A stretch of DNA of 64,000 nt from Nautilus pompilius (Eukaryota > Mollusca > Cephalopoda > Nautilida > Nautilidae), in the NCBI GenBank assembly GCA_018389105.1, contig JACATO010000308.1, positions 1,611,001 through 1,675,000 on the forward strand, read 5' to 3'. Shown one piece after another: positions 1 to 64,000 of this stretch. Numbering within the stretch: the stretch's first letter is position 1; each line of letters opens with the position of its first letter. The translations under genes were made by a program, and so were the position numbers. The notes beneath the pieces are model-generated. The model saw only the letters and a program-made list of their open reading frames with translations, ran no database searches and was not told the origin of the DNA.

Positions 1-211
1 AGGAGGTATCCAATGCCATAATCAGACTAGAATTTTTTCTCAGTCAATCTTGACTACTCACATAAAAATCAGCTTCTGTTACAGTTAGTTATATCTAGAT
101 TCAGTGCTTACATTTTCATTTCAACTTTTTATATCTGTGTGGTACCAACCAATTTTGTAGTTATCACATATCAGATGAAAAAGAAAAAGTGACGTGTTGA
201 TTTACCTACAG

Positions 212-352
212 GTCCAACGAAGACTCCACCTATCAACTGCCATATCAACGACTTCAAATGTTCTACAGTTCGTGGCTGCATTAGCATGACAAAAGTATGT
301 GACGGTGTTCTTGACTGTGCTGATCATTCAGATGAAGTCAAGACTGTTTGTG
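212..352 (+). CDS. LRP1: LRP1-like exon: LDL-receptor class A repeat
   Basis: Phase 1 in, phase 1 out. The translation has the six-cysteine LDLa pattern and ends in the calcium cage CDGVLDCADHSDE, which is typical of a folded ligand-binding repeat. The acceptor is tttacctacag and the donor is G|gtgagc. It is the last LDLa repeat before the EGF pair and propeller, so the ligand-binding cluster lies upstream of the window. Confidence 0.9.
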
Positions 353-3300
353 GTGAGCACATTTTCATGTTGACTTAATAATAGATTAATTCTGTATTAT
401 CAATATTTTTTTCTAAGCAATTTAGTACTGCAGTATTTATTTAACAGATGCAGACTCAAGTCCCACATATTTGTTTTAAACAGATGATTGTGTACCATAA
501 CTTGGTAAACTAGATGAATATTGTTTATAAGGAAATTTGAAAAAAATTTTTTTTGTTTTTTAGACAGTGCCAAAAATTGTTCCAAAGGCAGCAGTGGTTG
601 CATGGATCTCTGTATTCAGCTGTCTGTAGGGACTAAGTGTGGTTGCATCAGGGGGTTTGTTCTAGCTGAAGATGGATTTTCATGTAAAGGTAAACATTAC
701 CATTATCTTTTAACCTCAACTGTACATGGATAAAATTTATCCAACTGTATTTTACAACTACAAATGAATGTATGAAAGGAGAACCTGTCAACTTGCCCAG
801 GTTTAAATGGACATTGGGCATGGGGAACAGCAGCAAAACATTATGATAACTTCTTTTCCTTAAGCTTAGAGAATACTCTTATTGTAATTAAGTTTGCATT
901 ACATCAGATTCACAAAATCTTTGTAGCCACTCTATGATGTAAACATTGGCAGCCATAATTGTGGATTTAAACCAATGGAATATCTGATTTATAACATACA
1001 ATCAATTTTACATTGAATATTAGCAAGTGTCTGGCTGATAGAAAACTGTTACAATAAGTATGTGTACAATGAAACTTTGATTTATTTAACACTTAAATTA
1101 TAACATATAAGTAAATAACTGACATTTAATTTTTTTTTAGACGTAGATGAGTGTAAACAGTGGGGGACCTGTTCACAGCGTTGCATCAACTACCCTGGTG
1201 ACTATTATTGTCATTGTGATGTTGGATACAAACCATTGCATGGGAACGGCAGCAAACAGTGTGTGGCTGAAGGTAAAACGCCTTTTGTCATATATCTCCA
1301 CTTTGACTTCTGTGTTCCTATAAACCTTAAAAGGATAGTTTAGAAGTTGTTCTTACATTTTTAAATATCTTATCTGTTTAGAGGACAACATTTGAAAGTA
1401 ATTCTCAAATTAGAACCATAAATCTAGTCCATTGGGGACTGGGAGAAACTGTGCCTCAACTGAGTGTAAGATTGAAACAGATTCTAAACAACTAACAACT
1501 TTTTTTAAAAACTCAGGCTTGGATAAGAAAGAGAAGTTTCTATCTGATGTTTACTGCATATAATCTTATGAAATCATTGATGAGATATTTTAACTAGAGA
1601 TCTTTTTATTTGAAGCTTTGCATAAACCATATATGTACTGATTCTAAAAAAGTCAAAATGAAACTCAAACCTTCCTACAATTGCCAACAGTTGATGGATC
1701 GCTCTGTAGAAAGGAAACTCCTTCATGACAGTACCAGCCAACAGTATAGATTTACTTATAATAAAAGAATTAAAAAGAAAACATTTTCAAAACAATTTTA
1801 CTGTTTCTTTACATAAGAACAAAAAATTACACTTGATCTTATTGGACTTTGCACATCAGAACACTACACTTAATGCATTTTGCTAGTTTTATTTTATATC
1901 ACTTTATAAACAATATTTTTTAAAATAACTTGTATGTATTATAGTAGTGGTGATTGAGCAATCTTGCTTTTCATAGGTACAGACTTGCCTTATGGATAGA
2001 AGTTCTTTATTTAAAAGAAGAAAAAAAGATTTATTTTTAATTTATTTACATGTGAATAGAGAAATTTTAAAATTGATTGGTGGAGAGAGATACTGAGATA
2101 GCAAAAAATCAAGTAGTTCATTGTATGATCATGTCTCATCCACAGGTGGTAAATCAGATTATCTTTACTCTTTTTATTCTTTAAAGGTAGTCACCAATGT
2201 CTTCTGGTTGCAGAAGGAAATCTCTTACAACAGAGATGTCCAAAACACACAAAAACTATATGGCATGTAAGTACACAGTATTCACACACTTTCTTTCTGC
2301 CATAGCCTTGTATTTGAGCACTATACTAAATGATTGTGCATTATTCAAACTCAGAATGATTTTTTTACCTTTAAGTATACATATATAGAAACCTGACATA
2401 AGTAAATAGGCAGCCAGCTTTGAAAGAACATCTATTTATTCTTGAATCATACATAGCACTGGCAAAACAAAATATGAGTGGTGTTAATACTTTTTGGTGC
2501 AGCTTATGCAAAGCAGTAATGCACTGACACATTGTGTAAATGGAATCTGCAGCCTATTTCTGCCACACAATTTGTATTAGAAAGTTGTAGAAGAGTAGGT
2601 TTACAGGAATGATTTTGCAGGGATTGGTTGAGAATAGCCTACACATGCTCAATGAGGTTCAAGTTCTGTGTTTGGCCAGGTCATAACAACTCCATCTTTG
2701 CATTGCACAGTTGTCTGAACTGGAACACACACTTCCACGAAAAAAGTTACTATCTTTGGAAAACTTATTGTTGGCATACAGGAAGAAGTCCCTCTCAGAG
2801 AATGTTGATGTATGGGAAGAAGTTTCAGTTCTTTTGTATGTAGACTACTAGTTGTGATCATCCACTGACTTAAATCATACCACATGCCATAACAGATTGA
2901 CTACCATATTTTGTTGTGGTCTGCAGATGGTTTAATGAAAATTCTTGTGCTGAATGGCATATCACCAATGCATATCCAAACACTGTCTGAGAATTTTGAA
3001 AATCAGGAGACATTGGAAAAGATTATTTTAAAAAATTAGGATTATGTGGTAGCATCTGCGTTGCCAATTTTGATGACTGATGTGGTTTTATGTCTCTCCA
3101 TTTTTCTTTTGTAACTAATGCTGTAGAGAGAATGTTTGATGGTTTTCATGAATACCTGCATGTGTTCTGCCACATTTAAAACTAAATGTTCAAGTTCATT
3201 TTCTATGTTCCTCTTCAAAGCAAAAAGTATGTTTTTTTAATTACTCAATGCATGGAAACAGTTGTCTTATAGCTTTTTTTTAAAAGTGGACAGTCAGCAG

Positions 3301-6300
3301 AATATCCATTTCTTTGGAGATTTCCCACTAGATATTAACAGTGTCCCATTGCCCAACTATGTGACCTCTTTCGGTCACCATAGGTTCCCAATGAATGTCT
3401 GCAGACTAAGCCATGTGAAATAAATAGCCTATTTGTTTTTTTGAAAGAGTATCTATTTACTCTGCAAAGCCACTGTACACTACAATGTTAGAAAAAGAGT
3501 GTAAATCAGTTGCTTTTTGGGATTTTTTTTTTACTATAATGTTCAGATCTAATGATTACTGGTTTTCTATTACCCTGAAATTTTGTGCATGCATGTATGC
3601 AAGTTAAAAGAAATATTTTCAATTTTAATGATAACAAAAAAGCCAAAAAAAGACCTGCTTAACTGAAGCATAATATTAAATTTAAGAAACAAACAATTTA
3701 ATTCTCACCTGCAGCTATGAAAATTTGCCTTTATTCAACTGTTGTCTATGTATGATGTAAGGATTTTGGTCAGATGCTTTGCTGATTTTAGGCTAAGAAC
3801 TATGAAATCACTATGAAAATTTGAATCTAAATAAGCAGAAATGTTTTGCTTCTTCAGTATCAGTAAAGTTATTTTAAAATATCAATATTTGGGTAATCCC
3901 TTACAATACTCTTTGGATGAAAACTAACCAAATTATTTTTTGAATTTGTCTATTGCTGTGGTATGTCTTAGTTAACCAGTTTTGCTTTGTTTTGTTTTGT
4001 TTTGTATATAGTGCTCTGCCATAATAATTAGTTACATGTTATTATTAAAATATGTTAACCAAGCCAGCTTTTGCAGCACAAAGAGAGAGACTATCTTGTT
4101 TGGCATTGAATTATTGAGATTTTGTATCATCATCTGGATCAGGTTTTCCCTTTCCATATACATGTAATTCCATCATATTGGTGGGATGTGGATGATCCAG
4201 ATTCACTTACAGTTGATTTATTGAGTTCATATCAGGGTTTTGGAATGTCCAAGGAAGAAGTTGAATACCTTGATTCTTCTAGACTTTGGTCACATGAATG
4301 GTGTGACATGTAGTGCCATTCTCTTGGAAAATATGAGCATTGAATCTTGGTATGCCTTGCTGGTACATTGGTAGGATATGTTTCCTTAAAGTGGCAGTCC
4401 ATCCATCAGAATTGAGATGTTCTTTGACAAACAAACACCAATTTTGTCTTCTACCATGTTAGATTATAGCCTATACTATGAGATTCCTGCCTCAAGACTT
4501 TGATTGAAGGTCTTTTGTGTATTTTCTCCAAACTCAGGTGCAACCTGCAGACATTCATTGCTGAACCCTATCCTTTTCATGTTGTAAATATTGAAGGGTC
4601 TTCAGATTGCTTTGTCACAGCAGTGACATTCGCTTTGGTGACTTTATGATATTGACTACAGAACCAAGAGAAACATCAAGTTTTTAGCAGTGGATTGTTG
4701 ATTAGCTACTCTCTAAAGAACTTATAACTTGACAACAGGTAAACAGAAATACTGAGTGGTCTGCATGTTTTCAGTATGGTGACAATACACACTAAATATC
4801 TGCCCATCTAGACAGCCAATATATACCTAATCCTACCTGATATACGCATATTTCAGTCAAATTCATTAATTTAGGGGTATGGCCAAATTAATGTCAGGGC
4901 CACTGTATACAGGAGTTAAAGTAGGGGGGGGGCAAATCATCCCAGCTGGAAAGAGTCCTTTATGGTCAAAATGAGGGGACCAAGCAGTACATAACAAGAA
5001 GAGTTTGGAATTACTACTGATCGTATGGCCACACACATACACTCTCTCTGGGTCTGTGTGTGTGGTGTAATACAATGTTTTAGCAGCAGTTAAATGGAGT
5101 GCAGGGATAACAGTAGGTGTGAGGTTGGCTCAGAGATAGAGATGGTTGCCTCTGGTGAGGTGATTCATTTGGGTCAGTGTTATGTGCTCTTCCAGTTTAT
5201 TACCTTCCTGATCACACTTTTGTCAAGTCCAACACCAGCTGTTTGCAGAGCATTATATTAGACACTGCCTCCCCACTCTGCAACTCCAGATTTCTATTTT
5301 AACTATTGACTATAGACACATTATACAACACACATGCAGGTGCATATTAATCATCTTTTTCTTCATACTCACATTAGATAAGAAGCAAAAATTAGACTCT
5401 GCTTTGGAGTATGTACACGTACACATTTTCTATCACCATAATTTTTAAAATGAATTTTAATATATAGATTTTGCCAGTTTGTCTATGTGAAAATTCAATC
5501 TTTGCAGAACATTTTATTATAATTACAGAAAAAATGGCTAAGGGAGTAAGATATAATATTAATATCTTAATAGTAAGTTGTTAACAATGGTTTTAGATTG
5601 ATATGACATGTTTTAATTTCAGAAAGCCAGTAACACTAAGGGCCGTATAGAATCTTTAGCTGTGGACATGAAAAAAAATATTGTGTTATTGCTTACCACG
5701 AAGCACATACATCGCATCAACATTCAGCTTGCCAGAGACAATAATCGCAGGAAAAAAAGAGCGGTAAGTCAGGTACTTTTTATGGATGCAAAAAAAGACT
5801 AACTTTTTCCTTGGCTTTTTGTTGAGAACAGACTAGGGTACAGTTTGAAATATTTTGGTTTTACCTTTTTTGTTATGTAATGTACATATTTAGCTTCAAA
5901 TCAGATTTTTTATTGAACCTTTTTACTATTTGAACTTTTTCTTATAAGCTAGTGATGATTTGCAAAGAATTTTGATAATTTTAATAAATATTAGATTAAA
6001 AATTACACTGTAAACAGATTTTTTTTTTTTTGGATAAACTAAGGATGTGGAAGATAACCATGGCATTCTTTGTGTTACTTTACAAATAGGCTTCTGATAC
6101 TGTGATACTGACGGTGAACAATGCCACACAACCCAGGGCTATTGCCACAGACTGGGTGAGTAAGCACATGTACTGGACTGATGCAGCCATTAAAGGTATC
6201 AGGATGTCTGATTACAGAGGAAAAAACATAACAACTTTGATTGAGAATAAAGTTGATGATCCATTTGCTATAGCTGTTGATCCAGAGACTGGGTAAGAAA

Positions 6301-9300
6301 AACAACAACATTTAACGTGTATTTACCTCTTTACTTGGTTGTTTTGTTGATTTTCAGACAGAACTTTAGAATATCTACAATTATTTACGAAGGTTTGCAG
6401 TGCCTAGTTCTGCAATATGCCACATGACAGTAATAACCTGTCTGTACATGGGAATTAGGATTTAATAAAAAAATTATTATTATTTTCTTTACCTGAACAT
6501 TTGCTTTAGAACTTTCAGAGGTTTGCATTGGTTAGTCATAACTATTGTAAAGCAAATTGAAGGGAAAACAATGAAAGAATTATTTGCTCCTAAACTGGTG
6601 CATACTTTCTATAGCTAAAATCATAATAATAAAAATTGAAAACCAGCTATTAATATATATATATATAATTTTTTTTTTTTAAAGCAGAGAGTTGGTTTGG
6701 ATGCTTCTTCATTCATTCTTGTTAATTGTTTGTTCCTAAGTCTGGTGGCGTACAAGTATGGTAGGTTGCACAGTTACAGTAGAATATCTGAATTACATAC
6801 AAAAACTTTTAATAAATAACTAGGTTTTTCAGTTGGATATATTCCACACAAAGTTTTTGAAGCAGTTCTGAAAAAAGATTTATTTGAAGATTTGTTGAAA
6901 AGTCAGGCATATTTGACTGACAAACCTTGGAAACAAAACAAAAAACACAAAAAATTATTTTTTAAATAGTAAAATGTAGCATAATTGTACACTATACTTA
7001 TTTATTAGAGGTGGTTCTCCTATAAATCACTTCAAAGTACTTGTGAAAATTAGAGTGAAAACAAGCTTCTTAAACTGTAAATACCGTAAAACAATTCTTC
7101 TTATGTTATTATAATGCTACTTTGATGGAAAATTTCTCTCTCAAGTATTTGTTGTTTTTTTAAATCTGTCATCCCTAAAACAGTGGTGTGGTGAAGTATA
7201 GCAAACCAACAAGTGAAAACAGCTATGTTGAGGAGAGGGTACTTTGTTATTTTTCAGAGATTTATAAATTGTTACTTTGTAGATAAGATGGGAAAAGTAA
7301 CTCTACTAATGAATAGATTAACAGATAAATTATTAACTATTTTCAGCATACATAAATTGTCAATTTTAGTTCTATATTGTAAATGAGTTGAATATTTTTC
7401 AGGTATTGGCAGGAGAATGAAATTATTATAGTAAATTATTATGTTTCTTTGTTATTTTTTTAACAGAAAAATATTTTGGACAGATATTGGTAAAAATCCT
7501 GCAATTGAAAGTGCTAATTTAGATGGTTCTGACCACAAGGTGCTGTTTTCTGATAATATTGGCTTGCCAGCTGGACTGACTATTGATTATGCCAACCAGA
7601 GGCTCTACTGGACAGACAAGACATACCGCAAAGTGGAAACCACAGATTTAGAAGGCAAAAGCCGGCACACTATTCATGTGTTTCCTGGTATGTCTGTTAC
7701 AGTTCTCAATCATGATGTTTATAAAGGAACTAAATGCAGTCTTGCATAGCTCAATGTATGTTTAATCGTGTACATGCTTTGTTAAACAAAATTTTAAAAA
7801 CAGTTTTCTCCCTTTTACAATATAATGTTGTTTGAGCTAGTATACCTTCATTTGCTTTAATGAGAAATTCTTTTTTTTTTCTTTTTTTAATTCTTAAAAA
7901 AACTACCTCTACTGCAATTCTTAGTTGTTTCTCTGGCTAATACCAATCATTGATTCTATAAATTTTAAGAAAGGAGAAAAGGAAAAAACATTTTACTAAA
8001 AACTATAACCCAAGTTAAATACTTCCCGATCTGATCATATTCTAACAACTTGAGAAACTGAAAAATTGCATGCTCAATACAAGCATTAAGAATTATAAGT
8101 ATTATCTAAATATTGAAATAAGACTATTTATCTTATTAATTTTTCAGAAAATTTTGAACCTAACAAGATTGATGTATTTGAAGATTTTCTTTATGTAACA
8201 ACATTTACAAGCTACTATGTTCCTCGGTTGCACAAGTTTAGAATTACAAAGATGAAAGTTAATTCTGTTCCCTCTCATGCAAAATGCATTGATGAGATTG
8301 CAGTTGTACAGGAAAACAAGCAAAAACCAAGTAAGTATTTAATCAGAAAAAGTATGTCAATTATTATTTGTCTTTAAGACTCTCAAACAATCCTCTTGGT
8401 TGCTACATTGTAATCAGTGATGGCTGCTGCTGTTCACAATGTAAGAATAGCACCTACTCATTGAATTGATTTAAGTGTTGATTGTGAGCCAGACACCAGC
8501 AGCTTGTCAACACTGGCACCTGGATTTACTACAAAAGATTAAGAAACTACCCATTGTTGTTGGGGTCTGATTTGTTTTGTAATCCAGCAGATCATGCACA
8601 GAAAATAATACAGTTCTGATTTGTAAACAAGAAGGCTGTTTTACTGAAAGAGTGACCAACCAGAGGTGGTTTAAGTTTTCTGACCATTTTTATTTGCTTT
8701 GGGTAGAAACTAAATTTTTCACAAGTCTGTGGGTTACTATTAGTCTAGCCAACAAACTATTAATATGTATTAAACAGCAAAAGTGGATCAGATTTTAAGT
8801 TACATTTTGGCTTTATGGGATTTTTTTGTGATAGAAGATTTGCAGTCTAAACAGTTTCAAGGAACTGGATTTTGAATGATTAAGCTTTTAGTATGTTTCA
8901 TTCAACTTAACAAATTTGGTATATAATTTGTCCTTTCTGTAATGTAATATGTTACTGATTATTATGTTTCTGGAATTTGTAATGTTTACTACACAAATTT
9001 ACTTTAAATATTTTGAAAATAATGATGATTCTTTCTTTCTTTCTTTTTTATCTCAGTTAAAAGTCTCTGTGAAATTGCAAATTGCACAGCAAATGCAATT
9101 TGCATCAATATGCCCACTGCATTGCCATCTGGTTATAAATGCAAATGCCCTGATGGTTATTACCTTGATAATGAAAAGTGTGAACTATCCACTACTGCTG
9201 AGACCAACTGCACAGACAAGTGTCTAAATGGTGGCAGCTGTGTAAACAAGAAGTGCATGTAGGTTTCATCTACTTCTTTCAAGAAAACTGAAAACATTAA

Positions 9301-12300
9301 CCAGTTTTTTAAATTTTATGTTATAAACTCATGAAATAGTTTAAAGGAAAAAGTTCTTAAAAGTTTCTAGGAAAGCTTAAATGCGATAAAATAAATCTTT
9401 CTCTTTTTTTAAAGTTAAAATATGAAGTCCAGGTACCTTTGTATAAATAGAGTACTTGTTGCATGAAATTATTGTTGATGCATTAGAATTCTGGCTAATA
9501 TTGTTTTCTTTACCATTGTATCAGAATTATTCCCATGATAATAGAACCTGTTTGTGCATATACTCATACGTACATTTTTTGCATACCTTTTATTTGTAAA
9601 ATGTAAATGTGTTAACTTTTTTATGTAGTTTGAAATCATTCATTTGAAAAGCAAAACATTAATTGTAAAACCAAAGTGTTAGAATTAAAAACGTAAAATT
9701 GATGAAATTGTAATGCGAAAGTACTACAGATGTATTTGTAGTTTGATTGTAGATGAGGGTGTTGACAAGTGGACAGGCAGAAAATTTGTGGATGTTTTAA
9801 TATATATGCTGCTCAATGTTGTTTTCTAATTCAGTTTACTTTTTATTTATTATTCCATCAAACAGATGTCTGCCTCGTTTTAATGGTAGTCTCTGTCAAA
9901 ATGATAAATGCAAAGGTTTCTGTATCAAAGGAACATGTCAGCCTCCAGCAAACAAAGGCGAAGACCCCAAATGCATGTAAGTAAATTTAAACAGAAATTA
10001 ATTGAAATGTGTAAATATTTTGTTAAAATTAAAATTAGCTTTAAAGAAAGAAATTTCTATATGCATATTTATGTTTCAATATTTTTATTTCTATTCTTTC
10101 TTTAAGATGCTCTCATGGTTACAATGGAAAGAAATGTGACCATTATGTGTGTTCTAATTACTGTAAGAACAGAGGTCTATGCATTATGGTAGACAATCAG
10201 CCAGTGTGTCAGTAAGTGTTCTAGTCTCTATCTTTGTGCTAATGAGGCTGAAGCAGTGCTCATTTTGCAATAGTTAATTACAAGTTTCAAAGCAAAATAG
10301 AAAACTTTCTGTAATGTCTCACAAGAACAACAAATCATACCAGTTTCTTGCTTTAAAGGTAAACAAAAACCACCAGGTAGATAGATAAAGAGAAAACAAA
10401 AAGAATGGTGGCATTTGTACATTTAAATTTGTTTTTTGTAACAAGTTTGTGCTGCTTTTTGAATCTGTTAAATATTCAGGTAAATGTTTTCAGCTACAGA
10501 AAAGTATTAAGAGCTCATCTTAATACATTTTAAAAGTTTGCATAAAGTAAAAAAAAAAAAAAAAAAGCACAGTATAAAATTATTTAGCCTGGTTAAAAAA
10601 AAAAAATACAAATTTGGATAATTCTGCAAAAATAACGATGTGATGAGAAATAGATGAATAAAACAAAGCAAGTAGGTTACAGATTTTCTTACCCCTTTTT
10701 TCCTTTTATTTTAGCTGTCGTCCTGATTACATTGGTACACAGTGTAAAACCCAGCTTTCAAAAGATATTTGGTGCAGTGTATATTGCCAAAATAACGCCA
10801 CTTGTTCCAGGGGGCCTCAAATGCAACTTTCTTGCCACTGTCCTAAAGGATTCACAGGTAAGTTAATTTATTTAAACATTGATTTGATAAAAATTTACAA
10901 AATTTCAATTTTAATTTAGAACCATAGAGAAACAAAATGTCAAAAATTATTATGAATCTAGCTGCAAACTTAAAACCAGATTAGGAAATAAAAATCTCAA
11001 AAAGGAATTTTCCCCAACACCAGTGACAGCCAAACTAGATTTATAACATAAATTTGTTGCATGCAACTTAATAATAGATTTAGATAATAGCATTATGTAT
11101 ACTTAAAATCAATCCTGCTTCTATAAAATTTAAATAAAAGCTCAAAGTTTGGGGGGTTTTTTTAATTGAAGGTTTATGTCAAAATAAATAGTTTGTATTT
11201 GCTTTTAAGGAGTAAGTGATGGTGCTTTGCTAAGTTATTTTGGTGTGCGTATGCTTTCCAATGACCCCGAATCCATCATGACCAGTTTGAGGAAAGGCCT
11301 TATATTGTACATACAAACACACCGTATAGTGTTTCCAGGGGTTTGGTAGAAGTACGGGGAGATGAAAAGGATTTACCACCATTTTTGTTGTCATCAGCTT
11401 TACCAGATTTATTGCAGAACAGAGTCAATTTGCTCCCTAAATCAGCTCTTTGTCACCCAGCTTGCTAAAGGTTGCTAGTTCATCAACAGCTAAGTCCACC
11501 TGCTCATATTCAGCACAGCTTTTTCAGTGAGAAGGGGACATCACTAAGTATGTCAACTAAAGTTTCCTCAGTATCATGGGTCAGAAGCCTGCAGCAGTTG
11601 GAAATTGTCTGAGGCTTCACACATTGTCATGCTTCAGCAAGCATATTAACTATATCCACCAGGTTGATTATTTTCAACACTTTGGACATTCACAAATTTT
11701 ATCTGCATTATAGTATTAAGCTTGGATCTGTAGTGATACTTGATGTTCTTTGTTCTAGATCATGCTTTGATCCAATGGCTGGCTCAGTGCAGTAGTGTTT
11801 GGAGAGAAAGGAACTCAAGGGTATCTTTTATTAAGTTCACAAGTTATGGATGGACTGAACAGATGTCCATCATCAGACAGATGTGTCAATTCTGTAGATT
11901 GATATCCTTATCCCAGGGTAGAGCTACTGAATAAAAAATGTCACTTGTCATCCAGACTTTTGATAAATATCTGTACACTAGGGGAAGTTTGTCTAGTTCT
12001 TTGGAAAAAAACAGAGGACAGTTAGACAACAATGGTAGTTTGTCTGTATCATCCACATTTGCATAGACTAGGTTGATCACAAGGCCCTTATTTGTTTTCC
12101 CACCTGAAAGAGTGTTTCATTTGACCTTCATTTCATATGACCTTTGAAAATTAAAAGAAAAAAAATATTTGGTTAATGTTTTTTTATTTCTTTTTTTGTG
12201 TGTCGCTTTACATCTTCTCTGGTGACTGCTGTTTCTCATAGGCAGTTTTACTCACCTCAACTTGCACTTGTCAACTTTCATTGCTGTGGAAGGGGAGAGT

Positions 12301-15300
12301 GACAGATTCATATTAGTCAACAGAGGGATAAATCTCACTAATTAAATGAATAAAATTTGAATTTAAATCTAATATACAAACCTGCCTATTGTTCTTTTGA
12401 TGATGAGAGCATTTTAATCAGCATTATAGATGTCTGATAGGACATACAACCATAAAATGTTGAGCAACCTGTCATCCTTCTACCTAGTGGTAGCATCGCT
12501 AAAGCAGTCCGCTTCTCGCCATTCTCCTTGAAAACAACATTATATCTATCCTTTTAATTCATCCTTAGCCATTCATCAGATTCCTTTAAATTCTCAATCT
12601 TCTCTGTGAGCTGGATGGGCATTTCTTTAATGGTTGGCCTAGATGCTCCAGCACCCTGTCATAATTTTTGTTCAAACCATATGAAAAAGGCCTTGTTGGT
12701 ATCAGGTTCTCTTTTTTGACATTTCTTCCAGTCAGCTTTAGTTAAAGTTGATATATTGTGTTTAAAGTTTCCTCTTTTTTTCTCAAAATTTCACTTACTG
12801 CAAGCTTGCTAACCAAGAAATGGGGTGCCATGTTTTCCTGTCAGACTCGTTGATGATTTTAACATTCCCTTTGAGCAAAAGATTTTTCACAGTGTGATGT
12901 GGGCATCAGCACAGACTCTCTGCCCATTCACACAACCTTTTTTGGTATGGTCCCACAGTGCTGGGATAAGCTGAATTAATAAAGGCACTATTATATATCC
13001 ATCCGATTTTTATTAACTATTGTTCTGATACTCCACTTTAAGACAAAGACCACAATGTTGACAATGGAACTAATCAGCAGTTGTTTGTATGTGGGTTTCA
13101 TACCTATAAATAATGTACTATGCTTTTTTACCATACAGGCAATTCTGCTGTTTGTCATTAGGCTATGTACAATTTTTACATTGTTCCTGTTCTTTGTGAC
13201 CAAAGATCAATATTCAGTTAAGCATCACAAGCAAAAACTTCACTGGATGGGAGTGACTTTGGCTGCATGCTGGGTGGAAGCAGGTGGCATGCCATGTTTT
13301 ATTGTAGGTAGGACAGGTTGGTAGTTGACATTAACTGGCAATAGTTCTGAGGTGGTTGAAAATGCCAACTTGTGGGGTAATATATATAAAACATTTGTTC
13401 TCATTCTCTGGAATAAGTTGACAGTACCAGAAAATGTCTGTTATCAGGGTTGATAATAACGAGCTTCTACTGTACTAGTGCAGCAGTAGCCTGCTGTTAA
13501 TTTTAAGGTTGGGAAATTTAAAAGAAAAGAAAAATGTTTGTACGTATATTTGTTTGTATGTGTTAGTTACAGAAAGTCCAGCCTTATAGCTTTTTTTTTT
13601 TTTTTTTTCCATTTTAGGCCATAAATGTGAACATTGTGAGGACCTTCACTGCTTTAATGGAGGAGTGTGTTTCCGGGAAAATGGAAAGTCCTATTGTCGA
13701 TGTCTTCCTGACTACCTTTCAGAATCTCAATGTAAGATGGACAGTCAGTGCCACAGCTATTGCAAGCATGCTATGTCCTGTAGTATAAAGAATGGCATTC
13801 CAATATGCAAGTGTCCTCCAACTCGAGCGGGAAATCGGTGCGAAATAGACCGCTGCAAAAGCTTCTGCAAAAATGGGGGTAAGTCTTTATTTCCAATTAC
13901 TTTTATTTTTATTATTAGTTTATTCTAGAATACCACCATTAGTATGGTAAATATAAAGTATACAAATAACACATGGCTTACTCCATTTGGCATATTTCAC
14001 ATTCATTAGAATATGATGGAGAAATGATTTTCTTAGGATTTGGTTTCTTTAACTTTACAATACTCCTTTGTTGTATCACTGGTCTGTCTAATCTGTTCCA
14101 TGACACTTTCTGTTCATCAGGTCAGTTAACTCTTAGTTTTTGGATAGCAGCTAGAGAACTTCTGCACTAATAAGGCAGTTTTTCTCATTTTTATGTCTTT
14201 GATTTCTGCTAACTTGAATTGATTAAAGGCAGTTTGTTTCAATTCTTTTAGTTCTTTTTATGATTTTTTAACATGGAGAAAATGACATTAGAATAAGCCA
14301 TTTTTTATTCTGTTATAATATTTAATGTGAACATTGTTAGCTGCAGGATTTCTCATGACGGGGGGACAGAAAATAGCCGCAGGATAAATTATGGGGGGGG
14401 ACAAATTGACAAAATATCAAGTGTGGGAAATGAAAGCATACTAACATCAAAAAATAAAAACATGCTAACATGTTTTTTTTAATACTTTGAAATATTTCTT
14501 GTGATTCATTTAGAATTTTCTTAAATTTAATTCAATTTTTTCAATGTGAGTATGCTTTCTTTGCTATCGTGCTACCCCATAGAAATTTTCAATAACATAA
14601 ACAAAAAAAAAAAAAATTTTATTCAATACAAATTGTAAACCTCTTCTGGTCTTATCCAGATTTATCTATTACTTTTCAATAAGTTCTTGCTTGCTAGCTG
14701 TAACTTTTGCTCTATAAACACTTATCATTACAAAGTCCAGACAAGCAATTATCTGTCATTGTTGACCTCAGCCATGTTTTCACTCTTCTCATCATGCTGC
14801 AAATTGTTACTGGTGATGTTAAAGCAATATGAATTGCTTGATAAATGGAAGGGAATAGATCTGTGTATTCTAACAACTCAGTGAGTCCATTTTTTAATTT
14901 GTTAACACATTGTTCCCCCTTTTTGGACCATATCTCAAGCCAGATGATAGCTTTGGCTTCAAAGTTTTCAATTTCATACACTTTATTTATTTTTACAATT
15001 TGATTTCTGAATTCTTCACATCCAATGATAGCTTTGGCTTCAAGGTTTTCAATTTCATACACTTTATTTATTTTTACAATTTGATTTCTGAATTCTTCAC
15101 ATCCAATGTGTACTGTTTTTACAGGATAAAGGCAAAAAAAAAACAGAAATTTTGTTTATTTTTTGTAGCCAAGCAGCAGTCTAGTGAAAAAATGATTGAG
15201 TCCAAATATGGTATAAACAATGTTTGACAAAAATATTCCTCCAAGATTGAGCCACCAACATTAGATGGAAATGTCTGCCGTTGCATTGTCTGGGAACAGA

Positions 15301-18300
15301 TAATACAGTATTCGACTTCTTCGACAACTGTTGAACTTTAACAAAAAGTTTATTTTTTGTCAATGTTCACAAAACACACTTATAAGCTCTTGAACATGAT
15401 CATAACCTTTTATGATATCAAGTTCAACAACTTGAAAATCTTATGTTACAGATTATAGCATCACCCAATAGCTAGAAATTACAGTCAGACAAAAAAATAA
15501 ACATCAATGTACTTGAAGCAGATTCTAATTGGTATGCATCTCGTCGTGTTTTATCTGAAGCTGTAGTGGCCAGTATATTTAACTGATCAAAATTGTGTTC
15601 ATAGTTGTTGGAAAAAAATTCAAATACTTTTGTATTTTGCAGTCCAACATGTTTCAAATACTAGTAACACATTTGGAAAAAAAACATCTTCTCTTTGGAC
15701 TCTGATGGAAAAATGCTATGATAGCTTTGATTGTACCAATTGTACTGCATGTCTCAGGTACACAATTCAAGTCGTTCATAAACAGATTGAGTATATGAGC
15801 AGCACACTGGACAAACACAACTTTTGGATACTTACATTTTATTGTAGCTTGCATACCTCCTTTACTTTCCTGCCATCATGGAGCACTCATATCTACCTTG
15901 GCCATGTAGTTTTTCTAGATTCAAGCCAAACTTTGTACAGTGATCAATGATAGTATTGGCACCAGTTCACATAGTCTTGCAACTCTAAGAAATTCCTCTC
16001 AGATAATATTTTCAGTGGTAATTGTGTTGACAAAACACACCAAGTGACAATTGGTCTTTTCCAGATATGTCAGCACTTTCATTAGCAATTATTTTAAATC
16101 CAGTGAAATTGTTTGCCATAGAAACTATTTCTTCCCTGATAGTTTCTTTACAAAGACTGATTAGTTCATTTTCTATATGAACAGATGTATAGCGAGCATT
16201 TTTAACTGGTTTCATAATGTCTCATCTGCTGATTCAATATGGAAATTAAACAGGCTTTGAACGTACCCAGTTTTGCTTCCTTTACCAAGTAAAGCAATGT
16301 CATTTATACAACATCCAACAATATTGGATATAATACTTTCTGGTTCTGTTCAGTGTCTCTCTTCGAAGCACTGTCCAGTTGACACACACTGTTTATTTCT
16401 GGTTTTGTCCTGATGGCCAAAAAGCTAGTTGTATCCACTTGCACATTTCTGTGCCAAGCAGTAAGAATATGACTTCTTGTGCTTTCATGAAAGTCTTTAT
16501 ACCTTGTAAAAGGTGTTGTAGTGAAGGCTCCCTATTTTCCACAATGAACTGGATGTAGGGAATACCTAAGTCATGGTGAATGTTGACTTATCCTTTTGCA
16601 TCCTTTTTGAAATCATAATTCTCAAGAAACAGATCACTTTTTACAAGTAGATTGTGCTTAGGATTGTCCATATCTTATTAAAGTAAATTTCACTGTTAAA
16701 AATTATCATGCATTGTCTTATTTCTAGGCATGTGTTCAGCTAATAGTTTGGGGATTCTAAAATGCAAATGTCCAGCTGAATTTAATGGCAGACATTGTGA
16801 GCATTCGTGCAGCAGTGACTGCAAAAATGGTGGTGTTTGCAAGATGGGTAAGTTGCTACTTTTTTTCTTCTTTTAACATTATTAACTTTTAATTTTTGCT
16901 CTAACTGAATGTAGTATAACAATTAAATTTTTTTTTCTTTTTTTGAATGCAGTTAATGGAACTCCAGTATGTCACTGTGATGAATACCACTTTGGAAAGT
17001 ATTGTGATAAATGTGCATGCAAGAATAATGGTAACTGTTCGAGTGCACCAAATGGAATTATCATCTGCAAGTAAGAGAGCTTGTTGCTGATTTTGCTCTT
17101 TTTTTAAATAATCTGTCATGGTTATGATTAATGTTGGCATCAAACAGAAAACTATAATAGAATTGATAAGAGCAAACATTAGAATCTTTGGTTAAAGTTC
17201 AGTTTAATATCTCAAAAAATTAACTGATGCAGTAATATTATTTTATTATTGTCTTATAAGCTGTACTCAGTGGCAGTCTTTCACAGATCACTTAAGTCTG
17301 GAGAGTACTGAAATGACATAATAAACGTGACTATTGCTTCTCCCTTAAACTTTAAAAACCCTTTGTCTGTGTATTATTTTATCAAAAATGCAATACTCTT
17401 AAGTGTTTAAATACATAATTATCAAGTAAGCTTGTCACTTAAAGCAAAAATGTATGGGCCAGAAGATAATGATTAGTTAAACTTTATATAAACTAGATGA
17501 ATAACTTTTCTTTGTATGCACTGAAAATATTTGTTACTTTTTATATGTAAAAGAGATAGCTATTAGATAGCAGAAAAAAGTACTAACTTTGATTAGAAGA
17601 TTAAATTCCAAATTTTGAGACAAATATAATAAAATTATTTTTCTTTAACTGCAACTGTTTTTGACAATTTCTGTGTGTAAGTGTTCAAAACACTTCAACA
17701 TGCAAAAGTTGAGCTAGGTTATGATACAGTTTGCATGGGTCAAAAAATGTTGCTTAATATTTACCAGTTTGACAGCTGCATTTTTGGTTTTTTTTTTTAT
17801 GCTAAATATCATACCATTTCTTTTAGGTGTCCCACATATTTCACAAGCAAATTCTGTGACACTTGGGTATGTCAAAACTATTGTTTCCATGGTGGTATTT
17901 GCATTGGCTGCAAGATTGACAATAAAACCAATCCATTCTGTGAGACATGCAGGTAATTGTTTACCAAATTAATTTTTACAGATATTTATTATTGAATGAG
18001 AGATATGAAAGTTGTTTTTACTTTTCTTTGGCAAATGTTTCTTATTGGAAGGGAATTAAGTACAAAATACATAGTTTAGAAGTTTAAAATAAGGAGATCT
18101 GGATACTGTGTGGCTAAGCTATAACAGATCTTGTTTAATGATTTGATTTACTTCTGGTTAAAAGTGTTAAAATTTGGCTCACTTTTTTATATAAAAATTT
18201 TTATTTATATTCCTTTTCAATTAGATTTCCAGCCTAGCTCAAACTGAGAGTCTGTTTATTTTTTTTCCTTTACTTAAAATTTTTGATATTTAGAAAAAAA

Positions 18301-21300
18301 CTAAATTTTTCATTAGAAATGTGAGTAAATAGACTGCTAGGGTCAAATGCTCAAGTCTGATTTCCACAGGGGACCAGCTGGTCACATGGTTTTCCCTGCC
18401 AACTTCAAAAGTGCTGGCCCCCATACATGGTGCAAGTTTGGCAATGCTTCCCAATGAACAACTACAACACTACCCTCTCTTACTAGGATTCTCTGCCTTG
18501 TAGGCATTAATTTGTGGGGACAAAATTATTTAAATTGATGTTTGTTGTTGTCTGTTTGTGATACCTTTTTAAGTACCTTATTATATAATTTTATTAAATG
18601 CGACTACTATTTTGCCATCTTTTACCATAAGTTTATTTATGTATTTAGTTTCTGTCTGTTTCTTCTTTTTTTTTTCTTGGCATACACAAATTATGAACAT
18701 TTTATTGTTTGTAATATGCACATGCTCAAGTGTTTTAATTGTATCAACTATAACTAGCCATATAATGATTCCATACATATGCATCTTGCTCATAAAGAAG
18801 TATGTAAATTGGACTATTGTCTTTTTTTAATAAAAACATAAGGAAGAAAAAACATTTTTGACAACTTAGCATTGTTATTTCTTATTTATATAGATGCACA
18901 GTTGGCTATACTGGACAAAGATGTGAGAGCATAGCTATTGTAGAGTCTACAATTCCAAACAAAGTAACAATAAGTAAGTTTTCATGCCCACTTTTTTCTG
19001 TTTAATATTGTTTTGACATCCGTAAATATTATTCAGAGGATTCTCTTTGGATAAAAAACAACATTAATTAAAATAAACACTACATAAAGTATTATAATAT
19101 AGAAATTTGTCAGTATTTTTATTAATATAATAATTTTGTTAGTGTACTATATTTTTTGACATAATAGTTTAACTCTTTACCATGAGAAAAGTTTAGTAGT
19201 GTGTCAGTTATCCAATAAACAACAACAAAAAATTACAGTATTCCCTATCTTTTTTCTTATATATACTGAAATATAGTAATTAACTGTCTAATCAAAAATC
19301 AAGATACAGTTGGATGGAAAAGTTGTCCACTCATGAAGACTTTTGTATAGTTACATATGAATGTTAACAAAATGCTGAAAGATGGAGTAAAGGCATTAAA
19401 TACCAGAAAAAATTGAAAATATTTATTTTACTTGCTGCTTGTTCAATGGCACATGGAGCTCTATGGGTGTTTGCTCTAAAATTGGAGGCATTTTCTTTTC
19501 TATTTATTGCATTGAGGTTACTAGAACATTAGAAAAAACTGAGTCTATTGTTTGTGCTATCTAAATGTTTGTTTCTCATTAGCATTATTGATTTGCAAAA
19601 TTTTCCATTTCTGTTGCTTTTTTTTTCAGCCATCTGCATCTCACATTAGCATTGGAGGTTTAAACATTACTGTTATTGTTGGTGATTTGGCTTTGCCTAG
19701 ATGCTCACTGTCAAATTTTTTAAGTTATTCAATGCAGAATTCATGTTTGATCATTGATGTCTCTTATGTGTATTCTTTAGTTGCTGCAACACAAGTAAAA
19801 TAGTCTATTTCTCTTACTCATAAATGTTTATTTTTCGGAGCTGCCCTTGCTATATTTATATTCATTCAAGCTAGTACAGCAAATGAGCCTACCAGTGATG
19901 TTAGCGGTGGCAGTTATATTTGGTTTTCTTGGCAGCATTATAATGTTCATATTACAGAACTTACAGCGCCCTCATTTGCTGATAGATCTTCTTGTGGCTT
20001 CAGCTCCTTAGCTGCTCCTGAATCTCTCCTTAGTGTTTTGTCTTATTTTAGTAAAAGTTAACTCCTTCAATTATCTCTCTTAATCTTGGTTATCACTCAA
20101 CAAGAAGAAATCTTAGCAAAACAATCATTTCTTGGCAATTATCACTTGGAATTTTTAGAGACTTAGCATTTGTATATTGTTTTTTATAGCCATTTAGTAA
20201 ATAGTCACCTAATTTTGTATGTTTTATGAATTTTAACAAGCAAAGCAAATAATATATTAATACCATAAAAAAATTTTCGTTTTAAATTTTGTATATATTT
20301 TATCATCAAAAAACATGTACATTTTTTTAAAAATTGTATCATTTGTTAAATTTTGCTTTGTTTTTGTTTTTATTACTAATTCTTCTTTTATATTTGTTTA
20401 AGATCCTTGGGTTATAATTGTTCCACTATTGGCCCTGCTAGCTATACTGACAGTAGTTATTACAGTCTACATTTTCAAAAGAAACAAAGGGTAATGGTAT
20501 AAATTTTCAGTTTACCAGCTAAAGAGATACTGACTGACTATTACAGAAATTTCTCTATATGCTTTTGTAACTCGTGTTTTTGTATGTGAACTGATTTATT
20601 AACTGATAATATGAAATTATTGCCTGTTATTGTGAGCTAAAAAAGTAATGTTTAAAATACATAGTAAAAATTTGTGGAGGGAAACTCATTAATACATCTC
20701 TTTTTGAATTAGTCAATATATAAGAATTCTTCTTGACCAATTGTTGCTGGACTGGGAAACGTTTACCTTTGACCAGTCCTGCAAAAAAACAGTATTATTT
20801 CCCAGTTCTGTCATACCTCTTATAATGATCAAGATATGTTCTTGAGAAGTGTATGTTAAAAGAGATCATTTTAACAGCATGTCTATTGAGATGAATTCTT
20901 AGTCTATAAATGCTCTAGGATGGCTTCCTTTGGTAACAGTAATGGCTCAGCAGATAGATGTTATTACGGTGTTTTATCAGTAAAACAAAGACATTAACAT
21001 AAGTGACATATGGAGCTAAGTTTAATCACACTCACCAGTTAATTTTGTTGGAGCTTGTCATGTTGTTTACCACCACTGCTATGCTCTGAATGTGCACTTA
21101 CACTTTTATGACAGCGGCAGGAGACAACATGAAGGAGCTACTGCTTGGAAGATGGACCAGGCTGTGGTCCATCCTCCTGCAATGCTGCTTGTTTTGAAGC
21201 ATTTCCTCATATGGGGCAGAATCATCCATCATAATTCTCTTCACTCCATACCAGGGTCATTTTTGGCGACAAGCTCTAGGCACCACACAACATCCTGTGA

Positions 21301-24300
21301 GCATTAGAGGAAGCTGAGCCAAATTACCGATCCACATCTGCCTCACACTCATCTGTCTCAACCCTTTGTATCACTCATTTTAACATCCATATTAATGACT
21401 TTGCGGTCACCTTGACTGCTTTTACAACACTCACTTTTGCAGATATGATGGGCCTAAAATTTTCAATAAGCACACCTAAAGAAGAAAAAAAAATGATACA
21501 AAGACAGAACCGAGACACATCTTGGCAGGTGTACACAATTGGCTTAGAAGATGTAAAAAAATAATAGAGATGGTGGAAGACATGTTTGTTGGTTCTCTTT
21601 CTTTCTTCTGTGTGTGATGGATTTTCTTTAATTTTTCTTTTTTAAATGACTATTATATTTATTAAATGAATATTTTTTTCATGTCCATTAAGTTAGAATA
21701 CGTTGAACAGAGCTTCATTATAAGGGGTGTGATAGTATCTGTTCTGTTGGCCCTCCCTGTTTACCAGTATTCACATAAAACTAGATGACTTTTGGGATTC
21801 TGCTTTTTAGAAACTGAAGTTCTTAGTTAATTCAACCATATTGATATTATGGCCACCATCCTAGCTGCTACAGCTTAAAATGTATGTGTTGCTGTCTTAA
21901 GAACAATCTTGGCACTTTTAACAGAATATGTGAACAAAAATCACAATTAACAAAAACTCAAATTTAGCAGTGATATGATGGTAGTATTATAAGCATTTTA
22001 TATGAAGTGCATGGTTTTGTGTTTTATATATATGTAATACATTGCTTGACTTTTCCATTTTATCAGGTTTCGTCAATTTAAACATAATCGCATCCAAGAG
22101 AACACTAACGAAATCAATAACCCACTTTACACACCAGAGTCTGACGATGTTGACCTTCATGATTCAGCTGCTGGACCTAAGGTATTATTAATGTTTTTGA
22201 TTATTTATAAAAGCTCAAATCTATTTCTGATCTCAAATATTATGATAGTTCATTCAAAGTTAAAGCACATGATAAATTCAATTTCAAGTTATGCAGATAA
22301 AGCAAAAAATTACATATAAAAATAAATTCATTACAAACTTTTAACGGTTTTAAATCTTCACTTCAGAAGAAACTTTATATGTAAATGTTTTGTAATGCAA
22401 AATTGAATATATATGACTATTTTCTATTTTTCTTAAGAATTTTAATAATTATTTACTTCTCATTTTCCAAATAGTGATTTTCCTTTGTATAGACATCTTA
22501 ATCTGTTCAGCGGTAAATCTAAGGAACATTTTTTTGAAAAACTGGTTTTTGTTGTTTACCAAGTATACCAGGGGGTTCTCAAATTGTGGCATCATGAGCA
22601 ACTTTGAAGGTGGTTTGCAAAGTTCTCAAGGATTTAATTATGGCCCATCACAGTTGACAGGAATCAAAAACAATTTTTGTTGTAATTATGAATTAATGAT
22701 AGTTTTTCTTTTATATCACATATCAAATCACATTTAATTCAAAAGCTCTTCTCACGTCTTATCAAGTTGCATACAGAACTGCACAGTGCAAAAGGCCCAC
22801 AAAATTGGAGAATATTTAATTCTTCCAGCAGCTGTTGAAATGGTTATTACAATGCTGAGAAAGTCTAGAGCAAGATAATTTTTAAGCATCCCATTGTCCA
22901 ATGACATTATGTCCCACCAAATTGCTGATATATAAGATTTAAATGAGCGGCTAATTGAAAAGTGACAGAACATTTTCCATTCAGATGAGGCAATGGACAG
23001 TGCTAAAGATGCTCATTTAATAAAGTACATAAGATTTATTGATGAGGATAAAATAAAAGAGGATTTATTTTTTTGTAAAGAAATTACAGGGATAAGTGAA
23101 GCTGAAAACCTTTTCAATATTATTGATAGCTATGAGTGCAAATTTTGAGTGGTCAAAATGTGTGGGAGTGTGTACAGATGGGGCACACTATGTCAGGTAT
23201 TCATGGGGAACTTCAAGCATTAATTTAGCATAAATCTTGTGCTGTGTGGACACACTGCATGATTCATAGACAAGCTCTTGCTTCCAAAGATTTGAGCCCA
23301 GTATTAGACATATTTTTGTTGATTTCAGACTATAATGTTAGCCGTTCCATGTGTGAGATCCTATTTTTGGGTTAAGTTTTGGTATAAAGTCAGACTCCCA
23401 ATTATGAGAAAATTGTATGTTTATCTATAACTGGATTGAATTGGAGTATCAGTCAAAAATTTTAAAAAGCACCTATTTTCCATGTGGATAAATTCATTCA
23501 TTGTTATGCTGCTTTCTAAGTTATGAACTCAAATAAAACAAACAAAAGTAGCAATAGGTAGGTCTAATTGGCAGTAGTTTGTCAGAATTTCTAGAGAATC
23601 AACCTTTAAATGTTTGCAGTGACATTTATGTGATTTGAATTTAATTGATTTTATAGTTTTTGTTTGGTCAAATGTTTTCCATCATTAAAGGATATGAATG
23701 TTTATGGTGCTTTTCTATTTGGATCTTTCAATATATATATATATGATGATTATAGCTTGCTCGGACAGACAAAATTATTTGAATATGATTTCTTTTTTTT
23801 TGCAAATATACATTGGAAACTTTGCTTCAAGCTTTTTAAAGCAATATTATGACCTTTAACTTTCCTCTGTCTTGCATTTGCTGAATGCATTTAATAACCC
23901 TGATTATTTATTAAAATCTGCATAAATCTGTTTGATGAAACTCATTTTCAACTATTAAAAAAAACAACTTCTATACACTTCCACAATCAAATAGTGCAAC
24001 ACTGAGTTAAAATCCTTATGCAAATGCTGATGAATGAAGATTTTAAAATAATTACTGAAGAACCACTGGGTTTATAAAATTATTTCTCCTTAAATGGAAA
24101 GAACTGAAATTAATTTGGTGATTTGGAGAAAGCTTTCAGATGATCTCATAATTTTTTTTTTTAAATTACTGTAATTATGCTGTTAAGTGATATTAGCAAC
24201 ATAGGTGTGAGTGATCTTCATGTTGGTCTTGCATCTGGAATACAATCATATCATATTTTATTTTTTTAATACATATCAGAAATGTTCGGTAAAAAAATAT

Positions 24301-25555
24301 GCTCACATTTTTTATTTTGACAATTTGGAATTTAATGATGAACTTATTATCTGATTTTCTCATTTTTTTAAAAAAGCAATGTTTAAATTGTGATAACTAT
24401 ATTAAATATGTGGACTGCTTTTGGTCTAGTTGTGGCATTTCAAGTAACATCCAATATTGTTAGTCATCTTTCTTTGTCGAACACTCATGAAGTGAAACAG
24501 CATGATACAGAGGTTTACAGCACCACAGGGGTCCTGCATCTCCATCTTCAGCCATTAGATGTTTTTCAGGGGCTCTTCCCTTAGACCAGTCACCTGCCAC
24601 GGCTTGGTTGTAAAGTGCTTGGTCTACCCTCCTAGAAAGGTTGCTTGCCATAGCTATGTAGTCCTTTCCACCCGCTCCAGATGACCAGGGCTATTTTTTG
24701 TGTGTCTCTCTCACCATGTTCTCAGCCTTCTGCAGAGCCTGCTGGAGTTGCCTTCATGGCCACCGGACCCACTGTTGGTCTCTCCCACCCAGTCCACCAA
24801 AACCAGCCTTCACATGCTTTGGGTAGACATTCCCTAATTCACCGAGGGTATCAAACCCGACAGCTACCCTCACCTGCCGAAGTGGTTTACAAGGGTGTGG
24901 CTGCTGTGCATGCTACAGCTTCTTGGAGCTAGCAGGTGAGAGCTGAGTATCAGGTGGGATCAAAGGAGGGCAGGTGCCCCAAAAGGACTTGACAGTGCCC
25001 CCCCCCCAACCAGATGTGCTATCCCCCTGAACACCCCATTGTTAGTCTGAAATTCATACATTTCTTTTGGCTAGAGGTAAATAAGGTTTAACTTCATCTT
25101 AGATCCTATACAGTAGGTTTTCCATATTAAAGTAGTTAAATATTACTTTTTAAAAATATATTTAGAAATACTTATGTATATTTTTGTGTATTACCTTTCT
25201 AAATTAAAGTTTTTTTTAAGACAAATGAATGATAAGACTCTTTTTTGTTTTTCAAAACAGTTTGTTCAACTCACTGACACAGATTCAGTATATTGCAATG
25301 TATTGTATTTTAGTTTTGTAAATACGTATGTTGATTTTGCTTTTTCCAAATGTTTTTAGTTACATTCATTCTTTTCTTTTCCTTTTTCAGTCTACAAAAT
25401 TTGAAAATCCCATATATGATACATTATATAACAATGAAAGCTCACAAGTGCTTCTGCCAAAACAAGATGAAAATCATCAACTTTTAAATGATGATACCTT
25501 CCATGTTCGTTACTATGGTGATGCTGAGTCACATCCAAATACATCATTTGCGTAA
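212..25555 (+). CDS. LRP1: LRP1-like endocytic receptor, C-terminal part (20 exons, 5' end outside window)
   Basis: Coding exons: 212-352, 564-689, 1141-1272, 2187-2266, 5623-5763, 6090-6292, 7467-7687, 8148-8330, 9057-9258, 9866-9976, 10107-10211, 10715-10857, 13618-13878, 16728-16847, 16953-17070, 17827-17952, 18894-18973, 20403-20490, 22067-22181, 25391-25555. All have AG/GT borders and the phases agree throughout, giving 952 codons plus TAA after the first split codon. Domain order is LDLa, EGF, calcium-binding-type EGF, YWTD beta-propeller, EGF linker, ten EGF repeats, membrane segment, and a tail with NPLY and FENPIY. This order, a basic RRKKR site at the propeller start, and the NPxY-TLY tail match the light-chain end of vertebrate LRP1, a furin-cleaved scavenger and signalling receptor. 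LRP1B or a lineage-specific LRP1/2-type paralogue is the alternative. The upstream ligand-binding clusters are outside the window. Confidence 0.9.
564..689 (+). CDS. LRP1: LRP1-like exon: EGF-like repeat
   Basis: Symmetrical phase 1-1 exon of 126 bp encoding one six-cysteine EGF module (CSKGSSGC...C.C...C). The acceptor follows a long T tract (ttttttag) and the donor is gtaaac. Phase 1-1 EGF exons are the usual shuffled module of the LDL-receptor family. Confidence 0.9.
1141..1272 (+). CDS. LRP1: LRP1-like exon: calcium-binding-type EGF repeat
   Basis: Phase 1-1 exon of 132 bp. It opens with DVDEC, the calcium-binding EGF signature, and continues GTCSQRC then C.C with an aromatic residue (YYCHC). 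In LRP1 this module sits immediately before the final propeller, which agrees with the exons that follow. Confidence 0.92.
2187..2266 (+). CDS. LRP1: LRP1-like exon: first strands of the beta-propeller (short exon without ATG)
   Basis: 80 bp, phase 1 in and phase 0 out, acceptor ttctttaaag, donor CAT|gtaagt. The translation starts GSHQCLLVAEGN and fits the LRP1 stretch that follows the EGF and opens blade one (a hydrophobic strand followed by A-D/E-x-N). Including it is required: the exon before ends in phase 1, while the exon after is cleanly open only in phase 0 from its consensus acceptor. Support is phase logic plus family resemblance. Confidence 0.85.
2460..3475 (-). mobile_element. Tc1-like transposon remnant in an LRP1 intron
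   Basis: Read on the minus strand near 2560-2690, frame-shifted peptide pieces match the end of a Tc1 transposase: MTWPNTEL, then NLIEHV-stop-AILNQSLQN, equivalent to WPxxSPDLNPIEHVWxIL. A terminal-repeat-like CACTG|TA lies at 3471-3477. Stops and frameshifts are frequent, so it is dead. The lower boundary is not visible. Confidence 0.6.
4080..4905 (-). mobile_element. Second Tc1-like transposon remnant in the same intron
   Basis: Minus-strand pieces at about 4170-4360 read ENGTTCHTIHVTKV, then KNQGIQLLPWTFQNPDMNSIN. These correspond to the DNAxxHTA...LPWPxxSPDLNPIE block of Tc1 transposases, with catalytic positions altered. A terminal inverted repeat with TA target ends at 4905 (minus-strand start CAGTGGCCCTGACATTAA); the TA is 4906-4907. 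It is degenerate. Confidence 0.65.
4908..5622. other. Intron remainder with a possible dispersed repeat
   Basis: The stretch 5097-5290 is less AT-rich than its surroundings and may be a piece of an unclassified repeat. No coding potential was found in the rest. Confidence 0.3.
5623..5763 (+). CDS. LRP1: LRP1-like exon: propeller blade and furin-type cleavage site
   Basis: 141 bp, phase 0-0, acceptor ttttaatttcag, donor GCG|gtaagt. It contains RIESLAVDM, equivalent to the start of an LRP1 propeller strand, and ends in NNRRKKRA. This basic run is encoded by 5746-5760 and lies where vertebrate LRP1 carries its furin site RHRR. The blade lacks a YWTD motif; the equivalent strand reads VLLLTTK. 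Confidence 0.9.
6090..6292 (+). CDS. LRP1: LRP1-like exon: YWTD propeller repeat
   Basis: 203 bp, phase 0 in, 2 out. It encodes PRAIATDWVSKHMYWTD and, after a GIRMSDYRGKN strand, ends in FAIAVDPETG, the standard hinge between two LDL-receptor class B (YWTD) repeats. A possible N-glycosylation sequon (NNAT) precedes it. If the RRKKR site is cut, this exon would encode the start of the membrane-bound light chain. Confidence 0.93.
6293..7466. other. LRP1 intron, nothing recognised
   Basis: AT-rich sequence with a short TA run near 6651-6666. No conserved ORF and no element termini were seen. Confidence 0.5.
7467..7687 (+). CDS. LRP1: LRP1-like exon: two YWTD propeller repeats
   Basis: 221 bp, phase 2 in, 1 out, acceptor tttttaacag, donor gtatgt. 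It contains IFWTDIGKNPAIESANLDG, GLPAGLTIDYANQRLYWTD and VETTDLEGKSR, i.e. two consecutive class B repeats with the usual I/V-E-x-x-x-L-D-G strand turns. Confidence 0.94.
8148..8330 (+). CDS. LRP1: LRP1-like exon: last propeller blade
   Basis: 183 bp, phase 1-1. It encodes KIDVFEDFLYVTTF, matching the P-F-S-I-D-V-F-E-D-Y-I-Y type strand of the closing LRP1 blade, then a long basic strand (RLHKFRITKMK) and the run-out into the EGF linker. Confidence 0.9.
8331..9056. other. LRP1 intron with a possible short repeat
   Basis: The segment around 8395-8690 is less AT-rich than its flanks and could be a SINE-like fragment, but no tail or target duplication was found. The CTTT repeats near 9030-9050 form the acceptor tract. 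Confidence 0.3.
9057..9258 (+). CDS. LRP1: LRP1-like exon: EGF linker plus start of the juxtamembrane EGF array
   Basis: 202 bp, phase 1 in, 2 out. It carries the EGF that packs against the propeller (CEIANC...CKCPDGYYL...C) and then CTDKCLNGGSC, the first half of the first juxtamembrane EGF, which is completed by the next exon. The donor splits the codon after KKC. Confidence 0.92.
9866..9976 (+). CDS. LRP1: LRP1-like exon: EGF repeats (second half and first half)
   Basis: 111 bp, phase 2-2. It completes the previous EGF (CLPRFNGSLC) and starts the next (CKGFCIKGTC). The shared phase-2 intron position after the fourth cysteine recurs in neighbouring exons, which suggests tandem exon duplication. 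Confidence 0.9.
10107..10211 (+). CDS. LRP1: LRP1-like exon: EGF repeats
   Basis: 105 bp, phase 2-2. It encodes CSHGYNGKKC closing one EGF and CSNYCKNRGLC opening the next. Only 130 bp separates it from the previous exon. Acceptor tctttaag, donor CA|gtaagt. Confidence 0.9.
10715..10857 (+). CDS. LRP1: LRP1-like exon: EGF repeats
   Basis: 143 bp, phase 2 in, 1 out. It encodes CRPDYIGTQC and then a complete EGF start to tail (CSVYCQNNATC...CHCPKGFTG), including an NAT sequon. The phase switch to 1 marks a change of exon layout within the EGF array. Confidence 0.92.
11205..13472 (-). mobile_element. Tigger/pogo-type transposon remnant (antisense in LRP1 intron)
   Basis: Minus-strand peptides at 11740-12110 follow the Tigger DDE core: LVYANVDDTDKLPLL, KLPLVYRYLSKVWMTSDIF, and LMMDICSVHP in place of LLLDNAPxHP. 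YRSKLNTIMQIK and a C-terminal section follow towards 11230. At the other end the minus strand begins CAGTAGAAGCTCGTTATT (ending at 13472 on +), a typical Tigger terminal repeat, followed by TA at 13473-13474. There are several stops, so it is inactive. The left end is poorly defined. Confidence 0.75.
13618..13878 (+). CDS. LRP1: LRP1-like exon: three EGF units (largest exon)
   Basis: 261 bp, phase 1-1. It contains HCFNGGVC...CRCLPDY, CHSYCKHAMSC...CKCPPTRAGNRC and the opening CKSFCKNGG of a further EGF. It lies after a 2.76-kb intron that carries a Tigger remnant, with a very long T tract at its acceptor. Confidence 0.94.
14343..16660 (-). mobile_element. hAT-family remnant with DUF4371-type transposase (antisense in LRP1 intron)
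   Basis: On the minus strand, 16012-16215 encodes ENELISLCKETI...GFKIIANESADISGKDQLSL, the DUF4371 start with its D-E-(T/A)-D-I-S motif. 15654-15854 encodes VVFVQCAAHILNLFMNDL, the hAT CxxHxLNL motif, followed by FFHQSPKRR. 14712-15062 holds a further C-terminal piece with an 81-bp internal duplication. Stops break the frame. Relatives are ZMYM/TTF-type hAT transposases. The termini are not certain; G-rich sequence at 14355-14402 may mark one end. Confidence 0.75.
14946..15107. repeat. Two-copy 81-bp tandem duplication
   Basis: The 81-bp unit starting gatagctttggcttca at 14946 repeats at 15027 with one visible difference (caaag/caagg). The unit is a multiple of three and stays in frame inside the antisense hAT ORF, duplicating 27 residues. 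Confidence 0.9.
16728..16847 (+). CDS. LRP1: LRP1-like exon: EGF repeats
   Basis: 120 bp, phase 1-1. It encodes MCSANSLGILKCKCPAEFNGRHC and CSSDCKNGGVCKM. It completes the EGF opened in the previous exon across a 2.85-kb intron holding an antisense hAT remnant. Confidence 0.92.
16953..17070 (+). CDS. LRP1: LRP1-like exon: EGF repeats
   Basis: 118 bp, phase 1 in, 2 out, only 105 bp from the previous exon. It encodes VCHCDEYHFGKYC and CACKNNGNC...GIIICK. Acceptor tttgaatgcag. Confidence 0.92.
17827..17952 (+). CDS. LRP1: LRP1-like exon: EGF repeat
   Basis: 126 bp, phase 2-2. It encodes CPTYFTSKFC and CQNYCFHGGICIGC. The last EGF has a longer inter-cysteine stretch (KIDNKTNPFCETC) with an NKT sequon. 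Confidence 0.92.
17953..18893. other. LRP1 intron with a probable short dispersed repeat
   Basis: The stretch 18340-18510 has higher GC and a SINE-like feel (aagtgctggcccccatac). No target duplication or poly(A) was seen, so it is unclassified. Confidence 0.3.
18894..18973 (+). CDS. LRP1: LRP1-like exon: last EGF half and juxtamembrane stalk
   Basis: 80 bp, phase 2 in, 1 out. It closes the last EGF with CTVGYTGQRCES and then encodes a short cysteine-free stalk (IAIVESTIPNKVTI) leading to the membrane segment. Confidence 0.88.
18974..20402. other. LRP1 intron, no feature recognised
   Basis: AT-rich intron between the stalk exon and the transmembrane exon. The ORF at 19552-19803 has no recognisable motif and no splice support. 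Confidence 0.45.
20403..20490 (+). CDS. LRP1: LRP1-like exon: transmembrane helix
   Basis: 88 bp, phase 1 in, 2 out. After NPW it encodes a continuous hydrophobic run (VIIVPLLALLAILTVVITV) followed by the basic stop-transfer YIFKRNKG. A single type I membrane segment is expected here in LRP1. Confidence 0.92.
20950..21560. repeat. Unclassified dispersed-repeat fragment in LRP1 intron
   Basis: A block with markedly lower AT than the intron around it and no splice-compatible ORF. It probably is a fragment of a retroelement or SINE, but no diagnostic motif was found. Confidence 0.3.
22067..22181 (+). CDS. LRP1: LRP1-like exon: cytoplasmic tail with proximal NPxY
   Basis: 115 bp, phase 2 in, 0 out. 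It contains NPLY (22119-22130), followed by acidic residues (ESDDVDLHD). This corresponds to the membrane-proximal NPTY of vertebrate LRP1, a docking site for PTB-domain adaptors. Confidence 0.92.
22569..24068 (+). mobile_element. hAT remnant of ZBED5/FAM200 type (sense in LRP1 intron)
   Basis: It begins cagggggttctcaa at 22569, a hAT-like terminus, and a matching inverted end (gaaccactg) lies at 24060-24068. Between them, plus-strand pieces read ILPAAVEMVITML, IPLSND, HSDEAMDSAKDAHLIKYIRF and DLFFCKEITG. All recur in the better-preserved minus-strand copy at 60030-62695. The 8 bases outside the two ends do not match (aagtatac versus ggtttata), so the termini are tentative. It is dead by several stops. 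Confidence 0.65.
24460..25060 (-). repeat. GC-richer unclassified repeat in the last LRP1 intron
   Basis: About 600 bp with clearly higher GC than its flanks. The minus strand has an open stretch (24460-24651, MASNLSRRVDQALYNQ) without a domain I know. It ends near a C-homopolymer at about 25000. It is probably a fragment of a retroelement or a multi-copy non-coding repeat. Confidence 0.35.
25391..25555 (+). CDS. LRP1: LRP1-like terminal coding exon: distal NPxY and C-terminus
   Basis: Begins in phase 0 after cctttttcag and ends at TAA 25553-25555. It has FENPIY (25400-25417), an FxNPxY-type coated-pit signal, followed by DTLY, close to the distal NPVYATLY of LRP1. A di-leucine (HQLLNDD) follows. 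The final 20 residues, with no cysteines, show no family motif I recognise. Confidence 0.93.
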   Translation, partial: STKFENPIYDTLYNNESSQVLLPKQDENHQLLNDDTFHVRYYGDAESHPNTSFA

Positions 25556-26057
25556 CAGAAATAGACATTGGCCAGAGGTTTGTGCTTGTTGAGATTGGTC
25601 AGCCTGGCTCATTGAAAGATTTCAGAAGCTTTTGGTTTGCAGGCTTTGTCTAGTGTTGCTCTGGCTACAGTAATCACACCAGTGAGGAACATAGATAATA
25701 TTTTTCATGGTTGTGTGATTTTTATTTATTTTTTTTTAAAGAAAACAGAATATTCCATGCTTCCAGACTGTATACAGAATATTTTGTGTAGTATCAGCTG
25801 CTTATTGAATGAGATCTCTGCTGAATTTTGAAAGATAAAATACAAACAGAAAGGTTTATTTTGTAATGAGCAAGTTTTTATTATTATTTATCTATAGTAT
25901 ATCTCACTACAAAAAGAAAAAATTTGTCAATTTAATAGGCTTGAAACTTTGTCTGATGGGGCTTTGTGGCAGCTTTATCATCAAGTGTTGTGTAACTTTT
26001 ATTTTATCTGAATCTAAACTATCCACGTGTACTGTCATTGTTTGAAAAAAAATTTGT

Positions 26058-26076
26058 ACACACACACACACACACA
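26058..26076. repeat. (AC)n microsatellite
   Basis: Uninterrupted alternating AC run inside the probable 3' UTR. Confidence 0.9.
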
Positions 26077-27597
26077 GTGTAAACAAGGCGAGCTGTATAA
26101 ATTGTGTAATAATGTCAGATAAAGATGTTTGCTTTTGATTGCTTTTATATCTATCTACTTTTTAAAGAGATAGTATAAAAGAATTAATTAATTAGTTGTA
26201 AATACAAATTAGTATTATTTTATCATTATTAAAATAACATAAAAGTGAAAGAATTAAAAAACCTAAGTTAGACCAGAAACTTGACACACTAGTAGATGTG
26301 GCACTGTAGAAAAATACTCCATTTGCGCTTTCTTTAATTGACTTTTAATAAGATAATTTTTAAAAAAACAAACATTAAAGTAATTGACAATCTATTTTAC
26401 TATTGGCTTATCTTTAAAAAAAAAAATTTAACAACTTTTTCTAATAGTTTTTTAATAAAAATGTTTAAAGACTAATAGTTAAAGATAAGATTACCGTAAG
26501 TTCTTACATCTGGGTTAAGAATGGTTTTAGTTAAGATATCTGAAAGTCTTGATTAATGTTACCATATAAAACTTTCAAAATTTAATTTATTGCATATATA
26601 TTGTTAAATAAAATACTAAATATATTTAGAAAATTTCAGACAAAAGCAAATAATGGTATTCATGTAAAATTAAAAAATAATCTGCCAATGGATTGTCAAC
26701 TGCATTTATCAGACATTCATTTTAATTATACCCTCATGGTTCATTCTAAAAGGAAAATGTAATTATTTTAGGATGCTTTTAGCTGAAGATTGGGAAAAGT
26801 TATGGGCTTCTTTTTGATTTTTTTCCTTTGTTGACAATCAGTATAATACTTGATTTTAATTTTTGGTTTCTTATGTTATACACTACTACATGTTATATTA
26901 TTAGCTCTTCTGTTAGTCAAATTTAATCAACAATATGTGGAACATTAGCTTAACACTTCGGAGCCACCAAATTGCTTCTCGTAAGAGCAAGAAAATGGAA
27001 GAAAAAATTTTACAAAGTTAATTAAACTAGATGTGCATAAACATTTATTATGTGATACCAGATTATTCTGTGGGTTTACTTAATTGGTTAAAAACTGATT
27101 TAGCCTCTCTAGTTATTGTTGGACTCATTTCAAAGCTTGCATTTAAACAACAACAAAAATATACATGCATATAATCTTATTCTTTATTGTTGGAAGATTC
27201 CACATTTGATCTGTTACTGACCACAACAGTTTAGCGTAAAATATCCTGAACTTTTAATACCAAAAACGGGCTGTGATCAGACTCTGCAAAGATGTTTTTG
27301 GCAGCGATGATCTAGGCCACTGTTAAGCATTGGCCAGGCAATATAAAAGATGTTTTTCAAATAATTCTGGTTTGTTTGTTTTTAAAAAGCAGTTGTAAAA
27401 GCAAACCAAATTTTCTTTATTGTTGTTTCTGTTTTATGTTGCTGTAGCCTGCATAACTGGTATGTTTATGAGTTCACTGCCACAAAGCTTTTGTGTTTCC
27501 ATCCTTACAGACATTGAATGCAGATGTATTTATACTGTTTGTGTTATGCTTTGACTTGTTTGTACATTTTGTTCAGCAGCATTTTTATTCTGTTATA

Positions 27598-27625
27598 GTG
27601 TGTGTGTGTGTGTGTGTGTGTGTGT
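27598..27625. repeat. (GT)n microsatellite
   Basis: Uninterrupted 28-base GT run in the probable 3' UTR. Confidence 0.9.
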
Positions 27626-28235
27626 ACATCAGTCGCTACTGTGTTTTTCAGTGTAGCCCAGGTGCAGCTTCTCAACACTTGTAAATTATCTGAACAAAAA
27701 TGTAGAATAACTAATGATGTAGATTTAAACTTCTTGTCCATTACATAGTTTCTAAAGAATATAATTTTTTAGTAAATTTTTAAGGAGACATTTAGATTGC
27801 ATATGAATGCTAGTATTTTTATTTTTGTTGCTTTTTCTAGTATCAGTCTGGAATTTTTAAAATTTGTTTTAAAAAAATAGCTGATATGAAATTATAAAAC
27901 AGAATCACCAGTACATTTTGAATACTTAAATCTGTAGAAAATATAGTTAGCACAATAAGTCAGTTTTCCACATAGCCCACTAACCTTTATTTTTCAAAAC
28001 ATCCATCTGACTTGCATATTAAAGAAATGCAAATCAGCAGACACTGAAAATGAAACTGTAGCAAGAAACACTAATATATACACCTCAATAGAAGCTTTGC
28101 TCAAATTTACCAGCTTTGAAAATATTTTTGTATATACATTGTATGTACTTTTACATTGCTTTGCTTAAATAATCTCTCATGTATATATAAAACAATCTTT
28201 TGTACATGACCTTTGCATCACTTTGGTTTACTAAA

Positions 28236-28241
28236 AATAAA
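28236..28241 (+). promoter_or_regulatory. Candidate polyadenylation signal AATAAA
   Basis: Canonical hexamer followed at about 28276 by a T-rich, GT-containing stretch (cttgtcttttttg), the expected downstream element. It would give a 2.7-kb 3' UTR. Other AATAAA hexamers nearby make the choice uncertain. Confidence 0.4.
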
Positions 28242-28262
28242 TTTCTCATTTCTTTTATCAAT

Positions 28263-30780
28263 ATCTTTTGCACAACTTGTCTTTTTTGTTTATTCCACCA
28301 CTGTGAGCTGCTAGCTCTCTTTTTTTTGAAAAATCTATGTACTTGGACACTTTATAAGCAGAATTTTTAATTTATCTTAAGTTAGTTGTGGAGAAATTTG
28401 AAGGTAGGCATTTGAAACTATTTTTTAAAAAACAGGAATGAAGAGAAGACTTATTTCTGCTTTAAGTGCTTATCCTAGAGCTAAAATGTATTTTTTTTTA
28501 CTAATTTAGCCATGGACTAAAGAGTGAGTTAAGATGAAAAGTTTCTGGTGGTGATAATTTTAGTATTAGCCAAATTGTTTTTACACCTGTATGCAAGCCA
28601 AACAGCTAATTGCTTGCCATTTGATCTAATACATGAAAATGTGCAAGTCGACAAATGAAGAAATTATTTTGAGTTGGAATTCCAGCAAACTTTCAATACA
28701 CAGTTCATAAGTATAAACTGGCTAGGTTTTTGGCATGGCTTGATACTAGAAATAGTTTTCTTTTTAATAACAGAATTGTAAATGAATGGCCTAAATTGCT
28801 ATCAATAGTGATTGACTGATACTGCAAATTAGTTTAAAAATTATATTGATACATTTCTTTATCATGTTGGGAGGATCTTTGCATAAGCCATAATTGGATA
28901 GTTTCCTGCTGCCTTATCTCCCCCGTTCTTTCTGTAATGTACTGGTGAGACACCACTAGTCACTAGCATCAGATTGATAGTGAATTAGAAAAGACCTTTT
29001 ACATTCTAAAATTATACATATCTTATTTCAATAGATATTAGAATTCAGCTACTGTCCATCAGGTTATTTCAGTTAAATTCAAATTATTACATTTTAAATA
29101 CTGTTTATATATAGAATAGTGATTATTTTATTTTCTGATTGATTTTTATGAATCACTGGTCATTGTTTTTACTTTTGAAACAACTTGCCAACAATGCTAA
29201 AATGTGTAGTGCCAAAAAATTTTTTTTAAGTTTCAGCTTTGATTTGTTTGGGGTGCTTGTTTTTATATACCTTTAGAAATTACAATCTATGATGTCTGTT
29301 GGATAGATATTTAGAAAATTAACCTTAACTCATAATTATATCATGTTGTAATTTTATCTTTCAAGTCCTTTTGTTGTTTGTTTCAGAATTCCTTTTATGA
29401 ATTAATAATTATTTTAAACTATTTTTCTTGTTTTATATGACAAATTATATTTGCAGATTTAATAATATAAAGAAAATCACGTTTGGTACTGTGTCAAACA
29501 AAGGAAGTTAAATTCAGTCCACTCATTATAGAAATTAAATGCTTTTTAACAGAAATCAATTCTGGTAAGGCAGTTACTCAAATTAAGGTAATTAATTAAA
29601 TATTTTCCAATAATAATAAACCGCAATTTTAATGAAAATTTGTTCAGTCTAATAATGCTAGTTTTGCCAAACAGTTGATTCAAATCACCATTAAATACAT
29701 GAGCTTTTAAATATGTTCCACTTTTTGGCCCATGTAAGTTCCTGTTTCCCAACTTAGATTTTGTGGAGGCTTATTTACAGCGGCCTGACTGTAGAAAAAC
29801 ATCATGCTGGACCATTGCCAGTCAAATTTTATTTTGCTTATCTCATCTTGACAAGTCATTTCTCTACAGTTTTACAAACTAAAAGCTTAATTTCTTTTTT
29901 TTTAATGCTTTTAAAAGATGATCAGAAATGATTTAGTTGTTTTTTTCTTTTTACGGTTTTCTAAAATTATTGCCAGAAATAAAATGTAGTTTTGACATAA
30001 CACTTATTACATTTTCTTGATCTACTGTTAGCAAAATACAGAGTCCAAACAATTTTACATGATTTCCAGGCTACTGGATTATTTGTGTGCTGAAGATAAA
30101 TTTCACCTGTAAAGACTTTGTGGAAATTCTAAAAATTCAAAGAAAACCACTAACCAAACAATGGCTGGTGGTTTACTTTTGTGTTCCTGTGGTGTCATTT
30201 TAAAATGAAGAATCATGTTAATTCTATCTGTGATAACTATAGTTTTGAGAATTGCTGGTTCAGATTAAGTTAACTAATGCAAAAATATCTTCATAAAAAA
30301 GACTGAATATTTTCATCCTTAAATTGCATGATTAATAGATTTAATAATGTTACATATTTTGTCACTACAAACACTAGTAATAATAGTAAGATAATTCTGC
30401 ACTGTTAATTCTATTTGTGTTGAAATTTTTTTAGATATTGAAAAAGAAATTAATATCAGTTTTAATATTGTTAATCATGCAGCACTAGTACATTCCCATA
30501 GACTTATATCTGCATTTAAAGTGTTTTGTTTTGGGCAATTTTGTTGTTATGGTAGCAGAATAATTATAAAATGAATGAGGGCAGAGTTTTGTTGGCTGAT
30601 GTAAGAAAGCTGGTCATAGTACATGATAGTTTTAAAAGAAAATGTAACGTGATTACTGCATGTAATCTAGGAGTCTTTCTGGGTTTGTTTAATATTGTCA
30701 AAATGTGCTTGTTTTATGTTAGTAATATTCATGAGTTTTATACAGAAATAAATCTCTAAGACTGAAATAACAATCAGTTA

Positions 30781-30825
<45 letters not shown>

Positions 30826-32863
30826 ATGTGAGGAAATAATTTCAGAAAAATGTAACTATTAAATCTGAAACTAATATATACTGAATTGTTTGAATTTAAT
30901 AAACTCATTGTAATTAATTGAATCATAACAAATAAAACATGTTTTATTCCTATCAGAAATGTTTCAAAAGCATGTTTTTATTATTATATTATATAAATTC
31001 ATCAGGCTTTTTATTAATGCTTTGTTTTTGTTTAGTTTTTTTTTTTTCAATTATTGTTAAGAATCCTACTACCATTGAAAATAAATGCATATACTGGTTA
31101 AAGTGTGAGAATGTGATATTGGAAAAATAAAATTAAATTAATGCTTTAAGAGCAACTGATCATGTTCTCTACTTTTTTTAAATTTTAACTATGTAACTTG
31201 CTGGTCTGACCATGATTTGAAAGATGTTTATTCTAAAGCATTTCTCACCACATTAAGAACCTCTCATTTTCTAAGTAAACTAATTAAGTTAACTGGTATG
31301 CAATATAATGGACAACATCTTTACATGATAACATTCTCTAAGTTGGATGTCATGATTGTAATCTAGAGCTATTGTAATGGATAGAATTATTTACTAATAT
31401 TCAACAATCTGAGGGTAGCAAAAATCATCACATTAGAGATTAAGAATATAATCAGTTTTCTAAAAGTACTAAAAAGGTTTTGGTGAATGTAGTGTGAAAA
31501 AAAACTTTTCTAGAAACTGGTACAAAATAATTATATTGTCTGGTATTTTCATTTGGCAATTTTTTGTTAAGATTTAGTTTGTTTTTCAGCAAGTTTGAAT
31601 GAAGATCTATGCAGCTTTCAGATATAAAATCCATAGTACCATCAGTCTTATAATTTTATTTGCAATTAAAGATTTCTGTTTAAGGTGAATGAAGCTTGGT
31701 AAATGGTTTGCAGATGATGCAGACATCTATGTTAAACCTATCACAATATGAGGAGGATTGGTTATGGTTGTTAAACATGTGGATATAAATTGAGATTATA
31801 CCATAAAATGTTATAATGTGTGCATTGCAAGCAGAAATAAAAGCAAAAAAATTTAGAAAGGAAAGAAAGCTTACAAATTTTGAGATGAGAGCAGGTTGCA
31901 GTTTTACAACCTATTTTGTTGTTTTTACTTAGTAAAAGGAAATAAAATAACAAAACTATTTTGCATTATGATATAAAGACATCTGTTCAAGCTTCCACCG
32001 ACAACATGCATTAGGAAATGTGAACTGTTTTTTTCTTTCTTGCAGGAGACAAGAAACATTACTATGACAATTTAATTATTGATCTTAATAGATGTATTTA
32101 CCTAACATAACATGTGACAGCTGCTTAATAATGGGATATCACTTCAACTTCTAAAATGACTTAGACTTTTGGTGGCATGGGTCTTGATTGAAAGATGATT
32201 ATAGTAAAAGGTGTGGCATAGTTGCCTGTCTTTGTCAACACTGATTTCATTTTAGCCAGGTACATCAAATATTTTCCATCATTTATGCCCAAAGGTAAAC
32301 AGATAGTTCAGATATTTGTGCTTGAATTAATATGCTATAGCTTGAGCAGCACATTAAATTTTCCTGTGACCTCATTTTCTCCCTAGTTCTGACTAACAGT
32401 CTGCTGGATGCATTAAATAATCATTCAGAAAGAATTCTATACTAAAAATTCATCACTCCTGTTTAAATTATCCATTTACTCTAATTTGCTCTGGTATTTA
32501 ATGTATAAGTTAGTCAAGGAGATTGCTTAAAAGCAGGTGGTGTCTGGAATTTTATAATGCACAATTACAGAAGATGGCTAACACTGCTTTGCTGTAGCAA
32601 AATAACTTTAACACTACAATTATGATAATATTTACAATTAAAAGGCTGAAAGGAGTGATTAAAAATATGTAAAATAAAGGCAAGCAACAGTGAACAGTTG
32701 ACTGTCTGGATGATTGCAAAGAAGAAGGATGTGTGAATTCCTATGATTACATTCTTCTCAAGATGTTTTCAATCATTGTGGCAAAACATAAATAGCTCCT
32801 CTAATGTTGATTATCATGTAAAATCTTGTTCCAAGTGAATTTTTTTTTTTTTTTAAATATTGC
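28263..32863. other. AT-rich intergenic DNA
   Basis: Beyond the TTA microsatellite, no conserved ORF, RNA gene or element terminus was recognised. The short ORFs here are AT-rich noise. Confidence 0.5.
30777..30824. repeat. (TTA)n microsatellite
   Basis: About 16 perfect TTA units in intergenic DNA downstream of the LRP1-like gene. Confidence 0.92.
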
Positions 32864-32867
32864 TTAA

Positions 32868-33086
32868 CCCTCTGGAAACAGTAGGGTCATTCTTTTGGCC
32901 CAAAGCTAGTAAGCAAAAAAGATAACATGGTTGATTCATTGGCCCATAAAAGAGCATTGCTGAATGGTTCCCTATAAATATTGTGGACCAATCAGCAATG
33001 CCTTTCAATAAAGTAACAACCAGGTAAATCAGTGGTGGCAGTCAGTTGTTTGTTTACCATTTCCAAAAGTGTCTGCCTCGAAAGGG
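32868..33086. mobile_element. piggyBac-type MITE flanked by TTAA
   Basis: A 219-bp segment bounded by TTAA at 32864-32867 and at 33087-33090. The left end starts CCCTCTGGAAACAG; the right end read inverted starts CCCTTTCGAGGCAG, 10 of 14 bases the same. TTAA targets and CCC(T/C) termini are the hallmark of piggyBac elements. No ORF is present, so it is a non-autonomous element. Confidence 0.7.
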
Positions 33087-33090
33087 TTAA

Positions 33091-35120
33091 ATTAGAAGAA
33101 AAATCAATTTAAGCCAATATGCATTCAACAGATTCAAAGGTTCAACTTTTATGGCTAAACTCTGGCCATCTACACAAGGTGCTTTGGCGCCTCAACACAC
33201 ACCCTCACACAAGCACCATAAAAAGATGAAAAAAAAAAAAAGATCATTTAGTTTTCTCTAGGCAGAAATACTTACAAAATATTCATGGTTTCCACAATAT
33301 GAGTGACTTAACTACATGCTTGCATGCACAGCCATGTTTAGTCATGTGATTAGATTACCACTACAAGGTTGGATGTCAAAGCAGAGGAACAGTTTCAAAA
33401 AAAGGGACATTAACCATTATGCTTTGATTGGACAAGAAGAGGGGATAATTTGTGCAAGTTGTGGATGAGTGACATTGTATAAGAAGGAAATTTAATCATT
33501 TTCAATTTTCAAACATAATAAATTTCTCAACCTGACGCATGTTTTTCTAATGCATATGTCTACCAATATCTAAAAAAAATAGCACAAAAGCAAACAAAAC
33601 TTTTCATTTTAGATAGTTTCCAATCTCTCAATTTTATTTTTACAACTCCAGTGAAAGTTTAAAATGTTGAAATATAGATCTCATAAGTATTGAACCATCT
33701 CTAACTATATTTTTAGAATTTTATAGTTAATTCAAATTACAAAGTTATTAAATTTGTAAAGATTTTAAGTTTAAACTATATATATTTAGGCAACAAAAAA
33801 ATCAAGATGAAAATTAATGCTTGAATGTCTTGATATTTTGAAAAACAAAGTTATATGGATAAAATAAAGTTGATTAATATTGTTTTTTTATTTTTATATT
33901 ACTAAAATTATTTGTATATTGTTTTTTGCTAATTAGTTTAAATAATAATTGTTTTATTATTAAATTATCATTATTTATTTTCTAAATACTGGTAATTGAA
34001 TTCAATTTCTATTAGCTGACAGAAACTTGTTCTTTTTAGTGCTAAAATAAGAAAATAATTTTTCAATTTATATTACAATAATCAGATATTTGGTAATTTT
34101 ATTTAGTTACAGAAAAGAAATTAGGGTTATCTGCATTAAAATAGATAATTATTTTCTGCATTGAGTAAATATGGAAAGACTGAATTCTACAATATATTAT
34201 TTCTTTTATAAATTTTATTATTTTTATGCAAAATAAAGCTCATTATACACATAAGTAAAGAACAAATTTTAATTTTGGCTTTATGATTATTCACATAAGC
34301 TGCTGTTTGACTGATCAATGCAACATAAACCCTTAATGAGGCCTGTGTTATTACAGGATGAACAGTACTGGTAATAATGATGTACAAAGCATGCTCTGAG
34401 TAGAGCATGAAAATGACCTAATAATTCATTATAATCATCAGCTGGTCAGGTCCTTAATCCAGGTTTTTTTTCTCTAAGTACAAATTTTCTACACAAGACA
34501 TTCTAATTTCAAACTTAAAATAACCAGTCTTCTCCAGTGAATACTTTCTTTAAATCATTTCTTAATTTGAATTAACTTCCATTTTTCAGAGATAGAAATG
34601 CTAATATTTCTAGTACAGGTGACTTGATTTTTCGCCTGAACAAACGGTTACGGAAAAAGTCTCCAATTCGTTCTTGTCATTCTCTTACTCCTTTCTGAAG
34701 ATTGTAGAATGTACTTATTATATATTTCTCCAAGTTTAAATTATTTAAAACTCTAATTGTTAATAAGAAAAAAACGTATTATTGTATACATAATGTTAAA
34801 AATTAAATTTTAACTTTTGAATATATCATAACTTAAAGAAAAACTAAACAAAGAACAAAAAAAAACAAACAGCTTTATTAAGCAGTCAGGTGTGGAAAGA
34901 GGGAGAATGTGTTGTTGTTGTTGTCTTTGTTATTTCTTTTCTTATTAAAAGTGCGGTGAGTTATCATCAGCACCTGGCTTTTCTGAAACAGACATAAAGT
35001 AGGTTATCTCCCCATTGCTGCATCTCTCTCTCTCTCTATATATATATATATAGAGGGTTAACTGCCAATTATTATACATTAGTAAATTATAATTTTCAAA
35101 GTTTAATTAATTTATCTTGC
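33091..35120. other. AT-rich intergenic DNA upstream of the second gene
   Basis: It contains A/T tracts, a short CT/TA microsatellite at about 35025-35053 and no recognised gene. CpG content begins to rise after about 35100. Confidence 0.45.
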
Positions 35121-35755
35121 GACCCCTGCAGTAGAATGAAAAGTTTTGGTTACAAGCAGCGCAGGACTCGGCCTGAAGGATCTAAATACCAGCACCAGAG
35201 ATGTTTCCGGTAACCTGACCAAAATCCGGAAAAGTAGCTTTTTCCATAGGAAACAAAAACTGGTCTTTGTTGTTGTTAAACGATTTTATCTTAATTTTCG
35301 TAGCATCGGTTTCATGCGAGAGAATTTAGATAAGGACACGACGAATCGACCGACGACAGTCTGTCCCTAACAGGGCTCAGCTGTCACAGGAACGCATCCG
35401 GAAGATGAGGGAGCAGTGCCCCTGAATGAGTTCGTCAGGCTTTTCCAAAACACTCCCCCCGCCATCATATAACAGGCAACGACATAAAAACGTTTCGCCG
35501 AGTGTAAAAAAATACAAACAAACAAAAACACCTTCGTTTAAGTAATCAGGGAGTGATTAAAAATAGTTAAGCATTTAACCAGTACAAACAATAAAAGTGT
35601 GGTTAGAAAATATACATCTGATAATAAAATGTTTTGTTTTTTTTTTTTAAACTGCACATTTTGCTCGCTCCATCAAGTGTCGGCCCCCCCTCCGTCGTCT
35701 GGTGGCGAGCCGAGCCGGGCCGAGCGGAGCCGAGCGGAGCGGTATCACAAACAAG

Positions 35756-35803
35756 ATGGCGAGGGAACCAGCAGGAGAAACGTTTGGAATGTCAAGTTCG
35801 TGA
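35756..35803 (+). promoter_or_regulatory. Upstream ORF in the 5' leader of the second gene
   Basis: An ATG in a good context (caagATGG) opens 15 codons (MAREPAGETFGMSSS) and stops at TGA 35801-35803, only five bases before the ATG of the main frame at 35809. If transcribed, this short uORF would limit initiation at the main start and favour reinitiation or leaky scanning. Confidence 0.5.
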
Positions 35804-35808
35804 TAAAA

Positions 35809-35917
35809 ATGGATAGCAATAGCTCCGACCATAGTCCACCATTAAGCGAAAATACAGGGAATTCGTGGATCCAATGCTGGGAAAACGAAATTGGTTTGGT
35901 GTCTGGACTTAATTTAG
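35809..35917 (+). CDS. Second gene, coding exon 1
   Basis: 109 bp from ATG 35809-35811 to donor TTAG|gtaaag, phase 1 out. The frame is also open upstream to an ATG at 35629, but that extension is a T-rich, then GC-repeat-encoded stretch of low complexity, so the downstream ATG was chosen. The link to exon 2 is supported by phase and by a Gly codon formed across the splice. Confidence 0.68.
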
Positions 35918-38900
35918 GTAAAGTTCCCTTTATTTTTTTGAAACTTGGGAGTCTGCGAACCGATCGACAGCGGGAGGAGGAGGAGGAGGATGAGGGGGGG
36001 GGGCCTCTGGACGCGCAAACCTCCCCGTGTGCCCGCCGGATCATCTAAAGACCGAAATAGTCTGTTTATGGCCGGGTATTCATGTGGAGGGAAGGCGATG
36101 TTCAGGTTACCAAAGGGTGAAACTACGGATTATTTGTTTGGCTCTTGACCATGGCGTGGGAAGTCTTGTAGCGGGCACCTCCTGACCCCCTCCCCCTCAC
36201 ACACACCCCACTTGTATGTCAGCCATGCCTCACCTGCCCAGTACACATTTATTTTTGGCAGTAAAAGGAGAAAACATTTATTAGGCGCAAGAGAATTTTA
36301 GAAAAATATTTGTCTATTTGTTTGTCGTCTCCCCCCCACCTACACCTCCCTTGATCCAGCCACGCAAATACTTCAGACGGATCTCTCTGCTGGTCCACCA
36401 TATATTAAAGTCAACACAGTAACATTAGACTTTGACGGGGAAAAGTTGAAAGAAGTCTTCCCCCCCCCTCTCCAGAGAGAAGTCCCCCCCCTAAGAGAAG
36501 TCCCCCCCTCTCCAGAGAGGCCTCCCCCTAAGAGAAGTCCCCCCCTCTCCAGAGAGGCCTCCCCCTAAGAGAAGTCTCCCCCTAAGAGAAGTCCCCCCTC
36601 TCCAGAGAGGCCTCCCCCTAAGAGAAGTCCCCCCTCTCCAGAGAGGTCTCCCCCTAATAGAAGTCCCCCCTCTCCAGAGAGGTCTCCCCCTAAGAGAAGT
36701 CCCCCCCTCTCCAGAGAGAAGCCTCCCCCTAAGAGAAGTCCCCCCTCTCCAGAGAGAAGCCTCCCCCTAAGAGAAGTCCCCCCTCTCCAGAGAGAAGCCT
36801 CCCCCTAAGAGAAGTCCCCCCTCTCCAGAGAGAAGCCTCCCCCTAAGAGAAGTCCCCCCTCTCCAGAGAGAAGCCTCCCCCTAAGAGAAGTCCCCCCCTC
36901 TCTCCAGAGAGAAGCCTCCCCCTAAGAGAAGTCCCCCCTCTCCAGAGAGAAGCCTCCCCCTAAGAGAAGTCCCCCCTCTCCAGAGAGGTCTCCCCCTAAT
37001 AGAAATCCCCCCCTCTCCAGAGAGAAGTTTCCCCCTAAGAGAAGTCCCCCCCGCTCTCTCCAGAGAGGTCTCCTCCTAAGAGAAGTCCCCCCTCTCCAGA
37101 ATGGCGTAATTCCATTTATAAGTTAATTGGTTTTTATTAATAATTAACAAAATCAAAATAACCACATGGGCTACCACATTGCATTGTTTACTGTCGTCTT
37201 TTGACTGATTTCAAGGTCTCAGTTGTTTGTATTGCTAATTTAAAATGCATTCATAAAATTAAAAGTAAAAATAACTGCGACATTTTTACTCCTTTTGATG
37301 GCTGTCATACAACTGCCATCATCACGTAGTCAAAATAACCCTTTCTCTCCCCTTGGCCGCCGCCGCCGCCTCGCGGTAACGTCATCTGTCGGTTATTCGG
37401 CTGTGTGGTGACGTCACAAATCGGTAAAAGTGATTTCCACTGTGGATTTTGATACTTTTACCTCGCATCCTAAACTTTACTAATACCAACCAGCGTGTTC
37501 TCCTTTGTTATTTTTATTGGCTTGTAAAGTTCCCTAACCGTATACTGTGACTGCTGTAGAAATTCTATAAACTGTTTGTAGTGGAGATTAAATCAACAAC
37601 AAAATTTGGAATTCTTCTCTTTGTTATATTTGTTGTAGTATATTTACCTATTTATTAGTATCTCTCTCTTAACTGTTAGTTTTCTAATAACATTATAATT
37701 TTTGAATTTCTATACACTAACTATCTTTTTAGTTTTATGTTTCTGCTTTTTTTTTCTTGTTTGATTGTAGTTTTTATATTGTTATTAGAAATGTAGTAAT
37801 TTATGGTTTAATAATGCCTAAATATATGAAAAAGAAAAATATAATACACTACTTTATACGATGTGGCTTAGAAATTGTTACATTTTGAAACAAAGTATTT
37901 TTTTTTTTTTTTCAGTTTGAATTTTACCAAATCTAATGAATTAAGGATTTTGGGGGTTGAAAGATGAATTTTTATGGGTGATGTTTCTTAGCTGTTGATA
38001 TTTAGTTGGTATAGTGGAATAGAGACGGCGATCATAAGTGAAGGAAATATAGATTCAGTGGTATCATGTGTCTATTTTCTAGTGCACTTGTCTGAACATG
38101 GTGTATTATGGTATTTATCATATTTTTGGAAACCACAGGCTTTTCATTCAAATGGTTTAAAATGTAAAATATAATCTGATGGTAGCATGCTATCGTTACA
38201 GGAAAATTTTATTACCTATGTTTTGTGATTCTCACAATTAAGGAAATGCCTTTAAAAATAATAAAACCAGTAAAAAGTTATGCAAAATCTCTATGTGCAT
38301 TCAGACAAGTGTTAACTTTAAATTAAAAAGAGTATTATAAAATCTGATGAATAGCCAATGATAAAAATGTGTCTGTGTGTTTTACTTATTCAATGAACTT
38401 TACAAGATTACTCTGGCAAGTTTGTTTAGAATGCCAAAATTAAGTAAGTTCTAGAAGAACCCAAAATCAGTTATTAGCAAAATAATGCATTTTTGAAGTT
38501 AACTTTCTTTGACTGCTAAATTGTTCTTTCTACAAGCCAAATAATATAATTAAATATAATTTTGATGGAACAACTAAATTAATCTAGATCTTTTTTACTA
38601 GTGGAAATATTGAACCATTGGTTTCAGGTTTTCCAAATTTAATTTTTAACTAGAATTTTCTAATATATAGATATAGAAGCTACCTTTTAATGAGTATGAC
38701 TGCTTTTGGAGAATAACTTTGATAAGTTGAATAATTTTTTTAAAGAGTTCCATAATTAATCTCAATTATAATAGACTTTTGTGTGGCAGACAATCAAACT
38801 CAAAAGGTTTATAATTTAATCAGTGCAATGCTTTTCTTTTTTTGCATTAGTAAGTAATATGAACATTAAAAATGGGTGGTTATTAAAATTAAGGATAACA

Positions 38901-39747
38901 TGTTAAATCTATACCTTTGCATTGTTTTATGCCACATTATTATATAGATATTGATTTAATATTGAAATATTTAACAGAATTAACTATAAATATTTAAACT
39001 TCACAGCAGAGAAAGCTGGGTTTCGAAAAATAGTATTTTTTATGAAAAAGGTTTGTTGTTTTCATTTTATCCACCCTTATTTGTACATTGTTTTACTATC
39101 AGGAGCTTCCATTTAATAATCCAGAAAAAAAAACACCTTTGAGGATTGGCTAAAAGGATTTTACAGTCTTGTTTATCCATAGCTAGGTCTGCATTCACAA
39201 GTTGAAACAAAAGAGAATTTATCTGAATGAGTTTTCATACAAGAGCAAGAATTTAATTTTTGTATGTTATATGAAATATGATTTGAAAGATCTGTAATTA
39301 TTAATGTTTTGACTATGCTAATGAAACTGTTTTCTAGCAGATTAATATTTTAGTAGGGTCCACATTTGCTGCTTATTACAGATGTATATAACCAGCATAC
39401 ATAAATTATATAAAAATGACAAACATTAGTCAAGAAACTAGTGATGCCAAAGCATGAAATGAGTGTAAAAATGCAAACTTTATTTTTGTGTAATTGATAG
39501 TCTATAAAGGAACTTTTTAAAATATCTGTGAATTTGACTTTGAAACATTAATAATTTTTGTTCCTTGGAATTGATTAAAAACACTGTGATTTTTATTTTA
39601 AATTTCAGGCTGTAATAATGAGTTAAATGGGCTTGTAGAAGATAAAGAGATTGCTGCTCGTGCTGTGGCTTTTGTTGTGAATAGTACACGAAAAGGGATT
39701 GTACCTTTGTGTGCAGATGTGGCGGGTCTCCTTCGAGCAAAAAGAAG
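35809..39747 (+). CDS. Unrecognised protein, N-terminal two coding exons (partial)
   Basis: Coding exons are 35809-35917 and 39609-39747. The phases join (1 then 2) and the frame runs on past the window's recognisable exons. The amino terminus is acidic and polar (MDSNSSDHSPPLSENTGNS), then WIQCWENEIGLVSGLNL, then exon 2 with ELNGLVEDKEIAARAVAFVV and IVPLCADVAGLLRAKRR. The helical, basic-ended exon 2 could be part of a winged-helix or other small nuclear domain, but I do not recognise the family. The CpG promoter suggests a broadly expressed gene. No third exon was identified before 64000, implying an intron of at least 24 kb. Confidence 0.7.
36457..37100. repeat. C-rich minisatellite, about 16 copies
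   Basis: Tandem array in intron 1 of the second gene with a unit of roughly 36-39 bp: ctctccagagag, then aagcct or gtct, then ccccctaagagaagt and a C run. About 16 copies of the ctctccagagag core were counted. Each core is an inverted repeat with a 2-base centre, and each unit carries CCCTAA. The complementary strand has repeated G runs. Confidence 0.95.
37330..37420. promoter_or_regulatory. CpG cluster with perfect CRE palindrome
   Basis: A short island of CpG-dense sequence in AT-rich intron 1 has a (GCC)5 tract at about 37356-37370, a CGTCA half site at 37380-37384 and the full CRE palindrome TGACGTCA at 37409-37416. It looks like an internal promoter or enhancer bound by CREB/ATF-type factors. 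Function is inference. Confidence 0.5.
37421..39608. other. Remainder of intron 1 of the second gene
   Basis: AT-rich, without recognised repeats, exons or element ends. Confidence 0.5.
39609..39747 (+). CDS. Second gene, coding exon 2
   Basis: 139 bp, phase 1 in, 2 out, acceptor aatttcag, donor AAGAAG|gtaagc. The peptide is rich in helix formers and has normal codon choice, in contrast to the surrounding AT-rich noise, which argues for a true exon. Confidence 0.8.
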
Positions 39748-40305
39748 GTAAGCAGTTTCGAACCATTCAAAATTTTAAAAATGTTATTAGTAATAGTTAT
39801 TCTGAAGGCATACAAAGCTCGCCTGTTTGTCTACAAATAAAAACAAAGCATATATTTATTCACTGCTGTGTTGTAATGCGTAAGTAGTTTGGGGGAGATT
39901 AAACATTTTAAAAATGTAAATGTGATACTTAAGTCATGAAAAAACATTTTGAAATATAATTGTAAAAAATGTTTGTATTTGTTTCTTTTATTTCCTTTTT
40001 AAATTAGCTTCTAAAGAGCAAGAAGTAAAACTGAGAAATGTGGCTATATGTAATTTCTCTTTTGTTAAAATTATTATTCAGTTTTGATTTCCTTTCACAT
40101 TCAGATCTTTAATCAGAGTTATGCAAATAACTTATTTGCACAAATTTATGCTTCTTAAAAATTGTTGATGCTTGATAAGTATATAAACAGGTTAAAATAA
40201 TTCAAGTTCAACTTTCTCTTTGCTACTGAAAAAAATTTCTGCTATAAATCAGAAAATTGGAAACGTGTAGTGAAAATTTGGCATATATTTTTAGCTATTA
40301 TTATT
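39748..40305. other. Start of the next intron of the second gene
   Basis: AT-rich; nothing recognised beyond the donor site. Confidence 0.5.
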
Positions 40306-40470
40306 TACTAGCTGGGGGCACTCAACACTACATGGGAAAAAATGGCTTTAGGCCAACTTGTGTAGCTTAAACCTTGCCCAGATTCTGAAGTACCTACCTA
40401 CACTCAAAATTTGGGACTTCTACGTGCTACAGTTTGGCAATGAAAGAGTAACAAACAAACATAAACACTT
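40306..40470 (+). repeat. Candidate 3' tail of a non-LTR retrotransposon
   Basis: The segment is less AT-rich than its surroundings and ends in ...gagtaacaaacaaacataaaca, a tail form often found at the 3' end of RTE/CR1-like LINEs in invertebrates. No ORF remains and no duplication was seen. Confidence 0.35.
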
Positions 40471-41999
40471 GAAGATATGTATTTGATTAGTTTTAAACTA
40501 TTCTTTGCAAGCTTTTACTTTGGTTGCTTTTGAAATTTTGTATTGCCAAAAAAAGGGTATGGATTTTTGCTATTATCTATTTGTGTATTACTACTGTAGA
40601 TAGAAAAAAATTTAGATACTTTGAAAATTTGTAGAAAGTTTGTTGTTTTTTTTTTATTCTATAGATGTAGTTAAGTGCTATGATCCAGAACCCTGTTCTA
40701 AACTTTCTTTTTTCTAGAAAAATCCAGGCTCCATGAATAAAATTAGGATGAATGAATTTTGAGGAGTTTTCGATTTATTATTTATATATGGGGATATTGA
40801 AGTAGAATTGTTCGTAACCAGGTTTCTGGTCATAGCACCGAAATATCTAAATTAAACTGTGTTCTTATCTTTCACAGGGAGTAAACATCATCTGGGTTCT
40901 ATTCTGTTAACCCTTTTATTTTCATAAAATGTTAATAGAGATTCTGTTAGACGTTAGTAGTTTGTGTTGGTATAGGTCTGTCCATGCCATATTTGAGGAA
41001 ATAATTTGTTTCCAGTGAGTGAATCAATTTATTATTTTAGTGATTCTGTTAATGATGAATACTGTTGCTAACAGAAAAAAAAACATCCCTATTCTTAAAA
41101 TTTTTAATATGGTTATCAGTTAATTGTAGTAGAAAAAACTTAGTGGATGACATGAACAAATTTGTCACTTTTATTTAAGGCTCTCCAAATATTTTGTTTT
41201 AGTGTCTCTTCCAAGAATGCTTAAATATTATGAATACTCCCTTTGTATAACACTGATCTATAGGATTTTCTACAAACTATTTAATAGCAACATTTTACTT
41301 TGCTTATAATTTAAAAACTATTGCAATTTATGGTAAACAGCTTTGCAACTTGAGTTAAAAGGAAAATAAGCATAAAGAAAAAATTATATCAACCTTGTCA
41401 GGAAAGATTTTCAAAATTTGAAATCGGAAACAATTTAGTCATGAAATATGAAATTTTCTAAATTTATTCGGTTGAAGCAGTAAGCATTGCAGTAAACGTG
41501 TCAACTATAATAAATTAACCTACTTGTCATAATAAACAAGCTGATTTCTTTGATCTAACCCAGATATTTTATTTAATAATTTCTAATTTTTAAGAATTAA
41601 AACCCAAGCCTTAAAACTAAGATTTCCAAAAAAAAATTTTGAATTAAATTTGTAAAATATTGATGAATACTTTGTTATTCAAAAATGTTAAAGTCTGTTT
41701 TGTTGACAAGCATGCACATAGAGTGCAAAAGTCTTTGTGCATCATGTTACACAAATGTTTGTCTATCCTGATGCCTATCACTTGTATTCACATGCAGTGC
41801 TACATTTTTCATAACCACGGCTGAAATAGATATATCATTAAAGCCTAGAACTGAGTTAAAATTCTTAGTGAAAGAAGGCTACCAAGCTTTTTACAGACAA
41901 CTGTTTTTTGAAAGAGTTGGGAAGTGGGTTAAGTTATTTAGTTATGGTGAAATTGGCATCTTTGATAAGACTAAGAGGCAATTATAACAAATAAACAAA

Positions 42000-42800
42000 G
42001 AATGAAAGAAGTTATTCGGGTTAATAAGTGAGTTACACTTAGGTGCATTGTGATTTGGGCACCATGCTATACAAAAATACTTGTACATTAGCAAGATGTA
42101 TGCATACTGGGTACTCAACTAACATGTACAAGATGGTGAGGGTTACTTGCAAATGCTAACATTTTTGGAATTGTCTTATAAGATGCCTAATGTTGCATAA
42201 TGGTGACATCACATTTAGTGGAGAAACCATAAATGCTGATCAATGTATAATCACTGAAGAAGCTGAAATAAGCACTTCGTAACAAACAGATAAATTGCAG
42301 GAACATTATTATCTTGCAACACAAGATTGCCTGGAATGTTGTATACTAAACAATTGTGGAAATCACCAAGTTCAGAGTTGCTTTCCCATCTGCCTTAAAG
42401 CTTTTATTTGGCTCCATCAGACTATCATTTGTTTGCACTATTAAAGATGCACCTCTACACCTAACAGTTTGCTGATGATTGTAAGGTCCAACTCATGATG
42501 CGACAATTACTGTAATATTCCAAACCAACATTCTACTATGATGGTGGTGTCTCCATGGTAGTAGTATCAAGCTAGCAAAAGTACAGTGATTGTGCTAGAG
42601 AAATTTAGAGAATTAACTATATCTTGGTATATAGATATTTTGTCTGGTACATGTCTATTATGAGCATGTTGTGAATGAACTGGCTTTAATAATGATTCTT
42701 GTCATGTACTTGTAAGTATTTGAATATAAATCACATTTGTTGGAGATCATTGAACATTTTCTGGCTTTCTAGTGAGCTGAATTCGAGGCATAGCATTTTA
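42000..42800 (+). mobile_element. mariner-family remnant
   Basis: At about 42410-42480 one plus frame reads YLAPSDYHLFALLKMHLYT, matching the third catalytic block (SPDLAPSDYHLFxxL) of mariner transposases. The rest is broken by stops. Ends were not located. Confidence 0.6.
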
Positions 42801-42988
42801 GTAAAGCATCTTTACTTAGTAGCATTCATGGATTTTTAATTAAATGAAACCAGACTTAAAATGGAAGTACCTAGTTTTTTGTTTTTTTTAACAGTGTGAT
42901 ATTTAGAAGGTTCACTTGTCAAGATACTAATGTTACAGTGAAGCAAAAGTGTTTATATGACTGTGAAATGTATTATTTATAACTAATA

Positions 42989-44100
42989 CAGTGCTCTTCC
43001 ATATTAATTTGGTAACCACCATAAATGAATGTAGCTGAAAAAAATTTGCATACATTTAAATACACTATCATTATGCCAAAATCAGGAAATTCCCTTAATA
43101 TTTCTTTGTTTACCTGAGGTTATGGTATTGCCTATTCAGAGTGTGGCCAGAATCAGTGATCTTGCTTATGTGTCTGGCCGATGTTATTGTGGCTCATCTT
43201 GGTCAATGTCATTACTTTGACAGAGTGACCTGGAAGGCCTTCAGCACTGACATAAGAACATGAAATTATTTGCCACATCCACATTCAACATCAAAATTCT
43301 CTTGATGACATTGCCCATGTAACAAATGAACCAAATAATAGATGAAAATCATCTCAACTAAATTTGACTACAGAGGGTACATTGCATATGGCACTTAAGA
43401 AACTCCTGTCCAATAGGAATAAAATACTTCAAACATCTTTGTCAGAGGAAGTATCTGTCAACACCTTCAAGCATTAGTACCATGTACTCTTTGAGTCAGA
43501 ATTTCAGAAATCAATGTCTGGATGTTACACTTTGGATTTGAGAAGACCTAACAAAGATCTTGAACTCAGTCAGATGTCTTCAGCCTATGGTCAAGTTTGT
43601 AGGCAGGAATGTTGTGGTGTAGATTTCGATTTTAGCATGGTGGAAAAATAAAATTGGTGATTGTCAAAGGATGTCTCAATTCTTCTATGTCTATTGCCAT
43701 TTTAAAGGAACATTTGATGCACACATTCTTCAGGAGAATGGACTATTTACTAGGCTGTGTAATCATAGTCTGAAAGAGGAATTAAGGCAGTTAACTTCTT
43801 TTCTGTGTACCTCAAAGCCATGACAGGAATCTGATCAAGCATTCATGGGAGCATCTGGATTATTAGTTGAGAGCAAACTGTCCACATACTGTCAATACAA
43901 TGGAATTAAAGGAAGCTCTCACATGGATATGTAGGGGATCGGGACCAGACTGTGATACAAAATTTCATTGATTCAACACCAAATGGTAGAGGCTCTCCAA
44001 GCTGCAAAGGGTGACTTGACCAAGTACTGACAAAAAATTTCACTTTATTTCTTGCCTTTATTTGCCATTTTCCACAACAAACTAACATATTGTTACCAAA
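42989..44100 (+). mobile_element. Tc1-like transposon remnant
   Basis: After TA at 42987-42988 the sequence starts CAGTGCTCTTCCATATTAAT, similar to the terminal repeat of the Tc1 copy ending at 4905. At 43820-44030 the plus frames read DRNLIKHSWEHLDY, LRANCPHTVNTMELKEALTW and LQAAKG, aligning with SPDLNPIEHLWDHLDRxLR...QAVIAAKGG. The PIE glutamate position is replaced by lysine. The right end was not found. Confidence 0.65.
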
Positions 44101-44199
44101 AAATATTCAACCAGATTTTTAGATCTGTTTGTTTGATTGAATAAATGCTTATAAATAATTTATATTTTGTAAGATCAATGAAAAAATGGGTAATAGTTC

Positions 44200-44860
44200 T
44201 GAAAAACATGATTTTTGGAAAGAAACATGAGCGTATCATTGCAATTACCTGTGAACAGTATGATTGTGAAGTTCAGAGGAAATAAGAGTGATTAATAAAC
44301 TTAGAAATGAAGTTATATGGAATTATAAAACTAAAAAGAACTTTCTCTATTAACCATACATTAACTTTGTCCTGGTGGCATCCTGGAGAAGAGTTTGATG
44401 AAAAGTGTATTGTGCCTACTTTTAAGAATGGCAATAAAAATACTTTGTTCTGAGGTTGTATGACCTCCCCCCCCCCCACCAAAAAAAAAATTGATAGTGG
44501 AATTATGGAGACCTGTCAAGAAAGATGTACTGGAAAGAAAGTGATACTGTCAGAAATGAAACTGTTGGCATGAATTTATATTTTATAGAAGAATGTTTAA
44601 CCCAAATACACACCAAATTATGTGAAAGAGTTGTCACAAAAGAAGAGATAAGGCAATGGAATGGACTGCACAATCTTCAGATCTAATCTCAATTAAATGG
44701 TTGTGAGAATAAATGAAGCAAAGAGAAAACCAGAGAAAATTTACATCACTGATTCAGTTAAAAAAAACTCTGTTCTGGAATGGAAGTCTGTCTTTACTGA
44801 ATGTTATAGAAATTTAAATAACTGATTGAATATGAAATGAAAATGAATTAAAAACTTTTC
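44200..44860 (+). mobile_element. Second adjacent Tc1-like remnant
   Basis: At 44655-44830 a plus frame reads MEWTAQSSDLISIKWL, then MKQRENQRKFTSLIQLKKTL and LLNVIEI. This follows the LDWPxQSPDLNPIEHLWxEMKRR pattern with many substitutions. It is older or more eroded than its neighbour. Boundaries are unknown. Confidence 0.55.
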
Positions 44861-46172
44861 TTTAAAGTGTAATTATGAAAACATTCTTTAAAATAAAGGC
44901 ATTATTTTTTTACTTTTATCCTTTTGCTTTGTTTGATTTTTGTGGTGACCCCATTTTATCTTTTCCCCTCTTTTTTATGGGTGGTGCTTTTAGAAACTAA
45001 AAAGAAGGTTCTGTAAATTGAAAAAATTTTAATGTTTCTGATGGTACATATAAGTTGTACGTAATCAGTATAGATGAAAAGAACAATGCCAATCAAAAAA
45101 AAAAGAAACAATAACACAACTTTTTACATGTAAGAGACAGTGAGTATTTTACTTAAAGGTATATATTTTTTCAAATTATTTTGGCAAATTTGTCATTGCA
45201 ATTTTATTATTTTTTACTACTTTAAGGATCTTTGAGAAGAAAACTCGAAATTACACCAAAAAAAAAAAATGATAACATTGCTGGCAACAACTATTTAATT
45301 TTACCACCAGTCACAAGCAATTTTATTTAAAAATTTCATTTTTCTAATGAATTTTGTCTGGAACTGAGCTTTATCTGTTATGTGCACTAAAAGACCAGGC
45401 TCAAGTTGTGGAACCAATTTGTTTACAGACTCAGTATGATAGATCCCAGGACACTAAAACTCTGAGAAATTTATTCATAGTAACTAGATAAAAAGTTGAG
45501 TAAAATTTAAAAGATAAAAAAATTTTACATAACAGGGTATGCTGTTTTAGTACAAATATTTTGGGGGGTAGATAATTCTAAGACATTGGCTAAAAACTAC
45601 TATTTAGCTCAGAATGTTTCATCTTATACATCTTGCTACATGTGTTCTATTATGCATGTTTTCTTTTGACCTCTAAGTATTATTACATACAGCAACCATG
45701 TGAAAATGTTAGAATCAAAAATTGAATTAATTTTTTTGATTTTCTGTCCTTTTAATTTTAGCTATGGGAGATTTTTTTAAAGAATTTTTTAAATAAAAAC
45801 AGTAGTATAATCAACCACAATAGTTACTAATTACACATCCAATTATTAGAAATTTGTTACTGTAACTCTGAGGAAGATCATTATAGATGTTGTTTTGCTT
45901 TGTTCAGAAGTGAATTTAAGAACACGCCTGGCCAGTAGAATGCAAAAGCAAACTAAGCAAAATGTGATTGGTTAGTAACTAAAACCAGGGATTTATATTT
46001 GTATTCCACTATTTTGTTGTTTATTAAATAATTATGCTTTCAACTGGTCATTAGATATTATTTGGAACATAATCTGTTTTCTGAGTATCTGTGAATGACT
46101 GCAAAAGAATATTTAAAATTTTGCAGCAGGGAAATAGCCACAACATTACTCGGATAATTCAGTACATGTCTG
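44861..46172. other. AT-rich DNA, nothing recognised
   Basis: No ORF with motif, no element termini. Confidence 0.45.
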
Positions 46173-46185
46173 ATAGGCATCTAAA

Positions 46186-46519
46186 ACTTTTTTTTTTTTT
46201 TTTGGTGTTGTGCTTTTAATTCATCAAGGGAATCTCTGATTCCCCCACGAGGGAGGACTTATTAAAAGATCAAAACGGAGGGAGAACGTGTCTCCATCCA
46301 TCGTCCTGCAAAATAAAAATAGAACTCTCTCCATCCTTCCATTTTGGAAACTTGAAAAATAAACAGTGGCCCAAACTTCCCTTACAGAACAAGGACATAC
46401 AGAGAGAAACTCTGTTCTAGAGAGTCCAGCCAGGATAAACCTACCCCTCCTGTGTGCAATACGAAGGAGTTGGGTAGCCCGCTGCTCTTGCTAGGCTGAG
46501 GTACATTCTAAACAAAAAC
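46186..46519 (-). mobile_element. SINE-like insertion with perfect 13-bp target-site duplication
   Basis: A 334-bp block with raised GC is flanked on both sides by ATAGGCATCTAAA (46173-46185 and 46520-46532). On the minus strand it ends in a poly(A) tail (the T run at 46188-46204). The head side (about 46440-46500, minus strand) reads gtacctcagcctagcaagagcag, which may derive from a tRNA-like promoter, but clear A and B boxes were not identified. It has no ORF. The duplication plus tail show target-primed retroposition. Confidence 0.8.
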
Positions 46520-46532
46520 ATAGGCATCTAAA

Positions 46533-49500
46533 GCTTAGCTGTCCTGGTCTAAACATGAGTTTTTATTACACAGATGTGTACCAAAATCTGTGCCTACATA
46601 GTACTAACTAAATAAAGTGTAAGTTTAAAATATTTGAGATTATTAATCAGAAATGTAGTGTATATTATGGCCTTCATCTCTATATTTATTATTATTATTA
46701 TCTCTCTGTTTTGTGACTGATTATTTAGAATTTTATAAAATGTAAATTACTGATAGAATAAAATAAAATAAAAGTGTAATAAACTTACTTGCAGGCAGTT
46801 TTGCTATAGTATGAGAAAGAAATATTATCTTATACATATTGATGGGACACATCTTTCAGGGGTCCATAAAGCCTAAATAGAACAGATTTTTTCATGTGTG
46901 TTTGTACTTCTTATAAGCAAATCACTTAATATTGTTCTTACAGGAAAAAAAAAACCTCGAAACATTAGCTACAGTTGTAATATCTAATATTTTTACACTA
47001 TTACTTTTTTAAATATAGATAGATATCTTTATTTATCTTACTTGGTAAATTTGAAAATCAATGGATTTCTAAATTAATATTTTAAAATTATGGAATTATT
47101 TAATCATAAAATTGTCATGTAAATAAGATTTTATATATTTATTTTTTTATATTCAAGATTGTAAATGTGTTTTGAAGCATGTAACTAATGAAAACAAAGT
47201 ATTGGTTAAAGTTATGAAAAGCTAAAAAAAAAAAAAATGAAAAGTTGAAATGTATAGTTTAGAATATTTTTGTAAGTTTTGAATTGTTCCCTTAGTAACC
47301 TTGTATGTAGAGCATGTATATATATATGGTTAGGAGAAGGGGTGGGAAAATCTGTTTACATCACTTACTTTCTTAGTAACTCTTTTCTTTTACTTTTCTA
47401 TACATCTAGTCTGGAAGACTTCCTGTTAACTTGGTAGGCTATATAACAGATCTGGATTATTCCTAATTGTAATTGTAGGAAGTGAGTATATACAATGTAA
47501 ATATGTGTGTTATGCATCTAATACAGCATAGTAAAGTTGTTGCCAAACCTGAAATCCTTTACCATTCATTAAGTCATTGGGCTGGGTATTGGGTTTCTGG
47601 CTGCCAAACAAAATGACCCTGTACTGGAGGTATTTGTGTTGCTGAGCAACAACAACAAAAAAGCAATCAAGAAACTAATACCTCACAGCAAAGCGGATTC
47701 TACTTTTTCACACAAGAAACTATATCAAATGCATGTTCGAATATCACTAACAAGTAAGAAATTAATGAATATATAAAAGAATATATGAAAAACCAAATTT
47801 ACATAGGGCTTATTTACAAGTGATTTGATTATCTTAAAACATTTGTAGAGAAATATTTTGAAACCTTTAGCCAGCACCAAAAAAATAACAGTAATAAGTG
47901 AAACTTTCTTATTCATTATACTTAGGCATACATGACTTCAGATATCCTTCTCTTTGAAAACTATAAAAATAAATTAAAAGGTAAAGCTTTTCCAGTGTTT
48001 ACAAGAAATCTCATTATTTCAATTATTTATATTTTAAAATTTTGGCTTAATCAGTATGCTTAATTTATTGCATGCTACCTTTAAAACTCAACATCTAAAA
48101 TTTATCAAACAAAAAAAACAATCTGCTCAAGAATATAGTTATTAACTGAAGATACAACAATGCAATTATTATTTTACAAAATATTTTTGTGTTGAAACAG
48201 TAGCAGGATATATTTTTCTGAAGGGAAAGAGCACAACAAAACTATCTAAAATCAATGAAAAACTCATGAATCCTGGATCTCTGCATTGATGGAATCAACA
48301 CTCTAAAGAAAAACAAAAAAAAAAAGAATATCTGTTATTTTATTATTAATGATACAAGTCTAGCAGATCATCAAGAAACTACAATAACAGCTTTTTTCTA
48401 AAAATTGGTATGTTGATTAAAAAAAAACAAGCCACAACTTAAATTTTTATCTGATTTAGAAGGTTAGAAGAGCCAACATTTTTATTTTTAAATTTCTGTC
48501 TAAAAACTATTATTCTCTATTTTCTTATTTTTAAATTTGTTTTTGTTTTCTAAGGGGATACATATGAACACCTACCTACATTCCTTGTTGGCTCACTCAT
48601 CCAATTTACAAAAAATTCTTGCCATGATATACATATACCTTTTTTAAAATAATTTTTCAGCTCTGATATCAATTTATTTTGTGCCCATGATCTAGAAATA
48701 TGAAAAGCATTTTTGTATGTTTGGCATTATATAAAATAAGATGATTATTTTTTATTATTAATCTTTAGATGTAATCCTTGTTGTTTACTTTACAGCTTTT
48801 GTGGCACATGAAAATTTTTGTAAAAGTAAAATTAAAGTCATTAATAACTTTATTGTTTGGTAATATCTTTTAGACAATTGTTGAAAGTATAGTGATCAAA
48901 AGGTGTTAAAACAAGATTGTGTTTTTGGAAATGCTCTTAAAAATTATGGTCAGTATATAAAGTTTTTTTAAAATTATTATCATCATTCACAAAACAAAAG
49001 AGTCATTTCTAAAAGCAATAAAAATGAGAAGTCAGTCTATTTGATTAATTTTTAAGCTTTAGTATCTGTGGCCATTTACTTTTTAGGTCCATATGGGCTA
49101 ATGAAAAATAGGTTCCAAATTAATATTTGTGCAATTAATGCACATTGGAAGAACTGTTTTTAAATTGTATTTTAAACTGTTAAAATATACTACAGTGACA
49201 CAAAAAGTCACAATAGTTATCTACTTGCATTTGCTTATGTTTTGTCAATTTTGCATTTTAATAGATAACAAGGTTTGTGACATTTAGCACTTTCAGCTGT
49301 ATATTTGGGATTTTGTACAGTAATAGGTATACTATTTTACCAGAATGTAGATGAACCACTTGGTGTTTGGGGAGGGGGATTCTTTTTAAATGCTGCATGT
49401 TTATTTTTAATTTTTTGTGTTTTTCTGGAGATAGGTTTTTCCTGTCTATTTATGTCTGTCTGTACATTTTACTACTTCATATGTCTTATGTTTCCAATTC

Positions 49501-51600
49501 TTTAATATTAGATTTAGTAACTAATGGAGTAATTTTCTTGACATTTGAAGTGATGAATAGTGAGTGGAGGTTTCCATGTTTTCTGATTTGGCAACAGTGC
49601 AAACTTTCAAATGGCATGTATGTTATTAGATAACTTGAGCTTCCTTCCTTTCTGCATTTTCATCTCCTGCCTGTCTCTCCAAAGCATAGTCCTGAAGTCC
49701 TAGATTTAAAATAAACATGTCTCTCTTAGCTGGATTTATTCAGTTATGTCCATGAGTACCACAATCTAAATTTAACTGATGAAATATGCAAATTTTTACA
49801 CTTTTGACACTTTCCAAAGTATTATTTTAATCAGTACCACCACTGAATATTATCAAGATATTAACAACTTGATTTTGGAATCATTTTGAAATTACCACTG
49901 CATGACAAAAAAGGATAGGAATTTTTCCTTGTACAAATGAATTCTCAGCAGATTTTTGGATATTGCTGAAGATATGGTATAAGATGTGGTGTAGATATAT
50001 CATGGTCACTAGTGGTAAGTTTAGTATTTGTTGGAGTTAAAGCTTTTTTTTCTATGGGCATCTTAATTTTGTCATATGACACATGCACAATACTATTTCA
50101 CTTCCACAGTATTTTGCTTGAATGAAATAGTGATGGTGATCTGGATGTGTTGCTTTGTTGCTTTCCTCTGTGTCTTATGCTGGACTAGTATGCCTGATGT
50201 TAACTTGATCATTGAATTGATTTTAAAAAAGGGTTCATATGGCACACTGGACTGAAGGAAATAGAGTATTTTCCCAGTTAATTTTTTATAAAGAAAATTT
50301 TAAATGCTTGTTGGTCATCCTGTGATCAGTATTCCTAAATCAGCCATGAGACCATATTGTGCAGCAGAGATTAGATACAATAGATATTGTGTATCTGTAT
50401 GTGTGTGAGCTACTGAAGTATCATTGAAAAGCTCTCTTTATATTAAGTCTACAACAACATTCTTATATATGTTATGCAAGTTTGTTTTGTTTTTGCGTAT
50501 GAAACACTGGCAACTAACTGAATTTTTTAAATACTTTAATCAGCTATAAAAGCGCTTTCTGATATTGGCTATGAAAACATAAGTAGTAATTCCCCTACCA
50601 GGCCAGTATTGGCAGATATCTGATAGAACTAATAGCTGTAAATTGGAGATATACCTCTACTCCTATATGGTGTTAACAAATAGCTTTGCTAGGTGCAAAT
50701 TTTTATTGAAAAATACTTGTTTTAATTGTGCTATTGCAGTTACAGCTTCATTTTAAAAGTCCATATTTGTCTTTAATAGAAAAGGCAGATTCTGGTTGAT
50801 ACTTAACTTTGACATTATAGCTGATATCTCTGACTGATGCTCCTGAACAACCTGTTTTTTTTTTCTTTCAAATAATATCTGTAAATATTAAGACAGCTAA
50901 ATCTTTAATTTTCTTTTGAATTCATTCTATTTATGGACCTCTTGATAAAACTAGCCTATTGCAAATACTAGAGTGTGCAGGACTTTCAAGCTGATTGTGT
51001 GCTAATGGTTAACACTATCACTTAATCTTAATATCATTCTATCCTTGAAACGTCAAATGTTGATGGAACAGTGATACTAGCTTATTCTTCAGTGCTGAAT
51101 CATTAATGGTCAAATGCTGATTGGTAATGTCCCAGAGAGTATTTGTGATAACCTGAAAAGAGAAAAAAATCTAGAATGTAGTACTACTTAAGTAAATTTG
51201 CTTAAAAACATGATAGATCAGCTCATGTGAAGACCTTACATAATCATTTATCAAATACATCCATTTTTAACATCTACTTATCAATATCTAGATTGAAGTT
51301 TTAGTCTAGTTCTCCTTATATCAGCATAGAAGATAATCTAAGCATTATAACAATGTCTGTTTTTTAACTGCAATGTTATCAAATTATTTACCTAGTATAG
51401 TTTAGCCTTGCCACTCATCAGCAGTAGCTTGTTATGTTTATACTATTGTACTTGGTCTTTTTAGAAATAAAAAAAAAACTCATTTTCGGTGTCAAAAAAG
51501 AATATTCGTTTTTTTTTCTATAAAACTTTTTTAAAAAATGAGTAAAAGAAATCATGTTGGGAAATGCTCATGTGTAACTAATTTTAAGAATATGTACACA
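46533..51600. other. AT-rich DNA, nothing recognised
   Basis: A few open stretches (for example 49367-49633) are rich in F/L/C from T-rich DNA and have no motif. There is a short TTA run near 46684. No exon of the second gene could be supported here. Confidence 0.45.
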
Positions 51601-51611
51601 ACCAGCCAAAG

Positions 51612-51987
51612 TCTAGGTGACAATTATTTAAAAAAAAGGAATAGTATAACCAATTTATTTCTTACCATAACATAGTAAATGTAAGATCCAATACATGGAT
51701 GCAAAATAATACACATCTAATAAACTTTGACAAACCGTTGTTTCATTAAAATATCCCTCTCTTTGTTTAGATAACAGCTTTGCAAATTCTGGGAAATCTA
51801 TAAAGTAACTTTGCTAATTATTTGGGTGTTTCTGAGTTTCAGTTATTTTGATGAAGCAAAAGTTTATTAAAACTTATTATATACTTGTATTTTTTGCATC
51901 TATGTATTGGATCTTACATTCAGTGTTCTGATGAGAAATAAATTGGTCATACTATTCTTTTTTTTTTTTTTTCAATAATTGTCTCCA
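51612..51987. repeat. Long inverted repeat (foldback or MITE)
   Basis: The left arm, about 51612-51735, and the right arm, about 51852-51987, are inverted copies. Shared blocks include gacaattatt, gaatagtat, accaatttatttct, and atgtaagatccaatacat followed by gatgcaaaa. The loop is roughly 115 bp. No ORF. Flanking TA suggests a Tc1/mariner-derived MITE, but the outer ends are eroded. Confidence 0.75.
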
Positions 51988-52719
51988 TATTTATGTTCTT
52001 CCAAACATTTAACCAGTAGTGTAACTCTAATAGGACATACTGCTAGTGTAGTATTACTTTTAATTTATATTTGTGCATTATTTTTAATTTTGACACCCAA
52101 GTCACCATTTTCAGAAACTTACAAAAATGTTAGTGTTTGGAATTGGAAACCATTCAGACTTGTTTTAGGTAATACTATGCATGTTATGTTAAAGTGATAG
52201 CTGGCTAGATACAATTACGATGATTCTATTTCAGCTGGGTTTCATCTGATCCCTAGTATTTTTTGTAATATACTGTCAAAGTACATTTATATTATAGTGG
52301 GATTTAATTTATGAGTGATTTTTTTTTAAATAACAAAAACTGAAAGATAATTTAATTCTATATTAAAAATTAATTAAATAGTTTAATTTGTTAGCTCACT
52401 CTGTGCAAAAATAATAGAAAAGAGAAGAATCATTTAAATAATACTTTTTCAACATAATGAAATTTAGTTTTAAAACAGAGAGAGAGAGAGGAATAACCAG
52501 GTCATTCATTTGAACAACTCAGCTTTATATATATATATATCTTAATATTCTCAGAATATAGTAACAGAATAACTCAGCATATAAACATAATTAAGACAAT
52601 TTAAAAAATTATAAAATTCAGAAAACAAAGTTTAAAATCTCTATTCATAATATTCAAATAAAAATAAATTCAATGTTATTGTTAAATACATCGTAACAAC
52701 ATATCTGCTGCCTTTTGTA

Positions 52720-53992
52720 TTAGGTCATTACAAAAGTTTTGTCGGTTTTTATATTATGTTAATTTGGGGTTCATTTTTTGCATGCTTGTGAAGGTGTATG
52801 TAGATAAATTATATTTCATTTTGCAGCATGTGCTTTGGCATACATTATGCAAAACCTACCTTTTTAAAAATCATAAAATAGATATTTATTCACAGTTCTG
52901 AGTGAAGCATGGATAGAAAGGTTTTCATGCAATTTTGCTTCAGGAGTTCAAACTGGGCTACAAAGCGAGTGAGGCAACTCATAACATTAAGCAAGCATGG
53001 GGCAAGGACACAGAAAATGAGCACACAGTACATTGATGGCTTGAAAAGTTTCAATCAGGATATGAGAGCCTTGAAGATAACCAATGTAGCAGACATCCTT
53101 CAAGCTGTGATGACAACAATCTGAATCTCAGTTGAAGCCAATCCAAGAAAAGCAGTACGAGAAATTGCTGGAGAGCTTGATGTAAGCACTGCAACTGTTT
53201 CCTGGCATCTTGATGCAAGGTGAGAAAGCTTGACAAGTGGGTGCCTCACAACTTGAATGAACAACAACAAAATCGTTGATCGGAGATCTGCTCTTCGCTT
53301 GTCATAAGAAACAAAAACGACCCATTTCTTGACCGAATCATTACGTGTGATGAAGAATGGGTCCTTTATGACATTTGCAAATGATCAGCACAGTGGCTTG
53401 ACAGAGACATGGCACCAAACCACATTCCAAGACCCAACTTCCACCCAAAGAAGGTCATGGTCACTCTGGTGGACTGCAACTGGTGTCATCCACTATAACT
53501 TCTTGCAACCTGGCGAACATCCCATCTGAAAGGTAGTCATAAATTAAACATTGTTCATCAGAAACTCTCTCTCCCAACAACAACTGGCATTGATGAAACG
53601 AAGAGGCCCATTCCTACTCCACAACAATGCTCATTGTCATGTTGCAAAAGTGACTCTTCAAAAACTGAACATGTTGGGGTACAAAGTTATCCTGCACCCA
53701 GCCTGTTCACCAGACCTTTCTCTCTCAGACTACCACCTTCACAAACACCTCAACAGCTGCTTCCATATGAAATCCTCCTCCAACCAAGCAGCAATTGAAA
53801 CTGCCTTCCAGCAGTTTATTGACTCCAGAAATCCGGACTTTTTCCAAAATGGTATAAATGTGCTTGTAACTTGTTAGCAGAAGTGTATTGATTGTAATGG
53901 ATCTTACTTTGATTGATAAACTTCACATTCAGAAAAGATATGAAGTCTCATTGTTGTGGTTAAAAAACTGACAAAATGTTTTAAACACCTAA
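52720..53992 (+). mobile_element. Complete-ended mariner (SETMAR-like DD34D), inactive
   Basis: 1273 bp with TA at 52718-52719 and 53993-53994. Inverted ends are TTAGGTCATTACAAAAGTTT and, inverted on the right, TTAGGTGTTTAAAACATTTT. The transposase begins near ATG 52909 and is split by stops and shifts to about 53877. Catalytic blocks are TCDEEW (D codon 53349-53351), LLHNNAHCH (N codon 53623-53625 where D is expected) and SPDLSLSDYHL (D codon 53728-53730). The second-to-third spacing is exactly 34 residues. Confidence 0.9.
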
Positions 53993-54589
53993 TAAAACAT
54001 GCAAAAATTTAAAAGCAACAAAAACAAAATTTCAATTATTTTTTTCTTCTGCATCCTGAATAATTAAAAATGTTTTAAAAATGTAATAATGATTTTGATA
54101 AGTGAATGATTCATAACTAAATTTGGCTAATTAATTTAAGTAAAGTTACATTTCTTTTTTGGCTATAAATTGTGAGTCCAATTTCAGTGAATTTTGAATA
54201 TTCACTTTCTACAAAAGTATTATAAACAAAATTGGAAAAGGGAAGTTAATTGCATATATCAATTATTGTTTTAAAACAATATGTGATTAATTGTGTGTCT
54301 GGTTTCTGCAATATTACAACAGTTACTTCCCCTCTATTTTTTTAACACTGGTTGCACGAACAAATAAAATTTGTGGAATTGCATGATTAGTTCCTGAAAT
54401 GGCCAGATCCAATGAGTTTTCTTCATGCCATTACCAAAGCTAAATAACCCTCCCTCTCAGTCTGGCTCTACCCATTCATGAATCAAGAAAAAAATAAGAG
54501 CATTATACAATGGCTGTTTCATGCAACTGCCATTAAGATAATTGACATAATTGTTTAGACTGAAGTAAATGCATGTGTAGGTGACAGTC

Positions 54590-57330
54590 AAGACATGGTT
54601 AATCTGAACCAATTTACAGAGAAATTGATGATGACAAAGAGACTGAATGTAAAAAAAGGACACACAATGCACCCTTTTAAGGAATCGGAGGAGCAAATGA
54701 TGCCAACATTGGACGTGGAATGCCCAGCAAAGAAGCAAGAAAGACCATTATCAATAATGGATTTGGAAGAAGAATCAGTCAGCCGAATGATCCACTATGT
54801 AGGTGTTATGTTTTGATAGAATTTGTGAGGTGATATATCCTCATAATCCTGATCTGTTTAAAAAAGAAGTGCATAATAGCCCATCAGAGAGTGCTTCAAA
54901 AGTCAAATTGTTGATGAACATGAATGAAGATGTTGATCAGCAGTTTGCCCAAATAGAATATTCAAAAGCATTTATTGCTGGTTCTGATATGCAAAACCTT
55001 CATTGGTATTAATGAAGAGTATGTGACAACTCCCAGGCGACATTTCAAATACATGGTTGAAGGTAATGCACTTGCTGTTGAAAGAAATGTATTTCAATAC
55101 ATTGAATCGACAATTCTTTTATTGTACGAATCAAATGTACAAATGATGTCCTGGGGAACAAAAAAGATCTTATTGGATGGTAATGACACAGATTTTCCGA
55201 GATCCAATTGATTAAATCGGTGTTACTTCACTATCAAAAATACTTAAGGCTCTAACATTAAAGACGTGAAGGCAAAAAAGATTGTCAACTATGTATCAGG
55301 AATTTTATTTTGTAATACTTTTGACATGATAAATCACATTATATCTACTTCAACCACTCATGCTGTTGAATTGAAGTAGTTAGTCCATGCATTGGAAGCA
55401 TTTATGAAATCAGTGTTTGAAACCATTTGTCAAAGATAGATCAACATCAGTGGATTATTCATTGAATACTAATAGCAGTTTAGTATCAACTAATTGTGAA
55501 ACCTGCTGCTTGTGGTTCAAAGCATTTGAGTTTGTCAAGGAAAGGGTCAACTTGGAGCATGAGCAATTATTACTAGATTGCATTGATAAGATTAAACTCA
55601 ACCTGGGACACAGGATCTGAGTCTACAACCAGTGGGCTCATATTAATAGAATTCTAGTATCCCTTACTCAGAAACAAGCACACTTTGTAATGGATTTCAA
55701 GATGAAGTTTGAGATGATGTACTTTTGTGAAAAAATCATAGATCAATCACTATGGCAAAAAAGGAAATTTTTGGCAAGGAATGATGATCTATATGAGATA
55801 TGATCCAAATGAGAGCAAGCAAAATTTATATGACCATCACATGTATTATGACCAAATTGCATCAGGTGACGCGAAACAACATTGGCTGGCAGTGTTAACC
55901 TACTTTGAATGAAGCAGGTGTGTTGTGTTTGTGGCATGACTGCCCTGAAGTAAAAGAGATTTATGTCCAATCGGACAATGCAAAGTGATACCAAAAGCTG
56001 GGGCTAGTGTATTTTATGAATGTGGTTGTGAAACGTCATGGATTCAACCTTGTTTTTTTTTTTCATCCACACGGATACTCAGGATGAAGAAGGTCCTCTT
56101 GATGGTCATTTTGCTATTGCAATGAAATATGTATCAAGGTATTGCAACACAGGTAACAACATCAGCACCGAATGTGATTTAATTGAAGCTCTATGTTTGA
56201 ATGGAGGTATAAACAATTCTGTTGTGGAAATGGTTTGCTCCAATCGAAATAAACTGGAGCAATTTCAAGCGGAACATGGGCATGCTTTGCAGAGTTTCAA
56301 ATGTGTGACTCAATGTAACAAGGTCAATGTTGATCATAATAGTAAATGAGTACATATTTATGAGTATTCAGGAATTGATTTGGGCAAAGTAATTAGCGTT
56401 GAGGCTGTGGATGATGGATGGTAGTGCTAACGGTGAAGCTAATGATGAGGTGCTTCATTCTGATGATAAAGATGACTGTGGATGAAAATGAAGAATGTGT
56501 TATTGATATGGACGATACACCAAGTGTTGGTGCTGTGTCTAACACCACATTTGTTGGACCAATAACGAACTGCACTATTTCACATAGCATGTGGATGACT
56601 ACAAATTAAGAGGATACAAACCAATCTTGCTGCAATGGAAGCATTTGCTTATATGGAGGAAAGCCAATTACAATGCTCATTTTGTCAGAGGCAGTACAGC
56701 TTCGTTGTGTGAGTAAATCTGTGCACCTGCAAAGGAGTTGCTGAACAACAGGATTTAGTACACTATGCATTTAAATATGCAATCGCTCAGATCCATCAAT
56801 CAACACCAAGTTGAATACGTTGATGTGAATCCTGATGGAGTTGATATCGGGGAATTGAGTTGCATCCAAAGTATCATGGCTTTGGAAGACTTTGGACCAG
56901 GTTGGCCTTGTCGTCAGTCCTGGGATAAAGGGTATGGTAAAAAATACATTGAAGATTTCTAAGCCAGTGTTGAGAAGATGTTCTTGGATGGGACTTGAGA
57001 CAAATCATTGAAAATGGGCCCTGGTAGAATGCAAGAGAAACTACTGCAAATTTATCCTTGTTGCCTAGATATCTCTTCAGAAACTGAAATTAGAGGAGCA
57101 ATTCAAATGCTTTTCAATAAACAAAAGAAAGGAGGACAGGCAGTGACAATGCAATCAAGAACAAGGGGATTGAAAGTGCTTTACTACTCCATCGTGCTAT
57201 GTATATTTGTGGAGTCTAATGGAGCCAAAGTAGGGAATGCAGCCTGGAGTGAGTTTCAAAAGGCTCGCCTGTCTTTTGAGGCAGCAAACTATCCTTCAAA
57301 AATGAACAAGTTACATCCAAAATAAACTCA
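54590..57330 (+). mobile_element. Decayed element with an under-described DDE-like transposase
   Basis: Peptide fragments over 2.7 kb all read on the plus strand and belong in order to one large protein. They include KHFKYMVEGNALAVER-like text (about 55040-55090, reading RRHFKYMVEGNALAVER), VMDFKMKFE at about 55687-55713, QSDNAK (55968-55985), HTDTQDEEGPLDGHFAIAMK at 56068-56127, a CSFC zinc-like knuckle at 56674-56685, and GPGRMQEKL plus SSETEIRGAIQMLF at about 57014-57115. The D-containing MDFK, SDNA and HTDTQD blocks are spaced like an RNase H-fold catalytic triad. Stops and frameshifts show it is dead. It does not match Tc1, hAT, piggyBac, Tigger or Harbinger hallmarks, and the ends are not found. 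Confidence 0.6.
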
Positions 57331-60021
57331 TTGAAGGCCAAATTCAAGAAAACAAGTGAACTATCAGTCATGAGAAGGTATTAAAAGGTGTTTATTTGCC
57401 ATAAGTTACTTGATGGATGACAATTAATGTAAATCTTCATAACTAGGACATTTCTGGAGTAAATAAAAGTATCTGCATGAGTAAATGATCATAATTTTCG
57501 TTTAAATCACTAAACAAGACTTTTTATGCAGTTTCTACTTATGTCAAATTCTGACTGTTTCATATTGCACCTCTAAACTCCCTGGCCTGGCTCTTGCGCT
57601 GACTGTTAAAGCAAAATTGGCTATTAAAATTTACTGCCATAGTTGACAGTTTCAAAGACATGTTTATTGTATTGTGATGATAATATTATTTAACTTGTAA
57701 TTCTTGGAACTTGTATTTAATAAAGCATTTTATATAAAATTTTAAAAACTTAATGATATATTTATTACTAGCAGTAGCTATATAATTACAATCACAATTG
57801 AACTATAGAAATAAATTCTTAATCTTATAAAAATTAAAATTATTATTATTCATATGATATGAGTTTATTAAATTTTGGCTATTTTATTAACTGTTTCAGT
57901 GGTCTTGAAAAAAAATACAAAAAAAGAAAATTATAAATATTAGCACTACCTTGAGTTTATTTGAAACTACAGCATATTCTTTTTGCATAAAAAATAAATA
58001 CAATTTTAACATTTAATTTTCATAGTATAGGCAAAATGGCAGAAGTATATAAATCAAGGATTATTGCATCTCTTATAATAAAAGAGGAGGGATAGTGCAG
58101 CTAGTATGAATAATTCTATAATTGTTGGTAACATTTTACATGAAACATTTTTCTAAACTTCAACTTAAGATTAAGTTTTACATTGAAAATTTTCTGAAAC
58201 ACTGAATTATTTTAAATTGTTGACATATACCCTTTCAGTATGAGAATAGGAAAGTTCTTTTTAAAAACCTTGCAACTTCAATTCTCACAGTTGGATGATT
58301 TTGACCATTTAAATGACAAATGTTTTGCTTTGGTACTTTTTGTTTTTGTGCGCTGAAAAGATGCCAGACTGTACACATCGTTGTTGTAATGGTGATGGAT
58401 AGCCCAGTAGCTGACTGTGATTCAATTAAACTTTATTGGTGAACAATTTTGGAGAGAAAAAAAGTTTTGATGTGAAATAATAATAATAAAAACAAAAAAA
58501 AGTGTATTTCACCTTCTTTTTTTTTTTTTTTTAAATTAGCACCACCATGAGAAATTATGTTAAGTTGGGTTTCTGGAAATAATTTTTAAATAGTATGATA
58601 AGTTTAAAATTGTTTAGCTAAACAAACCAGGATTAACATGAGATTTAATGTGCTGATTATTATTAATGGATGAGTGCAATATATCCTACTCTTCATAAGG
58701 AAATAACAAAAAAAGGTCAAATCTATTGTCAACAATGAAAATGTCAACTAAAAAAAATCAGTTGCGTAGCTTGCAACCAAATGATGTAATAAAGTCTGGT
58801 GATATAACAAGTTGATGCAGATTAGCTGCTAGATTACCTACCAACCAGCAGATATCATAAATTAGTGGCATGATCAGCTGGGTATGACTCAATTTCCAGG
58901 AATGTTCAGCTATGTTTAATTGGGTTTAGGTCAGAAAAATTTTGTATTTTAGCAAATTCATAAATTTTTCAAATGCTTGGTTGGCCACAAAGAACTAGAC
59001 TCATATTATCTTGTTCAAAATGTAATCCAGATTTGTTCTAACAGTGGTATGTGTCATGCATTGTAAACCGTCTTTTTGCTTATATTTTGCTGGTTTTAAA
59101 TGTAATCGATAGCATAAACAGTGACATTTTAGGGTTTTTTTTTTTTTAATTTGAACTGGCTTAAATTTATTTCAAAATTAGCAGTACTACTAGATGCTTA
59201 GACTAAAAAATTGTCTTACGTTAAAAACCTTACCCAGATCCTAATACCAATGTGCCTATTCTGCTACTGAAATGTAGCATTTGAAAGGTTGGCATAAAAG
59301 TTAATTTACTACTAAAATCAAAAGGCAAGTACTGAGCATGACTATTATATCTATACTATTATGATTGCTCAATTAAAAGCAAAATTCTTCATAGATATCT
59401 GTCCATTGCTTAATTAAAAGGCTAAGTTCTTTTTGATATATCATTTTCAATGATGTTACATCCAAACTTCTGAACAATTTTGTGATCTTTTAATAAATGT
59501 TCAGATAATTTGTTGTTTTTTTTTTCTGCAGTGTTAACATTCTTGCAAACAACTCTTAATAATTGTTTTGTTTTGAAAAAAATCAAATCTTGTAAATATG
59601 GTTCTTCTGTATGTTCATTAGTTTTCAGCATTGCTATAAGTTGAATTCTCACTTAAATATTGCCTGTATATGTGGCTGTTTACTTACTAATTATTTTTGT
59701 TGGGTCTTATCAGCAACAAAATTTAGTCAAAACAACAATTTATACTAATATTAGATTAGTTTCACTGTTGTTATTACTATTTTTTTTTTAATGTAAATTG
59801 TGCATACAATCACAATGAATGAAGGAAAATTTTTAAATATTGTTCATGGATTTAAACAAAAATAGGCAGAATTAAATCCTTTTTTTTTTTTTGAAAATTT
59901 TATTATGTAAAAAATTTGTAATTAGAGTTGTAGTTGCATATTTGTCCAAAAAACTCTGACACTATAGTTTTGTTAGAGACTCTGAGTAAGATTAATATTT
60001 GATTTTCCCTTTTAAGAAATT
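57331..60021. other. AT-rich DNA, nothing recognised
   Basis: Only short A/T-rich ORFs (for example 59422-59652 on minus) without motifs. Confidence 0.45.
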
Positions 60022-60029
60022 GTCTAAGG

Positions 60030-62695
60030 CAGGGGTTCTCTTTGCTATACCGTGACCCCCCCCTAAAATGAATTTTTACGACCCCTCTCCATGAATAAAA
60101 CTAATGATTTCATCAGGGTTAGAGTTTGGCAAAAAAATAGACGGACAGACAGGAGTCGTGAATAAAAATGCTTTTTTTAAAAAACTAATTCATCTACATT
60201 TCATGAACATATGGGCAAATTGCATGCGTTTGATATTTTTATTTGTTGTTGTAATAACAACATAGAAAACAAACTGAAATCAAATTGATTTACAGAGACT
60301 TATTAAGCGGTTTTCTACCGTAAGTCCAGAATATTTTTTTCAACAAATCTCTCAGTCCAGAAAAGTGGCATGTCTGAATATACCACTAACTTTTTATGGG
60401 AAGGGTGAGCTCACTTGCTTTTGTGTAATTCCTAAAATCTGGGTGTTATTTTCAGGACAGATGCGCTCATTTTTCGTTCCAAATTTATTTTTGATTGGTA
60501 TTTGTTTTTTTATTGCAGCAACTGTAGAAAACCCTTACTTGCACAAATAGGATGTTGCAAACGGAATCAGTATTCTCATAGCCTTCTCGCTTAATTCTTT
60601 GTACTCGCTTTGAACACTGATCCAAAATTCAGAGAGAGACATTGTTGGGAATTTTATTTTCAAAGAAGTCTCAGCAGAGAAATCAATGAATTGCTCCTCC
60701 TCGGTAGTAGTGAGTATACCAACTATCAGTTTAGCATCGAATGGGTTCCTTATCCAATCAGATGTTTTTATTTCTGCATCTCGGAAATAGTTCTGAAAGT
60801 GAAATTTTAGAGAAGAAAGATGACTTAAAATGCAAATTTTCACATCTTCACTAATTCATGTGTTACTGCTCTCAATAAATTGTTTTAAAGTAGGAAACAT
60901 GTCTAAAGTTGCATTTTCCATTTTATTCTACCACAGTTCAACTTTTCTAATAATTTTAATTTATCATTGAGTTGAAGAATATTGTTATCACCACCTTGCA
61001 ATGATGTATTAAGAGTGTTCATCTTATGAAATATGTCACATAAATATGCTAACTGCATATTGAAACCACAGTCAATAAACATGCGTGCACTACTATGCCT
61101 TTCTTCAGTTAAATAATGGTAAAGTTCATTTCTCAGTTCAAAAACACGTGTCAAAACATTTCCCAAAGACAGCCATCTTGACTTATAGTAATTCAGTAAA
61201 GAAGTGTGTTCAGCATCCATCTCTTCACAAAACCTTGCAAAGATTCTTGCCTTGACAGATCTGGTTTTTAAATAGTTCACAACATTTATAGTTGTTTGTA
61301 GAATCTTCTCCAATGCTGGGCTCAAGTCTTTCGAAGCAAGATCTTGCCTATGAATCATACAGTGTGTTCAAACAGCATTTGAAAATTTTTGCATATTAAA
61401 GCCTGACATAGATCATGCTCCTTCAGTGTATATCCCTGCACAGTTTGACCACTCTAAAAGATTTGCATTAATGTAGCTATCAATAATACCGAAAAAGTCC
61501 TCAGCTTTATCCTTCCTTGTAATTTCTTTACAGAAGAAGAAATACTAATTTATTTTGCCCTCATCAACGAATCTAATGTCGTACGTTATTAAATGAGCAT
61601 CCTTAGCGTTATCTATGGCCTCATCTATCTGAATGGCAAGTGGTTTGTTTCTTATTTTTTCAATTAGTTGCTCATTTAGATCCTCTGCTATATCTGTGAT
61701 TCAGCAAATAACAGTGTCATTAGACAAAGGGATACTTGAAAGTTGTTTCGCACTAGACTCCCCCAACATAGTTGTAACCATGTCAATAGCTGCTGGAAGA
61801 ATTAAATTTTCTCCAATTGTGTGGGACTTTTTGCACTGGGTGATTCTGTATGCAACTTGATAAGAAGCTAAAAGTGATTTCGAAGGGACAGTTATATATT
61901 TAACTAAATTCACTTTTTTTTTGCTTCCTTTAAATCTCTTCTTCAAATGAAAAAAATCTCTAAGTTTGCTTGGCTTGATACTCTCAGCAGACAGCTTTTT
62001 ATGGCAAATATCTCACTGAGGCCATTCTTCTCCGGTAACAAAAACACTTGTGAAACCAAAAGATATGTAACTTTCATCATACTTTCTTGACTCAGGCTTG
62101 CTTTTATCAGTGCTACCGCGATAGATTGGTCATCATTAGTTTTTCTCTTAATATCCTACAAAAACTTTTACATTTTGAAAGGCTAAAAATTAAAAATAAC
62201 AGGTAAAAATGCTGAACTTTACTAACATGTACACTTCTATAGACACACTAAAGACTACGGATATAGTACTACACACCACACCAGTGGAGATGCTGGGGAG
62301 ACATGAATATTTCAAAGAGAAGTCGAACCCGACATTAGAATTCAGTTTTAATTGGTCACCAATATCTAATAATAGTTTGTCACATGATCAATAGGTGTCA
62401 GTTGTTATATTCTGCAGAAATGAGTTTTGTCCATTTAATTTGTGTTAAAAACCTCAATCCATGACATATCAAAGCAAATTACAAAACTTTAATAATAATG
62501 TAAAGAATACAATATTGTTGGCGGTTTATAGAACCTTGTGCCTCTGCTAAGAAAAGGATACAGGTGGAAAACCGATTCATAAGCTCAAAAGTCCGAGCTC
62601 GATTATTATGTCTGAGGAAATATTTTTACAAAATTTTGTGACCCCCCCCCCCCAACACACTAAGATGCTTGTGACCCACAGTTGGAGAATCACTG
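60030..62695 (-). mobile_element. Complete-ended hAT transposon of ZBED5/FAM200 type with 8-bp target duplication
   Basis: 2666 bp flanked by the perfect duplication GTCTAAGG (60022-60029 and 62696-62703). The left end starts CAGGGGTTCTC and the right end, inverted, CAGTGATTCTC (9 of 11 identical). On the minus strand the transposase reads from about 61950 down to 60540: HTIGENLILPAAIDM, IPLSND, DEAIDNAKDAHL, FCKEIT, HCMIHRQDLASKDLSPALEKIL, SLLNYYKSRWLSLGNVLTRVFEL, and a C-terminal dimerisation-type segment. A few stops interrupt it (for example near 61370 and 61545), so it is recently but surely inactivated. Confidence 0.92.
60535..61946 (-). pseudogene. hAT transposase pseudogene (ZBED5/FAM200-like)
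   Basis: Minus-strand open pieces 61701-61946, 60903-61358 and 60535-60843 belong to one reading order, interrupted by stop codons. The middle piece has the RWLSLG motif of hAT transposases and the H-C-M-I-H-R-Q-x-L-A-S/A-K motif typical of the ZBED5/FAM200 group. The last piece has DWIRNPF...EQFIDFS and FWISVQSEYKELSEKAM, as in the C-terminal hAT dimerisation region. The BED finger expected upstream (62000-62200) is too degraded to recognise. Confidence 0.88.
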
Positions 62696-62929
62696 GTCTA
62701 AGGCATTGTTATTTGCAACTATTGGATAATCGGAATTCTGCTTTAGCTGTTTCTTCAGAAATGTATGAAGTATTTTGAATATATGAAGGATTTCTTTCAG
62801 AATTCAAGGAAAAATATATAAACAAACATTCCTTTAATTACATGAACCTGAAATCAGTGTGTATTATCATGTTTTCTCTCATATATACAAAAATAATTTT
62901 TATCTGTATATGTAACTCATAATCTTTTT

Positions 62930-63480
62930 CCTCAGCTTCTCCCTATTTGGGATCACCCCAATGTCCCATCATTCTTGCCTGCCTTACTCTTCTATCATCA
63001 TGTCCTTCTCCAGTCTCCCACATTGCATGTCTCTTGCCAATACATCTTTCCACCTTTGTTTTTGGATTGCCTCTCCTCTTCCTTGGTATTTCCATCATTA
63101 TCATCATTTTTCTCATTGGATGTTCTTCATCTTTCCTCTGTATGTGTCCAAACCACTCTAGCCACTTCTTCATTACCCTTTTTGATACTTTCTTACTTTC
63201 TTCACCTTCATAGTCTCTTATATAATTGTTCCTGATCTTGTCCTGTCACTCTTTGCATCCACTGCAACATCCTCATCTTGTTTGCATCTAAACCTTTATT
63301 CTTCCTTTGTCAATGTGGCATGTTTCCACTTTGTAAGTCATTGCTGTTCTCACTATCGCCTTGTATATCATTACTTTCTGTCTGTCTCATTTCTCACAGT
63401 GCTCAGATGAAAGTCCTATGTGTTACATGCAGGGAACACCTTTGTCTATGTTTGTTTTCTTGATTGGACCATTTTTCATA
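62930..63480 (-). mobile_element. 3' end of a LINE reverse transcriptase ORF
   Basis: The minus strand 62943-63173 encodes KKWLEWFGHIQRKDEEHPMRK, then RRGNPKTKVERCI, the L(R)WFGHV-R...GRPK-(T)-RW-D-I signature at the C-terminus of RTE/BovB-like and related LINE polymerases. Upstream on the same strand, MLQWMQ-like text at about 63240-63270 matches the preceding MLRWMCG region. It is 5'-truncated and shifted in frame. Confidence 0.75.
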
Positions 63481-63610
63481 GGGGTTTAACATGGGGTTTT
63501 ACAGTTAGACAGTCAGATGCCCTTCTGCTACCAACCCTCCCAATTTATCTAGGCTTGGGACTGCCAATGACATTTTTACATTAGTGGCTGGGTTTAAACA
63601 ACAGACTTTA
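63481..63610. repeat. Short dispersed-repeat fragment
   Basis: The stretch cagatgcccttctgctacca, followed by a cttgggactgcca motif, resembles the tail of abundant mollusc and arthropod SINE/LINE families. It has no tail or target duplication. Confidence 0.35.
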
Positions 63611-64000
63611 AAAAAATTAAAATACAAAACAAACTCTGGAGGGAATACAAACTTAGCAATATCTCAGACTGTGACTTAGTTAATTTTCAACCAAACAGAG
63701 CTAACTGAGCACCAAAATAAATAAATAAAATGTTCCAACTATATATAGCTTTCTACCAAAATAATGTGAGTGGACTAGTTTTAGAGGAAATTTATTATAA
63801 TGTGACAATTTTTTCTGCCTAAATTAAAGATTCCAGTTGGAACAAATGCAGTTTTCTATCAAGATGTTCTCAAAATGTGTTGAATTTGCATGGTGTGTGG
63901 AGCTAAAAGCTATCTTTTTGTCAGTGTGATATGTTGTGCCATCTTCCTATAGAACAAGTGCTGTAAATTGACGGAGACCCTGGTGAAAAATCTGTCAGAT
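63611..64000. other. AT-rich DNA, nothing recognised
   Basis: No ORF, element end or RNA gene was seen to the end of the window. Confidence 0.45.

Follow-up and report, generated by a model that had tools for sequence, protein, structure and literature searches.

A decayed copy of a transposon lies on the plus strand of the window (the whole 64,000-nucleotide stretch of Nautilus pompilius DNA that was analysed), where it occupies 3260 bp at positions 54346-57605. It is very probably a dead copy of a class II transposon with terminal inverted repeats, about 3.4 kb long when complete. This would have encoded a single transposase, free of introns, with about 1,000 residues and a DDD core of RNase H-like type (D-85-D-40-D). 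The initial annotation had placed the remnant of a mobile element at 54590-57330. This span covers most of the open reading frame but is too short, since the coding sequence extends over 54498-57384 and the element, counted with both of its TTAA duplications, over 54342-57609. Its view that the region is a copy of a mobile element is borne out by many dispersed copies, by terminal inverted repeats, by a TTAA duplication seen against empty sites and by internally deleted derivatives.

A search of the 727.6-Mb assembly with window positions 54590-57330 as a DNA query returned at least 93 matching stretches (40 of 156 candidates scored), and several copies among these scored candidates match the full query length at E=0. 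The other matches share 67-89% identity with the window copy, and those longer than 2 kb share 75-82%. With the protein as a query, at least 157 matches were obtained (150 of 237 candidates scored), including diverged lineages. Twenty copies were retrieved with their flanks. The 18 copies that were aligned, the window's included, diverge by 8-12% from the plurality of the alignment, and copies with both ends mostly measure 3.3-3.45 kb. L015 and L016 form a close pair, 94% identical over 166 bases of their 5' ends, with flanks that differ as judged by eye. L015 also carries in its 3' part (L015 positions 6338-7046) a foreign, repeat-like insertion of about 0.7 kb, seen by eye as an alignment gap. 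Three derivatives (L048, L049 and L050, about 1.25-1.44 kb) keep both ends and are internally deleted at different breakpoints, and deletions of this kind would be common for cut-and-paste elements. The core pieces were sorted, mainly by eye, into subfamily A, which is that of the window copy, subfamily B (L030-L032, L034, L035, L041, L063 and L064) and subfamily C (L036-L040, L044-L046 and L065), some of the C pieces (in L045, L046 and L065) scoring best against the A reference.

Alignment of the flanks, a check that had been proposed from the outset, revealed an inverted repeat next to TTAA. On the left, the copies have in common a TTAA followed by CACTGGTCGCGCGAGCCAG, and on the right GGCTCGCGCGCCGACTG followed by TTAA; at both ends the similarity stops sharply. 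The ends of the plurality form an inverted repeat matched at 25 of 29 positions, a local score that was equalled by none of 2000 single-base shuffles, and the terminal bases of the element are CA..TG, with the 3' end reading ...GACTG. With a 143-base left-end query, 31 of the 40 candidates scored (out of 121) match from base 1, the first T of TTAA; 40 of 116 candidates were scored with a 133-base right-end query. In an end survey of the copies, an exact TTAA was found in 9 of 21 rows at the left end and in 15 of 21 at the right end, the tetranucleotide being altered or the end lost or unaligned in the other rows, and an A follows the right-end TTAA in 13 of the 15 rows where it is exact.

The internally deleted copy L049 lies within a repeat whose start, CAGTGGTTCTCAACC, we take to be hAT-like. 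The flanks of L049 were joined at a single TTAA and used as an empty-site query (40 of 68 candidates scored), which matched the right flank of L049 itself and 39 other stretches spanning the joint. All 12 of the empty copies of this host repeat that were retrieved are continuous across the joint, with TTAA intact in eight of them and one base changed in four (L055, L056, L059 and L060). Since the filled L049 site has TTAA on both sides when compared with the empty copies, the insertion duplicated 4 bp; the TTAA duplication is thus shown by one insertion set against 12 empty copies. The element has both the inverted repeats and the target-site duplication of a terminal-inverted-repeat DNA transposon. 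In subfamily B, L030 and L031 display a TTAA and an inverted repeat some 30 bp long where their mutual similarity ends, and one end of each holds GAGCCAGG, which is similar to the GAGCCAG of the A repeat; no such pair of TTAA and inverted repeat was found in L032.

The left TTAA of the window copy was read directly at 54342-54345, a position fixed both by where the copies of the family end and by the empty sites for L049, and the right one lies at 57606-57609. What is left of the terminal inverted repeat at the 5' end, CACTGGTTGCACGA, occupies 54346-54359 on the plus strand, and the 3' terminal inverted repeat 57577-57605 on the minus strand. Relative to the plurality, this 5' end lacks two stretches of 31 bases each, one near plurality position 12 and the other near position 68. 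The fragments MDFKMKFE, QSDNAK, HTDTQDEEG..LDGHFA, CxxC and KMGPGRMQEKL..SSETEIRGAIQ all belong to one degraded, intron-less open reading frame (54498-57384, plus strand, spread over all three frames), and every motif named in the initial annotation was found on this strand in the order that it gave. Compared with the plurality in one MAFFT alignment, the coding sequence of the window copy contains 29 indels, of which 19 shift the frame. Along the plus strand, a decayed N-terminal cysteine-rich segment (54510-54587), for which Pfam returned no family above cut-off, precedes three likely catalytic blocks: MDFKMKFE at 55690-55743, with the first D codon at 55693-55695; VQSDNA at 55965-55982, with the second at 55974-55976; and FIHTDTQDEEGPLDGHF at 56062-56112, with the third at 56101-56103. 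Further downstream lie the remnant of a C-x2-C-x12-H-x-C finger (56674-56730), with its histidine altered in the window copy, and the conserved C-terminal block KMGPGRMQEKL..SETEIRGAIQ (57011-57106).

Other repeats and open frames were seen in the window. Mariner-like transposase pieces at 52718-53994 (plus strand) gave a Pfam Transposase_1 match with an E of 0.0027, below the cut-off of that family, and an 81%-identical copy of the repeat unit that holds them stands just downstream of the element in L022. A C-rich minisatellite with units of 38/76 bp (36462-37100) accounts for the maximum of G+C in the window, 0.444 at 36-38 kb in 2-kb steps. An 81-bp tandem repeat in two copies (14944-15108) falls within a minus-strand open frame, and a 154-codon open frame at 60903-61367 (minus strand) resembles, by eye, a hAT/ZBED-derived protein, with no Pfam family above cut-off.

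The plurality of the 18 copies contains one long plus-strand frame of 1,015 codons that needs no intron and is broken by two in-frame stops, at codons 83 and 430; codon 83 is sense in 8 of 16 readable copies and codon 430 in 8 of 18. At both of these stop codons the 18 copies differ strongly from one another, with a pattern suggestive of decay at methylated CpG, and transitions make up 53-77% of the differences from the plurality. The existence of the assembly copies and the frame shared by the 18-copy plurality rule out chance open reading frames. In the encoded protein, the N-terminal cysteine-rich segment is followed by a long middle part, the DDD core, an acidic linker, the C-x2-C-x12-H-x-C finger, which in the plurality has a Pfam C2H2 match below cut-off only (E 0.1), and the C-terminal block, also present in subfamily B (L030). 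Differences were counted by codon position, as descriptive fractions in which pairs share sequences. Within A (core segments of four copies, 662 codons pairwise) they amount to 0.156/0.153/0.160 for the three positions, within B (four copies, 646 codons) to 0.128/0.104/0.175, a slight third-position excess, and between A and B (1,681 codons) to 0.390/0.336/0.659. Since the differences between A and B sit mostly at third positions, the lineages diverged under protein-level selection, and since those within A are even over the codon positions, at least the A copies later decayed freely.

The catalytic core was modelled with AlphaFold2 on L030, a subfamily B sequence, from a core alignment of 47 rows. 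The model (mean pLDDT 67.5, pTM 0.56, residues 15-45 poor) shows the strand and helix order b-b-b-a-b-a-b-a, which is that of RNase H, and places D13, D99 and D140 where such a triad is canonically found, namely after strand 1, after strand 4 and at the start of the helix after strand 5, with the spacing D-85-D-40-D. These are the equivalents of the aspartates of the three blocks in the window copy. Among the alignment rows covering each position, aspartate is present in 9 of 11 (D1), 20 of 23 (D2) and 22 of 24 (D3). With moderate confidence, the predicted core is thus consistent with the triad of an RNase H-like DDD transposase, in agreement with the initial proposal that the three D-containing blocks are spaced like an RNase H-fold triad. 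A model with L015 as query reached a pLDDT of 36.8; the first strand of L015 is frameshifted, which is perhaps the cause. In fold searches, neither Foldseek nor VIA-align found a significant neighbour of the core model. Among the best 50 matches listed per search, domains of RuvC, Argonaute, retroviral integrase and the nuclease of a viral terminase appeared amid unrelated folds; cut-and-paste transposases were absent from these 50, a result that excludes no family.

From these features we infer how the element may have moved. The transposase would bind the inverted repeats of about 29 bp, probably via its cysteine-rich N-terminus and/or the C2H2-like finger, and transposase molecules would pair the element ends in a synapsis. 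The DDD site would then provide the catalytic chemistry for cutting the element out in a cut-and-paste mode, the excised element would be joined to either side of a TTAA target, and repair at this joint would yield the 4-bp duplication. As was suggested initially, the CxxC finger or the C-terminal block may bind DNA.

To call the family poorly described, as the initial annotation did, is fair: no Pfam family scored above cut-off with the window fragments (7 proteins), the single-copy pieces (5 and 7 proteins) or the plurality pieces (3), and no match was found among PDB sequences. When the 47 core rows were compared with Pfam, 12 families were hit, each by a single row and none with an E better than 0.019; such sub-cut-off matches (Pex16, iSTAND, CdaA_N and similar) were taken as noise. 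In the literature searched, no account of the motif set was found and six peptide strings had no match, and the passages of PMC10294476, PMC5753468, PMC4455052, PMC5199201 and PMC8634313 bearing on the question do not settle the superfamily filing. A protein scan of viral contigs gave 1 pattern match, a further scan of viral contigs 77 and one of genome contigs 22, none of which was confirmed. The one DNA-motif match, L029, was rejected, its open reading frames being phage-like and unrelated by eye. The absence of relatives says little about animals, because the collections searched were those of prokaryotes and viruses. Similar proteins may exist in other marine invertebrates, which we take as a lead only.

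The Sola superfamily includes a TTAA-specific group, Sola3. Our best guess for filing the element, to which we give an even chance, is that it belongs to a Sola family (Sola3-like) already described in Repbase and merely missing from Pfam. As described in the relevant part of PMC10741241, Sola elements encode a DDD transposase, make 4-bp duplications, are mostly 2-9 kb long, have inverted repeats of 11-1124 bp and occur in bacteria and metazoans among others. The triad, the duplication length, the inverted repeats and the size of our element all fit this account in outline, and the passages of the papers naming both Sola3 and TTAA do not link the two.

That the element represents a DDD transposon superfamily specific for TTAA and not yet described, in line with the uncharacterised superfamily inferred by the initial annotation, appears distinctly less probable. 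It is favoured by the lack of any Pfam match above cut-off and of any PDB sequence match, and by the tested features, which speak against Kolobok, CMC and piggyBac. However, Pfam may cover transposase superfamilies incompletely, and in our opinion so copious a family has probably been met by curators already. On this less probable reading, the new superfamily would be distinct from piggyBac, Kolobok and Sola, with a transposase of about 1,000 residues that has a cysteine-rich domain at its N-terminus, a compact DD40D core lacking an insertion domain, and, towards the C-terminus, a C2H2-like finger and the conserved KMGPG..SETEIR block, and at least three of its old lineages would lie in one genome.

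It is improbable that the element is a derived relative of piggyBac or Kolobok that retained the TTAA target, although both of these make TTAA duplications (PMC9587614, PMC5199201, in the parts concerning target sites). PiggyBac, in the portion of PMC7351741 describing its transposase, also has an RNase H-type domain with a DDD triad (D346 and D447 among its residues) and a cysteine-rich part, as our element does. However, 40 residues separate D2 from D3 in the element against 100 in piggyBac, so that the piggyBac insertion domain, which lies between strand 5 and the third aspartate, has no room, and neither Pfam nor the PDB sequences gave a match to piggyBac, in searches that remote kinship would escape. 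Kolobok, including KolobokP, shares the TTAA duplication and a DDD/E transposase and is known in marine invertebrates, but according to the passages of PMC9587614 on its hallmarks it has 5'-RR and YY-3' termini and, past D2 and ahead of the last acid, a C/DxxH motif. Our element ends in CA..TG and has no zinc finger in the interval from D2 to the third acid. When this interval was inspected by eye in the plurality, in L015 and in L031, it also lacked the C/DxxH motif that the same passages attribute to Kolobok, hAT, P, MuDR and Dada; Pfam gave no match to Kolobok either. CMC (Chapaev), as outlined in part of PMC4079192, resembles the element in the 5'-CAC start (seen in most A copies), the 3-4 bp duplication and the inverted repeats, but our 3' end reads CTG and not GTG; no C(2)C or H(4)H motif of CMC was seen in the D2-D3 stretch, and the third acid is D. 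Tc1/mariner is ruled out by the 4-bp TTAA duplication, since its target duplication is TA in the definition given within PMC5199201. The initial annotation had likewise set aside Tc1/mariner, piggyBac, hAT and P, and for the last three it is their defining features that fail.

Finally, the large, intron-less and conserved reading frame could also come from a host gene family, domesticated or without any mobile past, whose remnants were amplified by segmental duplication, but this is extremely improbable given that the copies share their ends and not their flanks, that empty sites contradict it, and that internally deleted derivatives and an even decay of the A copies are observed.

Our preferred reading, a dead terminal-inverted-repeat transposon, now gives the ends, the duplication, the coding frame and the likely catalytic triad of a transposase family that Pfam does not recognise, and its fragments are therefore likely to stand in genome annotations as unknown genes. 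Should the family truly be specific for TTAA and lie outside both piggyBac and Kolobok, it would represent another independent route to the TTAA target, and would bear on how transposases recognise TTAA.
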